DNA from: a virus
Virus record (IMG/VR): IMGVR_UViG_3300009285_002757
Coordinates: 1-47,010 of that record
DNA: 47,010 nucleotides
Reading direction: 5' to 3' (one strand)
In this document: piece by piece, positions 1-47,010 of the stretch
Position numbering within the stretch: position 1 is the first letter of the stretch
Layout of the letters: the number at the start of each line of letters is the position of its first letter
Program-made: the position numbers and the translations under genes
Notes under the pieces: generated by a model
Seen by the model: the letters and a program-made list of their open reading frames with translations, nothing else
Told to the model about the DNA's origin: nothing
Database searches by the model: none

Positions 1-411
1 CGCCGGAAGTTGTCTGGCACCAAAAATTCCGGGCAAAATACTTAGGAGTAGGTTTTAAGTGTATCTTGCTAGCTTCCCTGAGTATCACGCCGACTCTACT
101 TAATCAGAGTCTTGCTTGATCGACAGCCTAAAGGTCTGCGTCCTTGTGTAACCGCTGCCGAAAGAACCATCGTTCAAGCGTGATAGCATGTAAGTCCTGC
201 CTTGCTCCCCTGGTTTGGGGATAGTCAAAAGTCCTGACGGACTGACAAGGAAATAAAGAAAGGGGCGTTGCTGTGGTTAGGCTAGAGAATAACAAGAAAG
301 CATATCGGTTTCCAAGCATGGAGCCTGCCCTGGTTCCATGCATCTTGATGCCAACTGGTTTATCAGGCGGCATCATCATGCATTTCTATCAATAACTCTG
401 GAGATCAACAA
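1..411. other. Gene-free leader region with weak hairpins
   Basis: No convincing gene is seen in these 411 bases; the only long reading frame is on the minus strand, has no ribosome site and no family resemblance. The stretch holds a diverged copy of the CTGGCACCAAA motif (14-24), followed by AATACTTAGGAG, a sequence used as a ribosome site elsewhere in this window. It also has a 6-bp hairpin (92-97 with 106-111) and a 5-bp hairpin with a 4-base loop (230-234 with 239-243). Neither hairpin is followed by a T-run, so neither is a clear terminator. It may be the 3' end of an upstream transcript plus the leader of the next gene. Confidence 0.5.
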
Positions 412-729
412 ATGAAATTCATTGCTTACAAACACCGATACAGTTGGGCGAAACTGTCCCTACTACAAAAGGCGGAATTCGTTCGCCGCTGTACAACGGG
501 CGAGTTCGGTTATGTCGGGGAAATCCAGGACGGAATTATCATGGACCTAATCCCCTTTGGTGTGCGTGTTGCCGAAGATGGCCGATTGGTGCTTATACTG
601 GGTACTGAAGGCACAGCCCCACCAAAAGATAAGAGGGGCAAAGCAAGGTGGCAGCGCATCCATGTTGAACATTCTGGCGAGTTTTACTGCCATCCCAGAA
701 TCGTTGTACAGACGGAGGCTCCATTATAG
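412..729 (+). CDS. Hypothetical protein, 105 aa
   Basis: Unrecognised small phage protein. The start is supported by GGAG about ten bases upstream of the ATG. The protein is soluble with no membrane segment. Its middle is strand-rich and hydrophobic (around residues 40-65), followed by a basic stretch and a C-terminal segment with one Cys and several His. The gene is isolated, with 400 bases of non-coding sequence before it and a hairpin-rich block after it, so it probably has its own transcription signals. No function can be inferred. Confidence 0.75.
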   Translation: MKFIAYKHRYSWAKLSLLQKAEFVRRCTTGEFGYVGEIQDGIIMDLIPFGVRVAEDGRLVLILGTEGTAPPKDKRGKARWQRIHVEHSGEFYCHPRIVVQTEAPL

Positions 730-940
730 AGCAGGCTCTTCGCCTGAACGGGCAACACCCGGAGTCGCTCTCCGTCGTCAGACCGGGACAGAGAGGGTCG
801 CACCCTCTCAATAATCTCCCGAGCCGGTCGCAGCCGGCTCCACCTCTTTCAGGAAACAGCATCAAGGGCAGGCCGAAGAATCTGGCACCAAATACTTGGG
901 AAGGTCTGGCTTGCCCTTCCCGCTGTCGCTTGACAGCATT
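730..940. other. Array of consecutive hairpins with TCGC loops
   Basis: About 210 bases with at least seven short inverted repeats in a row. Stems: 732-736/742-746 (loop TCTTC); 749-752/758-761; 761-764/770-773 (loop TCGCT); 791-797/803-809 (7 bp, loop TCGCA); 821-827/834-840 (7 bp, loop TCGCAG); 898-904/915-921 (7 bp); 922-927/932-937 (6 bp, GCTT loop within GTCGCTTGAC). Three or four of the loops present TCGC followed by A or T. None has a proper T-tract. It could be a structured untranslated RNA, a protein-binding array or an RNA-processing region; the sequence alone does not decide. Confidence 0.6.
864..892 (+). repeat. 29-bp perfect direct repeat, copy 1
   Basis: These 29 bases recur exactly at 2222-2250. 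Both copies are intergenic and both lie a few bases before an AATACTT[A/G]GGA sequence. The 3' core CTGGCACCAAA also occurs at 14-24, 4756-4766 and 11850-11860. The copies flank the small gene at 967 and the topoisomerase gene, so recombination between them would delete both. Confidence 0.85.
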
Positions 941-966
941 TCAATTATACCAACTGAAAGGAAACT

Positions 967-1209
967 ATGAAACAAAAGTCGATATGTGTCTTTGACTTCT
1001 GTGGCTATACACATCCTGGCCACTTTCCGATTTCGATGTGGGCCGACTACTGGCCTGCAAAAAAGGTGGTTACGTTTGGTGGTGACTGGAGTGAAGTGCC
1101 TGATTGGCGTGTTTCACAACAACCAACAGAAAAGCAAGTCAATGCTCATGCAGTTTCCTTCCTGAAAAGGTGTGATGCGAATGAAACCAAAACACAACAT
1201 CAAGCCTGA
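967..1209 (+). CDS. Hypothetical protein, 80 aa
   Basis: Small unrecognised protein. The start follows the leader ACCAACTGAAAGGAAACT, a variant of a leader used before several other small genes here (for example at 3287 and 4262). It is rich in aromatic residues, with several Trp in the first 50 positions, and has three Cys and four His but no clear zinc knuckle. It lies 33 bases upstream of the topoisomerase gene and may be cotranscribed with it. No function assigned. Confidence 0.7.
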   Translation: MKQKSICVFDFCGYTHPGHFPISMWADYWPAKKVVTFGGDWSEVPDWRVSQQPTEKQVNAHAVSFLKRCDANETKTQHQA

Positions 1210-1242
1210 GAAGCACCACAAGGACATAACTAGGAGAGTCGC

Positions 1243-2220
1243 ATGAAGGTCTACCGTCAAACCTTATCGGAAAAGACCAAGTCAAGGCAGTACAAAACCA
1301 CTACCAAGACGCATGAGAAAGGAGGGTGGTATCAATACAAGGTCTACAAGCTTGGCTACTTCACTGCCCCTAAAGGCGGTCGCAAGCTGAATGGCAGCAT
1401 CGTCAAGCAATGCCGAGCCATGGTCATCCCCCCTGCCTGGAAAGGGGTTGTCATCAACCTCAGCACCACGGCGAAGATCATTGCCACGGGAACCGATGTC
1501 AAAGGCCGCGCTTGTGCCTTGTACTCCAAGCGCCACAACAAGCGGAAGTGCCTGGAGAAATTTGGCAGGGCAGCAAGGTTCCAGGCCAAGCTTCCTGAAG
1601 TGGTCGCCAAGATCAAGTCCACAGTGGGCAAGGCCATGACGCACCGAAAGGACAAAGAAGCAGTCGATGTGCTGTACCTGATCTCCCAGACCGCTTTTCG
1701 AGTTGGGGGCACCTCGGATACCAAAGCGGACAAAACCGCTTATGGTGCTGCTACCCTGCTAGGCAAACACGTTGTTGTCAATGGTGGAGATACCACATCT
1801 TTTGACTTCATCGGCAAAAAAGGTGTCAGGATTCGCAAGACTATCCATGATCCCCTGATTGCCAAGATGGTCCGAGCCAGGAAAACCTCTGCCTGGAGTG
1901 AAAGGTTGTTTGATGTCAGCCCTTCCTATGCCCGCAACTACCTGGAACAGATTGCGCCTGGATTTCTGATCAAGGATTTCAGGACTGCACTGGCAACACA
2001 GTGGGCGCAGGAACTGACATCAAAACGCAAGGGTCCGGCGAAGGATCAGAAGACCTTCAAGAAGTGGCAGCGACAGGTCGCGGACAAGATCGCAAAGGAA
2101 CTGGGGAACACCAGGGCCATCGCACTGAATTCTTACATCAGCCCGGTGGTCTGGAGACATTGGGAGAAACCTGACGTATGGCCAAGATTTCTGCCCAAGG
2201 CCATGCAAGGGGAAGAGTAA
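1243..2220 (+). CDS. DNA topoisomerase IB (poxvirus/bacterial type)
   Basis: Relaxes DNA supercoils by nicking one strand through a 3'-phosphotyrosine link, which would relieve torsional stress at phage replication forks. The 325-aa length fits the compact viral/bacterial branch. Visible signatures are IPPAW at 62-66, a TGxDxxGR-like element at 82-89, FRVGG at 152-156 (catalytic Arg153), GKKG near 191, KDFRT at 244-248 (catalytic Arg247) and NSYISP with the nucleophile Tyr298. All core catalytic positions appear intact. The start has AGGAG upstream and there is no credible earlier start. The 29-bp repeat begins directly after its stop codon. Confidence 0.93.
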   Translation: MKVYRQTLSEKTKSRQYKTTTKTHEKGGWYQYKVYKLGYFTAPKGGRKLNGSIVKQCRAMVIPPAWKGVVINLSTTAKIIATGTDVKGRACALYSKRHNKRKCLEKFGRAARFQAKLPEVVAKIKSTVGKAMTHRKDKEAVDVLYLISQTAFRVGGTSDTKADKTAYGAATLLGKHVVVNGGDTTSFDFIGKKGVRIRKTIHDPLIAKMVRARKTSAWSERLFDVSPSYARNYLEQIAPGFLIKDFRTALATQWAQELTSKRKGPAKDQKTFKKWQRQVADKIAKELGNTRAIALNSYISPVVWRHWEKPDVWPRFLPKAMQGEE

Positions 2221-2221
2221 G

Positions 2222-2250
2222 AAGGGCAGGCCGAAGAATCTGGCACCAAA
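2222..2250 (+). repeat. 29-bp perfect direct repeat, copy 2
   Basis: Exact copy of 864-892, starting one base after the topoisomerase stop codon. It is followed after a short spacer by AATACTTAGGAGG, the ribosome site of the next gene. The repeat may therefore belong to a shared 5' untranslated or promoter module. Confidence 0.85.
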
Positions 2251-2278
2251 CTTTCAACAAATACTTAGGAGGTTTCAA

Positions 2279-2791
2279 ATGGATATCGCAAAAATCGTTG
2301 CAACATGGCCGAAAGATGAAAAGGGTTATGCTATCAGTCCTGGAGTTGCTTGGTTAGCTAGTGGAGCTATCGGGGCAAAAATTAAAATAGGGGACGGGTT
2401 CAAAGCAGGGGACGGGTTCACAGCAGGGAACTGGTTCACAGCAGGGGACGGGTTCAAAGCAGGGGACGGGTTCAAAGCAGGGGACGGGTTCACAGCAGGG
2501 AACTGGTTCACAGCAGGGGACGGGTTCATAGCAGGGGACGGGTTCACAGCAGGGGACGGGTTCATAGCAGGGGACGACGCATCTGATTCGATCCCTCTTG
2601 GCTGCACATATGGGTACTGGAAACAAATATCACAAGTATATGGAGTTGCCTATATTGGCTCGGGATGTCATTGGTTCACTCTTGCCGATGCCCTGAAATA
2701 CTGGGCTGGTAAAAAGGATCGAGAATTAACCATGTGCATCATGGAAGCAGCCAAAGCCATTGCCGACCTGAAAGGTTGGAAATACGAATAG
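2279..2791 (+). CDS. Hexapeptide-repeat (probable left-handed beta-helix) protein
   Basis: 170-aa protein in three parts: an N-terminal segment (1-37), ten perfect-length hexapeptides (about 38-97) and a C-terminal domain (about 100-170). The hexads follow A-G-[D/N]-[G/W]-F-[T/K/I] and include two W-containing variants spaced four units apart. The one-small-residue-per-six pattern suggests a left-handed beta-helix, but this is inference. The C-terminal domain has a hydrophobic segment (VAYIGSGCHWFTL) and a helical end, and looks like a conserved phage domain of unknown function. The start has a strong AGGAGG. The DNA of the repeats is almost identical copy to copy, suggesting recent expansion. 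Confidence 0.8.
   Translation: MDIAKIVATWPKDEKGYAISPGVAWLASGAIGAKIKIGDGFKAGDGFTAGNWFTAGDGFKAGDGFKAGDGFTAGNWFTAGDGFIAGDGFTAGDGFIAGDDASDSIPLGCTYGYWKQISQVYGVAYIGSGCHWFTLADALKYWAGKKDRELTMCIMEAAKAIADLKGWKYE
2390..2575 (+). repeat. Tandem 18-bp coding repeats
   Basis: Roughly ten in-frame 18-bp units of the type GGGGACGGGTTCAYAGCA, with variants replacing the GACGGG part by AACTGG. Copy number could vary by slippage without breaking the frame. The repeats also open two long minus-strand frames, which are shadows. Confidence 0.9.
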
Positions 2792-2879
2792 ATGCACTAA
2801 ATACATGGGAGGTTTCATATTGAGCATCCTGCCGCAGCGTTTCAATGAACCCTACTAGGTATAACAGAGGAGCAACATC

Positions 2880-3050
2880 ATGGCAAAGTGGTCCCCGATT
2901 TGGAATATGCCGCTGACAAAGAAGCAGAAAGCAGCAGCATTGCAAGCTGCCCGAACAACCCCACCCAGCAGACGCAAAGAAAAGGGTGGAAAGTTGCCTT
3001 CGAGACAAGCCGCACAACATGCTAAACTTCAAACACAAACCAAAGCCTGA
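2880..3050 (+). CDS. Small basic hypothetical protein, 56 aa
   Basis: Begins MAKWSPIWNM with AGAGGAG eight bases upstream of the ATG, a strong ribosome site. It is Lys/Gln/Ala rich, carries an Arg-Arg-Lys cluster in the middle and has no membrane segment. The 3' end overlaps the probable start of the next gene by 32 bases in another frame. Such short basic proteins are common in phage early regions; no family recognised. Confidence 0.6.
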   Translation: MAKWSPIWNMPLTKKQKAAALQAARTTPPSRRKEKGGKLPSRQAAQHAKLQTQTKA

Positions 3051-3261
3051 TCCTTTCCCGGACCTGCCCGACGATGGCACACTTAAAGGGGTGCTGTTAA
3101 GACAGGTAGGCCGGGAGATCGCCCCAAAGATTGGGAAAAAGACCAGCCAACACAAGATTGCCGCCTTGGTCAAGGCAATAGATTTTGTGGCTGTCTGGCC
3201 GGAAGAAGCACAGAAAACATTCGCTGAGGAAGTAGCCACCTTGATTCAACAGTCCCGTTAA
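3019..3261 (+). CDS. Hypothetical protein with N-terminal LNFK tag, 80 aa
   Basis: The start is placed at the internal ATG giving MLNFKHKPKP rather than at an ATG 33 bases earlier, because the same N-terminal motif opens the gene at 28570 (MLNFKNK). The ribosome site is weak; it probably depends on translational coupling to the overlapping upstream gene. A Pro-rich linker follows the tag, then an about 60-residue helical domain. This is one of the unknown proteins carrying the recurrent [K/R]L-x-[F/L]-K type terminal motif, which hints at a replication-linked role. Family not recognised. Confidence 0.65.
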   Translation: MLNFKHKPKPDPFPDLPDDGTLKGVLLRQVGREIAPKIGKKTSQHKIAALVKAIDFVAVWPEEAQKTFAEEVATLIQQSR

Positions 3262-3286
3262 TTTATACCAACTAATAGGAACACTA

Positions 3287-3691
3287 ATGAAAGCCCATGT
3301 CGGAATGGAAACACGGCTTTGCATCGTCTGCGGCAAGGAAAGCGAAACAGGTTCAGTCCTCCTGGATCGCCACCTGAAGAATTCCCTGGAACGGCACACT
3401 TGTACCGGATACGGACTCTGCCCCGAGCACCAGAAGCTTTACAATGATGGGTACATTGCACTGGTGGAAGTGGACCCGACCAAGAGCAAACTTGGTCCAT
3501 TGGAAGGGGAACTTCTGCCATCAAATGCTCACAGGACAGGGGGTGTAATACACCTCCGTTTGGAAGCAGCCCGGCAAATTATCACTGGGGTTGGCCTGTT
3601 CCAACTCAATGGCAAGATGCACCCGATGTTGTTCATGGATGCGGAAGCCGTAGCCAAAATCAAGTCGATGATACCCACCAAAGGAGAATAA
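3287..3691 (+). CDS. Zinc-binding hypothetical protein, 134 aa
   Basis: Starts after TATACCAACTAATAGGAACACTA, the leader shared with the gene at 967. The N-terminal part has CIVCGK (Cys12, Cys15) followed by CTGYGLCPEH (Cys39, Cys45, His48), which together could bind one zinc. The rest is a mixed alpha/beta region ending with a Lys-rich tail. It is similar in character to the neighbouring zinc-ribbon gene at 3694. Function unknown. Confidence 0.75.
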   Translation: MKAHVGMETRLCIVCGKESETGSVLLDRHLKNSLERHTCTGYGLCPEHQKLYNDGYIALVEVDPTKSKLGPLEGELLPSNAHRTGGVIHLRLEAARQIITGVGLFQLNGKMHPMLFMDAEAVAKIKSMIPTKGE

Positions 3692-3693
3692 CC

Positions 3694-3927
3694 ATGCAAC
3701 TTGTCACAGTCAAACGAGACCCGTTTGCTCGGGGAGACGTGGTCCGCAAGATCGAGCGGGGCCATGTCGGTGAGCAGGGCTACAACGGTGTTACCTGCTC
3801 CTGGTGTGGTAATACCCGCAAAGATGGCAGCCTGTTCCGGTATGGCTGGGGGAGTGATGATGGCAGAATCAGCATGGAGAGCCACCTGTTTTGCTCCAAG
3901 TCCTGCCACGACAGCTATAATACTTAG
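3694..3927 (+). CDS. Zinc-finger hypothetical protein, 77 aa
   Basis: Two Cys pairs, CSWCG near residue 35 and CSKSC near residue 67, make a small treble-clef or zinc-ribbon fold plausible. It starts two bases after the stop of the previous gene, with GGAGAATAACC upstream, so the two are probably cotranslated. No enzymatic motif is visible. It may be a protein- or nucleic-acid-binding adaptor. Confidence 0.75.
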   Translation: MQLVTVKRDPFARGDVVRKIERGHVGEQGYNGVTCSWCGNTRKDGSLFRYGWGSDDGRISMESHLFCSKSCHDSYNT

Positions 3928-3938
3928 GAGGTATTATG
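3917..3938 (+). promoter_or_regulatory. Ribosome site displayed in a hairpin loop
   Basis: ATAATAC (3917-3923) is fully complementary to GTATTAT (3931-3937). The seven-base loop TTAGGAG is the Shine-Dalgarno core of the gene starting at 3936, and the start codon sits at the foot of the stem. The layout could tune initiation by temperature or by a loop-binding protein. Confidence 0.5.
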
Positions 3939-4250
3939 CACGCCACCTTCAATCGTTTTGAAATAAAAATGACTGCGGCGCAGGCACGAAGTGCCTCCCA
4001 CCAAGGCTGCTGCGATGAAGATGTCCGAGAACTTTGCCAAGACAAGCACATCACAAAACAACTTCGCAGGATCAATCCAAAAGACCTCTGCGCTGAACTG
4101 AAGGAGTACGGTGCCTGGGATAATGAAGAACTGGCCGACCATGAGACCAACCTTCAACGCATCGTCTGGATTGCTGGCTGCAATATTACAGAGGAGATCA
4201 AACAAAAAGCAAACAAGCTTTTGAAGAACATACTCTTTCCTTCCAACTGA
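3936..4250 (+). CDS. Hypothetical helical protein, 104 aa
   Basis: Mostly helical and soluble, with four Cys in the first half that do not form a standard knuckle (one adjacent CC pair). The start is set by TTAGGAGG exactly spaced before the ATG, within the hairpin described at 3917. The end is followed by a CCAACTGAAAGGAG leader for the next gene. No family recognised. Confidence 0.75.
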   Translation: MHATFNRFEIKMTAAQARSASHQGCCDEDVRELCQDKHITKQLRRINPKDLCAELKEYGAWDNEELADHETNLQRIVWIAGCNITEEIKQKANKLLKNILFPSN

Positions 4251-4261
4251 AAGGAGCTATC

Positions 4262-4498
4262 ATGAATAACACCATCAAAATCACGACGTACTCCAAGCAA
4301 GGGGCCGATATTGTCACAGTCTCGGCAGTCAATGCGTTTGAAGCCTGCTACAAAGCGAAGGAACTGGTTCCTGAAAGGGGGTTCGTGAAATTGCAGGATA
4401 ATGGCTGGCATTTGGAAATTCCAGCCACAAGTCCCGTGTTCGAACCGAGGTACTTCAAACGCTTCGTCCACATCGTTCAGTTTCATGGCCACTTATGA
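4262..4498 (+). CDS. Hypothetical protein, 78 aa
   Basis: Small alpha/beta protein starting MNNTIKITTY, with GAAAGGAG upstream of the ATG. It overlaps the next gene by an ATGA junction, indicating translational coupling. No motif found. Confidence 0.7.
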   Translation: MNNTIKITTYSKQGADIVTVSAVNAFEACYKAKELVPERGFVKLQDNGWHLEIPATSPVFEPRYFKRFVHIVQFHGHL

Positions 4499-4809
4499 AA
4501 ACCAAAACCAGGAAAAAGGTGACAGTAAAACCACCTAAAGTAATTGCCAGACTGTGGTGGTTCCTTGAGCACTTAGCCAATGGCAGCATACTACGGCTGA
4601 AAACTCGTGGCTGGATTTATATGGAACACACCAATGAAGCGGAATTGGAACAGGAATACCGCCACTTGATTGACAGACGAGTAGGTCGCAGGCCGGAGTT
4701 CCGGCCATATCAAATTGTCATTGAATGGCTGGTAATCAAAGAGGAGCCGGAAGTGCTGGCACCAAATAAAAGGGAGGTAAAGGCAAAACGTAAAGCAAAG
4801 AGAAAGTAA
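4495..4809 (+). CDS. Basic hypothetical protein, 104 aa
   Basis: Strongly basic at both ends (MKTKTRKKVTVK and a C-terminal run of KAKRKAKRK). The central part contains a winged-helix-like pattern (LEHLANGSILRLK) followed by a strand with aromatic residues. The basic tails suggest nucleic-acid binding, but that is inference only. It starts inside the stop of the preceding gene. A copy of the CTGGCACCAAA motif lies in its coding sequence at 4756-4766. Confidence 0.7.
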   Translation: MKTKTRKKVTVKPPKVIARLWWFLEHLANGSILRLKTRGWIYMEHTNEAELEQEYRHLIDRRVGRRPEFRPYQIVIEWLVIKEEPEVLAPNKREVKAKRKAKRK

Positions 4810-4846
4810 CGCAATAAAACCAATCTTAACAACGAAAGGAATTACC

Positions 4847-5257
4847 ATGAGTGCATTATACCAAGAACTTGCAAGTGCGGTTGGAGCCTACCACCGTTGC
4901 GTGGAATCAGGAAACGCAGAGTGGGAAAGCAATCACAATGAAGCCATTCACAAACTGGAGTTAGAATTGCCTAGCGGCAGTGGTTTCGACAGTGGCACTA
5001 AAGTAGCCTTGTATGACTCCACAGAAGAAAAGCTGGTACTACAAACTTGCTTTCACCACATGAATGAAAATGGCATGTACGCTGGTTGGACAGATCACAC
5101 CGTCATTGTGACAGCCAGTTTGGTTTTTGGCATCAAGCTGAGGATCACTGGAAGGAACCGCAACGAAATCAAGCATTATATCCACGAGGTCTTTGAAACC
5201 GCCCTTCTGGAAACCTTCAAGGAAAGCAAAGCGGAAACAAAACCAACACAGGGGTAA
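4847..5257 (+). CDS. Conserved phage protein of unknown function, 136 aa
   Basis: The central segment (LPSGSGFDSGT, then HMNENGMYAGWTDHTV, then LRITGRNRNEIKHYI) matches from memory a widespread phage/plasmid family of unknown function whose members keep the LPSGSGFD, GWT-H and GRxRNxIKxYI elements. About 136 residues is normal for it. It has a good AAGGAATTACC leader. No catalytic residue set is evident. It may be a small cytoplasmic accessory protein. Confidence 0.8.
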   Translation: MSALYQELASAVGAYHRCVESGNAEWESNHNEAIHKLELELPSGSGFDSGTKVALYDSTEEKLVLQTCFHHMNENGMYAGWTDHTVIVTASLVFGIKLRITGRNRNEIKHYIHEVFETALLETFKESKAETKPTQG

Positions 5258-5263
5258 CCTTCC

Positions 5264-5884
5264 ATGCAAAAGTTTCGACGGCGAAAGAGTCTGTTGCGCC
5301 GTCGCCCTTACTTGAATGGAAGGTGGCATAAAGTTTATGCAAAAAAAGGGCGACGCGAGTTTGAAAGATTCGATCTGGTTCTGTGGCTGCCGCAGGATTT
5401 GACAGCAACAATCCTGGAAAAGACACCAAGTATTTCCGGCTTTTCCTGTTACCAGATCAAAGCTGCGCCAACCGGCGCAATCTTTCCAACCTATGGCAAT
5501 GAATTGCTGCTACTACAACACCAACCACTGCAAAGGAAACGAAGGAAACAACACCATGATAAAAATCACGGCAACATACGCACCACTACGGCGACTGCAA
5601 TTCCTGGCGCAAGAGGACACCACAATACAGGAATTGGCGCAAGTCCTTCAGTCGAAAGGAAAAGTCAGCTACGTGCACATCAGCCGGATGCCGCCGACAG
5701 CCCAAGAAATAAACCGGGCAAAGGAAAAGGGACTGGTAATAGAAGGCGGAAAGCTGATACCAAGAAAAGATCGGTGGTCGCCAAAAGATTGGGAACTGCT
5801 AACCGCTTGGGACAAGGCTCTGCAAGAAAACTTACGAATGGAAACAATCAAGTAGCAATCTTGTCCAAGAAACCTCCCCGTTGA
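5264..5884 (+). CDS. Uncertain basic ORF overlapping the next gene
   Basis: An open frame of 206 codons starting MQKFRRRKSL. The first 90 or so residues have reasonable composition (basic N-terminus, then a hydrophobic stretch FDLVLWLPQDL). From about residue 98 it runs out of frame across the whole gene at 5556 and turns into low-complexity Arg/Lys/Gly/Thr. Either the N-terminal part is real and the tail is fortuitous, or a frameshift has removed the natural stop. The ribosome site (GGGGTAA) is weak. Confidence 0.35.
   Translation: MQKFRRRKSLLRRRPYLNGRWHKVYAKKGRREFERFDLVLWLPQDLTATILEKTPSISGFSCYQIKAAPTGAIFPTYGNELLLLQHQPLQRKRRKQHHDKNHGNIRTTTATAIPGARGHHNTGIGASPSVERKSQLRAHQPDAADSPRNKPGKGKGTGNRRRKADTKKRSVVAKRLGTANRLGQGSARKLTNGNNQVAILSKKPPR
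5556..5855 (+). CDS. Hypothetical protein, 99 aa
   Basis: Begins MIKITATYAPLRRL, with GAAGGAAACAACACC before the ATG. Clean alpha/beta composition with a helical C-terminus; it is the more credible of the two overlapping frames here. No known domain recognised. It is the last gene before the structured non-coding block at 5881-6012. Confidence 0.7.
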   Translation: MIKITATYAPLRRLQFLAQEDTTIQELAQVLQSKGKVSYVHISRMPPTAQEINRAKEKGLVIEGGKLIPRKDRWSPKDWELLTAWDKALQENLRMETIK

Positions 5885-5939
5885 AAGGGCGCTGGAGCGA
5901 AGCGACAGGCCCTTTCAACTGCTGGAGCGAAGCGACAGC
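5881..5939. other. Two hairpins with identical GCGAAGC caps
   Basis: Hairpin 1: TTGAAAGGGC (5881-5890) pairs perfectly with GCCCTTTCAA (5909-5918) and, after one bulged G, CTG pairs with CAG. Hairpin 2: GCTG (5921-5924) pairs with CAGC (5936-5939). Both stems carry the same cap, GA-GCGAAGC-GA, in which facing GA steps can form tandem sheared G.A pairs and GCGAAGC is the known ultra-stable DNA mini-hairpin. The 17-base apex CTGGAGCGAAGCGACAG is identical in both. No T-run follows, so this is not an ordinary terminator. Confidence 0.75.
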
Positions 5940-5963
5940 AACGCTTTCCTACCTTGATTTCCC

Positions 5964-6012
5964 TATACGCGCACGCGCGTGCGGGGGTGAGGGGGGTGAA
6001 GGGGGGAGAGGG
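5964..6012. other. Z-DNA-prone palindrome next to G-quadruplex motif
   Basis: Positions 5964-5983 are 20 bases of strict pyrimidine/purine alternation containing the perfect 14-bp palindrome CGCACGCGCGTGCG (5970-5983). It runs into four G-tracts (5983-5987, 5991-5996, 6001-6006, 6010-6012) with loops TGA, TGAA and AGA, a textbook G-quadruplex pattern. An AT-rich CTTAAATTAAG stretch follows. With the hairpins just upstream this could be a replication origin, a fork/transcription pause site or a regulatory RNA; the sequence alone cannot tell. Confidence 0.7.
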
Positions 6013-6050
6013 ATTACCTTAAATTAAGATCATTTGAAAGGAATCAACCA

Positions 6051-6227
6051 ATGAGCCAACTAGCCGCAAAACGCCGCCGTCGTCAACACGCCCTGGGCTT
6101 TGCCCACCTTGCCAAGCCACAGCGTCCGAAATACAAACGCCGCAGTTTGCAGGCTGCTGTGCAGCATGAAGATTGGGTGCGTCGCCGGGAGCGTGACCGC
6201 GTTGCCCGTGGTGGTAGTAAAAAATAG
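6051..6227 (+). CDS. Small Arg-rich protein, 58 aa
   Basis: Starts MSQLAAKRRRRQ, with TTTGAAAGGA upstream of the ATG, a leader shared with genes at 6456, 14180 and 29167. Roughly a quarter of its residues are Arg, in clusters at positions 8-11, around 30 and 44-50, so it likely binds nucleic acid. It lies between the G-quadruplex element and the tRNA gene. No family recognised. Confidence 0.65.
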   Translation: MSQLAAKRRRRQHALGFAHLAKPQRPKYKRRSLQAAVQHEDWVRRRERDRVARGGSKK

Positions 6228-6234
6228 AAACGTT

Positions 6235-6312
6235 GCCCCTGTAGCTCAGATGGCAGAGCAGCACACTCGTAATGTGAAGGTCGGTGGGTTCGATACCTAT
6301 CCAGGGGCACCA
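6235..6312 (+). tRNA. tRNA-Thr (anticodon CGT) with encoded CCA
   Basis: The acceptor stem GCCCCTG (6235-6241) pairs with CAGGGGC (6302-6308), followed by A and an encoded CCA (6310-6312). The D-stem is GCTC/GAGC, and the anticodon arm has the loop CTCGTAA, so it reads ACG (Thr). The overall sequence resembles bacterial tRNA-Thr(CGU). Oddity: with a standard 7-base T-loop (TTCGATA), the T-arm has six base pairs (GGTGGG/CCTATC) instead of five, two bases longer than the usual bacterial gene. Confidence 0.9.
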
Positions 6313-6327
6313 ACTAACTTGAAGATA

Positions 6328-6402
6328 AGGCCCCAGGGGCCTCGAATGGCCAAAGTGCGTGTAGGACACAGGGGTTGGGCTGAAAATGGCGTGGCGGGCC
6401 TG
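6328..6402 (+). repeat. Structured repeat, copy A (inverted copy at 37433-37486)
   Basis: Contains the palindrome AGGCCCC-A-GGGGCCT (6328-6342), a GGCC...GGCC mini-stem (6338-6351) and a 40-base core (6363-6402). The core matches the reverse complement of 37433-37472 at 39 of 40 positions. Copy A has 11 extra bases between mini-stem and core. It lies just downstream of the tRNA gene. Not coding in any supported frame. Confidence 0.85.
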
Positions 6403-6455
6403 TATTCAAGCCGAATCGGCATAAATTGCAGCAACTTTTGAAAGGAAATTTGATC

Positions 6456-6680
6456 ATGGCAACAAAATCTAGAACCAAAGTAAAGAAAGCGGCAAGAACT
6501 GAAATCAAGGCACAAGTCTGCCTGTTCTACCGCACCAGGAAATCTAAAGCGGAACAAGGTATCGCCATCAATGAAGTGGATATCATCATTGACATGGATG
6601 GCAAGCCACTAAAGAAAAAGCCGTGGGATTACCTAATGCAGCCGTACTTGGGTTGTTTTATTTATGAGGAGCCGAAATGA
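6456..6680 (+). CDS. Hypothetical protein, 74 aa
   Basis: Start chosen at ATGGCAACAAAATC because TTTTGAAAGGAAAT lies at the right distance; an in-frame ATG 30 bases upstream lies before that site and is unlikely. Basic N-terminus (KSRTKVKKAARTEIK), then a compact strand-rich part. It overlaps the next gene by an ATGA junction. Function unknown. Confidence 0.7.
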   Translation: MATKSRTKVKKAARTEIKAQVCLFYRTRKSKAEQGIAINEVDIIIDMDGKPLKKKPWDYLMQPYLGCFIYEEPK

Positions 6681-7270
6681 GCATGACAAAACAGCAGGTG
6701 CATGAAATTGCGGAACGTGCCTACAAGAAGTTCCTGAAAGAAGGATCGGATGTCAAAAATGTGACCTGGGGTGAATTTGTCGTCCGGGAGACTGAAACCT
6801 TTCTGGAGAAGGAATTTATTGTCCTGACTGATGACCGGGATGACTACAAAGCCACGGCAGCACAGAACCTGGCACTGCTGGATCAAGCACGAGCGGACCT
6901 TGCTGAATGGCAGATGGTCACAGCACACTTAACGCCGAACGCGGCTGCTAAAGGTATCGAGCGCCTGTATGACAAATGGAAAGTTGCAGAGCGCTCTCTC
7001 GATACGCTGAAAAAGCCAGGTGCGGTAGCAGATGCAACAGTTAGTCCCTTTGGCAGCATCAGCAAGGACAGTACCGCTATCCGGGCACGCTTCCAGACGA
7101 AGGGATCGAATCAAATCGAGGTCTTTTATAATCACAGCACCGGGTTGCTGATTGTGTCCTTGGTGGCCAAAAGCGGAAGAGGCGGTAATGAGATCGTCCG
7201 CAAAATGCTGGACACAGAAACAGAACTCCGCTTGCTGGCGCATACAGAGAAGAAAGGAAAGAAAGTATGA
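6677..7270 (+). CDS. Hypothetical protein, 197 aa
   Basis: N-terminal half helical and charged (about 1-115), possibly a short coiled coil around 55-110; a Gly/Ser/Ala linker follows, then a strand-rich C-terminal domain (about 135-190) with IEVFYNH and LLIVSLVAKSGRGG. ATGA overlaps on both sides place it in one operon with the ligase gene. No known family recognised. Confidence 0.7.
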   Translation: MSMTKQQVHEIAERAYKKFLKEGSDVKNVTWGEFVVRETETFLEKEFIVLTDDRDDYKATAAQNLALLDQARADLAEWQMVTAHLTPNAAAKGIERLYDKWKVAERSLDTLKKPGAVADATVSPFGSISKDSTAIRARFQTKGSNQIEVFYNHSTGLLIVSLVAKSGRGGNEIVRKMLDTETELRLLAHTEKKGKKV

Positions 7271-8151
7271 GCAACCTTCGTCCTATGTTGGCTGCGGAGG
7301 CCATACTTGGCCAGATTACATACCCTAAACTCGTTTCCCCAAAGCTGAACGGGGTCAGGGGCCTTGTCATCAATGGTGTCCTTATGGCTCGGAGCCTGAA
7401 GAAGATTCCAAACCAGTATTGTCAATATTTATTCAGTCGTGAGAGGTTGACTGGATTTGATGGTGAATTAGTTGTCGGCCCTTTTAATGCGGAGGAGGTT
7501 TTCACAGAATCCACTTCGGGAGTGATGTCGCAAGAAGGCACCCCTGATGTCTCTTTTTGGGTATTTGACTTTTTTATGGAACCTAACATGAGATTGGTGG
7601 ACCGTATTAAAGCACTTAAAGCGGCCTACCACAGTGCTTTGCAAGCAAATGTGGTCTTGGTCCCCTACAAACTGATCCATTCGGATACGGAACTGAAAGC
7701 GTTTGACAAATGGGCGCAAGCAACCGGGTACGAGGGGACGGTACTGCGTGATCCGAACGCCAACTACAAGTTTGGCCGGTCCACGGAAAAGGAACAGGGC
7801 TTTCTCCGTTACGTGGAATGGCTGACCAGTGAAGCAGTAATCCTCCGTATTGATGAAAGGATGCATAATGCCAATCCGCAAAAGCAGAACGAATTGGGGT
7901 ATGCTAAGCGGTCCTCACATAAGGACAATAAGATACCTATGGGCGTGGCTGGCAGTATGCTGGTCCGGGACTTGAAAACCAAAGTGGAATTCAATGTCAC
8001 TATTGGTGGTGATGAATTACAGGCCGACTTCTGGAAGAACCGGAAAGGCTATCCTGGCAAGATCATCCGCTACAAATTCCGTGCCCCGGTGAAGGGTCTG
8101 ACTCCAAGATTTCCGATCTTGGAAGGTTTCCGTAGTAAGTTGGATAGGTAG
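7267..8151 (+). CDS. ATP-dependent DNA ligase (phage type)
   Basis: Seals nicks in duplex DNA through an enzyme-adenylate, joining Okazaki fragments during phage replication. The 294-aa size fits the minimal phage ligases: nucleotidyltransferase domain plus OB fold. Motif I is S-PKLNGVRG with the expected AMP-accepting Lys26; motif III is FDGELV (64-69), motif IV EGTVLR (156-161), and a motif V-like Lys-rich region with an OB fold follows. Motif I reads KLNG where most ligases have KxDG, an Asp-to-Asn change worth noting. It starts within the stop of the previous gene. Confidence 0.9.
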   Translation: MSNLRPMLAAEAILGQITYPKLVSPKLNGVRGLVINGVLMARSLKKIPNQYCQYLFSRERLTGFDGELVVGPFNAEEVFTESTSGVMSQEGTPDVSFWVFDFFMEPNMRLVDRIKALKAAYHSALQANVVLVPYKLIHSDTELKAFDKWAQATGYEGTVLRDPNANYKFGRSTEKEQGFLRYVEWLTSEAVILRIDERMHNANPQKQNELGYAKRSSHKDNKIPMGVAGSMLVRDLKTKVEFNVTIGGDELQADFWKNRKGYPGKIIRYKFRAPVKGLTPRFPILEGFRSKLDR

Positions 8152-8171
8152 TTTAACCGAGGAGAAGTGCT

Positions 8172-8384
8172 GTGAATGAACACCAAACACTTGCTATTAG
8201 GGCGCTGCGAAATATGGAAGGTGATGATCTCGAACGTGCCCGTATTGCTTTTCGTGGTAGAACACCACAACAAATGGAAGAGCAATACGATCAAAGTGGT
8301 ATGACCTGTACTCAAATTTTGGCTGAGTATGAACAACAAAAAGCCAGAATTAAGGCAGCTATCGCCTGGTTTGAAGAACAATAA
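8172..8384 (+). CDS. Hypothetical helical protein, 70 aa (GTG start)
   Basis: Starts at GTG with GAGGAG correctly spaced; no ATG alternative exists near the start. Helical, acidic/basic mixed, with many Gln and Glu at the C-terminus, and possibly a small adaptor. It sits between ligase and the MoxR-type ATPase. No family recognised. Confidence 0.7.
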   Translation: MNEHQTLAIRALRNMEGDDLERARIAFRGRTPQQMEEQYDQSGMTCTQILAEYEQQKARIKAAIAWFEEQ

Positions 8385-8408
8385 CTATTACAACAGAAAG
8401 GAAAGCGT

Positions 8409-9389
8409 ATGAAACCCCGAGCAGTTGAAAAAACGCTGACACACCTGGTCAAGATCAAGCAGCCCACATTCTTGTGGGGGCCTCCAGGTGTCGGAAAGTC
8501 CATGATTACAGCAAAGGTCGCCAAGAAAATTGGCGATTTCATTGACATGCGGTTGGTGCAAATGGATATCATCGACCTTCGTGGTGTTCTTACGATACAA
8601 GGAGGAAAAGCGGTTTGGGCACCCCCGGCAATCCTGCCAACAAAGGGCAAAGGTGTACTGTTCCTGGATGAGTTTGTCCAGGCTTTGATGCTGATGCAGA
8701 ATACTGCTTCCCAATTGATCCTGGATCGGTGTATTGGTGAGTATATTCTGCCTGACGGCTGGGCCATCGTGGCGGCGGGCAACCGAGAAACGGATCGTGC
8801 AGGAACCAATAAAATGCCATCCCACTTGGCCAACAGGTTCACCCATATCACTGTGGAAGTGGACTACGAAGATTGGCGAGTTTGGGCGGTGGAGAACAAG
8901 GTCAATGCCATGATCCGGGCCTTTCTTGGCTTTCGGCCTGCACTGCTGCACCAATTCAATCCGGCAGAAAAGGCATTCCCAACCCCACGTTCCTGGTCCT
9001 ATGTGGACAAAATACTTGGGAATGGTCTGGATGATGAAATTGAATTGCTGGAAGTAATCAGCGGCACGGTGGGTGAAGGTGCGGCGAAAGAGTTTATTGG
9101 TTTCATCCGTATCTTCCGCGAACTGCCGGATTATGCTGAGATCAAGAAGAACCCCAAAGGGATGGTGGTTCCCACTAATGCTGGGGCGCTGTATGCTGTT
9201 GCTACCATGCTGCCGGAGTTCATTACAAAACCTGACTTGAAACAGGTATTCCAATTTGTTGAACGGCTGCCTGAAGATTTCCAGGTTATCATGGTGAACA
9301 ACCTCGTGCAGAAGAAACCGGAGATGCAGGAAACGTCCACGTATATTGCGTGGGCAGCGGAGCACCAGAGTTTGTTGTTGAACAGATAA
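8409..9389 (+). CDS. MoxR/CobS-type AAA+ ATPase
   Basis: 326-aa AAA+ protein: Walker A GPPGVGKS (24-31), Walker B VLFLDE (83-88), sensor-1 AAGN (122-125) and an ANRF arginine-finger-like segment near 141. MoxR-family ATPases remodel protein complexes and are typically encoded beside a VWA-domain protein. That is the case here: the VWA protein is at 11372, with coiled-coil proteins between. Similar ATPase/VWA pairs occur in many large phages, often annotated CobS-like. The substrate is unknown. Ribosome site GAAAGGAAAG. Confidence 0.9.
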   Translation: MKPRAVEKTLTHLVKIKQPTFLWGPPGVGKSMITAKVAKKIGDFIDMRLVQMDIIDLRGVLTIQGGKAVWAPPAILPTKGKGVLFLDEFVQALMLMQNTASQLILDRCIGEYILPDGWAIVAAGNRETDRAGTNKMPSHLANRFTHITVEVDYEDWRVWAVENKVNAMIRAFLGFRPALLHQFNPAEKAFPTPRSWSYVDKILGNGLDDEIELLEVISGTVGEGAAKEFIGFIRIFRELPDYAEIKKNPKGMVVPTNAGALYAVATMLPEFITKPDLKQVFQFVERLPEDFQVIMVNNLVQKKPEMQETSTYIAWAAEHQSLLLNR

Positions 9390-9418
9390 CAAGACCATTT
9401 ACCCTGATAGGAGCTACC

Positions 9419-10057
9419 ATGACAACTGAAACAAATGAACTGATCGCAGCCGGGGACGAATTTCATTCACGTCTTGAAGAGGCAGATATGCTACCAGTAA
9501 CGTCGTTTGATATGTGGGCTCGCGATCATTGGCGTGAGATTGTTACCGCCCTCGAAACTGCCGAGCGCGAGATCAATGGCACAGGGGGCTGGCGCGAATT
9601 GTGCGAAGGTCATGAGCGTGCACTCAACGCTGCCCCCACCGAATTTCAGGTAAGTGGTTTGCGGTCCACCCTTGAAGCTGCTGAGCACAACATCGAGGCC
9701 CAGACGGTCGAGATCGCCGAGACCAGCAAACAACTCACTGAGACCAGGAAGCAACTCAACGCCGCGCTTGCTGGGGTTGTGGTTCTGCAAGAGGTAGCAG
9801 CACGGGTGGTCACGGCGTGGAAAGGCGGATACACGGTTGAGTATGTCTTACCAGAGTTAGATGATGCGTTGCAATTAACCATGCGTATGCCCTCAAATTT
9901 ACGCATTATTGATGCCGGTCGTATGGCCATCGCGGAGGCGCGCAGCAAGGAGAGGGAGGCAGCTAAAGCTGCCTGTCAACTGATCGCATCAACTGGCGGT
10001 AGCGCAACACATTGTGTGTATGCAATACAAGCCCTTCCCACCAAGGAGATTTTATGA
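9419..10057 (+). CDS. Coiled-coil hypothetical protein, 212 aa
   Basis: Start set at the ATG preceded by ATAGGAGCTACC; an open frame extends 69 bases upstream into the ATPase gene but has no ribosome site. The middle (about 70-125) is a Glu/Ala/Thr-rich coiled coil. The remainder resembles generic phage ead/Ea22-like small proteins with few fixed motifs. Codons are GC-richer than in its neighbours and more like the 32.5-35 kb block, suggesting later acquisition between the ATPase and its partner genes. Confidence 0.65.
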   Translation: MTTETNELIAAGDEFHSRLEEADMLPVTSFDMWARDHWREIVTALETAEREINGTGGWRELCEGHERALNAAPTEFQVSGLRSTLEAAEHNIEAQTVEIAETSKQLTETRKQLNAALAGVVVLQEVAARVVTAWKGGYTVEYVLPELDDALQLTMRMPSNLRIIDAGRMAIAEARSKEREAAKAACQLIASTGGSATHCVYAIQALPTKEIL

Positions 10058-10980
10058 AATTCTCGGCGAAACGAAAACCTAATTTTGCACCCAAAGCCAC
10101 CATCACCCCCAACTTGAATGTTCCCTTTCGGGAAAGGGTCATGTTGGTGAAGTACCATGAGCGGGTCTGGAGTACAACACGCCAGAATCGGGTTGTAACC
10201 AATGAAGTGTTGAAAGCCAACAACGCGGAAAAGGATGCGGGGGCGTTCTACGAAAGGCTGCTGCCTAAAGCAGCCTTTGCTGACAGCAAACGAATCCGGC
10301 TGGAAGCCTACCAGTACCACATTCAAGTAACCTCACCCTGGCTGGATGAAGGGACCAGGGCGCTCCCGATTGGAATGCTGCGGGACTACCTCGACAAGAT
10401 GAGGGTGTTTGGGGAACAGGCCAAGGAAGCGGATACCAATGCCCTGGCTGGGTTGGACAAGCACATTGAAGCGGCGAAAAAGATGCGGGGCAAGATGTTC
10501 AGCCTCACGGACTATCCTTCCAAAGAGGAGGTCGCAGCAAGGAAATTTGCTTTCGAGGTTCATGTCATGCCGCTGCCCAATGTGGAGGATTGGCGCGTTC
10601 CTGATCTTCCTGGTATCAACAAAGAAGAGGTCAAGCGGGAAGCCTTGGCCACTTACAATAAGTTGCAGCAACAAATTGCTGTAGACCTGTATGAGCGGCT
10701 GCTGGATGTGGTCACCAAGATGCGGGACAAGATGAAAGACCCAAAAGGCATCTTCCGCAATTCCCTGATTAGCAACATCAAGGAAATGCTGGTGCTGGTT
10801 GGGAAATTGAATGTCACCGGCGACCCGAAGCTGGAAGCCTTGCGGCAAGAGATCAAGCAGAAACTGGTCAAGCAAAGCCCTGATGAACTGCGGGAAGCGC
10901 CTGAACTGCGGAAAGCTGCGGCGAAGGATGCAGATGACATCATTTCCAAAATGTCCGCTTACATGGGAGGTACCAAATGA
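10054..10980 (+). CDS. Helical protein between MoxR and VWA genes (DUF3150-like)
   Basis: 308-aa, largely alpha-helical protein with long charged heptad-like segments. Start taken at the ATG giving MKFSAKRKPNF, which overlaps the previous stop. From memory it resembles the DUF3150-type proteins encoded between phage MoxR ATPases and VWA proteins, so it is probably the third member of that complex; this is a family-level guess. The N-terminus carries a basic segment reminiscent of, but weaker than, the terminal tag on the replication proteins. It overlaps the next gene by ATGA. Confidence 0.65.
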   Translation: MKFSAKRKPNFAPKATITPNLNVPFRERVMLVKYHERVWSTTRQNRVVTNEVLKANNAEKDAGAFYERLLPKAAFADSKRIRLEAYQYHIQVTSPWLDEGTRALPIGMLRDYLDKMRVFGEQAKEADTNALAGLDKHIEAAKKMRGKMFSLTDYPSKEEVAARKFAFEVHVMPLPNVEDWRVPDLPGINKEEVKREALATYNKLQQQIAVDLYERLLDVVTKMRDKMKDPKGIFRNSLISNIKEMLVLVGKLNVTGDPKLEALRQEIKQKLVKQSPDELREAPELRKAAAKDADDIISKMSAYMGGTK

Positions 10981-11375
10981 GTAAAAGCATGAAAGGTCTT
11001 GTTGGTATTTACAATGGCCCAATTGATGTTCTTCGGGGACTGAAACTGGAAGTCGTCCACCAAAGCCCAAGAATTGGAGGACTAGCCTGTAAAGTATTGG
11101 AAACTCGAAGAACATACATGGCAGGTACAATCATACACATAGATGCTTATGAATTCCAAAAGCAAGGCACCCGAATGAAAATGAAAACGGAAGACCAAAT
11201 CCGTGAGAGAATTATGGCAATTGACGCAGATGATCGCTACCACCTGGAATCTGCGAGTGTGCAAGTGAATGCACCACTTGCTTTGATTCAAGCTCATTTG
11301 GCGGCAACAATAAGTGCTCTTGCGTGGGTACTTGGGGAGGCACCACCTAAACCTGGACACAGGAAACTGAAATGA
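10977..11375 (+). CDS. Hypothetical protein, 132 aa
   Basis: ATGA overlaps at both ends lock it into the MoxR/VWA operon. The first 65 residues are strand-rich, followed by a helical region and a basic Pro-containing tail. No motif recognised. Its location suggests an accessory role with the ATPase/VWA pair. Confidence 0.7.
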   Translation: MSKSMKGLVGIYNGPIDVLRGLKLEVVHQSPRIGGLACKVLETRRTYMAGTIIHIDAYEFQKQGTRMKMKTEDQIRERIMAIDADDRYHLESASVQVNAPLALIQAHLAATISALAWVLGEAPPKPGHRKLK

Positions 11376-12583
11376 AACAAGACCAACACCCAAGCTTCAT
11401 CAAGGCCCGAAGAACGCTGATCCTGGATCACCCTTTCTTTGCCTCCCTGGTGTTATACCTCACGCCAGTACAAGACCCGAAATGCAAAGTCGCTTGGGTA
11501 GATGGCAAGCGTCTCGGCTACAACCCGGAAGCGTTTGCCAAATTGCTACCAAAAGAGGCTGCTGGAATCCTAGCGCATGAAGTACTGCATTGTGCTCTGG
11601 AACACCATGTCCGCCGTAAGGAACGGGAAGTGCCTCTGTGGAATGACGCTGCGGACCATATAGTGAATCCCATTATCCTTAACAGTGGTTTGTCTTTGCC
11701 GCGGGGTTGTCTGTCTAACCCAAGGTTTGCTGATAAGACTGCGGAAGAGGTCTATCGGCTACTGAAAGAGGATCAGGACAAAAAACAGGAACAGCAACAG
11801 CCTAAAGATGGGAAGGGAAGTGGTGAAGGACAAGGAGGAACCGGAAAGACTGGCACCAAAAAATCGCAGGAACCAGCGGAAGGGGAATGCACCGGAGAAG
11901 TGCGCGATCTTCCCGGTGATAGTCCTGGTGGACAAGCCAGCCCTGCGGAACAATCCGCCAGTGGTCAGGAATGGCAGGTTTCCATGCAACAGGCCCTGAA
12001 CAATGCCAAAGCTATGGGTAAGATGCCTGCAGGCCTGGAGCGGGAGGTTATCAAAGCACTGGAACCCCGAGCTAGTTGGCGGGAATTACTTAGAAGGTTC
12101 TTCACTTCCATGTCGCGTAATGATCTCAGTTGGATGCGGCCCAATCGAAGGTATCTTCAAAGAAACATCTATCTTCCTTCCTTGCATAGTGAACAGATGG
12201 GAGAAATGGTGGTGGCAGTGGATACCAGCGGTAGTATCGGTGCCTATATCCTGGAGCAGTTTGCTAGTGAGATCAATGCCATCGTGGAAGATGTTCAGCC
12301 AGAAAAAGTTCATGTGGTCTATTGTGATGCAGCAGTAGGGCGCACGGATGAATATACGGCTGAGGATTTGCCAATTAAATTGCAGCCTGTTGGTGGAGGA
12401 GGCACTTCCTTTATTCCAGTTTTTGACTGGGTGGAGAAGCAGGGAATTGATCCGGCTTGTCTGGTCTACTTAACAGACTTGATGGGGTCATTTCCTAAAC
12501 AAGAACCACTATATCCTGTACTCTGGGCGGCAACAACGAAGCAGGAAGCCCCCTTTGGGGAAACCATTTTTATCAACGAATGA
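11372..12583 (+). CDS. Metallopeptidase-like/VWA protein (DUF2201 type)
   Basis: 403 aa. The N-terminal domain (about 1-135) has the zincin motif HEVLH (69-73) in AHEVLHCALEHH. A low-complexity Lys/Gln/Gly/Glu linker (about 135-205) follows, then a VWA-like domain starting with VDTSGSIG (Asp284, a MIDAS DxSxS-like loop), and a later TDL segment. This is the DUF2201 arrangement: putative peptidase plus von Willebrand A domain, paired with a MoxR ATPase. Such pairs are thought to assemble or mature protein or metal complexes; the phage substrate is unknown. A CTGGCACCAAA motif falls in the linker at 11850-11860. Confidence 0.88.
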   Translation: MKQDQHPSFIKARRTLILDHPFFASLVLYLTPVQDPKCKVAWVDGKRLGYNPEAFAKLLPKEAAGILAHEVLHCALEHHVRRKEREVPLWNDAADHIVNPIILNSGLSLPRGCLSNPRFADKTAEEVYRLLKEDQDKKQEQQQPKDGKGSGEGQGGTGKTGTKKSQEPAEGECTGEVRDLPGDSPGGQASPAEQSASGQEWQVSMQQALNNAKAMGKMPAGLEREVIKALEPRASWRELLRRFFTSMSRNDLSWMRPNRRYLQRNIYLPSLHSEQMGEMVVAVDTSGSIGAYILEQFASEINAIVEDVQPEKVHVVYCDAAVGRTDEYTAEDLPIKLQPVGGGGTSFIPVFDWVEKQGIDPACLVYLTDLMGSFPKQEPLYPVLWAATTKQEAPFGETIFINE

Positions 12584-12592
12584 GAGGAAACC

Positions 12593-12943
12593 ATGAAATA
12601 TCTGATCGTTGCTGTACTATTTATCATCTCTGGCTGTGCCACCACTGCATATCAACCATTGGTGGATCGTGCTGGACCCAATTATGCCCAAGACTTGCTT
12701 GACTGCCAGCAATACGCGCAAAAGGTTGCTGGGCCTGGAACTGGGGCTATTGCTGGTGCTGTAGCGGGTGCTGTAGCCGGTGCGTTGCTGGCCCGCTTGA
12801 TAGGCCGGGATGTGGCCCGTGGGCCTGCGGCCAGGGTAGGAGCAGCAACTGGGGCGGCACAAGGCGGTATGCAAGGTATAAGCAATGAACGTGAAGTAGT
12901 GCAAAAATGCCTGCGTGGCCGTGGTTATAGTGTATTGCATTAG
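12593..12943 (+). CDS. Glycine-zipper lipoprotein
   Basis: Signal peptide MKYLIVAVLFIISGC with lipobox ISGC (Cys15), so it is probably exported and lipidated. Residues about 45-75 form a glycine-zipper run of GAxAGAVAG type able to insert into or pack on membranes, and two further Cys lie in the mature part. It resembles Gram-negative glycine-zipper outer-membrane lipoproteins. In a phage it could alter the envelope, for example against superinfection, or may act in lysis. Ribosome site GAGAGGAAACC. Confidence 0.85.
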   Translation: MKYLIVAVLFIISGCATTAYQPLVDRAGPNYAQDLLDCQQYAQKVAGPGTGAIAGAVAGAVAGALLARLIGRDVARGPAARVGAATGAAQGGMQGISNEREVVQKCLRGRGYSVLH

Positions 12944-12951
12944 GAGATAAC

Positions 12952-13185
12952 ATGACATCAGAAGAGCATAAAGAACGCCATGTAATACTCCATCAAATGC
13001 TGGATGAATTGGTGGCCGACTTCATTAGACACACAGAAAAACGGCCGAGCAAAACCAGTTTGTTTGAATTTATGCAGTGGTCGAACCAGCAAACAATAAA
13101 TCCCACGGAGTATAGCTGGTATTGCCCTTTGTGTGGTCAACAAAACATTGATGGCAAACCCTGTGGTTGTGGAGCAAGGCGATGA
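12952..13185 (+). CDS. C-terminal zinc-ribbon protein, 77 aa
   Basis: Helical N-terminal part, then WYCPLCGQQN and CGCG at the very C-terminus, which together provide a four-Cys zinc ribbon. ATGA overlap with the next gene. Possibly a nucleic-acid-binding or transcription-modulating protein; not recognised. Confidence 0.75.
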   Translation: MTSEEHKERHVILHQMLDELVADFIRHTEKRPSKTSLFEFMQWSNQQTINPTEYSWYCPLCGQQNIDGKPCGCGARR

Positions 13186-13703
13186 AGCTGAAACTAAAAA
13201 GCAAACCCCGACTGAACTTCAAAAGTAAAAATGAAGAAGGCACAATTAAACCTTTTGGGGAAAAAGTAACCTTCAACGCTGTAGTCAATCACCAAGGAGG
13301 ACAAACCCTGATCCCTATAACGGGTTGTCTGGTACATAGCAAGCGGATTAAGAATGTCCGTTTTGTGATTCATCGGTATTTCCACCTTAACAAAGATCGT
13401 AGTGTTGTGTTTGATACTCGCTGGGCGGTCAGTGAACTGACTTCGGGACATTCCATCTGGTATCCTGGAATAGTAGCACACGCTCTCCAAAGTCTTATGC
13501 ACCCGCTGTCACGAGAAGATGTAGTAAATATTGCTGAGGACAGGTGCCTGGAATTTGGGGAGGAGGTGTTCTGGCGGGAAATGCGCAATGCAGCCCAGGA
13601 AAAAGCACTGTTGGAACTAGGGACGCCAGAAAAACCGAAGCTGCATTTCAAACCCAGGTTCAAAGCCAAGCGGAAGTTCGGACTCAATTTGAAACGGAGG
13701 TAG
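13182..13703 (+). CDS. Unknown protein tagged at both termini, 173 aa
   Basis: The start at ATGAAGCTGAAACTAAA overlaps the previous stop. The N-terminus reads KLKLKSKPRLNFKSK and the C-terminus holds PKLHFKPRFKAKRKF then LNLKRR, so the recurrent [K/R]L-x-[F/L]-K motif appears at both ends. The core (about 25-145) is an alpha/beta domain with no catalytic signature I recognise. The tag pattern, shared with RecA, clamp loader and methyltransferases of this phage, predicts attachment to the replication assembly. Confidence 0.75.
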   Translation: MKLKLKSKPRLNFKSKNEEGTIKPFGEKVTFNAVVNHQGGQTLIPITGCLVHSKRIKNVRFVIHRYFHLNKDRSVVFDTRWAVSELTSGHSIWYPGIVAHALQSLMHPLSREDVVNIAEDRCLEFGEEVFWREMRNAAQEKALLELGTPEKPKLHFKPRFKAKRKFGLNLKRR

Positions 13704-13704
13704 T

Positions 13705-13926
13705 ATGGTAGTTAAAGATAAAGAAAAGGAAACATCTTGTACAGAAAGGGTGCATTTCCGATTGTTTCTAATGCCCTGCTGTGCACATTTGTTTTGTGGT
13801 GTTAACCACCGCATTCCTAACTTCTGTCCTGAATGTGGAGAACGGGTATTTGCCCGGATCAAGGCTGACCCTTCTTGTATTCAAATCTCGGATACGGAAG
13901 CGACATTGAAGTACAAATCAAGGTGA
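13705..13926 (+). CDS. Zinc-binding hypothetical protein, 73 aa
   Basis: Cys-rich: PCCAHLFCG (around 24-32) and CPECGER (around 42-48), consistent with a single zinc site. Begins MVVKDKEKE. Starts just after the previous stop, with the upstream purine-rich region overlapping that gene's end. Function unknown. Confidence 0.7.
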   Translation: MVVKDKEKETSCTERVHFRLFLMPCCAHLFCGVNHRIPNFCPECGERVFARIKADPSCIQISDTEATLKYKSR

Positions 13927-13930
13927 AACC

Positions 13931-14128
13931 ATGCTTACAAATGAAAGCATTGAAAAGATTCTGGATGACATTCCTATTGATGGCAGTCAACCCCTGTCAG
14001 AAGATATTGCACTAATACTGGAGACGATTGCCACCCACCTTAACAGGCATCATTATGAACCGGACGTAGCGGCTGGCTTGCGAAAGCTTGCATCTGATTT
14101 TCATCACTACGAAAATGAAACCAATTGA
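13931..14128 (+). CDS. Small acidic helical protein, 65 aa
   Basis: Acidic helical protein ending in a His/Glu-rich segment (DFHHYENE). Ribosome signal AAGGTGAAACC. It is followed immediately by a near-consensus promoter whose -35 box overlaps the end of the gene, so it marks the end of one transcription unit. No family recognised. Confidence 0.65.
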   Translation: MLTNESIEKILDDIPIDGSQPLSEDIALILETIATHLNRHHYEPDVAAGLRKLASDFHHYENETN

Positions 14129-14153
14129 GTGCAAATACATTTTCAAGTATAAT
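14125..14153 (+). promoter_or_regulatory. Sigma70-type promoter
   Basis: TTGAGT (14125-14130), then 17 bases, then a perfect TATAAT (14148-14153). Transcription would start near 14160, about 20 bases before the ATG at 14180. This is the best host-type promoter I found in the window, and it stands at the head of the replication block. Confidence 0.75.
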
Positions 14154-14179
14154 ATGACAACTTTTGAAAAGGATTCCAG

Positions 14180-14470
14180 ATGAAGAACAAAACACCACAG
14201 GGCAGGCCGGAGGGCATCCCCAACCCCGATGGCCCGGAACGTATCCGGCGCAAGAAAACCGTGATTTGGGACACCGTGCTGAAACGTGCTATTGGTGGTG
14301 ATGCAGGTAATGCCCGAATTGCACTTGAGGCCATTGGAGAGATTCCACATGGGACGACGGAGATCATTGTTGTCACCACGGAAGGGGAAACTGTTGACCT
14401 GCAAAATCTTCCACTTAAACTCAAAGACAAGATCAAGGCGTTCCATAGTAAGGTAGCTGTTGCAGTGTAG
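14180..14470 (+). CDS. Hypothetical DNA-binding-like protein, 96 aa
   Basis: Begins with a basic, Gly/Pro-rich segment GRPEGIPNPDGPERIRRKK, similar in style to the N-terminal arms of small terminase-like or DUF5681-like proteins, followed by a helical part and a strand-rich end. First gene behind the promoter at 14125, with ACTTTTGAAAAGGATT as leader. Possibly an early regulator; speculative. Confidence 0.7.
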   Translation: MKNKTPQGRPEGIPNPDGPERIRRKKTVIWDTVLKRAIGGDAGNARIALEAIGEIPHGTTEIIVVTTEGETVDLQNLPLKLKDKIKAFHSKVAVAV

Positions 14471-14478
14471 GGGGAGTG

Positions 14479-14670
14479 ATGCGAATTGTTGAAACGGATA
14501 ATTTTGGTGGAGATTACCCAGACGAAAGTTTTGTGAATCTGCCACAGATGACGGCGCAACACGCGATAGAGGTAGCAGATGCTATCAATCTTGGTTTCCA
14601 CGAAGGTTCACTACGTTATTGGAAAGTTGTTTCTGATAATTACAAGCTTCGCCCTGGATTCGCACCATGA
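14479..14670 (+). CDS. Hypothetical protein, 63 aa
   Basis: ATG at 14479 preferred over GTG at 14476 on spacing from GGGGAG. Acidic N-terminus (MRIVETDNFGGDYPDE), then a helix and a short strand. ATGA overlap with the next gene. No motif. Confidence 0.65.
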   Translation: MRIVETDNFGGDYPDESFVNLPQMTAQHAIEVADAINLGFHEGSLRYWKVVSDNYKLRPGFAP

Positions 14671-15182
14671 GTGAAATAACTGATCTGGTATCAAAAGCAG
14701 CAAAGCTGGATACCACAAATCTTGAATCCCTGATTAAGCACCTTCAGGCTTTGCAGGGAACAGGAGAAGTTGTAACCACAAGAAGCACACATCAAGCCGA
14801 GGAACTGTATCAATGCCTGGAACGTGCGGCAATGTCGCAGCGACGGACTAAGCTACAGCATATATCCGTACTGAAAAAGTCTCCACGTTGGGCAGCCTTT
14901 ACCCGAGTCGCGGCGGATGTGGATGCTTTTGTCTCTGATCTGGAAAAGGATCGGGTCAAGAAACTAGCGGCAACCCAATACTGCTGCGACCTCCTAATTA
15001 ACCATCTAATTAAAAATGGGATGCGGTTGGAAATCCCTGGTATCATTTGGGGACTGGACAATCTGACGGATATCATTGACCAGCACTTCCCTGGATACTT
15101 GGCTTCTGGATTGATGGGGAAGGTGCTGGAAACACTCTATAGTAGAGGTAAAAGCAAACTTCGCTTTTCCCGTAAGTCATAA
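14667..15182 (+). CDS. Helical protein with C-terminal KLRF tag, 171 aa
   Basis: Almost fully helical, soluble, with the final residues SKLRFSRKS matching the tag seen on replication proteins. It lies immediately upstream of the DnaB-like helicase, where phages often encode a helicase loader or a replication accessory protein, but no AAA+ or other loader motif is visible. Role in replication is inferred from position and tag only. Confidence 0.7.
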   Translation: MSEITDLVSKAAKLDTTNLESLIKHLQALQGTGEVVTTRSTHQAEELYQCLERAAMSQRRTKLQHISVLKKSPRWAAFTRVAADVDAFVSDLEKDRVKKLAATQYCCDLLINHLIKNGMRLEIPGIIWGLDNLTDIIDQHFPGYLASGLMGKVLETLYSRGKSKLRFSRKS

Positions 15183-15203
15183 AACCAACAATAAAGGTGG
15201 GAG

Positions 15204-16607
15204 ATGGATAAGCCGACATCGGCACTGCAAGAAAACCTACTCGTATTACTCTGCTACAGTGATAAATCCTTTCACCTAATTCGCAATGCCATAGAACCAA
15301 ACCTTTTCACTACGGCAGTCTACCGGGATATCGTTTCCCGCGTTTTTGATTTCATTGATCAGTATAAAGTCCCTCCTAAAGATCATCTGCCTGATCTGAT
15401 TGAGGAGGAACTGGCGGGAAAGTCGGGAGAGCTATATCAAAATGTACTTGATGGTGTATTCAGAGTAAAAGATTCTCTAAAAGAGGAGTACATTCTTACC
15501 CAGCTTGACCGTTTCGTACATCTACAGCAATTGAAGCTTGGTGTTATCAAAGCTGGGGAATTACTGCAACAGGGTGATCCTGAAAAAGCAGAGATCGAAC
15601 TTAATAAATACCAAAAGAAGCGTCTGACATTATTCCATCCTGGAACTACCCTTAGCAAAGTTTTAGGCAAACTGGCTCGTGGGGAGGTTCTACGAGAACC
15701 ACTTATCCTGGGAATCCCTGAACTAGACCGGGCCAAAGCTGGCCCAGCTAGGAAAGAGGTTCATCTGCTAATTGGAGTGAAAAAAGTTGGTAAGACTTGG
15801 TGGCTACTTCACCTTGCTAAACGGGCCTTAATGGCCGATTGGAAAGTATGTGCTATTACTCTTGAAGTTAGGGAAGACCTCTATGCTGTAAGAATGATTC
15901 AAAGCCTTTGCTCAGTATCTTTAGAAGCAGGGAAAAAGGCAGCGATTACTCGGTTTGAGAAGGATGATCTTGGCCGTGTAGCTGACTTCAAGAAGGAATG
16001 GCTCATGCGGCCTTCCCTTGATACAACAGCAGGCCGAAAAAGTGTTGCGAATACAGTAGCTCGATTAGACAAGAATTTCCGAGTACGTGAATTTCCTAGT
16101 GGTGCCTTATCTGTAGCTGCTCTTGAAGCGTACCTAGACGCTCTGGAGCAGTCAGAGAATTTTATTCCTGACCTTTTAATCATTGATCACCCATTGTTGA
16201 TGAAAATCCCCCAGGAAAATTACCGTGTTGCCATAGGTGCTTTATACCGTGATCTGCGTGGTATCGGTGGTGAGCGCAATATGGCAATTGCAGTAGTACA
16301 TCATAGCAATAGGGAAGGAGCCAAAGCAGGCACAGTTCAGGATACCAATATATCGGAAGATTGGAGCGTGTTGGGAACCATTGACATCGCCTTATCCTAT
16401 AGCCAGACTCCTGCCGAGTATCAACTTGGACTAGCGCGAATGTATGTATCTGCGAATCGGGTAGGGCCAATGCATTTTGGTGTGATGATCTCACAGAATT
16501 ACCATATTGGCCAATTCTGTCTGGACTCTGCTTCTATGGCCAACGATTACTGGGACGCAGTGAAAACCATGGGCAGCAAACCACTAACTGAGGAGAATGG
16601 AGAATGA
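15204..16607 (+). CDS. Replicative DNA helicase, DnaB-like
   Basis: 467-aa RecA-fold ATPase expected to unwind DNA as a hexamer at the fork. The N-terminal helical domain (about 1-150) resembles the DnaB primase-interaction region. The C-terminal ATPase domain has Walker A GVKKVGKT (191-198), ITLEV with a probable catalytic Glu221, Walker B LLIID followed by HP (Asp328) and VVHHSN (364-369), a DnaB H4-like element. The usual DnaB motif DYLQ is replaced by DHPLL, as in some divergent phage helicases. Primase, clamp and polymerase genes follow downstream. AGGTGGGAG precedes the ATG. Confidence 0.85.
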   Translation: MDKPTSALQENLLVLLCYSDKSFHLIRNAIEPNLFTTAVYRDIVSRVFDFIDQYKVPPKDHLPDLIEEELAGKSGELYQNVLDGVFRVKDSLKEEYILTQLDRFVHLQQLKLGVIKAGELLQQGDPEKAEIELNKYQKKRLTLFHPGTTLSKVLGKLARGEVLREPLILGIPELDRAKAGPARKEVHLLIGVKKVGKTWWLLHLAKRALMADWKVCAITLEVREDLYAVRMIQSLCSVSLEAGKKAAITRFEKDDLGRVADFKKEWLMRPSLDTTAGRKSVANTVARLDKNFRVREFPSGALSVAALEAYLDALEQSENFIPDLLIIDHPLLMKIPQENYRVAIGALYRDLRGIGGERNMAIAVVHHSNREGAKAGTVQDTNISEDWSVLGTIDIALSYSQTPAEYQLGLARMYVSANRVGPMHFGVMISQNYHIGQFCLDSASMANDYWDAVKTMGSKPLTEENGE

Positions 16608-16759
16608 CCCCGCTTGTTGAAGGTATCATCAAATTCCGCGCTAGTTTGGAATACAGACTTCGGGCACTGCATATTCCAATTCCGCCCAAAGAGCCATGGG
16701 ACGATGATGTAACATACAATAACACCTTGCTAGAACTTCTCGAAGAAGCAAAACAATAA
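16604..16759 (+). CDS. Small hypothetical protein, 51 aa
   Basis: Starts in an ATGA overlap with the helicase gene: MTPLVEGIIKFRASLEYR, followed by a Pro-rich hinge and an acidic helical C-terminus. Coupled translation with the helicase suggests a small partner, but there is no motif to confirm it. Confidence 0.6.
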   Translation: MTPLVEGIIKFRASLEYRLRALHIPIPPKEPWDDDVTYNNTLLELLEEAKQ

Positions 16760-16772
16760 TTGAGGAAACAGA

Positions 16773-17189
16773 ATGAAAATGCTAGCTATCCGCGAATTCC
16801 GGGGAAAGTATCGTTTTCTCTCAAACTTCTGGCCCACAAAGGTTAAACTTGATGGGAAAACCTACAAAACAGTTGAACATGCCTACCAAGCAGCTAAATC
16901 TCTTAACCCAATTTACCGCAAGATGATTCACTGTGCGTCAACTCCTGCTATGGCAAAGCAACGGGGGTGTGAACCTGATGCTTGGTGGCAGCCAAACAAA
17001 GAAAAAGTTATGCTTATCTTGCTTCGACAAAAATTTGGTATCCTTAAACTACGGGAGAAGTTGATAGCAACTTACCCAGCAAAATTGATTGAAGGAAATA
17101 CTTGGGATATCTATTGGGGAGTTTATCGAGGAAAGGGGCAGAACCGCTTGGGGATTTTGTTGATGCAGGTCAGGAAGGAATTGATGTGA
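16773..17189 (+). CDS. NADAR domain protein (YbiA-like)
   Basis: 138 aa, the usual size of a single NADAR domain. Signature segments: GKYRFLSNFWP (11-21), TVEHAYQAAKS (conserved Glu/His), WWQPNKEKVM and a C-terminal WGVYRGKGQNRLGILLM. NADAR proteins act on ADP-ribose-linked N-glycosides; some remove ADP-ribose from guanine bases in DNA, reversing DarT-type toxins, and others act in riboflavin intermediate clearance. In a phage replication cluster, repair of ADP-ribosylated DNA from a host defence system is the attractive reading, but is not shown by sequence. Overlaps the next gene by GTGA. Confidence 0.87.
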   Translation: MKMLAIREFRGKYRFLSNFWPTKVKLDGKTYKTVEHAYQAAKSLNPIYRKMIHCASTPAMAKQRGCEPDAWWQPNKEKVMLILLRQKFGILKLREKLIATYPAKLIEGNTWDIYWGVYRGKGQNRLGILLMQVRKELM

Positions 17190-18799
17190 GACCTCCCTGG
17201 TTTGGTAGAAAGCGAGGACACAAGAATCCAAGCGCGTTCCAGCGGACTAAGATTGCCCGAAGCGCAGTAGAAGCTTTTCTTGCACGTCCACATGACTCCT
17301 TTGCGTGGATCAAGGACAGTTCTCTAAAAGACCTGAAGGAATATGTCTTTGAGCAATGGAATGCTTTTCATACAGCCCCACGGCAGGTACAGTTAGCCTG
17401 CTTTGCCCTGGGGATGGACCTGAAAGAATTTCTGTTCAATCTGGACTGCGGAGTAGGAAAAAGCTGGTTGTTCCTTAACTTGATTCGCTACCACCGTTTC
17501 CACAACAAGGCGCAGCGTTTCCTGATACTGGTACCAAACCGAGTGAATATTCAAGCTTGGGAGGACCAAATTGCTGCTCATGCCCCCGACCTTTCCTATC
17601 AAGCCTTGATTGGGACCAGGGAGCAGCGGCATCAAATGATCAATGACCGCGCTGGTATATGCCTTTTGAACTATGCAGGACTGCAATCCTACATGACGGA
17701 AACCGGCACGGTCAAAGTAAAACGGAGAGGGAAAGAGGTAGAGCAGCGGAAACGAATAGTCAATTATACTGCTGCTGACGATTTTGCTGATCTCTGGGAT
17801 GGGATCATCCTGGATGAAATACACAATATAGGTGTCAAAGACTCCCTTGTGTACCGGCTCTGTAAGCGTCTTAGCCGCCATTCCACGATTCGCTATGGTG
17901 GTACAGGAACACTGTTTGGTAATAACCCCGAGATGATGTGGACACAATTTGACCTCATTGATCATGGCTACACTCTTGGGGAAACATTAGGTCTGTACCG
18001 TGCTGCATTCTTTGAGGAAAAGCAGGACTTCTGGAAAGGCATTAAGTATGACTTTGACAAGACAAAGGCTAGCCTGCTGCACCAATTCATTCAACACAGA
18101 TCAATCTACTATCCAGCATCGGCTTGTGGCGATCTCCCGCAAGTTTCCAGGATCAAGGAACGCCTGACCTGGAGTGACGATCAATTGCTGTATTATGACC
18201 GGGTACGTGCTGAGTGCAAAGCGCGTGGCAGCATCATGCTGAACCCTAACACCTATATCACCATGAGACAGATTGCTTCTGGCTTTGTTGGGTATTCCAC
18301 GGATGATGGCAAGGCCAAGCTGCAATTCGAGGACAATCCAAAACTGGAACGGCTGCTACAGGTTATTAATGAAATGCCGCTGGATTCAAAGGTAGTGGTA
18401 TACCATGAATACATCTTTACCGGGCAGATAATTCGGGACGCCTTGAAAAAGAACAAGATCAGGTGTGCCGAAATGTGGGGTGGCGTGAAGGACACGGCGG
18501 CACAGTATCGCACCTTTACTCGTGATCCTGGGTGCAGAGTGCTGGTAGCAAATTACAAGAGCGGCGGCACTGGTGCTAATTACCATGATGCTGCTAATTA
18601 TGTGTACTATTTTGAGTCACCACCTGACCCAATCAATCGGAAGCAATCCAATGACCGGGTGGATCGGCTGGGGCAGAAGAAAAAGGTTTTCGTCTATGAT
18701 CCCATCATGCCCGGAGGGATTGATGAAAAGATTTTGGAATACCTTGATGCTGGAAAAGACCTACAGAAAGCAGTCAATCTTGGAAAGGTCCAATTATGA
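17186..18799 (+). CDS. SNF2-family DNA translocase/helicase
   Basis: 537 aa from the GTG at 17186, which overlaps the NADAR stop and has AGGAATTGAT before it; an ATG 84 bases earlier lies deep in the NADAR gene. Motif I GVGKS (89-93), motif II DEIH (210-213), motif III GGTGTLF, motif V GGTGANYHDA and motif VI NDRVDRLGQ identify a SF2 SNF2-like ATPase. It probably translocates on duplex DNA to remodel nucleoprotein or forks; equivalent genes are common in phage replication modules. The region between motifs II and III is compact, without a large insertion. Confidence 0.88.
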   Translation: MRPPWFGRKRGHKNPSAFQRTKIARSAVEAFLARPHDSFAWIKDSSLKDLKEYVFEQWNAFHTAPRQVQLACFALGMDLKEFLFNLDCGVGKSWLFLNLIRYHRFHNKAQRFLILVPNRVNIQAWEDQIAAHAPDLSYQALIGTREQRHQMINDRAGICLLNYAGLQSYMTETGTVKVKRRGKEVEQRKRIVNYTAADDFADLWDGIILDEIHNIGVKDSLVYRLCKRLSRHSTIRYGGTGTLFGNNPEMMWTQFDLIDHGYTLGETLGLYRAAFFEEKQDFWKGIKYDFDKTKASLLHQFIQHRSIYYPASACGDLPQVSRIKERLTWSDDQLLYYDRVRAECKARGSIMLNPNTYITMRQIASGFVGYSTDDGKAKLQFEDNPKLERLLQVINEMPLDSKVVVYHEYIFTGQIIRDALKKNKIRCAEMWGGVKDTAAQYRTFTRDPGCRVLVANYKSGGTGANYHDAANYVYYFESPPDPINRKQSNDRVDRLGQKKKVFVYDPIMPGGIDEKILEYLDAGKDLQKAVNLGKVQL

Positions 18800-19002
18800 A
18801 TGCCAAAATTTTATGGGAAGCTGCGGCTGAACTAAGAGCAGAAGCTAATATCTGCTTCAAACTTGCTGATGCTATTGATGCCATATTGAAAGAGTACCAA
18901 GCCGACCTAAATAAAACTATTGTAGATGAAACCATTTCGGGTCGGACTAAAGTTTTTGACGAAGAAAAGGACTTACCGAAGGCTAGCAATCTTGAAGGTT
19001 AA
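18796..19002 (+). CDS. Hypothetical helical protein, 68 aa
   Basis: ATGA overlap with the SNF2 gene. The first 40 residues form one long Ala/Glu/Leu-rich helix, the rest is acidic and polar. No motif. Possibly a small partner of the SNF2 ATPase. Confidence 0.6.
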   Translation: MNAKILWEAAAELRAEANICFKLADAIDAILKEYQADLNKTIVDETISGRTKVFDEEKDLPKASNLEG

Positions 19003-19185
19003 ATTGTAGTAGGCCATGCATGCCTGAATCCCCTTGAGGTTAAGACATGCAAGGGTATCGTCCGTGGACACCTAAATTCCCGTAAGGGTGAGGTATGCAA
19101 AAATCCTCTTAATAACTCTATGTGCGGAGCGTAGCACACAAACCGGCGAGTGGGTGGAAAGCCCACACTATTGGAGTAAAGTCTA
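19003..19185 (+). other. Structured 5' leader before the primase gene
   Basis: 183 non-coding bases in an otherwise gene-packed region. Possible pairings: GCATG/CATGC enclosing about 25 bases near 19018-19050; TGTGC/GCACA enclosing GGAGCGTA (about 19121-19138), a variant of the GGAGCGAAGC cap at 5881; and GTGGG/CCCAC enclosing TGGAAAG (19150-19166). GAGGT-ATGCAA-like words occur twice. The primase has no strong free ribosome site except GGAG at 19173. A regulatory leader or small RNA is possible; no known class recognised. Confidence 0.45.
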
Positions 19186-20175
19186 ATGAGATTTGACTGG
19201 GCTAGGTTTGTAAAAGAACGCGCCATTCCTTATGTAACCCAAGGACCAAACACGGCAAGAAATAATTGGAGTATAAAATGCCCGTGGTGTGGAACAGCAG
19301 ATAATAGCCAACATATGGGACTGTCTCTAAATGTGAATGACCCCACCTTTGGCTGCTGGAGAAACCAGAAACATCGTGGGCGTGATCCAGCATTTCTGAT
19401 TGCCAAACTGCTGGTAATTACACCAGCACAGGCAGAACGAATTGTAACGGCCCAAGGGCAGAACCCAGATGACTTTGAAAGCACTTTAGCCTCTTTGCAG
19501 GCACCCCCTGCCCAGGAAGTGAGACAGCCAAAAAGAACGTTGCTATACCCAAAGGAATTCCGTGAGTTTAGGTTCCCGCAGACTTTCAATACCCAAAACT
19601 ATTTCACGGATTACCTTTATAGCCGTGGTTTTCCAAACATGAAAGAGGTAATACAGCATTTCAAACTGCGCTGGGCTATTACAGGAGAGTATAAACACAG
19701 AATAATAATACCTGTAATAGAGGAAGGTACCCTATGTACTTGGACAGCACGTGCGATCAATAAAACAGCTAATGTCAGGTACAGGTCGCTTGAGGCAGAT
19801 CGGTCCATAATCAATATCAAGGACAGCTTGCTGTATGTTCCATGGCGACCCGCCAAGAGACTGATCATCACGGAAGGCCCGTTTGATGCTATCAAGCTTG
19901 AAACTTATGGGGTGGGCGTAAATGCGACATGCATTTTTGGTCTGACCATGTCGGAACAACAAATGGTGAAATTGTCAAGGTTAGCTCAAAATTATTTGCA
20001 GGTGGTTGTAATGCTGGACTCGACAGCCCGAGCAGAAGGTGATAGAATGGTTTCTCAATTGATTGAACTCACAGGGAAGAGGATCATTCATGCACGGCTA
20101 CCGGCTGGGGTCAGTGACCCCGGCATTCTTTCTGCACGTCAGGTCCAGGAAGTTACGGCTAAATTGGGAGGGTAA
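19186..20175 (+). CDS. DNA primase (zinc-binding plus Toprim)
   Basis: Synthesises RNA primers for lagging-strand replication. Zinc site Cys32, Cys35, Cys57, His63 (CPWCG then CWRNQKH). Toprim domain: ITEGPFDAIK with catalytic Glu230, then VVVMLDSTAR with Asp278; the usual DxD reads DST, so only the first Asp is kept. The 329 aa are shorter than bacterial DnaG because there is no C-terminal helicase-binding domain. Genes for helicase (15204) and clamp (21694) flank it. Confidence 0.85.
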   Translation: MRFDWARFVKERAIPYVTQGPNTARNNWSIKCPWCGTADNSQHMGLSLNVNDPTFGCWRNQKHRGRDPAFLIAKLLVITPAQAERIVTAQGQNPDDFESTLASLQAPPAQEVRQPKRTLLYPKEFREFRFPQTFNTQNYFTDYLYSRGFPNMKEVIQHFKLRWAITGEYKHRIIIPVIEEGTLCTWTARAINKTANVRYRSLEADRSIINIKDSLLYVPWRPAKRLIITEGPFDAIKLETYGVGVNATCIFGLTMSEQQMVKLSRLAQNYLQVVVMLDSTARAEGDRMVSQLIELTGKRIIHARLPAGVSDPGILSARQVQEVTAKLGG

Positions 20176-20571
20176 ATGACGGCAGCAACAGTAATTGACT
20201 GGGTTCAGAAAGGGACGCATGGTACCCTGCTTGGTAATTATGATGTCTCGGAAATATTTGGTGAGGGCGCTTTTGCCGAGGTGTACTGGATTTTCAACGA
20301 TGAATTCGTTGGAGTGATATACCCCGATAAGGCACGGATGGCGTCCTGCCTAATTCACAAAATGGATAGAGATATACAGCATCGTTTCAACGAAATGGTT
20401 AAAACCATAAAACCACCTGTTGGAAAATTACGATTCAAAGCAAAGCAAGGACCAGAACAGAGTAGCCCTGGTGGTAAGCCGAGGCTGCACCTGAAATCCC
20501 GGCTTTCGTCGCAGCCAAAGCCAGGAATAGTAAAACCCCGGCTGCATTTGAAACCTAAGCTGAAGAGGTAA
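20176..20571 (+). CDS. Small protein with three copies of the terminal tag
   Basis: 131 aa. Residues about 1-75 form a small domain (GTLLGNYDVSEIFGEG...). The remaining 50 residues are a disordered-looking tail carrying GKLRFKAK, PRLHLKSRL and PRLHLKPKLKR, separated by Ser/Pro/Gly linkers. Starts directly after the primase stop. Multivalent tags suggest a scaffold that bridges several copies of a common partner, for instance the sliding clamp or DNA; this is inference. Family of the N-terminal domain not recognised. Confidence 0.75.
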   Translation: MTAATVIDWVQKGTHGTLLGNYDVSEIFGEGAFAEVYWIFNDEFVGVIYPDKARMASCLIHKMDRDIQHRFNEMVKTIKPPVGKLRFKAKQGPEQSSPGGKPRLHLKSRLSSQPKPGIVKPRLHLKPKLKR

Positions 20572-20575
20572 TCAC

Positions 20576-21178
20576 ATGGCACTGAAGAGCAAAGCGAAAA
20601 AGGCCACCAAACCCAACGCAATCGAAGTCGAATTGCTGAAGGTTCTGAAGCAGAAAGCGCAGGGGGCGAAAGAAAGCCGTCAGGAATACCTGACGCGACT
20701 TGCCGAAAAGGTGGATGGCGATCTCGACGAGAAAGCCTTTGCCAAGCTGTCACAAGAAACCCAGGAGTGGTGGGATGAGGTGGTGAAAGCCTCCGACAAA
20801 GGGGCGAAAGAAATGCCTGATTTCGGTGAAGAACCCACTGAAGAAGAAGCCCCGGCCAAGAAAGGTTTCGGCAAGAAAGGCAAGGAAGAGAAAGAAGAAA
20901 AAGAGGAAAAGAAACCGGCGAAGGAAAAAGCTGCCAAAAGTTCCGGCAAAGGCAAGAAAGAATGGGATGGAACCAAAGACAAGCTTGGGTATCGCAGCTT
21001 GTCGGAGGCAATCACCCACATCACCTGCACCCCCAAGAACCTGGATATCTCATTCGATGACTTGAAAGAGAAAATCAAGGAACGCGGCTTTGGTGGTGGC
21101 AACGACAGCTACATCTATGGGCGCTTCATCTACGTGAAGGGCACCATTGCCATGCTGAAGGAACTGGGTAAGCTGTAA
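20576..21178 (+). CDS. Charged linker protein, 200 aa
   Basis: Three parts: a basic helical N-terminal domain (1-80), a Lys/Glu/Pro low-complexity linker (about 80-130), and a C-terminal helical domain (about 135-200) with GGGNDSYIYGRFIYVKG. Ends its transcription unit: a strong terminator follows. Basic/acidic linkers of this kind occur in DNA-binding phage proteins, but the family is not recognised. Confidence 0.7.
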   Translation: MALKSKAKKATKPNAIEVELLKVLKQKAQGAKESRQEYLTRLAEKVDGDLDEKAFAKLSQETQEWWDEVVKASDKGAKEMPDFGEEPTEEEAPAKKGFGKKGKEEKEEKEEKKPAKEKAAKSSGKGKKEWDGTKDKLGYRSLSEAITHITCTPKNLDISFDDLKEKIKERGFGGGNDSYIYGRFIYVKGTIAMLKELGKL

Positions 21179-21213
21179 GCGGTAGCTAGCTACGGCCATA
21201 GCTGGTTGTGTGA

Positions 21214-21253
21214 AAGTGGGGACCAAGCATCTTTTGGTCCCCACTTCTTTTCT
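21214..21253 (+). terminator. Strong intrinsic terminator
   Basis: Perfect 13-bp stem AAGTGGGGACCAA (21214-21226) with TTGGTCCCCACTT (21234-21246), 7-base loop, followed by CTTTTCT. The A-rich 5' side means it could also work on the other strand, but no minus-strand genes are seen. Confidence 0.9.
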
Positions 21254-21266
21254 CTAGGAGAATGGC

Positions 21267-21476
21267 ATGGGGAAAGGCAAATGCAAATGCTGGCGAGGGT
21301 ATATCGCAATGGTGGAGGGGGAAGATCAAGGGGTTTCATTCCGAACCTTCTATCACCACTTAGATGCAGCACAACAGGCTGCTTTCAAAACTAAAGGTGT
21401 TGTGCTAAACCTGAAAACCGGAAAACGATCCCGCTGGATTGGTGATCTGGAAACAGGTTCCTGGCATGATGCATAA
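21267..21476 (+). CDS. Hypothetical protein, 69 aa
   Basis: Begins MGKGKCKCWRGYI with CTAGGAG upstream, just after the terminator, so its transcript must start close by or come from read-through. Three aromatic-rich strands and a C-terminal acidic end. No motif. Confidence 0.65.
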   Translation: MGKGKCKCWRGYIAMVEGEDQGVSFRTFYHHLDAAQQAAFKTKGVVLNLKTGKRSRWIGDLETGSWHDA

Positions 21477-21485
21477 GGAATACCA

Positions 21486-21662
21486 ATGAGTGCAAGCAAA
21501 ATCATGCCAAGTGTTCAGTCAATGCTTGACCATGAAGGTATTTATATTATCGGGGTCTACGAAGAGCCTGATCTAGTTGCCGTTCTGGTGTCTAAAAATG
21601 GAAAATATATAGCACGGTGCCGGATCAGGAACTTGCACCAGATCGGTTCTTCGATGGCTTAA
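21486..21662 (+). CDS. Hypothetical protein, 58 aa
   Basis: Starts MSASKIMPSVQSML with AAGGAATACCA before the ATG. A small alpha/beta fold is likely: helix, then IYIIGVYEE and LVAVLVSKNGKYIARCRI strands. Lies directly upstream of the clamp gene. No recognised family. Confidence 0.6.
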   Translation: MSASKIMPSVQSMLDHEGIYIIGVYEEPDLVAVLVSKNGKYIARCRIRNLHQIGSSMA

Positions 21663-21693
21663 TCATTTACCATGGTCCATTAAAAGGAATACC

Positions 21694-22773
21694 ATGAAAG
21701 TCAATTCTTCGGAACTGAAAATCCTGCTAGAACTGCTAGCTCCCTGCCTGGCATCCAGCAACTTCCTGCCAATACTTAGCATGGTCTGCTTTGACACGAA
21801 AGGCGTGTATGCCTTCAACGATCTTGTTGGCACAGACTTCCCATGGGAACACGGTCTACCTCCTGTGGCTGTCGATGGCAAAGCTCTATTAAGCTTTCTG
21901 TCCAAATTGAAAGATCAGGAACTAACACTTGACAGTACCACTTCCGGCAAATTGAAAATTACCGGAAAAGGTATAGAAGCTTCCCTCCCCACCATGGGGC
22001 CGGATGATTTCATCTTCAAGCGCCCTGCTGCCAAAGGGCTTGCAGCAACCATATCTGGTGTTAATGTCCTACAGCGTTTGGCGGAAGCCATTGATGTAGC
22101 AGCAACCTCCTCGGTATCTTCGGTGTATAAGAACGTAACCCTTGGTACACAGAAGGGAAGTAGCCTGTTTGCTTACGCTACGGATGGCCCCGCTTTAACC
22201 CATGCCAGAATTGGTTCCTTGAATGAAAAATTGGATCAGGAGCGCACCTGGATTGTGCCAAAATTGGCTATGGAACAAATTATTGCGGCAGGGAAAGCAG
22301 GGAACGATCCTATTGCAATAAACCTTTCCCTTGCGGATGACGCTTTGGTTATGGACAATAAGGACACTGTGGTATATAGCAAGATACTACAGGGAAATGC
22401 ACCTGATTTTGTCAAGGCTGTATCGGAAACGCCCGTTTGTACCATAGCAGATTGGGCCAAGGATGATCTGCTTACTGCCTTGGAAACAGCGGAGGTAATC
22501 TGTGACTCCTTTCTTAGCACCTGTCATGTTGGCATTGAAAAACAGACTGTAACCATACATGCCAGGGATGGCAAAGGGGAATTCAAAACGACCATAAAAG
22601 TACCTGTTGATCCGCCTGACACCAACTTTCAGTTCTCCATCAATCCTGCTCAGGTTATCCGAGCATTCAAATTCAAGGAAATTGCTGGCCCACTTGAGAT
22701 TACTAATAGGTACCTTGCCTTTGGCACGAAGGCTGAATTTTTGTATGCGGTAACCTTCAGCCGCAAAACCTGA
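21694..22773 (+). CDS. DNA polymerase sliding clamp, DnaN-like
   Basis: 359 aa, close to the length of bacterial beta clamps, with the three-domain repeat pattern of strands and helices (domains at about 1-115, 120-240, 245-359). Begins MKVNSSELKILLELLAPC and contains a typical PDxF-like GNAPDFVKAV segment in domain 2. It encircles DNA and tethers the polymerase at 23480; the matching loader is at 27567. Being bacterial in type, it would be expected to bind short QLxLF-like peptides, which is relevant to the recurrent tag found here. Ribosome site AAAAGGAATACC. Confidence 0.82.
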   Translation: MKVNSSELKILLELLAPCLASSNFLPILSMVCFDTKGVYAFNDLVGTDFPWEHGLPPVAVDGKALLSFLSKLKDQELTLDSTTSGKLKITGKGIEASLPTMGPDDFIFKRPAAKGLAATISGVNVLQRLAEAIDVAATSSVSSVYKNVTLGTQKGSSLFAYATDGPALTHARIGSLNEKLDQERTWIVPKLAMEQIIAAGKAGNDPIAINLSLADDALVMDNKDTVVYSKILQGNAPDFVKAVSETPVCTIADWAKDDLLTALETAEVICDSFLSTCHVGIEKQTVTIHARDGKGEFKTTIKVPVDPPDTNFQFSINPAQVIRAFKFKEIAGPLEITNRYLAFGTKAEFLYAVTFSRKT

Positions 22774-22916
22774 TGCCACTTAAATTCAAAAAGGTACCGT
22801 GGAAACGAAAAGAGGTAATTGGGGATGCTGTCCTGTATCTGGGGGATTGCCTCGAAATACTGCCGACGCTGCCGAAGGTGGATGCGGTGATTACTGACCC
22901 CAAATATGGCATTGGA
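22773..22916 (+). repeat. 5' methyltransferase repeat, copy 1 (copy 2 at 25968-26111)
   Basis: The first 50 bases of the two methyltransferase genes differ at one position, and the encoded 48 residues at three. Together with the 3' pair (23289-23479 and 26484-26674) these direct repeats bracket the polymerase gene. Confidence 0.85.
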
Positions 22917-23480
22917 TTTAAGTATGAAAACGACACTGATACTTTGGAGGATTGGTGTGTATTGATGAATGCTGCCGTACCACTTTGCAAAGCCATTGCA
23001 CCCTTCGTGATTATGCCTAGTTGTGCAATTAAACGCATTGAGTGGTGGTACGCAAATCATAAACCCGAATGGCTTGTGGCTTGGCATAAAGGAAGCCCTG
23101 GTCACATGGCCACTATTGGATTTAACGATTGGGAACCTCATGTGTGTTGGGGTAGACCAACACACCCAATGCACGATCATTTTTCTACTCCCTGTGGATT
23201 CGAGGAAAACGGCCATCCTTGCCCAAAGCCAATCAGCTATTCAATATGGTTAGTTGAGCGTGGTGCAGTGGTAGGACAGACGGTTTGCGACCCCTTCATG
23301 GGCAGTGGCACAACTGGCGTCGCCTGCATGAACCTTGGCCGAAAGTTCATCGGCATTGAAATCGAGCCCAAATACTTTGATATTGCTTGTGAACGCATCA
23401 GAAAAGCTGCTGAAGCACCACCTGATTTCTTTTTACAACAGAAACCAAAACCTATAAAACTTTCATTTTGGAAAAAGTAA
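22773..23480 (+). CDS. DNA methyltransferase paralogue 1 (DPKY motif)
   Basis: 235-aa beta-class N6-adenine/N4-cytosine methyltransferase fold: motif IV first (TDPKYG, 43-46) and SAM-binding motif I late (DPFMGSGTTG, 173-182). The catalytic DPPY is altered to DPKY, so activity is doubtful. Its first 48 and last 63 residues match the gene at 25968 at 45 and 58 positions, while the target-recognition centre is unrelated. It begins with a basic tag (MPLKFKKVPWKRK) and ends with KLSFWKK. TGATG overlap with the clamp gene. Confidence 0.85.
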   Translation: MPLKFKKVPWKRKEVIGDAVLYLGDCLEILPTLPKVDAVITDPKYGIGFKYENDTDTLEDWCVLMNAAVPLCKAIAPFVIMPSCAIKRIEWWYANHKPEWLVAWHKGSPGHMATIGFNDWEPHVCWGRPTHPMHDHFSTPCGFEENGHPCPKPISYSIWLVERGAVVGQTVCDPFMGSGTTGVACMNLGRKFIGIEIEPKYFDIACERIRKAAEAPPDFFLQQKPKPIKLSFWKK

Positions 23481-25978
23481 TGTCCTTCTCACAATACACA
23501 CCCTTTTTCCGGGTGCAGCCGGAAAGCAAGAAACAGCTAAGCCTGCCACTGGAAAGCATCTCTAAACTAGGGTGTAATGCCTGCACCCTGAATAAAATCA
23601 CACTGATCCACCCAAAAATGGATGCCACAGGTGATACCGACCCCCTGTTCTACTTTTTTGCGGAAGCACCAGGTTCCACTGAAGATGAACTTGGGGAACA
23701 GCTTATTGGTGAGTCTGGACAGATGATTCGTACTCGAATACCCTCAAAATGGAAAAAAAGAATACGTTGGAATAACACCGCAAACTGCCGTCCTCCATTG
23801 AATCGTGATCCCTCTCCACTGGAACTGGCCTGTTGCCGTCCCCGAATGGAAAAGGATATCATGGAGGCGAAGCCCGCCGTCGTTGTTGGCTTTGGCCGTT
23901 TCGCGCTGCAATGGGTGACTGGTGAAACCACCATGCACTTGTGGCGTGGCCGCAGGCTGGTACAACAACTGCATGGACACCCTTTCTGGTTCTATCCTAT
24001 TACTCACCCATCAGCTATCCTCCATTCTGGAGGATACCACACCAACAATCTTGATCTGCCGGTATTTGCCAATGATTTAAAACGAGTATTCCAAGAAGTG
24101 GAAGAATTGGATGACCCTGTAGTAATAACACCTGAACAGATGCAGAAAAACATTCGCTGTCTTAGTGGTAATGCAAAAGACTGGCCCGATATAATCAAGG
24201 ATTTCTGCCGCAAGAACAAGAAAGGCATTGGCTATGATATCGAGACCAACAACTTGCGCCCTTACCCGAATGAAGCGGCGATCCTGTCTGTTGCGTTGGC
24301 CACGACTGATAATGGTATTACCTTCCCAATTGCACACCCGGAGGCACGCCTTAAACCTGAAACACAGATGGCATTGCTTGCGGCAGTCCGGGATGAATTA
24401 CCAGGGATAGACTGGGTTGCTGCACACAATGCAGCCTTTGAACAGGAATGGGGTCTGAAATTCCTTGGCATGGAATCCACCAAGGCAACGAAATGGAAAG
24501 ATACCCAGGCGCAGGCGTTCACTTTGGATGAACGGCAAAAGATGCATAGCCTTGATACCATTTCTTTTATCCACTTGGGCTTGCGAATAAAGGAATTGCA
24601 TGATGTGGATGTGGAGCATCTTGACCAAGAACCTCTAGTTAAAGTATTACCATATAATGCTGGTGATAGCCGCGCCTGTGCTTTTCTTTACCCCATTCTT
24701 GCCGCAGAAATTGAACATCAAGGAATGGTTGGTATTAGTGATATGCATCAGCGACGATCTCTGACTATGGCAAGACTGAAGTATCGTGGAGTGGTTCCAG
24801 ACATTGTTGAAGCCAAGCGTCTGGATAAAGAGGTAGAGAATAAGGTCAACCTGGTTTTGAATGATATTGCTGAACACACAAAAGGGCATATCCGCAGACA
24901 TGGCAGGTTCAATCCCAACACGGCAGCGGATGTAAAGCGATGGTTCCTTGAGGAAATGCACCAAGACCTGCCAAGTACCGGCGAGGAATATTTATCACTG
25001 TCACCACACCCATTCGCTCAAGCTGTTCTTGATTACCGGACACTGACAAAGCTTCGTAGCACCTATCTAGCCAAAATCATTAGTGGTGAGCATATCTGGC
25101 CGGATGGACGCTTGCATAGCCTTTACTCACAACTTCGTGCCCGTAGTGGCCGTCTAGCTTCCAGCGAACCAAACCTGCAAAATATACCAAAGAGAGGCCA
25201 CAAGGAGATTCGGGGCGTAATAGGCGTCCCAAAAGGGTGTGTCCTGGCGTCATTTGACTATGGACAGATTGAAGCACGTGTTATTGCCATGGCTAGTAAG
25301 GATAAGTTCCTATGCAAAGCCTTGTGGGATGGGTATGATATTCACGCACACTGGACGGAACGCTTGGCCAAGGCGGATAAGAGGTGGGGGAAAGGTGCTG
25401 GCGATAAAAAGGTTTTCAAGCTATTGCGGGATCATGTCAAGAATGAATGGACCTTCCCTGCATTCTTTGGAGCGCAACTTGGTGCAGTTGCCAGTTATCT
25501 TGGCATTGATGATCGGACCCTGGAACCTCTATACATAGAATTTTGGGAACAGTTTGCTGGTGTAAAGCAGTGGCAGGAAAAAGTCTTATCATTTTACAAC
25601 ACCAACCTTTATGTAGAGATGCTGACTGGCAGGCGGCGGCATGGTCCATTGACTGCAAACCAGTTATTTAATACCCCCATTCAAGGACCGGCGTCTGATA
25701 TTGTGGTGGATGCCATGGAACGGTTGGACGATCTGTCAGATGAGCATGAGAAGCCTTGGTTAGCCCCAGTTATGAATGTGCATGATGACTTGGACTTTTA
25801 TCTGCCGGAAGAAACCAGTAAGCTTGAGGATGCCTGCGAACTAATAGGAAAAACTATGTGTATGACACCGTTTGACTTCGTTAATGTACCAATAACGGTG
25901 GAACTGGCAATTAGCGACAAATCCTTTGCTAAGGTAGAGGCCATTCATACCTTCAAATCAACAGATTATGCCACTTAA
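23480..25978 (+). CDS. Family A DNA polymerase with N-terminal UDG-like domain
   Basis: 832 aa from the TAATG overlap at 23480. Domain 1 (about 25-190) resembles family 4/5 uracil-DNA glycosylases: Cys32/Cys35, AEAPG (61-65) with TED, Cys103, Cys118/119 (a likely FeS set) and ITHPSAIL (174-181). Domain 2 (about 245-415) is a 3'-5' exonuclease: YDIET (Asp253, Glu255), AHNAAF and YNAGD (Asp396). Domain 3 is the polymerase: SGRLASSEPNLQNIP, motif A DYGQIE (Asp593), motif B R650...K654 with FFGA, motif C VHDD (767-770). All catalytic acidic residues are present. KQLSLPLES near residue 18 resembles a bacterial clamp-binding peptide. Probably the main replicase. Confidence 0.93.
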   Translation: MSFSQYTPFFRVQPESKKQLSLPLESISKLGCNACTLNKITLIHPKMDATGDTDPLFYFFAEAPGSTEDELGEQLIGESGQMIRTRIPSKWKKRIRWNNTANCRPPLNRDPSPLELACCRPRMEKDIMEAKPAVVVGFGRFALQWVTGETTMHLWRGRRLVQQLHGHPFWFYPITHPSAILHSGGYHTNNLDLPVFANDLKRVFQEVEELDDPVVITPEQMQKNIRCLSGNAKDWPDIIKDFCRKNKKGIGYDIETNNLRPYPNEAAILSVALATTDNGITFPIAHPEARLKPETQMALLAAVRDELPGIDWVAAHNAAFEQEWGLKFLGMESTKATKWKDTQAQAFTLDERQKMHSLDTISFIHLGLRIKELHDVDVEHLDQEPLVKVLPYNAGDSRACAFLYPILAAEIEHQGMVGISDMHQRRSLTMARLKYRGVVPDIVEAKRLDKEVENKVNLVLNDIAEHTKGHIRRHGRFNPNTAADVKRWFLEEMHQDLPSTGEEYLSLSPHPFAQAVLDYRTLTKLRSTYLAKIISGEHIWPDGRLHSLYSQLRARSGRLASSEPNLQNIPKRGHKEIRGVIGVPKGCVLASFDYGQIEARVIAMASKDKFLCKALWDGYDIHAHWTERLAKADKRWGKGAGDKKVFKLLRDHVKNEWTFPAFFGAQLGAVASYLGIDDRTLEPLYIEFWEQFAGVKQWQEKVLSFYNTNLYVEMLTGRRRHGPLTANQLFNTPIQGPASDIVVDAMERLDDLSDEHEKPWLAPVMNVHDDLDFYLPEETSKLEDACELIGKTMCMTPFDFVNVPITVELAISDKSFAKVEAIHTFKSTDYAT

Positions 25979-26696
25979 ATTCAAAAAGGTACCGTGGAAA
26001 CGGAAAGAGGTAATTGGTGATGCTACGCTGTACTTGGGTGATTGTCTGGAAATATTACCGACGCTGCCGAAGGTGGACGCTCTCATTACCGACCCGCCGT
26101 ATGGAATTGGACGCGACGGTCAGGCGCGCAGCACGGGCGGGCACGGTGGGCACAAGGAATACGAATTCATGGGATGGGATGCCGTGCGCCCAAGTGCCGA
26201 TTGTTTCCGTCTAATGCTATCTGCCGCTGATTATTATATTGTGTGGGGAGGGCAATACTTCGCGGATTTGCTTCCCGTCCATTCGCAATGGTTGGTATGG
26301 GATAAAGGACAGCGTATTAATCAATCCGACGGTGAACTGGCGTGGACTTCCCGCGATGGTGCTTTGCGAATCTATACACAAAACCGCGTTGCACTGATGC
26401 AGGATGGCGCGGAGCATCCAACGCAAAAGCCGATTGTGCTAATGCAGTGGTGTCTCGGTTTCGTTGAGTCCGAAAATATTCTCGACCCCTTCATGGGTAG
26501 TGGCACAACTGGTGTAGCCTGCATAAGCCTCGGCAGGAAATTCATTGGTATTGAAATAGAACCCAAATATTTCGACATCGCCTGTGAGCGCATCAGAAAA
26601 GCTGCTATGGCACCCCCTGATTTCTTTTTACAACAGAAACCAAAACCCACAAAACTTTCTTTTTGGAAAAATGGTGAAACTAAACCTAAAAAATAA
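25968..26696 (+). CDS. DNA methyltransferase paralogue 2 (DPPY motif)
   Basis: 242-aa beta-class adenine/cytosine amino-methyltransferase with intact DPPYG (43-47) and DPFMGSGTTG (173-182). Same N- and C-terminal shells as the gene at 22773, but the centre (about 49-170) is different and GC-richer, with WGGQYF and EHPTQKP elements typical of active enzymes. It likely methylates a specific site to protect phage DNA. The start overlaps the polymerase end by 11 bases; tags MPLKFKK and KLSFWKN at the ends. Confidence 0.88.
   Translation: MPLKFKKVPWKRKEVIGDATLYLGDCLEILPTLPKVDALITDPPYGIGRDGQARSTGGHGGHKEYEFMGWDAVRPSADCFRLMLSAADYYIVWGGQYFADLLPVHSQWLVWDKGQRINQSDGELAWTSRDGALRIYTQNRVALMQDGAEHPTQKPIVLMQWCLGFVESENILDPFMGSGTTGVACISLGRKFIGIEIEPKYFDIACERIRKAAMAPPDFFLQQKPKPTKLSFWKNGETKPKK
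26484..26674 (+). repeat. 3' methyltransferase repeat, copy 2 (copy 1 at 23289-23479)
   Basis: Codes for the SAM-binding motif, the C-terminal helices and the KLSFWK tag shared by both methyltransferases (58 of 63 residues identical). It forms the second half of the direct-repeat bracket around the polymerase gene. Confidence 0.8.
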
Positions 26697-27252
26697 AAAG
26701 TATAGTGTAATCTATGCTGATCCACCCTGGTTCTACTCTTACGATCATCATCGAGGGTATCCATTGCTGAAAACAGAACAGCTTGCCAAACTGTCTGTTC
26801 CAAGCATCACGGCACCTGATGCTACTTTATTCCTGTGGGCAACCTTTCCCTGTCTGCCGGATGCTTTCGTGGTCATGAAAGCCTGGGGATTTTTCTATAA
26901 AACCATAGGATTTGTCTGGATAAAAACCAACAAACGGCAGGATTTGAACCACCCAAACTTCTTCCAAACCCCGTTAGATGTGGCCACCAATATCGGGAAT
27001 TACACAGTGCCTAATGCAGAGATTTGCCTACTTGGGATCAAGGGCAAACCTGTGCATGAATATGGTATAGAAAGTGTAGTGTTTGCCCCTCGATTATGGC
27101 ACAGCAAAAAGCCGGATGAAATCAGGAATCGAATTGCGAAATATTGCAGGGGTGCTCCCAAAATTGAACTCTTCGCCAGAGATAAGTTACCTGGTTGGGA
27201 TTCCTGGGGTAACCAAACGAAATCCGATGTGGAACTGAGGTTCAAAACATGA
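26671..27252 (+). CDS. MT-A70 family adenine methyltransferase
   Basis: 193 aa. DPPW (17-20) within IYADPPW, a LFLWATFPCLPDAFVVMKAWGF-like centre and AEICLLGIKG identify the MT-A70 N6-adenine methyltransferases. Start placed at the ATG giving MVKLNLKNKK, inside the end of the previous methyltransferase; the open frame reaches further up but that part is out-of-frame copy of the upstream gene. N-terminal KLNLK and C-terminal ELRFKT both fit the recurrent tag. It would modify GATC-like or other adenine sites; specificity unknown. Confidence 0.88.
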   Translation: MVKLNLKNKKYSVIYADPPWFYSYDHHRGYPLLKTEQLAKLSVPSITAPDATLFLWATFPCLPDAFVVMKAWGFFYKTIGFVWIKTNKRQDLNHPNFFQTPLDVATNIGNYTVPNAEICLLGIKGKPVHEYGIESVVFAPRLWHSKKPDEIRNRIAKYCRGAPKIELFARDKLPGWDSWGNQTKSDVELRFKT

Positions 27253-27566
27253 GACTGGTCATTCTTGAAAGTCCCTATTCTGGTACGCCACGTCAAATTT
27301 CCAGGAATATTGCCTATGCTCGGGCCTGCATAGTAGATTCCCTGATGCGTGGGGAAGCCCCCATTGCTAGCTACTTGCTTTATACTCAAACCTGGAATTT
27401 TGAAAGACAAGAAGCCCTCACAAAGAGCACTGGGAATTGCTGCTGGCCATGCCTGGATGAAATCCCTGGTGCATACAAGGATATTGATGCTGTAATGGCG
27501 CAGCAGTCCGATTTAGTTGCGGTAGTGCATACACTCAAACAAGTTCTCTGTGTTAAAGGTGCTTAA
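27249..27566 (+). CDS. DUF7768-like/deoxyribosyltransferase-fold protein, probably frameshifted
   Basis: Starts MRLVILESPYSG then NIAYARACIVDSLMRGEAPIASYLLYTQ, which matches from memory a common phage family related to nucleoside 2-deoxyribosyltransferases. In that family YTQ is followed about a dozen residues later by RxLGIxAGxAW. Here that motif is absent from the main frame but is found as RALGIAAGHAW in the +1 frame from about 27416. The reading frame after about 27415 is therefore probably wrong, through a natural frameshift, a programmed one, or an assembly error. ATGA overlap with the MT-A70 gene. Confidence 0.6.
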   Translation: MRLVILESPYSGTPRQISRNIAYARACIVDSLMRGEAPIASYLLYTQTWNFERQEALTKSTGNCCWPCLDEIPGAYKDIDAVMAQQSDLVAVVHTLKQVLCVKGA

Positions 27567-28529
27567 ATGAAATTGAAATTGGCAACTAAAGAGCCTGTCA
27601 TAGCAACCGGCCCACTGCATACAAGGCTGCGCCCTAGCACACTAGACAAGATACTAGGGCAAGAGGCCGTGGTGAAGGCCCTGAAGCGCCTGGAGGGCAA
27701 GGAAACGCCGCCAGCATTCCTGTTCATCGGCCCGCCAGGAGTAGGTAAAACCACATTGGCACGGATCATTTTCAAGGGCTTCGATCTCATTGAAGTGGAC
27801 GGTGCTACCCAAACTGGCATTGATGCCATGCGGGAATTGGTTACTGTAGTACAGAACCCATCCTGGGATTCAAATACTAAGCAGCGTGGTGTCATTGTAG
27901 ATGAGGCGCACGGCCTGTCAAAAGCCACATGGACAAGTCTACTCAAAATAATTGAAGAACCACCAGCGCATTTACACTGGGCCTTCTGCACTACAGAACC
28001 TGCTAAAGTCCCGGAAACGATCAAGACCCGCTGTATGTCTTTCACACTTAAGGAGGTACCCTGGGATATTATTGCGGAGTATCTACGCAAAGTGGCTGCA
28101 CAAGAAAGGTTGGAGATACAGGAAGACCTACTTGGCTTGGTAGCAAGACGCGCTAATGGCAGCGTCAGGCAGGCACTGATCTATCTTAGCTTGCTTGATG
28201 GTGTAGATTCCAAAGATGAAGCCTCATCTTTGATTCAGGCAGCGGAAGAAAAGAAGGGTGTCATTGACCTGGTTCGTTACCTGGCCTTCGACCGCAACCC
28301 ACAATGGAGTGAAGCACAGAAAATGCTGGCACAAATGAAGGTGGATGATGTAGAACCAGAAAGTGCTAGGATTGTCATCGCCAACTATCTCGCTGTGGCA
28401 TTACTTGATCCAAAGACCCAACCGAAGACCAAACGACTACTGGAAGTGCTGGATGCCTTTTCTCACACTTTTAACCAGTCGGAGCAATTTGCCCCGCTGA
28501 TTTTAGCTGTAGCATCAATCGTTTCCTGA
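27567..28529 (+). CDS. Clamp loader ATPase, DnaX-like
   Basis: 320-aa AAA+ clamp-loader subunit: RPSTLDKILGQ, Walker A GPPGVGKT (55-62), Walker B VDEAH (111-115), and sensor/arginine-finger TRC (154-156, the SRC-like motif). It opens and loads the DnaN-like clamp at 21694. The zinc module of bacterial DnaX is missing, and no separate delta/delta' genes are evident, so it may form a homomeric-type or host-assisted loader. N-terminus MKLKLATK fits the recurrent tag. Confidence 0.9.
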   Translation: MKLKLATKEPVIATGPLHTRLRPSTLDKILGQEAVVKALKRLEGKETPPAFLFIGPPGVGKTTLARIIFKGFDLIEVDGATQTGIDAMRELVTVVQNPSWDSNTKQRGVIVDEAHGLSKATWTSLLKIIEEPPAHLHWAFCTTEPAKVPETIKTRCMSFTLKEVPWDIIAEYLRKVAAQERLEIQEDLLGLVARRANGSVRQALIYLSLLDGVDSKDEASSLIQAAEEKKGVIDLVRYLAFDRNPQWSEAQKMLAQMKVDDVEPESARIVIANYLAVALLDPKTQPKTKRLLEVLDAFSHTFNQSEQFAPLILAVASIVS

Positions 28530-28569
28530 CATTTCAGGTAACTTTCGACGACGAGGAGATTCTGCTATC

Positions 28570-29112
28570 ATGTTGAACTTCAAAAATAAAATCCGAGCCA
28601 CCCCGACTACCGCAATGGAAAGTACCGACAAGAAATACCAGGAATTCAGGGAGCGTTTGAAAATCGACCGCGACTCCCTGGATGAGGAGGTATCTCAACA
28701 ACCATTCCTGCTAATGCAAGTGTCAGAATGGTATAGTGGGATGGTGTCAAGACGAGACAAGCTAAAGGAAGAAACGGAACTGCTTGCGTCCAAACTTTCA
28801 ATGAAAATCCGTGAGCAGAAAAGTAAAAGTGATGGGAGGGTCACTGACAAGGAAGTAGTCAATAGGGTTGACCTCCTGCCCGAGTATCGCCAGGCTGTTA
28901 CCAAGTATCATGGCGTGTCGGAAGAAACGGCGAAGTGGTTCTACTTGCGAGAGGCTTTTATAAGCAAAGGCTATATGCTGAGAGAAATGTGTAACCTTTT
29001 TGGCTCGCAGTACTGGTCAAAATCTGCTGTTACCAGTGGCAATGCCGGAGATTCTGTGGTTTCCCACGTTCGCCGTGAAACCATGCGTGGAGCACGTCCC
29101 AAAACTTTGTAG
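28570..29112 (+). CDS. UvsY-like recombination mediator (candidate)
   Basis: 180 aa, helical, with a central long charged helix, then VTDKEVVNRV...LPEYRQAV and WFYLREAFISKGYMLREM. This spacing resembles the phage UvsY-like pattern (KxTExxV, then a helix ending in AfxxRkxMLxxL), and the gene sits between clamp loader and SSB/RecA, where a mediator that loads recombinase on SSB-coated DNA would fit. No strict signature, so the call is tentative. N-terminus MLNFKNK is the recurrent tag. Confidence 0.55.
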   Translation: MLNFKNKIRATPTTAMESTDKKYQEFRERLKIDRDSLDEEVSQQPFLLMQVSEWYSGMVSRRDKLKEETELLASKLSMKIREQKSKSDGRVTDKEVVNRVDLLPEYRQAVTKYHGVSEETAKWFYLREAFISKGYMLREMCNLFGSQYWSKSAVTSGNAGDSVVSHVRRETMRGARPKTL

Positions 29113-29166
29113 AAAGGCGCTGCTTGACGGCCTGAACAGTTGAGCACATTTGAAAGGATTGACACA

Positions 29167-30414
29167 ATGGCACTCTTGAAGAAAAAAGCACCTGAGAAAA
29201 GGTTTCAGTATAAACCCCTGACTACCGAATTTATGGAGACCAGAAAGAATCAGCGTGGTGGGGATTCTGATGGGTTCGTCTCGCCTACTGTAAAAGTGTT
29301 CTCGCCTGCTGATGGTGACAATACCGTTCGCATCCTTCCGGCCTTTGGTATTGATAGTTCCTATGGGTATGAAATCTTTGCTCATTATGGCATTGGGTCG
29401 GATAACTCCGCCTACCTCTGCCTCAAAGCAATGAAGGATGAACCTGATCCGGTTTGCGAAGAAAAAGAACGGGCCATGAAAGCAGGAGATGATGAATACG
29501 CCAAGGCGCTGCGTTCCAACAAGCGTATTGCAGTATATGTAATCGACCGTGCTAAAGAGGGTGATGGGCCGAAACTTTGGTTCATGCCCTACACATTGGA
29601 ACGGGAAATGGCGGCTCAGGCTATGGATAAGAAGTCCGGCAAGGTCATTCAGTTCATTGATCCCGATGAGGGCTATGATTTCAACTTCACCAAGCAGGGC
29701 AAGCAACTAACCACCAAGTACATCGGTGCTGCTTTTGACCGTGAACCCTCACCATTGTCTGATGATTCAGACACTGCTGCGGCATGGTTATCCTTCGTAG
29801 AAGATAACCCCATTCCGGGGCAACTGGTCTACCATGACTACGACCACATTGCGAAGCAATTCTCGGGGGCTGCCAAAGACGCAGCAAGTGAGAGTGGAAC
29901 CAAGAAAGGGAAATTCTCCAAGAAAGCCGCCGAAGTTGAATCGGGAGTAAAGGTTTCTGTAACATGGCAAGAGGTACAGGAAGCTGATGAAGATGAAATC
30001 ATCAGGATTGCCAAGAAACATGGCCTTAATGAAATGGAGGAAACCGTTAATACTCTGGAGGAGGCCCAAGCCTATGTATGTGAACACCTTGGACTGACAG
30101 AGCCGAAAATTGAAGGAGGCAAGAAACCATTCAAAGCGAAGCTGAAATTGGGTGGAAAGAAAGAGACTGCCGAGGAACCTGTTGAGGAAGAGACTGCGGA
30201 AGAGCTTCCCACATGGGATGAAGTACATGCTATGGAAGATGAAGCCCTGGTTGAGTTTGGTAATGCACATGAAGTGGACATGACGCAGGAATTCATCGAC
30301 CTGGAAGATGCGCAGAACAAAGTCTGCGAAGCACTGGACATTGAGCAGGTTGAGAAGAAACCTTTGAAGCTTGGTGGCAAGCTATCAAAATTAAGGGCAA
30401 AAAGCAGCAAGTAA
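29167..30414 (+). CDS. Single-stranded DNA-binding protein, gp32-like
   Basis: 415 aa from the ATG preceded by TTTGAAAGGATTGACACA; an earlier in-frame start at 29140 lies upstream of that site. Residues about 40-230 match the phage gp32-type OB domain (NTVRILPAF, YLCL, DPVCEEKERAMKAGDDEYAKALR, LWFMPYTL). The C-terminal part repeats a roughly 45-residue unit twice (SVTWQEVQEADEDE..., LPTWDEVHAMEDEA...), followed by basic KAKLKLGGKK and KPLKLGGKLSKLRAKSSK. Unusually, the very C-terminus is basic, unlike the acidic tails of most SSBs. A terminator follows. Confidence 0.8.
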   Translation: MALLKKKAPEKRFQYKPLTTEFMETRKNQRGGDSDGFVSPTVKVFSPADGDNTVRILPAFGIDSSYGYEIFAHYGIGSDNSAYLCLKAMKDEPDPVCEEKERAMKAGDDEYAKALRSNKRIAVYVIDRAKEGDGPKLWFMPYTLEREMAAQAMDKKSGKVIQFIDPDEGYDFNFTKQGKQLTTKYIGAAFDREPSPLSDDSDTAAAWLSFVEDNPIPGQLVYHDYDHIAKQFSGAAKDAASESGTKKGKFSKKAAEVESGVKVSVTWQEVQEADEDEIIRIAKKHGLNEMEETVNTLEEAQAYVCEHLGLTEPKIEGGKKPFKAKLKLGGKKETAEEPVEEETAEELPTWDEVHAMEDEALVEFGNAHEVDMTQEFIDLEDAQNKVCEALDIEQVEKKPLKLGGKLSKLRAKSSK

Positions 30415-30446
30415 AGCAATGTAGTGCCGTTGGGTAATCTCCATTT

Positions 30447-30490
30447 GGGGAGGGTAGGTGCCACGCCCACACCTACCCTCCCCGCCTTTT
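30447..30490 (+). terminator. Strong intrinsic terminator after SSB
   Basis: Perfect 14-bp stem GGGGAGGGTAGGTG (30447-30460) with CACCTACCCTCCCC (30470-30483), 9-base loop, then GCCTTTTCT. It isolates the SSB transcript from the RecA gene, or gives differential expression of the two. Confidence 0.9.
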
Positions 30491-30503
30491 CTAAAGGGAT
30501 TGT

Positions 30504-31556
30504 ATGAAATTCGAGTCTAAACGCCCAAAGCTGAACTTAAAAACCAAGAAGCAGGAGGACTCTGATGATGGTGGCTCTTACTTTATTTCCAACCGCGATG
30601 TGGAATTCCTGTCAAGTGGCTGTACTACTCTTGACTGTGTTTTAGGTGGTGGATGGGCATTTGGTAGAATCAATAATATCGTCGGGGACAGGTCCACGGG
30701 CAAAACGTTGGTTTCTATTGAAGCTTGCTGCAATTTAGTTAACCTCTTCCCTTCTAGGGGTGTCATTCGCTTTGTAGAGCCAGAAGCCGCTTTTGATACC
30801 AGCTATGCTGCTGCTTTAGGTCTTCCTGTGGAAAGGATTTCTTTCAGCAGCCCTCAAGAAATAAATACCGTGGAAGACCTTGCTACTGATTTGGATAAAT
30901 TTATCGACAGCCTGGGTACGGATGAACCTGGGTTATACATTTTAGACTCGTTGGATGCCTTATCCAGCAAGGCAGAGCTAGAACGCAAAATCACGGATGC
31001 CAGCTATGGTGATGGCAAAGCCAAAAAAATGTCGGAGATGTTCCGCCGTCTGAACAAACGCATCAAAGGTAAACGAATGATCCTGCAAATAATCTCACAG
31101 ACCCGAGACAATATTGGGGTCACTTTTGGGGAGAAACATACCCGTAGTGGCGGCAAAGCACTGGACTTTTATGCCAGTCAAATATTATGGTTGTCCCAAA
31201 CTGGTGTGATAAAGCAAGTCCGCAATAAGGTGGAACGGGTTGTAGGCGTGTCCATTCGAGCCAGATGCAAGAAGAGCAAGGTGGGCCTACCCTACCGGGA
31301 ATGTGCTTTTGATATCAAGTTTGGCTTTGGTATTGATGACATTGCTGCCAACATTAAATACCTGGCTGCGGTAGGTAAGTTAGGAATGCTTCAAGCAGGA
31401 CTTGGTCCTGATGCGGTTAACCGCTTTATCGCGGTGATAGAGGGACAAAATCCTGATGCTATTAAGGTTTGGCAGCATAAAATAAATACCACAGTAAAGC
31501 AAGCCTGGGGCATTGTAGAACAAAGCTTCCTACCCACCAGAAAGAAATACGGGTGA
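30504..31556 (+). CDS. RecA/UvsX-family recombinase
   Basis: 350 aa, single RecA core: Walker A GDRSTGKT (61-68), YILDSLDALS Walker B, and IISQTRDNIG with a conserved Gln (the L1/L2 sensing element). Catalyses strand exchange for recombination-dependent replication and repair. The N-terminus has RPKLNLKTKK, the recurrent tag, before the core begins at about residue 30; the C-terminal region is a short helical extension. The ATG follows AAAGGGATTGT. Confidence 0.9.
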   Translation: MKFESKRPKLNLKTKKQEDSDDGGSYFISNRDVEFLSSGCTTLDCVLGGGWAFGRINNIVGDRSTGKTLVSIEACCNLVNLFPSRGVIRFVEPEAAFDTSYAAALGLPVERISFSSPQEINTVEDLATDLDKFIDSLGTDEPGLYILDSLDALSSKAELERKITDASYGDGKAKKMSEMFRRLNKRIKGKRMILQIISQTRDNIGVTFGEKHTRSGGKALDFYASQILWLSQTGVIKQVRNKVERVVGVSIRARCKKSKVGLPYRECAFDIKFGFGIDDIAANIKYLAAVGKLGMLQAGLGPDAVNRFIAVIEGQNPDAIKVWQHKINTTVKQAWGIVEQSFLPTRKKYG

Positions 31557-31560
31557 AACC

Positions 31561-31770
31561 ATGTATTATGCAAAGCGGGAAGCACAATTGTTGCCGTCAC
31601 AAATTGACATGGAAGTGGTGCAGTAGGTAGCAACCAGTACCCGTCCCTTTGGAGAAGGGAAAACCATTGAGATGTGGATAAGTGAATTACTACCTCAAAA
31701 TAATGCCTTTCCAACCTATGCCGCACTTCGGAAAGCACACAATGCAGAAGTAGCAAGGAGAAGGAAATGA
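31561..31770 (+). pseudogene. Small gene interrupted by an in-frame TAG
   Basis: An ATG at 31561 (MYYAKREAQLL) is stopped by TAG at 31624-31626, and the same frame then stays open for 47 codons (VATSTRPFGEG... to AEVARRRK) up to TGA at 31768. Without the TAG it would be one 70-codon gene ending in an ATGA overlap with the next gene, as is typical here. TAG serves as the normal stop of several intact genes, so general recoding is unlikely; a nonsense mutation or a sequencing error is simplest. A short product could also start at ATG 31672. Confidence 0.6.
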
Positions 31771-31960
31771 GTTGTGAAGATCAAGGGTTTACTCTCTTAT
31801 CTGAAGGCTGTTTCGTTTGTCCACCAATTTTATTGACGGCAAACCTATTCGCCAACAATTTATCAAGAGCAGGAGTCCTGGAAATGCTGCGTTGAAAGAT
31901 GGTGGTCCACTTTATTGGGTCTGCCCAAAATGTGAGAACTACTATGGTGAGGTGAAATAA
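31767..31960 (+). pseudogene. Frameshifted zinc-ribbon gene
   Basis: ATG at 31767 (MSCEDQGFTLLSEGCFVCPP) contains the first Cys pair (C15, C18). In a second frame entered near 31825 the sequence continues NFIDGKPIRQQF ... LYWVCPKCENYYGEVK to TAA at 31958, which supplies the second Cys pair and overlaps the next ATG (TAATG). Reading both parts with a one-base shift gives a complete four-Cys zinc ribbon of about 64 residues. As it stands the main frame stops at about codon 43. Real decay or a one-base sequence error cannot be told apart here. Confidence 0.65.
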
Positions 31961-32496
31961 TGCGCGATGGAGGAGGTAAGCAGAAAGGGGCGGTTTTTGA
32001 AAGAGAAATCTGCAAAGACCTATCTTTGTGGATCAGTAAAGGGCAGTACGAGGACGTTTTCTGGAGAAGTTCGATTAGTGGTGGCAGAGCCACGATTCTA
32101 CAGAAAAAAGGACGTAGGGCAGATGCACAAATGGGGGATATAACTGCCATTCGACCCATTGGAAGAAGGTTACTTAACCATTTTGTGGTTGAAGCCAAAT
32201 TTTACCGAGATTTGATGATGTGGGGGTTACTGAAGGGTGACACCAAAACAGGCATCTGTGCTTTCTGGAATAAATTGAAAACTGATTTATTTCTGGACGG
32301 CAGACACCCCATGCTAATAGCACGGCAGAACCAACAATCGCCTTATGTCTTACTGGATGAATTTGGTATTAAATTCTTCAGCTTACGAGCTTCTGCACAC
32401 TACCCACCACTAGGAGCCCACTTTGTTTGGTTTGACAATTTCATAGCTGAAGCAGCAGTGCCTCCACAAAAACTTAATTTCAGGAGTCAACCATGA
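31960..32496 (+). CDS. PD-(D/E)XK nuclease, resolvase-like
   Basis: 178 aa. Glu14 in GAVFEREI, Asp60 in GDITAI and the pair Glu78-x-Lys80 in FVVEAKFY make a PD-(D/E)XK site. The architecture resembles archaeal/phage Holliday-junction resolvase-like nucleases, but the exact subfamily is unsure; a restriction-type nuclease is the alternative. It sits in the recombination block behind RecA. The C-terminus PPQKLNFRSQP is the recurrent tag. Confidence 0.75.
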   Translation: MRDGGGKQKGAVFEREICKDLSLWISKGQYEDVFWRSSISGGRATILQKKGRRADAQMGDITAIRPIGRRLLNHFVVEAKFYRDLMMWGLLKGDTKTGICAFWNKLKTDLFLDGRHPMLIARQNQQSPYVLLDEFGIKFFSLRASAHYPPLGAHFVWFDNFIAEAAVPPQKLNFRSQP

Positions 32497-33131
32497 CCAA
32501 CCCCGAAGAACTCGACCGGCTGGAGGGGAAGCTCACGGACATTTGTGACACATTTCAGCGATATGATTATATACTTGGTGAAGTAGGCGATGTCATCAAG
32601 GAACTCCGCGCAGAGATCGTGCAATTGCGCCTATATGCAGAGCGGTATAGGTGGTGTTTGAGCAATCCAGGAGAAGCCATCCTGTATTTCTCGGAAGCTA
32701 CCAACCCAGATACGTTTGGGCTTAAGATTGATGCAGAAATAAGTAGGCGTTACTTGAACCACCGAATTGACGATGCCATGAATGCCAACCCCGCGCAGGT
32801 CGATGCAACTCAACGAACGGCTATAGACGGAGACGCGGGAAGCATGCCCGAACCTGCGTCGGGGAAGGCACCAGAGGGGAATGAGATGATCCGTGTACGT
32901 TTCAAAGTCAACGTAGAAGATTATCGTCCCGTGAATTGGCCAATAAAACACCCATACTGGTGCGGTGGCTTTGGTGACGATTATTCAATTCTCATTTCCT
33001 ATGCCGACGATGAAAGCTACATCGTGGAAAATTGGCCCGAAGCGACAGACATAGAAAGCCAGGAAGTTGATGGCTACATTTTCACTGACCGCTTCCCAAA
33101 ACCAGACTGGTTTCATCCAGAGGGGGAATGA
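32493..33131 (+). CDS. Composite hypothetical protein, 212 aa
   Basis: Looks like two phage modules joined: an N-terminal helical part (1-90; includes YAERYRWCLSNPGEAILYF and SRRYLNHRIDDAM, a pattern common in unknown phage proteins) and a C-terminal part from about residue 131 (MIRVRFKVNVEDYRPVNWP...WCGGFGDDYSILISYA) that occurs alone in other phages. The internal Met131 could be an independent start with GGGGAATGAG before it. First gene of a GC-richer block. Function unknown. Confidence 0.7.
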   Translation: MTNPEELDRLEGKLTDICDTFQRYDYILGEVGDVIKELRAEIVQLRLYAERYRWCLSNPGEAILYFSEATNPDTFGLKIDAEISRRYLNHRIDDAMNANPAQVDATQRTAIDGDAGSMPEPASGKAPEGNEMIRVRFKVNVEDYRPVNWPIKHPYWCGGFGDDYSILISYADDESYIVENWPEATDIESQEVDGYIFTDRFPKPDWFHPEGE

Positions 33132-33132
33132 G

Positions 33133-33390
33133 ATGAGCGCAAAACCATACGATGAGCGCGGCAGATTTATACCGCTAGCCTGCCCGCGCCTTGAGTGCGG
33201 CGGAGGGACGTTGCGCCAGAACGATCCGCACTTTCCGCATTTGTGGGAGTGCGATGGTCTTGCTGACCCAAACGATGATCGCCTCCCGTTAGAAATATGC
33301 TGGTTTCATCACTGGAGCGGAAAACCAAAAATAGAACTACTCCCCGAGCCCACGCCGCGCGGGGACGAGGAAGGAGATAGCAATGGTTGA
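33133..33390 (+). CDS. Cys-containing hypothetical protein, 85 aa
   Basis: Start chosen at MSAKPYDERGRF, preceded by GAGGGGGAATGAG; the open frame extends upstream into the previous gene. Has CPRLECGGG, an ECD and CWFHHW, which could bind zinc. The acidic tail overlaps the next gene by 8 bases. Confidence 0.65.
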   Translation: MSAKPYDERGRFIPLACPRLECGGGTLRQNDPHFPHLWECDGLADPNDDRLPLEICWFHHWSGKPKIELLPEPTPRGDEEGDSNG

Positions 33391-33700
33391 TATTTTTCGC
33401 CCACTAAGAAATCCGGCCGCTCTTATTTATGACGCATTTCAGAACGAAGCAAAGAACAGAGGTACTAGAATATTTGAACAGTGGAATTCAGCGGAGATAA
33501 GCGCGGTATGGCGTGCGGCCCGCGATTGGGCGCAGCAAAACGCCCTACGGATACCGACATTAGAGGAAATCTCGATCGAAGAACGCTGCGCTTCCGGGCA
33601 CGTGGATTACGGGTCGAAGTGGGCATACGGAGTTGCCCGACTTCTGGAGGACTCGACGCACCGGCGGGACCGGGCGCGGGACTTTAACGAGGAGAAGTGA
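33383..33700 (+). CDS. Hypothetical protein, 105 aa
   Basis: Soluble, mainly helical, with a Trp-rich middle (FEQWNSAEISAVWRAARDWA). AAGGAG upstream. Ends in a GAGGAGAAGTGACATGA junction that also ends the gene at 33785, so the two ends share a common origin. Unknown family; the codon usage fits the GC-richer block. Confidence 0.7.
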   Translation: MVDIFRPLRNPAALIYDAFQNEAKNRGTRIFEQWNSAEISAVWRAARDWAQQNALRIPTLEEISIEERCASGHVDYGSKWAYGVARLLEDSTHRRDRARDFNEEK

Positions 33701-33701
33701 C

Positions 33702-33788
33702 ATGAGCAACAGAGAACTGTTTGAGGCAGTTATTGGCATAATGGTGATGGTCATTATTATATTATCAATAATTGCGGTGCTGCGATGA
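33702..33788 (+). CDS. Single-pass membrane peptide, 28 aa
   Basis: MSNRELFEAV followed by a hydrophobic run (IGIMVMVIIIL and SIIAVL) and a terminal Arg. Strong GAGGAG upstream and ATGA overlap with the next gene support translation. Such micro-proteins in phages may act on the host inner membrane; no specific role is known for this one. Confidence 0.6.
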   Translation: MSNRELFEAVIGIMVMVIIILSIIAVLR

Positions 33789-34063
33789 CCGACAACGCTG
33801 AACTGATCGCGAGAGCGCGAGGCTATTTGGAAAGCTGGATGCCAGCAGCCGAACCCGCCGGCAGGATTAGGGAACTTATTATTGCCCTCGAAGCCGCCGA
33901 TCAAGAGCGCAAGGATGCAGTGAGGAGGGATAGGGAACGGTGCTGCGCAACATTGACACGAATGAAGAAATTTGCCGACGAGTCATCAAATAGTTACCAT
34001 GACGCGCGAGCATTCGAGCGGGCTTATGATGCAATCCGCGCCCTGCCGAATGAGGAGAAGTGA
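33785..34063 (+). CDS. Hypothetical protein, 92 aa
   Basis: Helical, Arg/Glu rich (ALEAADQERKDAVRRDRERC). Resembles a very common type of small phage protein with an N-terminal LIARARGYLE pattern and unknown function. ATGA overlap with the membrane peptide; GAGGAGAAGTGA at its end carries the ribosome site of the next gene. Confidence 0.7.
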   Translation: MTDNAELIARARGYLESWMPAAEPAGRIRELIIALEAADQERKDAVRRDRERCCATLTRMKKFADESSNSYHDARAFERAYDAIRALPNEEK

Positions 34064-34064
34064 C

Positions 34065-34913
34065 ATGAACAGAACATACTTTTGGTGTCATAAATGTGGT
34101 GGGACTTTCGATCCGTCATGCACGTACTGCCCACGTTGCGATGCGGTGATCGTTGCTCACACGGAGGAACTGCGAAAGTTCAACGAGCACGCCGCCACCC
34201 TCACGGACGCCGGGCCGAGCGAGCGGGAGAAGAAGCTGGTAAATGCAGCGAGAGACCTACTCGAACAAGTAGAATCCCTGAACGGATATGAGCTAACACG
34301 AGACATAGACCGATACAAGGCCGAAGCCTGTTGGGAAGACGCACAAGAACGCGCTCATGACGCTCTAGCCGCTTACTCCAAAGCCGACCTTGTCATAGGA
34401 ATACCACAATATCTTGCAAGACGTGGCATGCGCACAGATGGCACGTTACCGTTGTCAGATGATGATGAACCTGCCGCAGATGGGCAGGCGGAGTCGGCAT
34501 CATCCCCCGGTGAATGCGGAGAACCGGCAGGGCTGCTGGCGAGAATTGCTGCACAGCAAGCCCGGATTGACGCCTTGATGCTGGAATATTGTCCAGAAGA
34601 AATGACGGTAGAGCAAATGACAGAATGGCGGCGGAATCAAAAAGTAGCTGAACCATCAACGCCAGCGGGGCAGATTGAAGGCACGCAAGAGCAGCCCTGT
34701 CGCGCGCGGTCAGGCCCGCCAACTTCAAGCTCTGGCCGACCTGCTGTCCCCGTTGGCACTTTATCAACGCCAGCGGACAGAGGCAACTTCGACGGCAGTC
34801 TAAATCATGAGCCAGGATTCGTTCCTCTTCATGGTGGCCTGTCGGCGCCGTCCTCTGCTCCCGCTGGCTCCCAAACCCGCTGCGGACGCTGCGGCCACGC
34901 AAGTGAACCCTGA
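34065..34913 (+). CDS. Zinc-ribbon protein with long disordered tail, 282 aa
   Basis: Starts MNRTYFWCHKCGG; Cys8/Cys11 and CTYCPRC (around 19-25) make an N-terminal zinc ribbon, then a helical region with LLEQVESL, and from about residue 150 a low-complexity Ala/Ser/Pro/Gly-rich tail. The tail ends with another Cys pair (RCGRCG). Start set by GAGGAGAAGTGAC. The tail composition suggests much of it is not folded; part may be frame-slipped. Function unknown. Confidence 0.6.
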   Translation: MNRTYFWCHKCGGTFDPSCTYCPRCDAVIVAHTEELRKFNEHAATLTDAGPSEREKKLVNAARDLLEQVESLNGYELTRDIDRYKAEACWEDAQERAHDALAAYSKADLVIGIPQYLARRGMRTDGTLPLSDDDEPAADGQAESASSPGECGEPAGLLARIAAQQARIDALMLEYCPEEMTVEQMTEWRRNQKVAEPSTPAGQIEGTQEQPCRARSGPPTSSSGRPAVPVGTLSTPADRGNFDGSLNHEPGFVPLHGGLSAPSSAPAGSQTRCGRCGHASEP

Positions 34914-35094
34914 TACTGAATGGCTGAACTGGCTTGATCAAGAACTCAGAAAACACAACGATATACACTTCCACCGTACCGAGGTATTCACAGTATCCAA
35001 CCAGTGGGTCACAGCAATAACAGGTATTCGTTCCTTGATTGATACTGCACAAGCACGAGCAAAACGAAGGGACCAAAATGAGCCGAAGGAGTAG
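34807..35094 (+). CDS. Hypothetical protein, 95 aa or shorter
   Basis: The C-terminal 60 residues (TEWLNWLDQELRKH...AITGIRSLIDTAQARAKR) look like genuine helical coding sequence. The start is uncertain: ATG at 34807 overlaps the previous gene by more than 100 bases and gives a Pro/Ala-rich N-terminus, while GTG at 34903 gives 63 aa. Ends at TAG 35092-35094, after which the same frame stays open into an AAA+ fragment. Confidence 0.5.
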   Translation: MSQDSFLFMVACRRRPLLPLAPKPAADAAATQVNPDTEWLNWLDQELRKHNDIHFHRTEVFTVSNQWVTAITGIRSLIDTAQARAKRRDQNEPKE

Positions 35095-35307
35095 AGAGAA
35101 TACCAGCACTGGCTGACTCTTGGCAGTGTTTATGGAATGGCACTGGTTCAGAACAAAAACATGGCAGAAAAGCTGGCAAAGAGATTTGAGTGCAGTGGCA
35201 AAGATATTAAAGGACTGATTCGACTGGTAACAAAGTATAGCAGGCAGCGTGGCACTAAACCAACCTTTGAAACTTTTATCCGTATGGCGGCATTCAAGAA
35301 TCTGTGA
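35095..35307 (+). pseudogene. Truncated AAA+ ATPase C-terminal remnant
   Basis: The frame directly after the TAG at 35092 encodes GMALVQNKNMAEKLAKRF, then ECSGKDIKGLIRLVTKYSRQRG and FETFIRMAAFKNL, up to TGA at 35305. This is the C-terminal lid pattern of AAA+ proteins (F-SG-DI--LI, then a closing helix); the nucleotide-binding part is absent. No ribosome site precedes the possible ATG at 35137. A decayed fragment left by deletion is the best reading. Confidence 0.6.
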
Positions 35308-35345
35308 ATGCCTAATTTGTGTAGCTCACTTCAAGGAGAAAGACC

Positions 35346-35576
35346 ATGATCAAGCATTTACGAGTAATGGACAGCACCGGGGATACTAAGGTTGTATTTG
35401 ATGAAGCAGATGCTAAAGCAACTGCGGAAGCAAAAGACCTTTTCAATAAACTTACAAAGGATGGGAGCGCAATATTTGCTGTGAATCGTGCTGAAGGTGC
35501 TACTGACAAAAAGATTACACAGTTCAGTGAACTGGAACAGGACAATGTAGTGGTCCGACCTATTGTGGGTGGGTGA
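35346..35576 (+). CDS. Conserved small phage protein, 76 aa
   Basis: MIKHLRVMDSTGDTKVVFDEADAKA, then AKDLFNKLTKDGSAIFAV, ending VVVRPIVGG. It resembles a phage protein family with N-terminal GDTxxxFD and C-terminal GG, also represented here by the gene at 39767 (GDTKIVFD and ending TAGG). Ribosome site AAGGAGAAAGACC. Function unknown. Confidence 0.75.
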   Translation: MIKHLRVMDSTGDTKVVFDEADAKATAEAKDLFNKLTKDGSAIFAVNRAEGATDKKITQFSELEQDNVVVRPIVGG

Positions 35577-35580
35577 GGCA

Positions 35581-36360
35581 GTGATTCCAACAGATTACTT
35601 TGGGAATTTCCGGTCTGAAGATGCTCTTTTCCAAGTATGGCGCAATAATTGCTTGCGGAATGGTCTCTGCTGTAGCCTACAAGTATTATTAAAGGAATTT
35701 TCCCCCTGCAGCTATCTTACCCTGTTGGCTTCTTTTGTTGACAGTTATCAACACACCTGGGAAATTACAGCGGAAGAAGTAGTTAATGGTGATGTTGCAC
35801 ACTGGTTATCTATCGTAGAAAGAGACTTGCAGTATTTGGCAGGACACCATCAACGAAGATTCTTACAACTACCCTCATCCTATTCTATAAGATATTCTAT
35901 GAGGGAAGCTAGGGAAGCTTGGCCCGAACTACCTAATCCTAATGTGGCTGAAATACGAAGCTTTCAAATATCAAGTCAACACCTTCAAACAAACCTTGCA
36001 GAAGAGAAAGCGAAAGCTCTTTTCCGTAAAACTGCTGGTGATACTGCCTGGACGTTATTGAACAACAAGAAACCACTTCCAATTACTGGCAGTCTCGGCA
36101 CGGCATATCTTTTGCACAATCGCAGGACATATTCTGTTAGTAGAGTAAAAGATGGTGCTGAACTCTGTGCCGTCGTCCGTGATGTTCCATTGTGGGATCA
36201 TTTGCTAGGGTTAAAGCTGATTATTGAGCACAATGAACCAAGCTTTCTAAAAATAGCAAATGTGTCACTTGGAAGGCAGATCAATCCGTACAACCCATAC
36301 TACAACTACAACCTATCGCAACCGCCCCTGGGTATTTTGAATTATCGTATCACCGTCTAA
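35581..36360 (+). CDS. Hypothetical protein, about 259 aa (GTG start)
   Basis: The GTG at 35581 (MIPTDYFGNFRSEDALFQVW) is preferred, with GGTGAGG upstream; TTG/GTG codons up to 18 bases earlier are in frame too. A phage-like protein: N-terminal helical part with Cys-rich NNCLRNGLCC, then a C-terminal strand-rich part (RRTYSVSRVKDGAELCAVV) ending in an Asn/Tyr-rich stretch (NPYNPYYNYN). Overlaps the SbcD gene by TAATG. No family recognised. Confidence 0.65.
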   Translation: MIPTDYFGNFRSEDALFQVWRNNCLRNGLCCSLQVLLKEFSPCSYLTLLASFVDSYQHTWEITAEEVVNGDVAHWLSIVERDLQYLAGHHQRRFLQLPSSYSIRYSMREAREAWPELPNPNVAEIRSFQISSQHLQTNLAEEKAKALFRKTAGDTAWTLLNNKKPLPITGSLGTAYLLHNRRTYSVSRVKDGAELCAVVRDVPLWDHLLGLKLIIEHNEPSFLKIANVSLGRQINPYNPYYNYNLSQPPLGILNYRITV

Positions 36361-37421
36361 TGAGCACCTGGATAATTTGTTCTGATCTTCACCTCACTTC
36401 AGAAGCCGTGGATGAATATCGCTGGGGGGTGTTCCCTTTCCTGACAGAGAAAATCCAGGAGCTAAGTGCTGGTGCAAAAACCTTATTCATACTTGGTGAT
36501 CTGGCGCAACAGAAGGATTATCTCACAGCAAAACTGGTCAATCGGCTTGTTTGGGCTCTGGTAAATCTTTATCGGTCAACAGGTCTGCATAAAATCATCA
36601 TCCTGCGAGGAAACCATGATGGTGTTGATGGTAAAGTGGCTTTCTTTGAATTCTTGAACACCTTGGCCTTCATAAAAGTCGTCACTGTGCCGGAAATCAC
36701 ATCACTGGACCTTCGCAGAATTGCCCTGCTGCCACATACCAAGACTCCAAGCGCGGATTGGGCTGCCCTGGACTTTGCCAAATGCAAATATATCTTCATG
36801 CACGCTACAGCGCCTGGTGCTATAGCTGAGAGTGGTACTGTATTAGAAGGCGACAAGGAAATAGCTTTTCTAAAAGATGTCAGCTACCAAGCCAGGATAC
36901 TTTCCGGTGATGTTCACGTACCACAACGCATCGGTAAAATAGAATACATTGGTGCTCCTTATCCAATTCGCTTTGGGGATGATTTTGAAGGAAGGATTCT
37001 GGTTCTACAAGGAATGAAGGAACTGGAATGGCACTATCCTACCATCCGCAAAGTCATGGCCCGAATCAGAACAGGAGAAGACCTCAATAAATACCATCTG
37101 CGTCCGAAAGACCAGGTCAATGTGATCATCCAATTGAAACCGGAAGAAGGGCATCTATGGATACCCTATAAGGAAGCTGCCTTGGCATGGTTTTCCGCCA
37201 GGAAAATTGAAGTAGTGAGTATCGGCCTGGAATACCCAAAACTGAAGTTGCGGTTGAAAGGTCAATCAACAAGTCCTGATCTGGCCGCTTTGAAACACCA
37301 ACAAAATCCCATGGTTTCTTTGGAGAAGTACTGTCAAAAAGGGCAGGTAGTTGAGGAAACAGCCGAAACAGGCAAGTTCTTATTGAAAAAGGCTACAACC
37401 CGACTGCGCTTTAGGCGCTAG
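36360..37421 (+). CDS. SbcD/Mre11-like nuclease
   Basis: 353-aa calcineurin-like metallophosphoesterase: SDLHL (8-12), FILGDLAQQKD (around 44-54), LRGNHDG (around 82-88), FMHAT and SGDVHVPQ (the GHxH site, here GDVH). With the SbcC-like partner at 37515 it would trim double-strand ends and hairpins for recombination. Last residues KKATTRLRFRR match the recurrent tag. TAATG overlap with the gene before. Confidence 0.9.
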   Translation: MSTWIICSDLHLTSEAVDEYRWGVFPFLTEKIQELSAGAKTLFILGDLAQQKDYLTAKLVNRLVWALVNLYRSTGLHKIIILRGNHDGVDGKVAFFEFLNTLAFIKVVTVPEITSLDLRRIALLPHTKTPSADWAALDFAKCKYIFMHATAPGAIAESGTVLEGDKEIAFLKDVSYQARILSGDVHVPQRIGKIEYIGAPYPIRFGDDFEGRILVLQGMKELEWHYPTIRKVMARIRTGEDLNKYHLRPKDQVNVIIQLKPEEGHLWIPYKEAALAWFSARKIEVVSIGLEYPKLKLRLKGQSTSPDLAALKHQQNPMVSLEKYCQKGQVVEETAETGKFLLKKATTRLRFRR

Positions 37422-37432
37422 GCTGCATTTTT

Positions 37433-37486
37433 CAGGCCCGCCACGCCATTTTCAGCCCGACCCCTGTGTCCTGGCCGTTCGAGGCC
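37433..37486 (-). repeat. Structured repeat, copy B (inverted relative to 6328-6402)
   Basis: On the minus strand this reads like copy A: GGCC...GGCC mini-stem (37473-37486) followed by the 40-base core (37433-37472), with 39 of 40 core bases the same. It fills the gap between the sbcD-like and sbcC-like genes, just upstream of the sbcC GTG start. Confidence 0.85.
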
Positions 37487-37514
37487 CACAAACGATTCTA
37501 GAAGGCCATAATTT

Positions 37515-39329
37515 GTGAACCTAAACAATATCAAGCTGGAACACTTCCGTAGCTTCCTGAAACCTACAGAATTTGTGCTTCCTGCTGCTGGTTTATATCG
37601 CGTCACGGGACGCAATGAAAAGCATCCAGAACTGGAGGCAAATGCTTGCGGTAAAACCACTTTATTTGAAGCGGTGCATTGGTGTCTGTTTGGAAAGCTG
37701 TCAACCGGCCTGAAAGCGGGAGCAGTAGCCAATTGGCAATCACCAAGAGGTTGTGCTGTAACTCTTGAAGGGAGCAATGCCTCTGATTCCACTTTCATCC
37801 TGTGTCGAAAATGGAGTCCGAACAGTATCAGGTTAAATATCAAGAAAGGCAATGCTACTGCATACACACCTGAAGTAGATCAGGAAACCCTTGAAAAGGA
37901 GCTTGGCGTAAATTCTGATACCTTCACTTATGCTTACTTATTCCCACAATTCCGGCCCTCCTTCCTTGACCTTGCTCCAGAACAAAAAATGACACTCATG
38001 GTTAATGTGCTGCGCCTGGAAGTTTGGGACCGGGCCAGTAAAGTAGCGGGGGATGAAACAGACCTATTAGGACATAGAATCAGCGAACTAAGTGGTGCTA
38101 TTGGTGAGACACAAATTACTTCCTTGGACGCTGATTTGAAACGACTCAAGCAACAGGAGTCGATCTGGGAAGGCGATACTGAAGCAACCTTAAAGGGATT
38201 GGTAAAGCAGATTGATCAGGCTAGAGTGCAGTTTGCCAAGAAGAAAACGGTTGTAGCTGACTTGGATCAAAAGAATAAAGACCACAAACGAGACTCACAC
38301 TTATTGGCAGCCAAGCACAAATTAACTGGTGTGGTTTCTAGAGCTATGACAGAAGAGGCACGCAGCAGTATCCATGCAGAAAACATAAGGAGGGTGCTTT
38401 CTGACTTAAAAACCATCAAGGAAGGAGAATGTCCAGCCTGTCATCAACAAATAACGGGAGAACACCTTGAAATTGAAATTAAGCGCCTAAAAGTTGACCT
38501 TGCAAAAGCTGTGCAAGACCTCAAGAAGAAGGCCGAGGTACTTGCTTCGGCAGAACAGGCACTTGATGTTGTTGAAACCAAAATATTGAAGGAGCAGGAA
38601 GTACATGAAAAGACCGCTGCTGGTATTCTGGAAGCCAGGAACGATCTCCATAAGTGCCAAACGGCCTTGGAAGTCCTTGCAGGGGAGTTAAAACATACCA
38701 AGGCAACGGTCAACCCCTATACTGAACAAGTCAAGGTCGTTACTACCAATCGTTTCAAAGCACGGCTGCGGCAGGCTGCGTTGAAACAAGAAATGGCTGA
38801 GATAAGGGAAAACATCAATAAGACTGGTTTCTGGATTAAAGGCTTCAAAGAGGTGCGGCTGCTGGTGGTGGAAGATATGATCACGCAATTGGAAGCGGAG
38901 GTAAACCACACCATACATAATCTTGGCTTAACAGGGTGGCAAATCCTTTTCGACATCGAAAAGGAAACCAAGAGCGGCACAATCCGCCGTGGCTTCACCA
39001 CTATGGTACTTTCCCCAGATAACAAGGAAGCCGTTCCTTGGGAAGCCTGGAGCGGTGGTGAGTCACAACGATTGCGGTTGGCGGGCATGATGGGTTTTGC
39101 CAATGTCGTTCATGCCGCATCAGGACAGTTCCCTAATTTTGAATTTTGGGATGAACCTTCAACATGGTTGTCTGATAAAGGTATCAAGCAGATGCTGGAC
39201 GCTTTGAATCGAAGAGCACAGCAATACAAGCGAACTATCCTGGTTGCAGACCATCGCGCCCTAGCCTACCCAGGCTTCGCTGGAACAATTACCGTTGTTA
39301 AAGATCAACAGGGAAGTAGAATTGAATAA
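37515..39329 (+). CDS. SbcC/Rad50-like ATPase
   Basis: 604 aa, GTG start (only start near; weak AGAAGG). P-loop ANACGKTT (42-49) within a variant N-terminal ATPase half, Q-loop YLFPQFRP (around 141-148), a central coiled coil with zinc-hook CPAC (Cys306, Cys309), signature SGGESQRLRLA (around 520) and Walker B FEFWDEPS. It holds DNA ends for the SbcD-like nuclease. The coiled coil is short, so the arms would be compact. A small insertion (KHPELEA) precedes the P-loop, where the family usually has NGSGKT. Confidence 0.9.
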   Translation: MNLNNIKLEHFRSFLKPTEFVLPAAGLYRVTGRNEKHPELEANACGKTTLFEAVHWCLFGKLSTGLKAGAVANWQSPRGCAVTLEGSNASDSTFILCRKWSPNSIRLNIKKGNATAYTPEVDQETLEKELGVNSDTFTYAYLFPQFRPSFLDLAPEQKMTLMVNVLRLEVWDRASKVAGDETDLLGHRISELSGAIGETQITSLDADLKRLKQQESIWEGDTEATLKGLVKQIDQARVQFAKKKTVVADLDQKNKDHKRDSHLLAAKHKLTGVVSRAMTEEARSSIHAENIRRVLSDLKTIKEGECPACHQQITGEHLEIEIKRLKVDLAKAVQDLKKKAEVLASAEQALDVVETKILKEQEVHEKTAAGILEARNDLHKCQTALEVLAGELKHTKATVNPYTEQVKVVTTNRFKARLRQAALKQEMAEIRENINKTGFWIKGFKEVRLLVVEDMITQLEAEVNHTIHNLGLTGWQILFDIEKETKSGTIRRGFTTMVLSPDNKEAVPWEAWSGGESQRLRLAGMMGFANVVHAASGQFPNFEFWDEPSTWLSDKGIKQMLDALNRRAQQYKRTILVADHRALAYPGFAGTITVVKDQQGSRIE

Positions 39330-39359
39330 TGAGGAGAACGAAATTGAGGAGAACAAAAT
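39330..39359 (+). promoter_or_regulatory. Tandemly duplicated ribosome site
   Basis: TGAGGAGAAC[G/A]AAAT occurs twice in direct succession (39330-39344 and 39345-39359, one mismatch), giving two GAGGAG sites in front of the gene at 39358. The inner copy is the one with the correct spacing. Confidence 0.6.
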
Positions 39360-39756
39360 GAATGACCCAAACCTGACACTTGAAACAAGAACACTAACCT
39401 TCGCGGCTTTGCGCACGGCAGCCCTGCGCCGCCTTCCCTTATTCAAGAATCGTCGTGGGGAACCCGCGCATTCCAAACCAGATGGCAGTGATTGGAATAT
39501 TGCTATGTGGACAAATGCCATGGCAGGCGAAGTCGGGGAGGCGTGCAACCTTGCAAAGAAAATTGAACGTGGTGATTTTGGCCCACCGCATACGGCTAAT
39601 TATTTGAAAGCTATGCATAAACTTGCTAAGGAACTGGCGGATGTAGTTATTTATGCTGATCTTGCTTGTTTCCGCTGTGATTGGAACCTGGATGATGTTG
39701 TCATTGAGAAATTTAATGAAGTATCAGACCGTGTTGGGTGTTCTGTAAAACTGTAA
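39358..39756 (+). CDS. MazG-like nucleotide pyrophosphohydrolase
   Basis: 132 aa from the ATG after the second GAGGAGAACAAA; a longer frame from 39295 lies inside the sbcC end. MAGEVGEACNLAKKIERGDF and ELADVVIYADLACFRC carry the MazG EExxE...ExxD-type metal residues (Glu in EVGE, Glu and Asp in KELADV...D). Such enzymes remove non-canonical or alarmone-type nucleotides and can adjust ppGpp or dUTP pools in infected cells. Single compact domain, typical of phage MazG. Confidence 0.83.
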   Translation: MNDPNLTLETRTLTFAALRTAALRRLPLFKNRRGEPAHSKPDGSDWNIAMWTNAMAGEVGEACNLAKKIERGDFGPPHTANYLKAMHKLAKELADVVIYADLACFRCDWNLDDVVIEKFNEVSDRVGCSVKL

Positions 39757-39766
39757 GGAAATACAA

Positions 39767-40180
39767 ATGAACCAAGGTGAAGTAGGAATTCTAAATGTTG
39801 GGGCAGGTGATACCAAAATAGTTTTTGATCCAAAAAATCCACAAGAAATGATTCGGGCGGCAAGGATTGTAAAAGACATGCTGCGCAGAGGTTACGCGCT
39901 CTTGATCGAAATCGAACCGGGAAAGTTCACTCGTGCCCTGGATTTTGACGAAACCAAGTTTGAGTACATCATTGCAGATTTTGATCCAATGCAAGCAGCT
40001 AATGCAGATAAATTGGAGGTGGCAAATGGGCAGACAGGCAAACCTAAAGCGGCTGAAGCGGACACTGCGGCGAGCCCTGGCACGAGAGGAAGCGGAAATG
40101 GGTGGCGGCGTGGTCGACGTGCTATCCCAGCAAGCAGCACCCGCTCTGCCGTTGCCGTGGGCAGGACAGCCGGAGGCTAG
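39767..40180 (+). CDS. GDTKIVFD-family phage protein overlapping next gene
   Basis: 137 aa. Begins MNQGEVGILNVGAGDTKIVFDPKN, then IVKDMLRRGYALLIEIEPGKF, FEYIIADFDP, a Lys/Ala/Pro/Arg-rich tail and an end AVAVGRTAGG. The N-domain resembles the gene at 35346; the GG-ending tail is a usual feature of the family as I remember it, so the full length seems real. The last 155 bases are shared, in another frame, with the start of the next gene. Function unknown. Confidence 0.7.
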   Translation: MNQGEVGILNVGAGDTKIVFDPKNPQEMIRAARIVKDMLRRGYALLIEIEPGKFTRALDFDETKFEYIIADFDPMQAANADKLEVANGQTGKPKAAEADTAASPGTRGSGNGWRRGRRAIPASSTRSAVAVGRTAGG

Positions 40181-40889
40181 AAAGGAAGCTATTGAAAGCC
40201 TGGATAACTTTGCACCACTACGGAATACACTTCGGTCACTCTCTGAGGAGCAAGGGGAATGGGCCGGGATACCTATTCCCATCGAAAGTGAGGAATTGGT
40301 AATTGAACCATCATACCCATTCGCGCCTTGTTTTGCTAGGAAACCACATATTGATGAAAACAAAGAAGGATGGAAGTTGCGGAACCACTTCCATTCCAAC
40401 AGTAAGCGTATTAACATCTATATCTTTGGCAAGGATGACCCAAACAAAGGGCCTATAAAATGGGCCTGGTCACCAGCAGTACACCACCTACTCCTTGATC
40501 TACAGACTGTTGGCTGTGCTGTTGCTTGGGGGATTGAACAGGAAAGCAATGCAGTACGAATGCTTGGAACAATGCTGCGACACCACCAGTTCAAAACTTA
40601 CATGCTTACTGGAATGTTCCTTGAATCCAGCAAACGCAGTGGACTTATGTACCTATTTAGACGATTAAAGCCAACTGTGGTTATAACCCCACATCAGAGT
40701 AAGACAGAAAGTAAGGTTCTTTGCAGCCTCTGTATGCACCCTATAGGTTTCTATGCCCAATCATGGGCAGGAGCAATGACACCAACAGATGATGTCATTG
40801 CACACCTTTCCATGATGCGGGCAGATGAGCATATGCTATGGCGACGTTGCAATCAGCACGAACCACACCAACCGGAGGCCGGATTATAA
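40026..40889 (+). CDS. Hypothetical protein, 287 aa
   Basis: ATG after TTGGAGGTGGCAA, a strong ribosome site; in-frame ATGs up to 93 bases earlier have none. N-terminus NLKRLKRTLRRALAREEAEM is a basic helix, typical of an adjacent-gene partner seen in other phages. The later region is a mixed domain with SNSKRINIYIFGKDDPNKGP and CSLCM, a possible Cys pair. TAATG overlap with the next gene. Function unknown. Confidence 0.7.
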   Translation: MGRQANLKRLKRTLRRALAREEAEMGGGVVDVLSQQAAPALPLPWAGQPEARKEAIESLDNFAPLRNTLRSLSEEQGEWAGIPIPIESEELVIEPSYPFAPCFARKPHIDENKEGWKLRNHFHSNSKRINIYIFGKDDPNKGPIKWAWSPAVHHLLLDLQTVGCAVAWGIEQESNAVRMLGTMLRHHQFKTYMLTGMFLESSKRSGLMYLFRRLKPTVVITPHQSKTESKVLCSLCMHPIGFYAQSWAGAMTPTDDVIAHLSMMRADEHMLWRRCNQHEPHQPEAGL

Positions 40890-41104
40890 TGTATGCCAGA
40901 ATTGAAGTTGTGGAAGGGATTGAACAACCAATTGAACTTGTTCTATACCACAATAAACGGACGGCTGCCACAGGTTGTATTGGTCCCCTTGGACCACTAC
41001 TTATTATACAATTAACAAACAGACAGATATCTGAACTGCTGGTGGTCTACAAAATAAAGCCAGTACGTGTGGACTCCAGTCGGCAGAAACTTGGTGCCTC
41101 GTAA
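40889..41104 (+). CDS. Hypothetical protein, 71 aa
   Basis: TAATG start overlapping the previous stop, MYARIEVVEGIEQPIELV. Strand-rich small protein with no motif. Its end overlaps the longest possible start of the HNH gene. Confidence 0.6.
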   Translation: MYARIEVVEGIEQPIELVLYHNKRTAATGCIGPLGPLLIIQLTNRQISELLVVYKIKPVRVDSSRQKLGAS

Positions 41105-41501
41105 ATACCGATCCATGCAAGACAGAATTATTGCCAACACGGTGATAGAAGAAGGTGTTGGAATGATGCTAAATGGCGAATGGTCACCCTGCTGGATATG
41201 GATCGGTGCAGTAGTAACAAGTCGAAATGGAACGAAATATGGAAAGATGAGCACCACCAGATTCAAACGCGGCCCAAGAAAAGGAAAAAAGAGATATGAA
41301 CTTCCACATAGAGTGGTATTGAAAGTATTCAAGGGCAGAGTATTAAGGTCACGAGCAAAAGGAATGCATTTGTGCAATTATTCCCTGTGCTGTGCGCCTG
41401 ATCATTTGGTAGGTGGAACACAACGAAAGAATATCAGGCAGGCTGTTAAAGAAGGCAGACACAAACCCGGAACAGCTAATCAATATGGTACCTATAAATG
41501 A
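41067..41501 (+). CDS. HNH homing endonuclease 1
   Basis: 144 aa or less. CWIWIGA (around 42-48), a central PHRVVLKVFKG His, then HLCNYSLCCAPDHLVGGT fit an HNH nuclease with extra zinc-binding Cys residues. The start is unsure: GTG at 41067, GTG at 41094 or ATG at 41115, all with poor ribosome sites. Free-standing HNH genes of this kind spread by cutting related phage genomes. Confidence 0.8.
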   Translation: MWTPVGRNLVPRKYRSMQDRIIANTVIEEGVGMMLNGEWSPCWIWIGAVVTSRNGTKYGKMSTTRFKRGPRKGKKRYELPHRVVLKVFKGRVLRSRAKGMHLCNYSLCCAPDHLVGGTQRKNIRQAVKEGRHKPGTANQYGTYK

Positions 41502-41932
41502 GTTGGACCTTTATCAACATCCGTACCAGAATCCTTGCTGGTGACCTTCCGGGGTGGCTGAAGAGACATCCGCGTAAGGATCGTGTTATTCTGAATATCC
41601 TATCCATGCCACCATGGGTATCGCAAAAGGAACTACGAGAGTTTGAAAAGGAGGCTAAACGGAAAACCAGGGAAACAGGCGTAAGACACGTCATTGACCA
41701 TGGCATTCCAATTACACATCCTCTGGTTTGTGGGTTATCTGTGCCCTGGAATTTGCGGGTGATTCCACAAAGTGTGAACACCCACAAAAGCAATAAGTGG
41801 AATGAGGACCAAATGGATTTGTTTCAATGCGACCGAAAAAGTAGCCCTTCGAGGGGCTTTCGTAGTTTCACTAACAGTATCAAGGAGCAATCATGGACAT
41901 CAAAGCAACAGCAGATATTGGCGACAATCTGA
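41498..41932 (+). CDS. HNH endonuclease 2 with replaced C-terminus
   Basis: The core HVIDHGIPITHPLVCGLSVPWNLRVIP, then a Asn/His-containing KSNKWNEDQMDLF end, is the HNH pattern DHxxP(I/L)...VCGLxVPWNLxVI found in many phage and bacterial nucleases. After residue 107 or so the natural C-terminus has been replaced: the frame runs on into the inserted segment and ends SKQQQILATI at 41932. The original end survives at 42276-42353. Overlaps HNH 1 by ATGA. Confidence 0.8.
   Translation: MSWTFINIRTRILAGDLPGWLKRHPRKDRVILNILSMPPWVSQKELREFEKEAKRKTRETGVRHVIDHGIPITHPLVCGLSVPWNLRVIPQSVNTHKSNKWNEDQMDLFQCDRKSSPSRGFRSFTNSIKEQSWTSKQQQILATI
41766..41827 (+). repeat. 62-bp direct repeat flanking an inserted gene, left copy
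   Basis: Aligns without gaps to 42274-42335 with 52 of 62 bases identical. It encodes the same C-terminal part of the HNH protein. Between the two copies lie 446 bases carrying a two-membrane-segment gene. Confidence 0.85.
41843..41861 (+). terminator. Weak hairpin, possible terminator
   Basis: AGCCC (41843-41847) pairs with GGGCT (41854-41858), loop TTCGAG, followed by TTCGTAGTTTC. It is the first element of the inserted segment and might separate its gene from upstream transcription. Confidence 0.35.
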
Positions 41933-42273
41933 CCAGACTAATCGAAAGACTCGCACAACAAATTGGCGTTACTGCCGACAAGATTTTCCCTTGGTATGTG
42001 CAGCAGCAGATCATCGAAGGATGGGTGGCTCTTGCGATTATCTGCGTCACGTTGGTGGTTGGCAGCGTACTTATCAACAGCACGAAGCACAAGAAGTTAC
42101 AGTCTGACGGTGAACTGAACAAGACGTTTTTCGTTCTCATTGTTGGTGTGCTTATGACAGTCCTCGGATGTTTGGGGCTCGCGACCACTGGCAGCAAATT
42201 AACGGCAAAAATTCTTAACCCACAATACGCCGCAACGCAGGCGCTGATCAAGGACATCGCGCAACTACGGTGA
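41893..42273 (+). CDS. Two-pass membrane protein, possible holin-like
   Basis: 126 aa. N-terminal amphipathic region (MDIKATADIGDNLTRLIERLAQQIG), first membrane segment about residues 42-60 (WVALAIICVTLVVGSVLI), a short charged loop (NSTKHKKLQSDGELNK), second segment about 78-97 (FFVLIVGVLMTVLGCLGLA), then a soluble NPQYAATQALIKDIAQLR end. Length, topology and the NPxYxA-like end resemble small phage holin or superinfection proteins, but this is a guess. Ribosome site CAAGGAGCAATC. It lies between two copies of the HNH gene end, hence captured DNA. Confidence 0.75.
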   Translation: MDIKATADIGDNLTRLIERLAQQIGVTADKIFPWYVQQQIIEGWVALAIICVTLVVGSVLINSTKHKKLQSDGELNKTFFVLIVGVLMTVLGCLGLATTGSKLTAKILNPQYAATQALIKDIAQLR

Positions 42274-42335
42274 CACAAAGCGTGAACATCTACAAAAGCA
42301 ATAAGTGGAATGAAGATCAACTAGAACTGTTTGAA
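42274..42335 (+). repeat. 62-bp direct repeat, right copy
   Basis: Partner of 41766-41827. The right copy keeps the reading frame of the original HNH end and continues to its stop. Confidence 0.85.
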
Positions 42336-42353
42336 TTGGAGAACTCCCTATGA
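42276..42353 (+). pseudogene. Orphan 3' end of HNH endonuclease 2
   Basis: QSVNIYKSNKWNEDQLELFELENSL followed by TGA at 42351, in an ATGA overlap with the zinc-ribbon gene at 42350. It has no HNH core and no good start (GTG at 42282 only). This shows that HNH 2 originally ended here, directly coupled to the next gene. Confidence 0.8.
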
Positions 42354-42541
42354 GTATTGCTTTCAAATGTGATCGCTGTGGTACCTTTGAACAAGCTGCC
42401 ATCAATAATATATCTTTGCAATGTCATGTGGTTACTAATGTTGAAGATGATGATGCAACCAGTTATTCCTATGAAGTAGATTTCTGTGCCAAGTGTAGCG
42501 CAGAATTTCTGAACTTCACAAAAATAAGACTACCAATTTAA
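42350..42541 (+). CDS. Zinc-ribbon protein, 63 aa
   Basis: CDRCG near residue 8 and CAKC near residue 47 form a four-Cys zinc ribbon. GGAG lies upstream of the ATG in the HNH remnant. Such small ribbons may modulate transcription or replication; none recognised specifically. Confidence 0.75.
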   Translation: MSIAFKCDRCGTFEQAAINNISLQCHVVTNVEDDDATSYSYEVDFCAKCSAEFLNFTKIRLPI

Positions 42542-42557
42542 CAGTGAGGTTTACCAC

Positions 42558-44060
42558 ATGACCACACAACTTGACCTCCTCTTGGTTAACGCCCCCTCCC
42601 GCATAGACGTTTATGGAGCACTTACCCCACTTGCCGCTATTGAGGTTCCAGTGTGGGCTGGGCTGATCGCTCGCTACTGCCTCAACAAAGGTTTCTCAGT
42701 GCAGATACTGGACGCCGAAGCGGAAGGGCTGACTACGGAACAGACGGCGCAGCGGATCGTAGATGCTGCCCCCCGCCTCGCCGTTTTCTGTATCTACGGC
42801 CAACAACCCTCGGCCTCCACTCAATGTATGCCGGGGGCGGTGGCTACATTGAAGTGGCTGCAACTTTACCACCAGGACATCCGCACGCTTGCCCTTGGTA
42901 CTCACCCATCGGCGCTCCCGGAGCAAACCGTAAAAGAGGGTTTCAATTTTGTTTGCCAAGGAGAAGGGCCAGTCCAAATAGTGGGGTTGTTTAAAGGGAT
43001 GAAAGAATCAATGTTCAGTTGCAGCCCCGGAGAGTCGTGGCAAATGCCTGGAATTTGGCATGGCAGGCAGCGCCCTTTTGCTACTACCCCAAATATCTCT
43101 GATCTTGACCGCGAACTCCCTTCCCAAGCATGGGAACTGCTGGACATGACCAAGTACCGCGCCCATAATTGGCATCTATGGTCTGGTGATCCAAAAGGAG
43201 GGTATGCCTCGATACAAACCTCCCTTGGCTGCCCCTATGCCTGCCAATTTTGTTGTATCAATACACCATTTGGTGGACGCGGTATCCGTTACTGGTCCCC
43301 CGCAGTAGTGGCAGCACAGATTGCCAATCTGCACATGAAATATGGGATCACCAACATCAAGATACCTGACGAGATGTTTGTCTTGAATACATCGCATGTG
43401 TGGCTAATCTGCAATCATCTCATTGACATGGGCCTCGGGAAGGTTCTCAATATCTGGGCCTATGCACGGGTGGACACGGTAAAAGACCAACAGTTGCTGG
43501 ACAAGATGCGCCAAGCCGGGTTCCGTTGGTTGGGTATTGGAGTGGAATCTGGGTCCAAGCATGTGCGGGATGGAGTAGAAAAAGGGCGCTTTGGTGATGA
43601 GGATATTGTTGCTGCGATCCGCCGCGTGCAAATGGCAGGTATCTTTGTGGGGGCCAACTACATCTTCGGGTTGCCGGATGATACCCACGAATCCATGCAA
43701 CAAACGCTGGACCTGGCATGTGAGCTAAACACAGAATGGGCAAACCTATATTGTGCCGTCGCTTATCCTGGTAGCCCGTTGCACAGTATTGCAAAACAAC
43801 GGGGCTGGCGACTACCGGAAGACCCCGGTGGTCCGGGCTGGATCGGCTATTCGCAGCACGCACCTGAAACACTGCCATTGCCCACGGAAACGCTGCGGGC
43901 AGGAGAGGTATTGGCCTTCCGCGATGAAGCCTTCCTCAAATATTTTTCCCGACCCGAGTATCAAATGATGCTGCAAAGGAAACTTGGGGAAGGGCCAGTG
44001 AAAGAAGTGCAGCAGATGCTGTCCCTGGGCAAACCAAAGCGACTTTATTTGGAGGCATGA
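42558..44060 (+). CDS. Radical SAM enzyme with B12-binding-like domain
   Basis: 500 aa. The N-terminal Rossmann-like domain (about 1-160; LLLVNAPSR, VQILDAEAEG, LAVFCIYGQQPSASTQ) resembles cobalamin-binding domains, but its usual DxHxxG cobalamin-ligand is not evident. The radical SAM domain starts at Cys225, Cys229, Cys232 (CPYACQFC), continues through GIGVESGSKHVRDGVEKG and IFVGANYIFGLPDDT. It resembles the B12-dependent/HopN-like or ThiH-like radical SAM groups used for methylation or rearrangement. With ThyX, DegT and cupin genes downstream, it could modify a sugar, a nucleotide or DNA; substrate unknown. Confidence 0.85.
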   Translation: MTTQLDLLLVNAPSRIDVYGALTPLAAIEVPVWAGLIARYCLNKGFSVQILDAEAEGLTTEQTAQRIVDAAPRLAVFCIYGQQPSASTQCMPGAVATLKWLQLYHQDIRTLALGTHPSALPEQTVKEGFNFVCQGEGPVQIVGLFKGMKESMFSCSPGESWQMPGIWHGRQRPFATTPNISDLDRELPSQAWELLDMTKYRAHNWHLWSGDPKGGYASIQTSLGCPYACQFCCINTPFGGRGIRYWSPAVVAAQIANLHMKYGITNIKIPDEMFVLNTSHVWLICNHLIDMGLGKVLNIWAYARVDTVKDQQLLDKMRQAGFRWLGIGVESGSKHVRDGVEKGRFGDEDIVAAIRRVQMAGIFVGANYIFGLPDDTHESMQQTLDLACELNTEWANLYCAVAYPGSPLHSIAKQRGWRLPEDPGGPGWIGYSQHAPETLPLPTETLRAGEVLAFRDEAFLKYFSRPEYQMMLQRKLGEGPVKEVQQMLSLGKPKRLYLEA

Positions 44061-44064
44061 AACA

Positions 44065-44235
44065 ATGCATTGGAACTTTAGCGAAGAGCAACTAGACCGG
44101 ACACTTGGTGAGTACATCACACGGTCTTTGCGCAGCGGTAGACGTGCGGCGGCCATGGAAAGGTATGCAGCTACTATACTTGACTTCTTAAAAAGTGAGG
44201 TAGCTAAGGAATTCAAATTGGTGCAGGAGGATTAG
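44065..44235 (+). CDS. Small helical protein, 56 aa
   Basis: MHWNFSEEQLDRTLGEYITRSL, then RSGRRAAAMERYAATILDFL: a two-helix protein with a basic centre. TTTGGAGGCATGAAACA leader gives good translation. Between the radical SAM and ThyX genes. No family recognised. Confidence 0.6.
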   Translation: MHWNFSEEQLDRTLGEYITRSLRSGRRAAAMERYAATILDFLKSEVAKEFKLVQED

Positions 44236-44238
44236 AGC

Positions 44239-44985
44239 ATGAAACCAATACTTGATCATGGGTACATCAATTTTATCGAAACCTGGGGCAGCGATGAGCG
44301 GATCATTGAGGCTGCGCGCATGTCCACGGGGAAAGGGTTTAATGGGTGGGGTCCCAAGCATCTACCCACCTGTCCGTTAGCTGGAATTAAAGGGACGCAG
44401 GAGATTCAGTGTACCTGTACACCCGAGGCCGGAGACGAAAAGCTACTCGCCTACCTCTACAACCACAAGCACATGACACCATTCGAGATGGCGGGTATGA
44501 TTATTGAAGTAAAAGCCCCGATCTTTGTGTTCAGGGAATGGCAGCGACATAGGACACAAAGTTATAATGAAATGTCCGCTAGGTATATCCCGTTGCCGGA
44601 CGAGAACTACACCCCGAGCGTAGAGCGATTGCTAATGACCAATAGTGTAAATAAACAGGCACAGTCAAGTGGGAAGGTCTTAAGTGAGGTCGGCGCACAA
44701 AATTTCCGTGATTCTCTTGGTCATTTGTACTATCATGCGCAGCGGCTATATGAATCTGCGCTTGAAGCCGGTGTACCGAAAGAGTTGGCCCGGCTGCCTG
44801 TGCCAGTTGCCCGCTATTCGAAAATGCGCGCCTCGGCCAATCTACGCAACTGGCTTGCGTTCCTAACGCTGCGCATGGACCCCGCAGCACAATGGGAAAT
44901 CAGATGTTACGCCAATGTAGTTGGTGACCTGATCGCGGAGAGGTTTCCGCATACCTGGGAACTGTTCATTGGAGAAAGAAAATGA
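44239..44985 (+). CDS. thyX: Flavin-dependent thymidylate synthase ThyX
   Basis: 248 aa. The defining motif RHRTQSYNEMSARY (103-116; family RHRxxSxNExSxRY) is intact. Uses methylene-tetrahydrofolate, FAD and NADPH to make dTMP from dUMP. An insertion of about 30 residues (37-66) with Cys45, Cys58 and Cys60 lies between ARMSTGKG and the HxTPFE region, where most ThyX proteins are short; it may bind a metal or be a local specialty. GCAGGAGG before the ATG. Confidence 0.93.
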   Translation: MKPILDHGYINFIETWGSDERIIEAARMSTGKGFNGWGPKHLPTCPLAGIKGTQEIQCTCTPEAGDEKLLAYLYNHKHMTPFEMAGMIIEVKAPIFVFREWQRHRTQSYNEMSARYIPLPDENYTPSVERLLMTNSVNKQAQSSGKVLSEVGAQNFRDSLGHLYYHAQRLYESALEAGVPKELARLPVPVARYSKMRASANLRNWLAFLTLRMDPAAQWEIRCYANVVGDLIAERFPHTWELFIGERK

Positions 44986-46160
44986 ACAAACCTTTTTGGC
45001 CTCTTGCCATCAACTCCTGGGGGGAGGAAGAAAAGCAGGCAGCACGGGAAGTCATTGACAGCGGCCACCTTACTATGGGAGAAAAGGTTAAGCAGTTCGA
45101 GGAAGCTTTTGCCAAATACATCGGCTCACAATACGCGGTAATGGTCAACTCTGGTTCCTCTGCTAATCTGCTGGCTATCGCTACCATATTAGCTAAATGG
45201 CAATTGCATAATCACAAAGTTGACATCACGCACGGTTACGAAGCCATTGTTCCGGCAATTGCCTGGTCTACTACCTACGCTCCTCTTGTACAACATGGTT
45301 TCAGACTGCGCGTGGTGGATGTTGATTTGGAAACATTAAACATGGGGGTTGAACAAGTAAAAGGAAACCGCTGGAATAATACCCGTTTATTGATTGGTGT
45401 TTCAGTTCTTGGCAATCCGGCACCCCTTGACCAACTACGCGACTACGCAGCGGAAAACGGGTTGTGGTTCATCGAGGACAACTGTGAATCCATGGGGGCG
45501 ACAATCAATGGCAAATACGCGGGGACGTTTGGAATAATGGGAACCTTTTCCACGTTCTTCTCTCACCATCTGAATACCATTGAAGGAGGGATTCTAGTCA
45601 CCGACGACCCCGAATTGTATGACATTGCGGTATGTCTCCGTGCTCATGGTTGGACACGCAACCTTGCAGGCAATACTCTAAAACACCACAATCACGCCTT
45701 GTCCTTTGATGCAGAATACTGCTTTCTGCTTCCTGGGTACAACTTACGTCCAACCGAAATTGCGGCAGCAGTAGGCTTGGTGCAATTGCAGCGGTTAAAC
45801 GAGATGAATTTGATACGATTGGCCAATACTGCTCGTTTCACATCCGCCTTTGCAGGCAACAAGATATTCATCACACAACGGTTCCATGGCGCACCAGTCC
45901 CGTTTGGTTTCACACTTATTGCAAAGACCCCTGAAGCTAGAGCAAAAGCATCAGAGGCTATGACCACAGCGGGAATTGAACACCGCTTAATTACTGGGGG
46001 TTGCTTCGCCAGGCACCCCGCAGCAAAATACTATGACTACACCATCCCAATTACCGGGCTGCCTAACGCAGTTCGAGCACATGACTGCGGCTTTTTTGTT
46101 GGTAATCACGCCTTCGATCTATCAGAACAAATTAAGCATCTCAAGGAGATATTGAAATGA
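44982..46160 (+). CDS. DegT/DnrJ/EryC1-family enzyme (His at PLP Lys position)
   Basis: 392-aa fold-type I PLP protein: NSGSSANLLA (56-65), FIEDNCESMGATINGKYAGTFGIMGTFS (around 163-190). Where the family has the PLP-binding Lys in S-K-N-L, this protein reads S-H-H-L (His195), as in the dehydratase branch typified by ColD and related E1-type sugar 3-dehydratases. A dehydratase on a nucleotide-activated sugar is therefore more likely than an aminotransferase. ATGA overlap with thyX. Might alter host surface glycan or a phage modification. Confidence 0.85.
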   Translation: MNKPFWPLAINSWGEEEKQAAREVIDSGHLTMGEKVKQFEEAFAKYIGSQYAVMVNSGSSANLLAIATILAKWQLHNHKVDITHGYEAIVPAIAWSTTYAPLVQHGFRLRVVDVDLETLNMGVEQVKGNRWNNTRLLIGVSVLGNPAPLDQLRDYAAENGLWFIEDNCESMGATINGKYAGTFGIMGTFSTFFSHHLNTIEGGILVTDDPELYDIAVCLRAHGWTRNLAGNTLKHHNHALSFDAEYCFLLPGYNLRPTEIAAAVGLVQLQRLNEMNLIRLANTARFTSAFAGNKIFITQRFHGAPVPFGFTLIAKTPEARAKASEAMTTAGIEHRLITGGCFARHPAAKYYDYTIPITGLPNAVRAHDCGFFVGNHAFDLSEQIKHLKEILK

Positions 46161-46270
46161 AAGACGACAGAAGATTAGAAGAAAGTTTTTTAATTGCAGA
46201 AGGGCTGTTCACTGTTTGCTTCCTGTTTATAATACTAACTCTACTATCAACATGCTCCACAATACCATGA
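46157..46270 (+). CDS. Single-pass membrane peptide, 37 aa
   Basis: MKDDRRLEESFLIAEG, then a hydrophobic LFTVCFLFIILTLLSTC. ATGA overlap with the gene before and overlap with the next gene's ATG. No recognised family; a short anchor or toxin-like peptide is possible. Confidence 0.5.
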   Translation: MKDDRRLEESFLIAEGLFTVCFLFIILTLLSTCSTIP

Positions 46271-46920
46271 TGTCAATAATTCTTAAGCCTTGGGGCCGTG
46301 AGTACCTTTGCTACCGTAATGAGGAAGTGGCAATTTGGCTACTAGAGATCAAGAAAGGAGCTTCCACCTCCCTTCATGCCCACCCTAAAAAGAATACTGC
46401 ACTAATCGTACTACATGGTTCTGCGGAACTTTCCTTCATCCGTGGGGAACCCAGGATACTAACCGGCTTGGACAAGATCAATATCTTCCGTGGTCGCTTT
46501 CATCGAACAACAGCTTTGGGGTACCCATCAAGGCAAGCGAATTCTGTCATTCTCCTTGAGGTAGAGGCACCAGACGACAAGCGAGACCTGGTACGATTAG
46601 ATGATGTTTATGGTCGTGCTGGAACACCAATTGAAGAAGCTACGGAACCTAAAGATTTGTCCTGCCTAGAAATCGCAGATAACAGAGAAACTTGGGTCTT
46701 CGCCAAATGTCTGCTGAAAATCATACACCCAATCAGTTTCGAAGCACTAAGTTGGCAAGCGGCAAGTACCATATTTGTCACTCTCCGTGGTGGACTGGAA
46801 CGTGGGTTGGTACCACCTGGAGATGCCATTGATGGTATAACAATGGAACGGCTGGTGCGAACCTTCCCACCCATCCCTGGTTCAGCCTTCTTGCAGATAT
46901 GGAAATGGAGCATCCCATGA
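46267..46920 (+). CDS. Cupin-domain protein, sugar-metabolism type
   Basis: 217 aa, start at the ATG overlapping the previous stop. The LKPWGREYLCYRNEE, then SLHAHPKKN (metal-binding His pair), then LHGSAELSF pattern is typical of the small cupins related to mannose-6-phosphate isomerase/GDP-mannose enzymes. The second half lacks clear cupin motifs. It probably works with the DegT-fold enzyme in a sugar pathway. Confidence 0.75.
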   Translation: MMSIILKPWGREYLCYRNEEVAIWLLEIKKGASTSLHAHPKKNTALIVLHGSAELSFIRGEPRILTGLDKINIFRGRFHRTTALGYPSRQANSVILLEVEAPDDKRDLVRLDDVYGRAGTPIEEATEPKDLSCLEIADNRETWVFAKCLLKIIHPISFEALSWQAASTIFVTLRGGLERGLVPPGDAIDGITMERLVRTFPPIPGSAFLQIWKWSIP

Positions 46921-47010
46921 AAGTCCCATCAAAGATAGAAATTGATTCTCTTGTTTGCCATGTGGCAAACAGAACCAACTTCCTGGATTGGTTTTCTATC
47001 ACGGGGGGGG
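46917..47010 (+). CDS. Partial gene cut by window end
   Basis: ATG at 46917 (ATGA overlap) opens a frame to the window end: MKVPSKIEIDSLVCHV then ANRTNFLDWF. 31 residues are too few for a family. The window ends in eight consecutive G, so the last bases may be unreliable. Confidence 0.5.
   Translation, partial: MKVPSKIEIDSLVCHVANRTNFLDWFSITGG

What the first reader, a model, noticed from the sequence alone, without database searches (positions are those of the whole stretch)
5881..6012. Composite DNA-structure element: capped hairpins, Z-DNA palindrome and G-quadruplex
Within 132 bases there are two hairpins with the same GA-GCGAAGC-GA cap, a 20-base alternating pyrimidine/purine run with a perfect 14-bp palindrome, a four-tract G-quadruplex motif, then AT-rich DNA. 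Each is rare; together they look like an origin, a pause site or a packaging/termination signal. It also sits next to the only tRNA gene and the structured repeat.
Basis: partly seen in the sequence, partly recalled or inferred. Interest (0 to 1): 0.72.

Follow-up and report, generated by a model that had tools for sequence, protein, structure and literature searches.

The report
Three-hairpin intergenic RNA in a phage
Between two genes of an uncultured phage lies a 133-base stretch that, when copied into RNA, is predicted to fold into three very stable back-to-back hairpins, so it is more likely a signal that protects or controls the phage's messenger RNA than a DNA origin with quadruplex and Z-DNA parts.

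Summary
On the + (coding) strand the stretch folds as RNA into three adjacent hairpins (-75.5 kcal/mol, z -8.15). It has the lowest energy and z of 724 tiles covering both strands of the window. H1 (5880-5919) and H2 (5920-5940) have different stems but the same 18-nt tip. The "Z-DNA palindrome" is the tip of H3 (5942-6012) and the "G-quadruplex" its 3' arm, paired to a pyrimidine 5' arm through 21 Watson-Crick and 5 G-U pairs. H3 is therefore strong only as sense RNA: -40.1 against -19.6 kcal/mol antisense; RNA z -5.7, DNA z -2.5. The palindrome and the G4 count are expected by chance; the alternating run is rare (P 0.02). The nearest relative lacks the capped pair. One unrelated viral contig (L160) has a similar layout just after a perfect sigma-70 promoter, upstream of dnaC/dnaB/primase genes. 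Best reading: an intercistronic or leader RNA that stabilises or delimits transcripts, analogous to the CUUCGG hairpins of T4. This is predicted, not shown. Attenuation, antitermination and DNA-level roles are not excluded.

The parts
5556..5855 (+). Upstream ORF (99 aa, no family); a longer ORF in another frame, 5264-5884, overlaps it and reaches the first bases of H1
   Evidence: ORF list; no PHROG or Pfam match. Choice of frame is inference.
5880..5919 (+). Hairpin H1: 11-bp outer stem, bulged G, CTG/CAG, GA/GA, GC-GAA-GC tip; the outer arms alone form a perfect 22-bp palindrome
   Evidence: RNA fold -24.9 kcal/mol, z -6.35; DNA z -4.77
5891..5908 (+). First copy of the shared 18-nt tip block GCTGGAGCGAAGCGACAG
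   Evidence: Direct repeat D18
5920..5940 (+). Hairpin H2: 5-bp stem TGCTG/CAGCA with the same tip
   Evidence: RNA fold -8.9 kcal/mol, z -3.19
5921..5938 (+). Second copy of the shared 18-nt tip block
   Evidence: Direct repeat D18
5942..6012 (+). Hairpin H3: pyrimidine-rich 5' arm (5942-5964) paired to G-rich 3' arm (5990-6012), tip 5968-5985 made by the alternating palindrome; 21 Watson-Crick and 5 G-U pairs
   Evidence: RNA -40.1 kcal/mol, z -5.71; pair list and antisense fold -19.6; DNA z -2.53
6012..6045 (+). Weak hairpin that partly covers the Shine-Dalgarno AAAGGA of the next ORF
   Evidence: -4.8 kcal/mol; SD bases partly unpaired with and without the element
6051..6227 (+). 58-aa very basic ORF (MSQLAAKRRRRQ...VRRRERDRVARGGSKK) directly downstream
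   Evidence: ORF with SD TTTGAAAGGA; no PHROG, Pfam or phage homologue
6235..6312 (+). tRNA-Thr(CGT), only tRNA found in the window
   Evidence: ARAGORN, Rfam RF00005 52 bits

Best explanation
The element is a structured stretch of a sense-strand phage transcript, lying between two small + strand ORFs. The nascent RNA folds into three adjacent hairpins. Two present an identical, very compact GA-GCGAAGC-GA tip on different stems. The third is a long hairpin made by a pyrimidine-rich 5' arm and a G-rich 3' arm. Most likely it works as a physical boundary in the polycistronic mRNA: it blocks 3'-to-5' decay of the upstream message and gives the downstream segment (58-aa ORF, tRNA-Thr, then genes up to the DNA ligase) a protected 5' end after processing. 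The identical tips may also be contacted by a protein. Shown by computation: the fold, its strand preference and its extremity. Inferred: that it is transcribed, and what it does.
For: RNA z -8.15 over 5880-6012, first of 724 tiles in energy and z. H3 depends on G-U pairs that exist only in the sense transcript: -40.1 against -19.6 kcal/mol antisense, RNA z -5.71 against DNA z -2.53. Position: 25 nt after the stop of ORF 5556-5855 and 39 nt before a start codon with a Shine-Dalgarno sequence. The same tip on two different stems suggests the tip is the kept part; in L415 two neighbouring capped hairpins have stems that differ by compensatory changes. L160 has a comparable capped array just after a 12/12 sigma-70 promoter and before an ORF. 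Precedent: CUUCGG hairpins are common in intergenic regions of phages, and one at the 5' end stabilises T4 gene 32 mRNA (PMC8948821).
Against: No transcript data. The site is not alignable in the nearest relative, so there is no covariation for H1-H3 themselves. The cap elsewhere is not biased to the sense strand (9 sense, 23 antisense), so the cap alone does not argue for RNA. d(GCGAAGC) is known for its stability as DNA (PMC4686876). A longer fold uses flanking CCTCCCC and re-pairs part of H3. Stabiliser is one of several possible RNA roles and nothing here separates them.
Confidence: 0.42

Rival explanations
1. A transcription-control leader: the hairpins act on RNA polymerase as a pause, attenuator or processive antiterminator, as HK022 put RNA does, possibly with the basic 58-aa product as partner, as N is for boxB.
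For: Two adjacent stem-loops near the head of a gene block; put RNAs are about 70 nt with two stem-loops and act without a dedicated protein (PMC9378689). In L160 the array starts right after a consensus promoter ahead of dnaC/dnaB/primase genes. The next ORF encodes an Arg-rich 58-aa protein.
Against: No consensus sigma-70 promoter in 4800-7400. No T-run after any of the three hairpins. The Arg-rich likeness to N is an eyeball lead, with no homologue found. No alignment to put RNA was made.
Confidence: 0.2
2. A DNA-level signal: supercoil-extruded or single-stranded hairpins used as an origin, a primase or protein landing site, or an N4-type hairpin promoter.
For: GC-GAA-GC with flanking GA/GA is a very stable DNA hairpin (PMC4686876). 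H1 is also significant as DNA (z -4.77). The gene block is a replication module. N4 early promoters are small GC-rich hairpins (PMC4496689).
Against: H3 is weak as DNA and needs G-U pairs. No skew change. For N4: its loop bases are read from PMC4496689 as 5'-GGA-3' with a contacted central -11G; here the centre is A and GA/GA mismatches separate the heptamer from the stem. No origin-type repeats were seen.
Confidence: 0.15
3. Translational control of the 58-aa ORF: the 3' arm of H1 (CCTTTCAA) or the hairpin at 6012-6045 can mask its Shine-Dalgarno sequence (TTGAAAGG), perhaps with the basic product binding the identical tips.
For: TGAAAGG serves as SD of several genes here; CCTTTCAA of H1 is complementary to the SD at 6034-6041, duplex -10.2 kcal/mol.
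Against: H1 itself (-24.9 kcal/mol) outcompetes that duplex. The predicted openness of the SD changes little with the element.
Confidence: 0.12
4. No selected function: a palindrome-type repeat or template-switch product, like the many cap-bearing repeats of bacterial genomes.
For: Double caps within about 40 nt are found in at least 119 stretches of genome contigs and 120 of viral contigs, both scans truncated. In the viral set 17.6% of caps carry 4 or more flanking bp against 0.6% of random 11-mers of the same DNA. H1 looks like a perfect palindrome with the cap block at its centre.
Against: Does not explain H3 or its sense-strand G-U pairing. The cap is not enriched in related phages (4 in 1.67 Mb). 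Pairs of hairpins with the same tip in 2 Mb of related viral DNA lie, on inspection, in tandem or low-complexity repeats.
Confidence: 0.11

Closest known systems
CUUCGG-type extra-stable intergenic hairpins of T4 and other phages (Tuerk et al. 1988, as cited in PMC8948821)
   Same: A fixed, unusually stable tip on varying stems, in intergenic regions of phage transcripts
   Different: Tip is GA-GCGAAGC-GA and not UUCG; two such hairpins side by side plus a third long hairpin; no functional data
HK022 put RNA (PMC9378689)
   Same: Adjacent stem-loops of nascent phage RNA, possibly near the head of a gene block
   Different: No promoter identified upstream, a third long hairpin, no aligned sequence likeness tested, host polymerase unknown
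N4 virion RNA polymerase promoters (PMC4496689)
   Same: Small GC-rich DNA hairpin with a three-base loop of GNA type
   Different: Centre of the loop A and not G, mismatches next to the heptamer, virion polymerase gene not in the fragment
GCGAAGC mini-hairpin DNA (Hirao et al., in PMC4686876)
   Same: Contains exactly GCGAAGC at both tips
   Different: Here inside longer stems and, in this reading, in RNA
L160 leader, IMGVR_UViG_3300032288_003711 (this work)
   Same: GAGCGAAGCGA caps on different stems, followed by a long hairpin with alternating tip and G-rich 3' arm, just before an ORF; fold -75.0 kcal/mol
   Different: Three caps, the first probably overlapping the transcription start; stems unrelated; the minimum fold nests the caps instead of giving three separate hairpins; unrelated phage

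Membership tests
Intramolecular G-quadruplex (functional) | Four G-tracts with short loops | tested here: met
   5983-6012; but such motifs are expected about once per window by chance
Intramolecular G-quadruplex (functional) | Quadruplex favoured over base pairing of the same strand | tested here: not met
   ViennaRNA with the quadruplex option gives the same minimum without it (RNA only)
Intrinsic (rho-independent) terminator | GC-rich hairpin followed by a U-run on the same strand | tested here: not met
   No + strand terminator-like site in the element; sequence after H1, H2 and H3 has no T-run
HK022 put antiterminator | About 70-nt RNA with two stem-loops downstream of an early promoter | tested here: inconclusive
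   Two adjacent stem-loops but no sigma-70 promoter match within 4800-7400; the host sigma factor is unknown
HK022 put antiterminator | Suppresses termination through the RNA polymerase beta' zinc-binding domain | not testable with these tools
   Needs experiment
N4 vRNAP hairpin promoter | Three-base loop with central -11G on a stem contiguous with the heptamer | tested here: not met
   Centre is A and the bases next to the heptamer do not pair at either cap
Bidirectional replication origin | GC-skew or coding-strand switch | tested here: not met
   Skew positive on both sides; genes on both sides on +. Only the 47-kb fragment was available
Known RNA family (Rfam 15) | Covariance-model match | tested here: not met
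   Only the tRNA matches at gathering score; the best other match in the region is far below its gathering score
CUUCGG-type stabilising hairpin | Raises mRNA stability in vivo | not testable with these tools
   Needs RNA half-life measurement

The most novel reading that the evidence does not exclude
A so far undescribed class of phage leader RNA, shared by convergence or descent between unrelated phages (this window and L160): an array of hairpins with identical GA-GCGAAGC-GA tips on unrelated stems followed by a long hairpin with a G-rich 3' arm, placed just upstream of ORFs in replication regions and acting on RNA polymerase or binding a protein through the invariant tips.
Probability: 0.13. 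Interest if true: 0.7.

Novelty: new variant of a known kind. Interest (0 to 1): 0.4.

Why it matters
Phage intergenic hairpins with a fixed ultra-stable loop are known, in the literature read here, for the UUCG loop. It also corrects a likely misreading: alternating CG runs and G-tracts in a sequence can be the tip and arm of one RNA hairpin and not Z-DNA plus a quadruplex.

Tried and rejected
Megablast of 1-25000 against phage genomes: no match. Single-protein scans for relatives with ligase and MoxR: none. L373 and L402 share gene 4847-5257, but I saw no such element downstream on reading them. Exact 19-mer of H2 in viral contigs: none; 17-mer pair in genomes: none. BLAST of the element and of the L160 leader against phages gave only chance-level hits. 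A longer fold closes the element into a multibranch junction with flanking CCTCCCC; the plain three-hairpin fold is within 0.3 kcal/mol over nearly the same stretch, and both share H1 and H2. Sense-strand bias of the cap in other viruses: absent, if anything reversed. A first tiling run timed out. A CsrA-sponge idea (GGA at the cap) was set aside because the cap is also common in mycobacteria and other groups; it was not tested directly.

Full report
What the window is. The window is a whole 47,010-base IMG/VR virus record, read as a linear fragment. Its recognisable genes are on the + strand and form a replication module: topoisomerase IB, ATP-dependent DNA ligase, MoxR ATPase, VWA protein, DnaB-like helicase, SNF2 helicase, toprim primase, sliding clamp (weak), DNA polymerase I, clamp loader, RecA, a metallophosphatase and AAA_23 pair that looks like SbcD/SbcC, and ThyX. 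No structural gene was recognised, so the genome is probably larger. No close relative is in the phage collection.

Observation. All motifs are at the stated place. Taken one by one they are not all rare. In Markov simulations a palindrome of 14 bp or more is expected in a window of this size (P 0.94), and two G4 motifs compare with 1.05 expected; the 20-base alternating run is unusual (P 0.02). The exact 18-nt block at two hairpin tips 30 nt apart is the most specific single feature.

What it is. Folding the + strand as RNA gives three adjacent hairpins covering 5880-6012, -75.5 kcal/mol against -47.3 (sd 3.5) for shuffles, z -8.15, with the centroid equal to the minimum. Among 724 tiles over both strands it is first in both energy and z (those z values rest on 12 shuffles per tile). 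H1 is the perfect palindrome GTTGAAAGGGC|GCCCTTTCAAC with the 18-nt block at its centre. H2 carries the same block on another stem. H3 joins the pyrimidine-rich arm CTTTCCTACCTTGATTTCCC to the G-rich arm; the 'Z-DNA' palindrome is its tip and the 'G4' its 3' arm. Of 26 pairs, five are G-U with the U always in the 5' arm, so the antisense RNA of the same DNA reaches only -19.6 kcal/mol and the DNA fold is modest (z -2.53). This strand asymmetry is the main argument that the sense transcript is the functional molecule. The quadruplex option does not alter the minimum.

The cap elsewhere. No control pattern was scanned, so enrichment over chance is inferred from the pattern length. In the viral set 17.6% of distinct caps carry 4 or more flanking base pairs against 0.6% of random 11-mers of the same DNA, and 4.9% against 0.06% for 6 or more. 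In the genome set most are tandem repeats (many mycobacterial) with short stems. So the cap is a recurrent hairpin tip and not private to this phage. It is not enriched in related phages (4 in 1.67 Mb) and not biased to sense strands. In L415 two neighbouring hairpins keep the cap while their stems differ by compensatory changes (ACAACCTC/GAGGTTGT and ACAACTCC/GGAGTTGT).

A possible parallel. L160 (IMGVR_UViG_3300032288_003711) has three caps on different stems and then a long hairpin with a 28-nt alternating run at its tip and a G-rich 3' arm, -75.0 kcal/mol. A 12-of-12 sigma-70 promoter ends 2 nt before the first cap, and dnaC-like, dnaB-like and primase genes follow. Its three caps are the only exact ones in the record. 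An alternating run plus a G-rich motif within 200 nt downstream is expected at 0.02 of 122 random positions in the same loci. Cautions: the comparison was made after seeing the hit; that genome shows other CGCG runs nearby; the minimum fold of L160 nests the caps instead of giving three separate hairpins, and its z is weaker (-4.94, or -3.97 from the inferred transcript start).

Conservation. The nearest relative, L327, shares MoxR (66%), VWA (59%), ligase (43%) and others, but none of the ORFs next to the element, no tRNA in the 18 kb held and only one mismatched cap in its 51.9-kb record.

Mechanism. I favour an mRNA boundary or stabiliser between cistrons, by analogy with CUUCGG hairpins in phages (PMC8948821). 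Transcription-level control of the put type (PMC9378689) is the main rival; the window lacks a consensus promoter close by. DNA-level roles rest on the known stability of d(GCGAAGC) (PMC4686876) but do not explain H3, and the N4 promoter criterion tested is not met. Translational control of the 58-aa basic ORF is possible through SD-like and anti-SD words but is energetically disfavoured.

Verdict. A real and extreme RNA-structure element, misread as a set of DNA structures. Its function is predicted only. Interest is moderate.

Noticed in passing
6363-6402 (+) and 37433-37472 (-): 40-nt repeat, 98% identical, in two intergenic regions on opposite strands (AGGACACAGGGGTTGGGCTGAAAATGGCGTGGCGGGCCTG); not unusually folded and not found in viral contigs.
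   Followed up: partly
22764-23480 and 25959-26696: Two methyltransferase-like ORFs with near-identical ends (83-86%) flank the DNA polymerase gene, 3195 nt apart: a duplication with a diverged middle.
   Followed up: no
2366-2599: 18-nt tandem repeat inside ORF 2279-2791 (AGDGF/AGNWF repeats); relative L327 has a pentapeptide-like repeat protein at 6671-7237.
   Followed up: no
1243-2220: Topoisomerase IB (Pfam Topoisom_I plus bacterial N domain) without any match in the phage collection.
   Followed up: partly
21214-21246 and 30447-30483: The two longest perfect stems of the window (13-14 bp) sit just upstream of genes and are both followed shortly by CTTTTCT and then the start region: possibly a repeated leader design.
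   Followed up: no
47003-47010: Contig ends in G8 after TATCAC; possibly an assembly or sequencing artefact.
   Followed up: no
5264-5884 and 5556-5855: Two overlapping open frames directly upstream of the element; which one is coding is not settled.
   Followed up: no
L415:270-372: Two capped hairpins with compensatory stem differences, z -7.06, near the start of a contig carrying ORFs that look like an HNH nuclease and a small terminase by eye: possibly a packaging-site region.
   Followed up: partly
L208-L326: GGAGCGAAGCGAC recurs in tandem arrays of mycobacteria (CGGCGGGCAGGAGCGAAGCGACCCGGGGA units) and in GTCATTGCGAGGAGCGAAGCGACGAAGCAATCC palindromic repeats of several other bacteria.
   Followed up: partly
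L327:1301-1430: Very structured stretch (+, -47.8 kcal/mol, z -8.05 on 15 shuffles) after a + strand ORF and before a - strand ORF in the nearest relative.
   Followed up: no

Follow-up and report, generated by a model that had tools for sequence, protein, structure and literature searches.

The window analyzed here, a complete IMG/VR virus record of 47,010 bp, contains a replication module in which a DnaB-like helicase, an SNF2-like helicase, and a DnaG-like primase are followed by an open reading frame (ORF) of 131 amino acids and then by a 200-aa E/K-rich protein, a DnaN-like sliding clamp, and methyltransferases. The module also encodes a family-A DNA polymerase (PolA) with a UDG-like N-terminal domain, a clamp loader, a gp32-like single-stranded DNA-binding protein (SSB), a RecA/UvsX-like recombinase, a RusA/PDDEXK-like nuclease, and SbcD/SbcC. 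The TAA stop codon of the primase abuts the ATG of the 131-aa ORF with zero gap, and the ORF that was originally predicted to lie directly behind the primase, with a small domain and a tail bearing three tags, is confirmed at exactly these positions and on this strand. The features of this region are as follows.

19186..20175, + strand: DnaG-like primase, immediately upstream of the 131-aa ORF (phrog_47, E = 8e-30; Toprim matches)
20166..20171, + strand: GGGAGG, likely ribosome-binding site inside the primase 3' end
20176..20571, + strand: 131-aa post-primase putative adaptor protein (ORF coordinates exact; homologues)
20176..20415, + strand: small N-terminal alpha+beta domain, residues 1 to 80 (AlphaFold2, low confidence; homologue matches)
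20416..20568, + strand: disordered basic tail, residues 81 to 131, net charge +14 over 51 residues (AlphaFold2; charge count)
20425..20439, + strand: tag 1, KLRFK
20476..20496, + strand: tag 2, KPRLHLK
20533..20553, + strand: tag 3, KPRLHLK

No model in Pfam, PHROG, or NCBIfam significantly matches the 131-aa protein or its relatives, and our literature searches found no description of this family or of the tag. Residues 1 to 80 have a net charge of -3. AlphaFold2 models the predicted small domain as an alpha-beta-beta-beta-beta-alpha unit spanning residues 3 to 77, with coil from residue 78, but at low confidence (mean pLDDT of 56). The model of a relative from locus L021 shows the same order of elements (H-E-E-E-E-H and then coil; N-domain pLDDT of 83 to 92), noting that the alignment behind the window model included rows from the distant group to which this relative belongs. 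Foldseek and VIA-align return only weak and scattered resemblances to SH3/Tudor-, PH-like, or polo-box-like arrangements for both models (best Z of 4.0 to 4.3; every Foldseek E of >0.2), and these matches were rejected as unusable. Purifying selection acts on domain and tail alike, being strong in the domain (dN/dS of 0.07 to 0.33) and weaker, but present, in the tail (0.2 to 0.56).

The tags follow the pattern [KR]-x-[KR]-[LVI]-x-[LFVI], which we treat as the signature of a proposed docking peptide. Tags 2 and 3 are identical as peptides and differ synonymously at 5 of 7 codons, so that it is the peptide and not the DNA that has been kept, and KPRLHLK looks maintained by selection rather than recently duplicated. 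Among shuffled window tails, a fraction of 0.0001 contain an exact 7-residue repeat and 4.5% contain at least two strict tags.

Relatives of the protein behind the primase

Querying phages, viral contigs, and genome contigs directly with the 131-aa sequence found nothing; relatives were recovered by gene order, primase scans, primase searches in contigs encoding the SSB, and a DnaB scan. The last of these yielded four close relatives (L114:12029-12316, L102:9866-10231, L099:6822-7322, and L100:14139-14624), the nearest being that of L114, which matches the window protein with a phmmer E value of 5.2e-6 over the full length and 9.6e-5 over the domain only. A profile built from the four close N-terminal domains retrieves the window protein as the sole match among 563 window ORFs (3.4e-4, the next being 0.84). 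The tails of these relatives end in KPKLKLRLRRATEAPKPKLKLRRRP (L114), ...ARPRLKLKAKR (L102), and KTKPKIASKPASRFIPKIKG... (L100).

A more distant group occupies the same gene position in L007, L012, L013, L015, L017, L020, L021, L070 to L073, L098, Edwardsiella phage vB_EpM_ZHS, and 40 Vibrio phage records (MAR10 and 39 others); in ZHS and Vibrio phage KF4, it was by gene order that a protein of like build was found behind the primase. Tails in this group carry two to four Arg-rich tags each (e.g., RKRTRVAVEDE and RRSRVQLV). ZHS_70 and its counterparts in the MAR10/KF4 group resemble the window protein in gene position, in their small alpha+beta domain, and in their multi-tag tail, but differ in their Arg-rich dialect and acidic linkers, and a profile of the distant family does not match the window protein significantly (HMM E = 1.5; hhalign probability of 3%). 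A tag matrix derived from the distant relatives likewise failed to separate the window tail from shuffled versions of it (P = 0.54), so the link between their tags and those of the window rests on pattern, position, and alignment. With the window left out, the tails of the family contain 17 tags against 3.0 +/- 1.7 in shuffled tails, a count reached in 0 of 2,000 shuffles.

As judged from its post-primase position in a phage with PolA, a DnaN-like clamp, and a gp32-like SSB, from its homologous N-terminal domain, and from its at least two tail tags, the 131-aa protein is a member of a real, unnamed family. The original prediction had proposed a search for homologues and a comparison of their tag numbers; the homologues share the gene position, and their tails carry two to four tags. 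A conserved fold with an unconserved tail, the pattern named in advance as contrary, is not what we find, as the homologues retain multi-tag tails. The family is missing behind the primase in L006, L010, L011, L019, and other relatives, and it is therefore accessory, rather than core or essential, to such replisomes.

Two observations concern neighboring genes. The 171-aa post-primase gene of KF4 (L003:9094-9609) is unannotated, and its 3' half overlaps an annotated sigma-like gene. Many relatives encode a sigma-factor-like protein behind the primase (L040:39-584, L075:2544-3173, L083:2568-3164, L101:12933-13409, and L102:10228-10698), often with a tag at its start (e.g., MNRAKLKFRPQF and MRPKLKSARARLAYHP); a search of the window ORFs turned up no counterpart.

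Tags and dialects across replication proteins

Tags and tag-like peptides also occur at or near the ends of other window proteins, as follows.

13203..13223, + strand: KPRLNFK, near the N terminus of a 173-aa protein
13632..13700, + strand: KPKLHFKPRFKAKRKFGLNLKRR, multi-tag C terminus of the 173-aa protein
15156..15176, + strand: KLRFSRK, C terminus of a 171-aa protein before DnaB
23457..23477, + strand: KLSFWKK, C terminus of a DNA methyltransferase
26652..26669, + strand: KLSFWK, near the C terminus of a second DNA methyltransferase
27567..27590, + strand: MKLKLATK, tag-like N terminus of the clamp-loader ATPase (weak across relatives)
30519..30542, + strand: KRPKLNLK, N terminus of the RecA/UvsX-like recombinase (alignment with L026 and L027)
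32470..32484, + strand: KLNFR, near the C terminus of the RusA/PDDEXK-like nuclease
37398..37418, + strand: TRLRFRR, tag-like C terminus of the SbcD-like nuclease (end not conserved in relatives)

The last 18 residues of the window genes hold 5 strict tags, where shuffles give 1.8 (5 being reached in 9 of 500) and the internal rate predicts 0.8, and the tag that was first noticed as recurrent is, in this window, real. Across all relatives, the excess of terminal tags is mostly a matter of basic composition (17 against 14.6 in shuffles at C termini and 16 against 12.0 at N termini), so the case rests on specific protein families and on the dialects described below. A strict tag is present in 8 of 27 N-terminal extensions of the relatives' RecA proteins, compared with 2.0 in shuffles (0 of 2,000). 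In the RecA alignment, KRPKLNLK of the window falls on KGRPRIKLR of L026 and KGRTRIRLR of L027, which ties the Lys-rich window tag to the Arg-rich forms. In relatives, the tag is found as well on RusA/RuvC C termini, on some PolA termini, and on some methyltransferase N termini; the L025 orthologue of the RusA/PDDEXK-like nuclease ends in KRISIRPAPNR. The last residues of the window SSB, KLSKLRAKSSK, were considered as a tag and rejected, since they belong to a different motif that is conserved in SSBs only.

The 173-aa protein (13182-13703) is tagged at its N terminus (KLKLKSKPRLNFK) as well as its C terminus (KPKLHFKPRFKAKRKFGLNLKRR) and may be another multi-tag adaptor; none of the fetched loci yielded a homologue. 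The methyltransferase region comprises genes at 22773-23480, 25968-26696, and 26584-27252. Two of the methyltransferases are near-identical over their first and last ~20 residues and differ in the middle, and the frame of the third gene begins inside the 3' end of the second; this sharing of ends and the overlap suggest DNA-level duplication or recombination.

The form of the tag varies from genome to genome, and within a genome it tends to be held in common by unrelated proteins, as in the following dialects.

(i) In G028, the dialect is KP[KR]IK, seen in RecA (MAKPKIKG), the nuclease (...KRSKPRIK), and the putative adaptor (KPKI/FIPKIK).

(ii) In G030, it is RP[KR][LI], seen in methyltransferases (MTRPKLHV and MAMRPRLNN), RecA (MMARPKIG), and the putative adaptor (RPRLKLK).

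(iii) In G027, it is LKL[KR], seen in PolA (MIKLKQP), in a terminus reading MTLKLKKP, in the SSB (MALKLRKTK), and twice in the putative adaptor (KPKLKLR).

Not every genome tags every protein, the RusA C terminus being without a tag in both G027 and G030. Overall, tag-bearing termini are more alike within than between genomes (permutation P of 0.0002 for the tag-rich set and 0.004 for all eight), in a comparison for which G027, G028, G030, and G031 were fetched after the idea had formed and the choice of protein families was in part guided by tags already seen in them. In composition-preserving shuffles, 0 of 400 reach the within-genome dialect difference. When each family is permuted against the other core tags, the adaptor tail (P = 0.002), RecA (P = 0.0017), and RusA/RuvC (P = 0.015) covary, whereas the DnaB N terminus, taken as a control, does not (P = 0.74), and the covariation of SSB termini is not significant (P of 0.16 for the N terminus in 3 genomes and 0.064 for the C-terminal end). 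Because the dialects change in concert across unrelated proteins, the most economical explanation is one shared receptor coevolving with them, and these patterns suggest that the tags form a shared docking system.

A putative adaptor, its candidate receptors, and known docking systems

We propose that the 131-aa protein is a replisome adaptor whose flexible multi-tag tail docks a common, coevolving receptor, a reading that we regard as evenly poised between right and wrong. Its small folded domain would be held at the primase or helicase, as the fixed gene position implies, while the tail displays several copies of the docking peptide. The same-dialect peptide at the ends of RecA, RusA or RuvC, and methyltransferases, and in some phages of the polymerase and SSB, would allow all tagged proteins to plug into one phage receptor that evolves together with the peptide; with several tags, one adaptor could hold several receptor molecules and so tie the primosome to a receptor-coated fork, and proteins with a single tag would come and go. 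The multivalent bridging hub of the original prediction is, in this respect, a reasonable and better-supported inference, favored by the conserved multi-tag tails and by dialect-matched tags on DNA-metabolism proteins; the clamp as its partner (the tag lacks the QL[SD]LF consensus), a hold on several clamp subunits, and the nucleation of a condensate are not supported.

Two proteins of the window are the candidate receptors.

29167..30414, + strand: gp32-like SSB, candidate receptor (net charge -21; Pfam PF08804, 1.3e-7)
21694..22773, + strand: DnaN-like sliding clamp, alternative candidate receptor

The tag-bearing proteins are mostly basic. Clear acidity, among the replisome proteins tested, is confined to SSB (-21), PolA (-8), and the clamp (-5), an order in which net charge points to SSB first. 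Our best guess for the receptor is the gp32-like SSB, for which the T4 motif described below sets a precedent and which might bind the tag through its core or through its acidic C-terminal mini-domains. The C terminus of the window SSB consists of two tandem acidic mini-domains of ~45 residues, each followed by a basic stretch, for which no Pfam family was matched; the SSBs of relatives have one copy of the mini-domain, often with long alternating basic and acidic blocks, and nearly all terminate in a short L-x-x-L/M-R-x-R/K motif.

Alternatively, the tags could be the phage's own clamp-binding motif, in which case the tail would bind two or three subunits of the DnaN-like ring as a clamp tool belt or a clamp-primase tether. 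The clamp is encoded near the adaptor gene, the tagged nucleases, methyltransferases, RecA, and some PolAs are typical clamp recruits, the PolA of L026, L027, and L031 itself ends in a tag, and the bacterial clamp-binding consensus, QL(S/D)LF (PMC9690074), contains an L-x-L/F portion similar to the [LVI]-x-[LF] core of the tag. However, neither KLRFK nor KPRLHLK has the Gln or the terminal aromatic pair of that consensus; the window PolA (23480-25978) already has a classic-looking clamp motif, QLSLPL, just before its UDG-like N-terminal domain and bears no tag; and most relatives' PolAs have an N-terminal M[SG]FF instead, also without a tag. On balance, we consider clamp binding unlikely, if well short of negligible.

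Basic tails are common on DNA-binding enzymes, and the tail, with its net charge of +14, might simply hold the primase complex on DNA or RNA nonspecifically, the other tags being ordinary basic ends of enzymes that are mostly basic and DNA binding. Such a role is at odds with a residue order conserved beyond composition (the 0 of 2,000 family tails above), with within-genome dialects that exceed composition (0 of 400), and with the ZHS-type tags, which are broken by acidic EDE linkers that would not help plain DNA binding, and it is in our view distinctly unlikely. Dialects could also arise if the tag bound a host protein that varies with the host of each phage: the phages that differ in dialect probably differ in host as well, and a shared host factor would force the same change on all tags. 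But the tag is seen only on DNA-metabolism proteins (the window being without structural genes for comparison), and the metagenomic contigs compared carry no host assignment, which leaves this explanation very improbable. Least probable of all, and scarcely credible as the main role, is a multivalent sticker that condenses with SSB and DNA into a phage replication compartment, as repeated tags and the alternating basic and acidic blocks of relatives' SSB tails (e.g., KPSRSRRSRRDEDEDED) might suggest, since the window SSB is without long block repeats, three tags amount to low valency, and condensation would add to specific docking rather than replace it.

More broadly, and more tentatively than for the adaptor itself, this lineage may use a single, fast-drifting docking code, with one receptor, many clients bearing terminal tags, and a multi-tag adaptor cross-linking receptors, the code drifting in concert and remaining private to each phage; we lean toward doubting this in its full form. 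Peptides by which DNA enzymes dock on an SSB or a clamp are already known; what would be new, if true, is a code rewritten in concert across unrelated proteins in each phage and repeated on an adaptor. Such a code would illustrate the coevolution of replisome hubs with their clients, and the tag of the post-primase protein, when sought on other termini, would find replication clients in uncharacterized phages.

Three known systems offer comparisons. In T4, the basic N-terminal LAST motif of gp32 (Lys-Arg-Lys-Ser-Thr) docks on the core of the neighboring molecule (PMC12893549). Like it, the tag is short, basic, and terminal and is borne by phage replication proteins, in a phage whose SSB is gp32-like, and with SSB as the receptor the tag would be the heterotypic counterpart of the motif that links gp32 molecules. 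The tag nevertheless requires aliphatic or aromatic residues and has no LAST-type basic run followed by Ser/Thr, and it occurs on many proteins, is repeated on the adaptor, and varies in dialect between phages. The clamp motif QL(S/D)LF is similarly a short terminal motif spread across DNA-metabolism proteins of unrelated origin, with one residue between its hydrophobic positions, and differs from the tag in its Gln and terminal aromatic pair, in that the tag has strongly basic flanks, and in that the phage PolA has its separate QLSLPL. Finally, the C-terminal peptide of Escherichia coli SSB (SSB-Ct) makes one replisome component a hub that docks many partners through a short peptide (PMC10164576), a logic that the proposed phage system would share but invert: the E. 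coli SSB carries the peptide itself, whereas in the phage the clients carry it and the socket would belong to the hub.

Follow-up and report, generated by a model that had tools for sequence, protein, structure and literature searches.

Analysis of a 47,010-bp uncultivated virus record (IMGVR_UViG_3300009285_002757; this full stretch is the window referred to below) revealed that the locus at its second HNH endonuclease gene (HNH2) bears a genuine recombination scar, of the kind that is ordinary in mosaic phage genomes. A cassette of hairpin, Shine–Dalgarno sequence and PHROG 1486 gene is located between the body of HNH2 and a second, diverged HNH tail (Table 1). With a probability of about 0.62, we consider that homeologous or illegitimate recombination, within an HNH gene or beside it, brought in this one-gene cassette.

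Table 1. Features of the HNH2 locus, in window coordinates
Feature	Position	Strand	Basis
HNH gene 2 ORF, 144 aa; HNH core at about residues 34–110	41498..41932	+	ORF, profiles, structure model
Left copy of the HNH 3′-end repeat	41766..41828	+	repeat comparison
445-bp segment between the repeats, with hairpin-bearing leader, Shine–Dalgarno sequence and membrane gene	41829..42273	+	sequence
Hairpin AGCCCTTCGAGGGGCT; resembles a weak terminator, with the better T-run on the minus strand	41843..41858		folding
Shine–Dalgarno AAGGAG, 5 nt upstream of the ATG of the membrane ORF	41882..41887	+	sequence
PHROG 1486 family protein of 126 aa, nearly full length, with two transmembrane segments	41893..42273	+	profile, alignment
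Orphan HNH tail frame, 27 codons; GTG overlaps the membrane stop as GTGA	42270..42353	+	sequence
Right copy of the HNH 3′-end repeat	42274..42336	+	repeat comparison
Shine–Dalgarno GGAG of the downstream gene, inside the HNH tail just past the repeat	42338..42341	+	sequence
Downstream small CxxC...CxxC (zinc-ribbon-like) gene	42350..42541	+	ORF, profiles

The 3′-end of HNH2 is present twice, as an ungapped 63-bp direct repeat with 53/63 positions identical (84%), a start-to-start distance of 508 bp and 445 bp between the copies. This is, within one base, the repeat described from the sequence alone as 62 bp with 52 identities and 446 intervening bases. In an all-against-all ungapped scan of the window, chance 63-mer pairs peaked near 39–42/63, and the only pairs above chance were the HNH tails, a methyltransferase gene pair and a tandem array at about 2.4 kb; self-blastn of the window gave the repeat pair an E value of 2e-12. 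Leftward of the right tail, HNH homology stops at the membrane gene stop codon, a TGA (42271–42273) that directly abuts the first base of the right repeat. With a 3-nt gap allowed, the HNH sequence GGTGA also aligns across the right junction, a match too short to prove that the membrane-gene stop codon is itself of HNH-side origin, as it may be.

HNH2 is the second of two HNH genes in tandem (41067–41501 and 41498–41932), which overlap by ATGA and belong to different HNH families. Profile searches matched it to phrog_26577 (5e-19; no function named) and to phrog_1035, endonuclease VII (1.6e-5), and its relatives match HNH PHROGs; a search against Pfam gave no match. In a structure model from a 26-sequence alignment (mean pLDDT 69), strands at residues 64–66 and 88–90 and a helix at residues 91–97 form a beta-beta-alpha core carrying the conserved D-H, N and N/K motif, which places HNH2 among the predicted HNH (His-Me finger, endonuclease VII-like) nucleases. 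Because D67, H68, N85, N94 and K97, invariant in the family, are intact here, HNH2 probably still folds as a nuclease.

The two copies differ in how they end. The last 34 codons of HNH2 are read-through into the insert, unrelated in sequence, as far as the stop at 41932; the frame extends 40 nt into the membrane ORF, and residues 119–127 of the model fall below pLDDT 50. Relatives of HNH2 were found in 43 phage records and in over 500 IMG/VR stretches, 80 of the latter being fetched, and the distance to the C-terminus was counted from the conserved K-x-N motif in 85 relatives. A median of eight residues followed the motif (90th percentile 17, maximum 38), and the same count, made by hand on the window translations, gave 45 for the left copy and 16 for the right. 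Since the end distances of the relatives fit 16 and not 45, the right copy looks like a native terminus and the left copy like one fused to unrelated sequence, as the sequence-only reading had held. Natural C-termini such as ...PFEQMELL and ...WCEQSELF are also similar to the right end, ...NEDQLELFE.

In the HNH frame, the right copy stays open for some five codons past the repeat, up to a TGA (42351–42353) that overlaps the downstream ATG (42350) as ATGA. It is the orphan tail overlapping the downstream gene that had been recognized at first sight. The orphan frame is possibly translated by coupling, and, judged from this arrangement, the tail may have been retained for the downstream ribosome-binding site and overlap.

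The segment between the repeats holds the hairpin and the two-membrane-segment gene that the sequence-only reading had placed there. Taken alone, the hairpin folds with −8.8 kcal/mol and is at best a weak terminator; folding of the whole 64-nt leader is no stronger than that of shuffled sequences (z=−0.52), and a promoter scan stayed at chance level and listed no promoter-like site in the leader. The membrane protein matched PHROG 1486 at 2.4e-12 over residues 9–123 of 126 and has hydrophobic segments at residues 43–61 and 79–97, that is, the full-length profile match and two transmembrane segments of this family. Its alignment with members from Bacillus, Geobacillus and Staphylococcus phages extends through a common NP[EQ]Y C-terminus; the members were first located by tblastn with an approximate family-like query and then confirmed as PHROG 1486, and their gene neighbours vary between phages. 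Going by the PHROG category only, the two-helix hairpin would fit a small phage inner-membrane protein, for example an exclusion or takeover factor. Neither GC content (0.488 versus 0.481) nor codon usage marks the gene as clearly foreign, its codon score of −0.017 lying only just below the range of 26 genes (lowest −0.011).

The closest homologue of the membrane protein, 43% identical, lies on a contig binned with a Sulfuricurvum genome (assembly L129), in which no HNH2 relative was matched; the claim that the insert is a self-contained gene holds up in that its homologues occur elsewhere without HNH2. A search of 228 genomes of the bacterial family around L129 with the membrane protein matched L129 only. 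Because this homologue runs about five residues further at its C-terminal end, a few codons of the membrane gene may have been lost at the window junction. The contig (JAQTTG010000010.1; L129 5469–6375), titled a Sulfuricurvum MAG, carries small phage-type ORFs and, from ORF reading alone, terminase-like genes about 2 kb downstream of the homologue, and it is probably a phage contig binned with the bacterium.

How the junction arose can be approached from the divergence of the tails. None of their ten differences creates a stop, and most are synonymous or conservative. When the same number and type of changes were placed at random, 0.6–1% of trials were equally conserving (P=0.006–0.01 in a test that rests on 10 substitutions), and it is thus probable that each tail still encoded a functional HNH C-terminus while they diverged. 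Such protein-conserving divergence favours recombination between HNH alleles or paralogues over a fresh target duplication. It speaks for an origin in a related HNH gene, which the sequence-only reading had offered as an alternative, and insertion into one single HNH gene, which it had proposed as the event, found no support. The same holds for its dating of the event and for its naming of HNH2 as a homing endonuclease: neither a target site nor an empty site was seen, and the family is endonuclease VII/HNH-like. In the explanation that we favour, the right tail would most likely derive from a related functional HNH gene, either the allele of a co-infecting phage or a tandem paralogue, and the two would have been joined within or beside the HNH 3′-end by a homeologous or illegitimate junction. 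HNH2 would in this way have lost its own last codons and come to read 34 codons into the cassette, and the right tail would keep the downstream ribosome-binding site and the ATGA overlap. The order of events, the donor and the reason for the retention of the tail are inferred.

A narrower form of the same explanation places the donor within the genome: tandem HNH2 paralogues came first, and the membrane cassette later took the place of the 5′ part of the second paralogue, whose tail was left behind. We consider this possible, if tentative. Two HNH genes, albeit from different HNH families, are already in tandem here, the methyltransferase pair is evidence that this genome keeps paralogues that have diverged but have conserved ends, and protein-conserving tail divergence fits two long-functional paralogues; however, no recognizable HNH sequence is found upstream of the right tail.

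It is unlikely that the HNH and membrane genes travel together as homing-endonuclease cargo, a minimal form of the HEG islands. In these islands nuclease genes lie at the boundaries of genetic exchange, with a conserved segment of >10 kb, and HNH genes, often found at such boundaries in phages, have been proposed as cargo carriers (PMC10448857). The present locus resembles them in that an HNH nuclease gene borders a segment that was apparently exchanged, and HNH genes also occur near the PHROG 1486 gene in Kayviruses, although these need not be related to HNH2. In contrast with the islands, the segment here is 445 bp long with one non-essential-looking gene, one flank is merely a tail, and the homing role of HNH2 is putative. 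No HEG-bracketed segment of high nucleotide identity between unrelated phages was seen, the locus having no nucleotide-level match among phage records. A relative carrying the HNH and membrane pair was not found, the recurrence needed for such cargo was not seen, and the 43%-identical homologue comes without a detected HNH2 relative.

A simple insertion of the cassette that duplicated 63 bp of a single HNH gene as its target, and was followed by drift, would account for a segment with flanking direct repeats and is nevertheless improbable. The 445 bp contain neither a transposase gene nor a terminal inverted repeat, the 16% divergence is protein-conserving rather than drift-like, and target duplications are usually shorter than the 63-bp repeat. 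An assembly chimera or strain-variant artefact, which might be suspected of a metagenome-type record with a junction seen in no relative, is very improbable, as the longest exact run common to both tails (22 bp) is below usual assembly overlaps and neither side shows a disturbed reading frame or overlap. Hardly credible, finally, is a natural end of HNH2 at 41932 with the right repeat as an independent small gene: the ORF is open to that position, but 85/85 family members measured end sooner, and the extension, which is modelled with low confidence, runs across the hairpin and over the start of the membrane gene. The sequence-only reading had itself set such an end in related phages as the case against it; such relatives were looked for without success, but the search also turned up no close relative of any kind.

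The locus can also be compared with two other known arrangements. Morons, described in lambdoid phages (PMC1524935), are insertions of one gene with transcription signals on its flanks. The cassette is moron-like in that it is a single self-contained gene, placed between older phage genes, that has a translation signal of its own and a hairpin close by, and PHROG files PHROG 1486 under moron/host takeover; unlike morons, the locus has no promoter found, a weak hairpin and a duplicated gene end as its flank, and the distinct composition expected of a moron was not observed. Truncated HNH remnants are common in phages and have been described in Skunavirus and Xanthomonas phages (PMC12724721, PMC2248197), where partial HNH genes likewise stand next to intact ones. 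Here, in contrast, the remnant comprises the last 80 bp, is in frame and overlapping, and apparently serves the downstream gene.

No close relatives of the window were found in the collections searched. A nucleotide search for the locus among near and distant phage records gave no match, nor did single-sequence IMG/VR scans with the membrane protein, HNH2 and an SbcC-like gene, and an exact IMG/VR search with the 19-mer core of the repeat found none. Neighbours by DNA polymerase reached only 34% identity and lacked HNH2 and the membrane family; neighbours by the radical SAM gene were distant records only, none with a membrane-family gene or an HNH2 relative. As no relative with an uninterrupted HNH2 was found in these collections, we infer the ancestral state from the window. 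Among the loci of HNH relatives that were examined, no other tail duplication resembled this architecture (one 25-bp and one 15-bp direct match and one inverted match were seen), and therefore no recurrence backs any mechanism. An intron reading of the locus was rejected, Rfam showing no intron and no known RNA over 39–44 kb.

Other parts of the window also hold repeats and modules. Two methyltransferase genes (22773–23480 and 25968–26696), which flank a family A-type DNA polymerase gene (23468–25978), are 85% identical over the first 144 bp and 86% over the last 189 bp, with unrelated middles. The pair looks like specificity swapping between paralogues and is a second mosaic in the genome, of the same identity class as the HNH tails. 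A 40-bp sequence occurs in inverted orientation at 6363–6402 and 37433–37472 (97.5% identical), the second copy being intergenic, and is possibly a regulatory or recombination element. Identical 29-bp sequences around GGGCAGGCCGAAGAATCTGGCACCAAA lie in two intergenic regions (864–892 and 2222–2250) and are a possible phage regulatory element. Genes for a B12-type radical SAM protein, a ThyX-like thymidylate synthase, an aminotransferase and a cupin-like protein lie at 42558–46920, and since homologues of the radical SAM, aminotransferase and cupin genes occur together in L002 (62%, 54% and 53%), the region suggests a metabolic module.

Taken together, the locus establishes no new mechanism. 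With breakpoints within codons of the gene ends, it is an unusually legible junction of phage mosaicism. A more far-reaching idea, which we hold to be very improbable, is that HNH 3′-ends are recurring docking sites at which each incoming cassette brings a homologous HNH tail and so re-establishes the downstream ribosome-binding site and overlap; if this were true, further genes could be added behind a nuclease with no penalty from polarity. The second copy of the nuclease tail accounts for the preserved translation start of the downstream gene, and the locus illustrates how a new gene can enter without cutting off the gene behind it.
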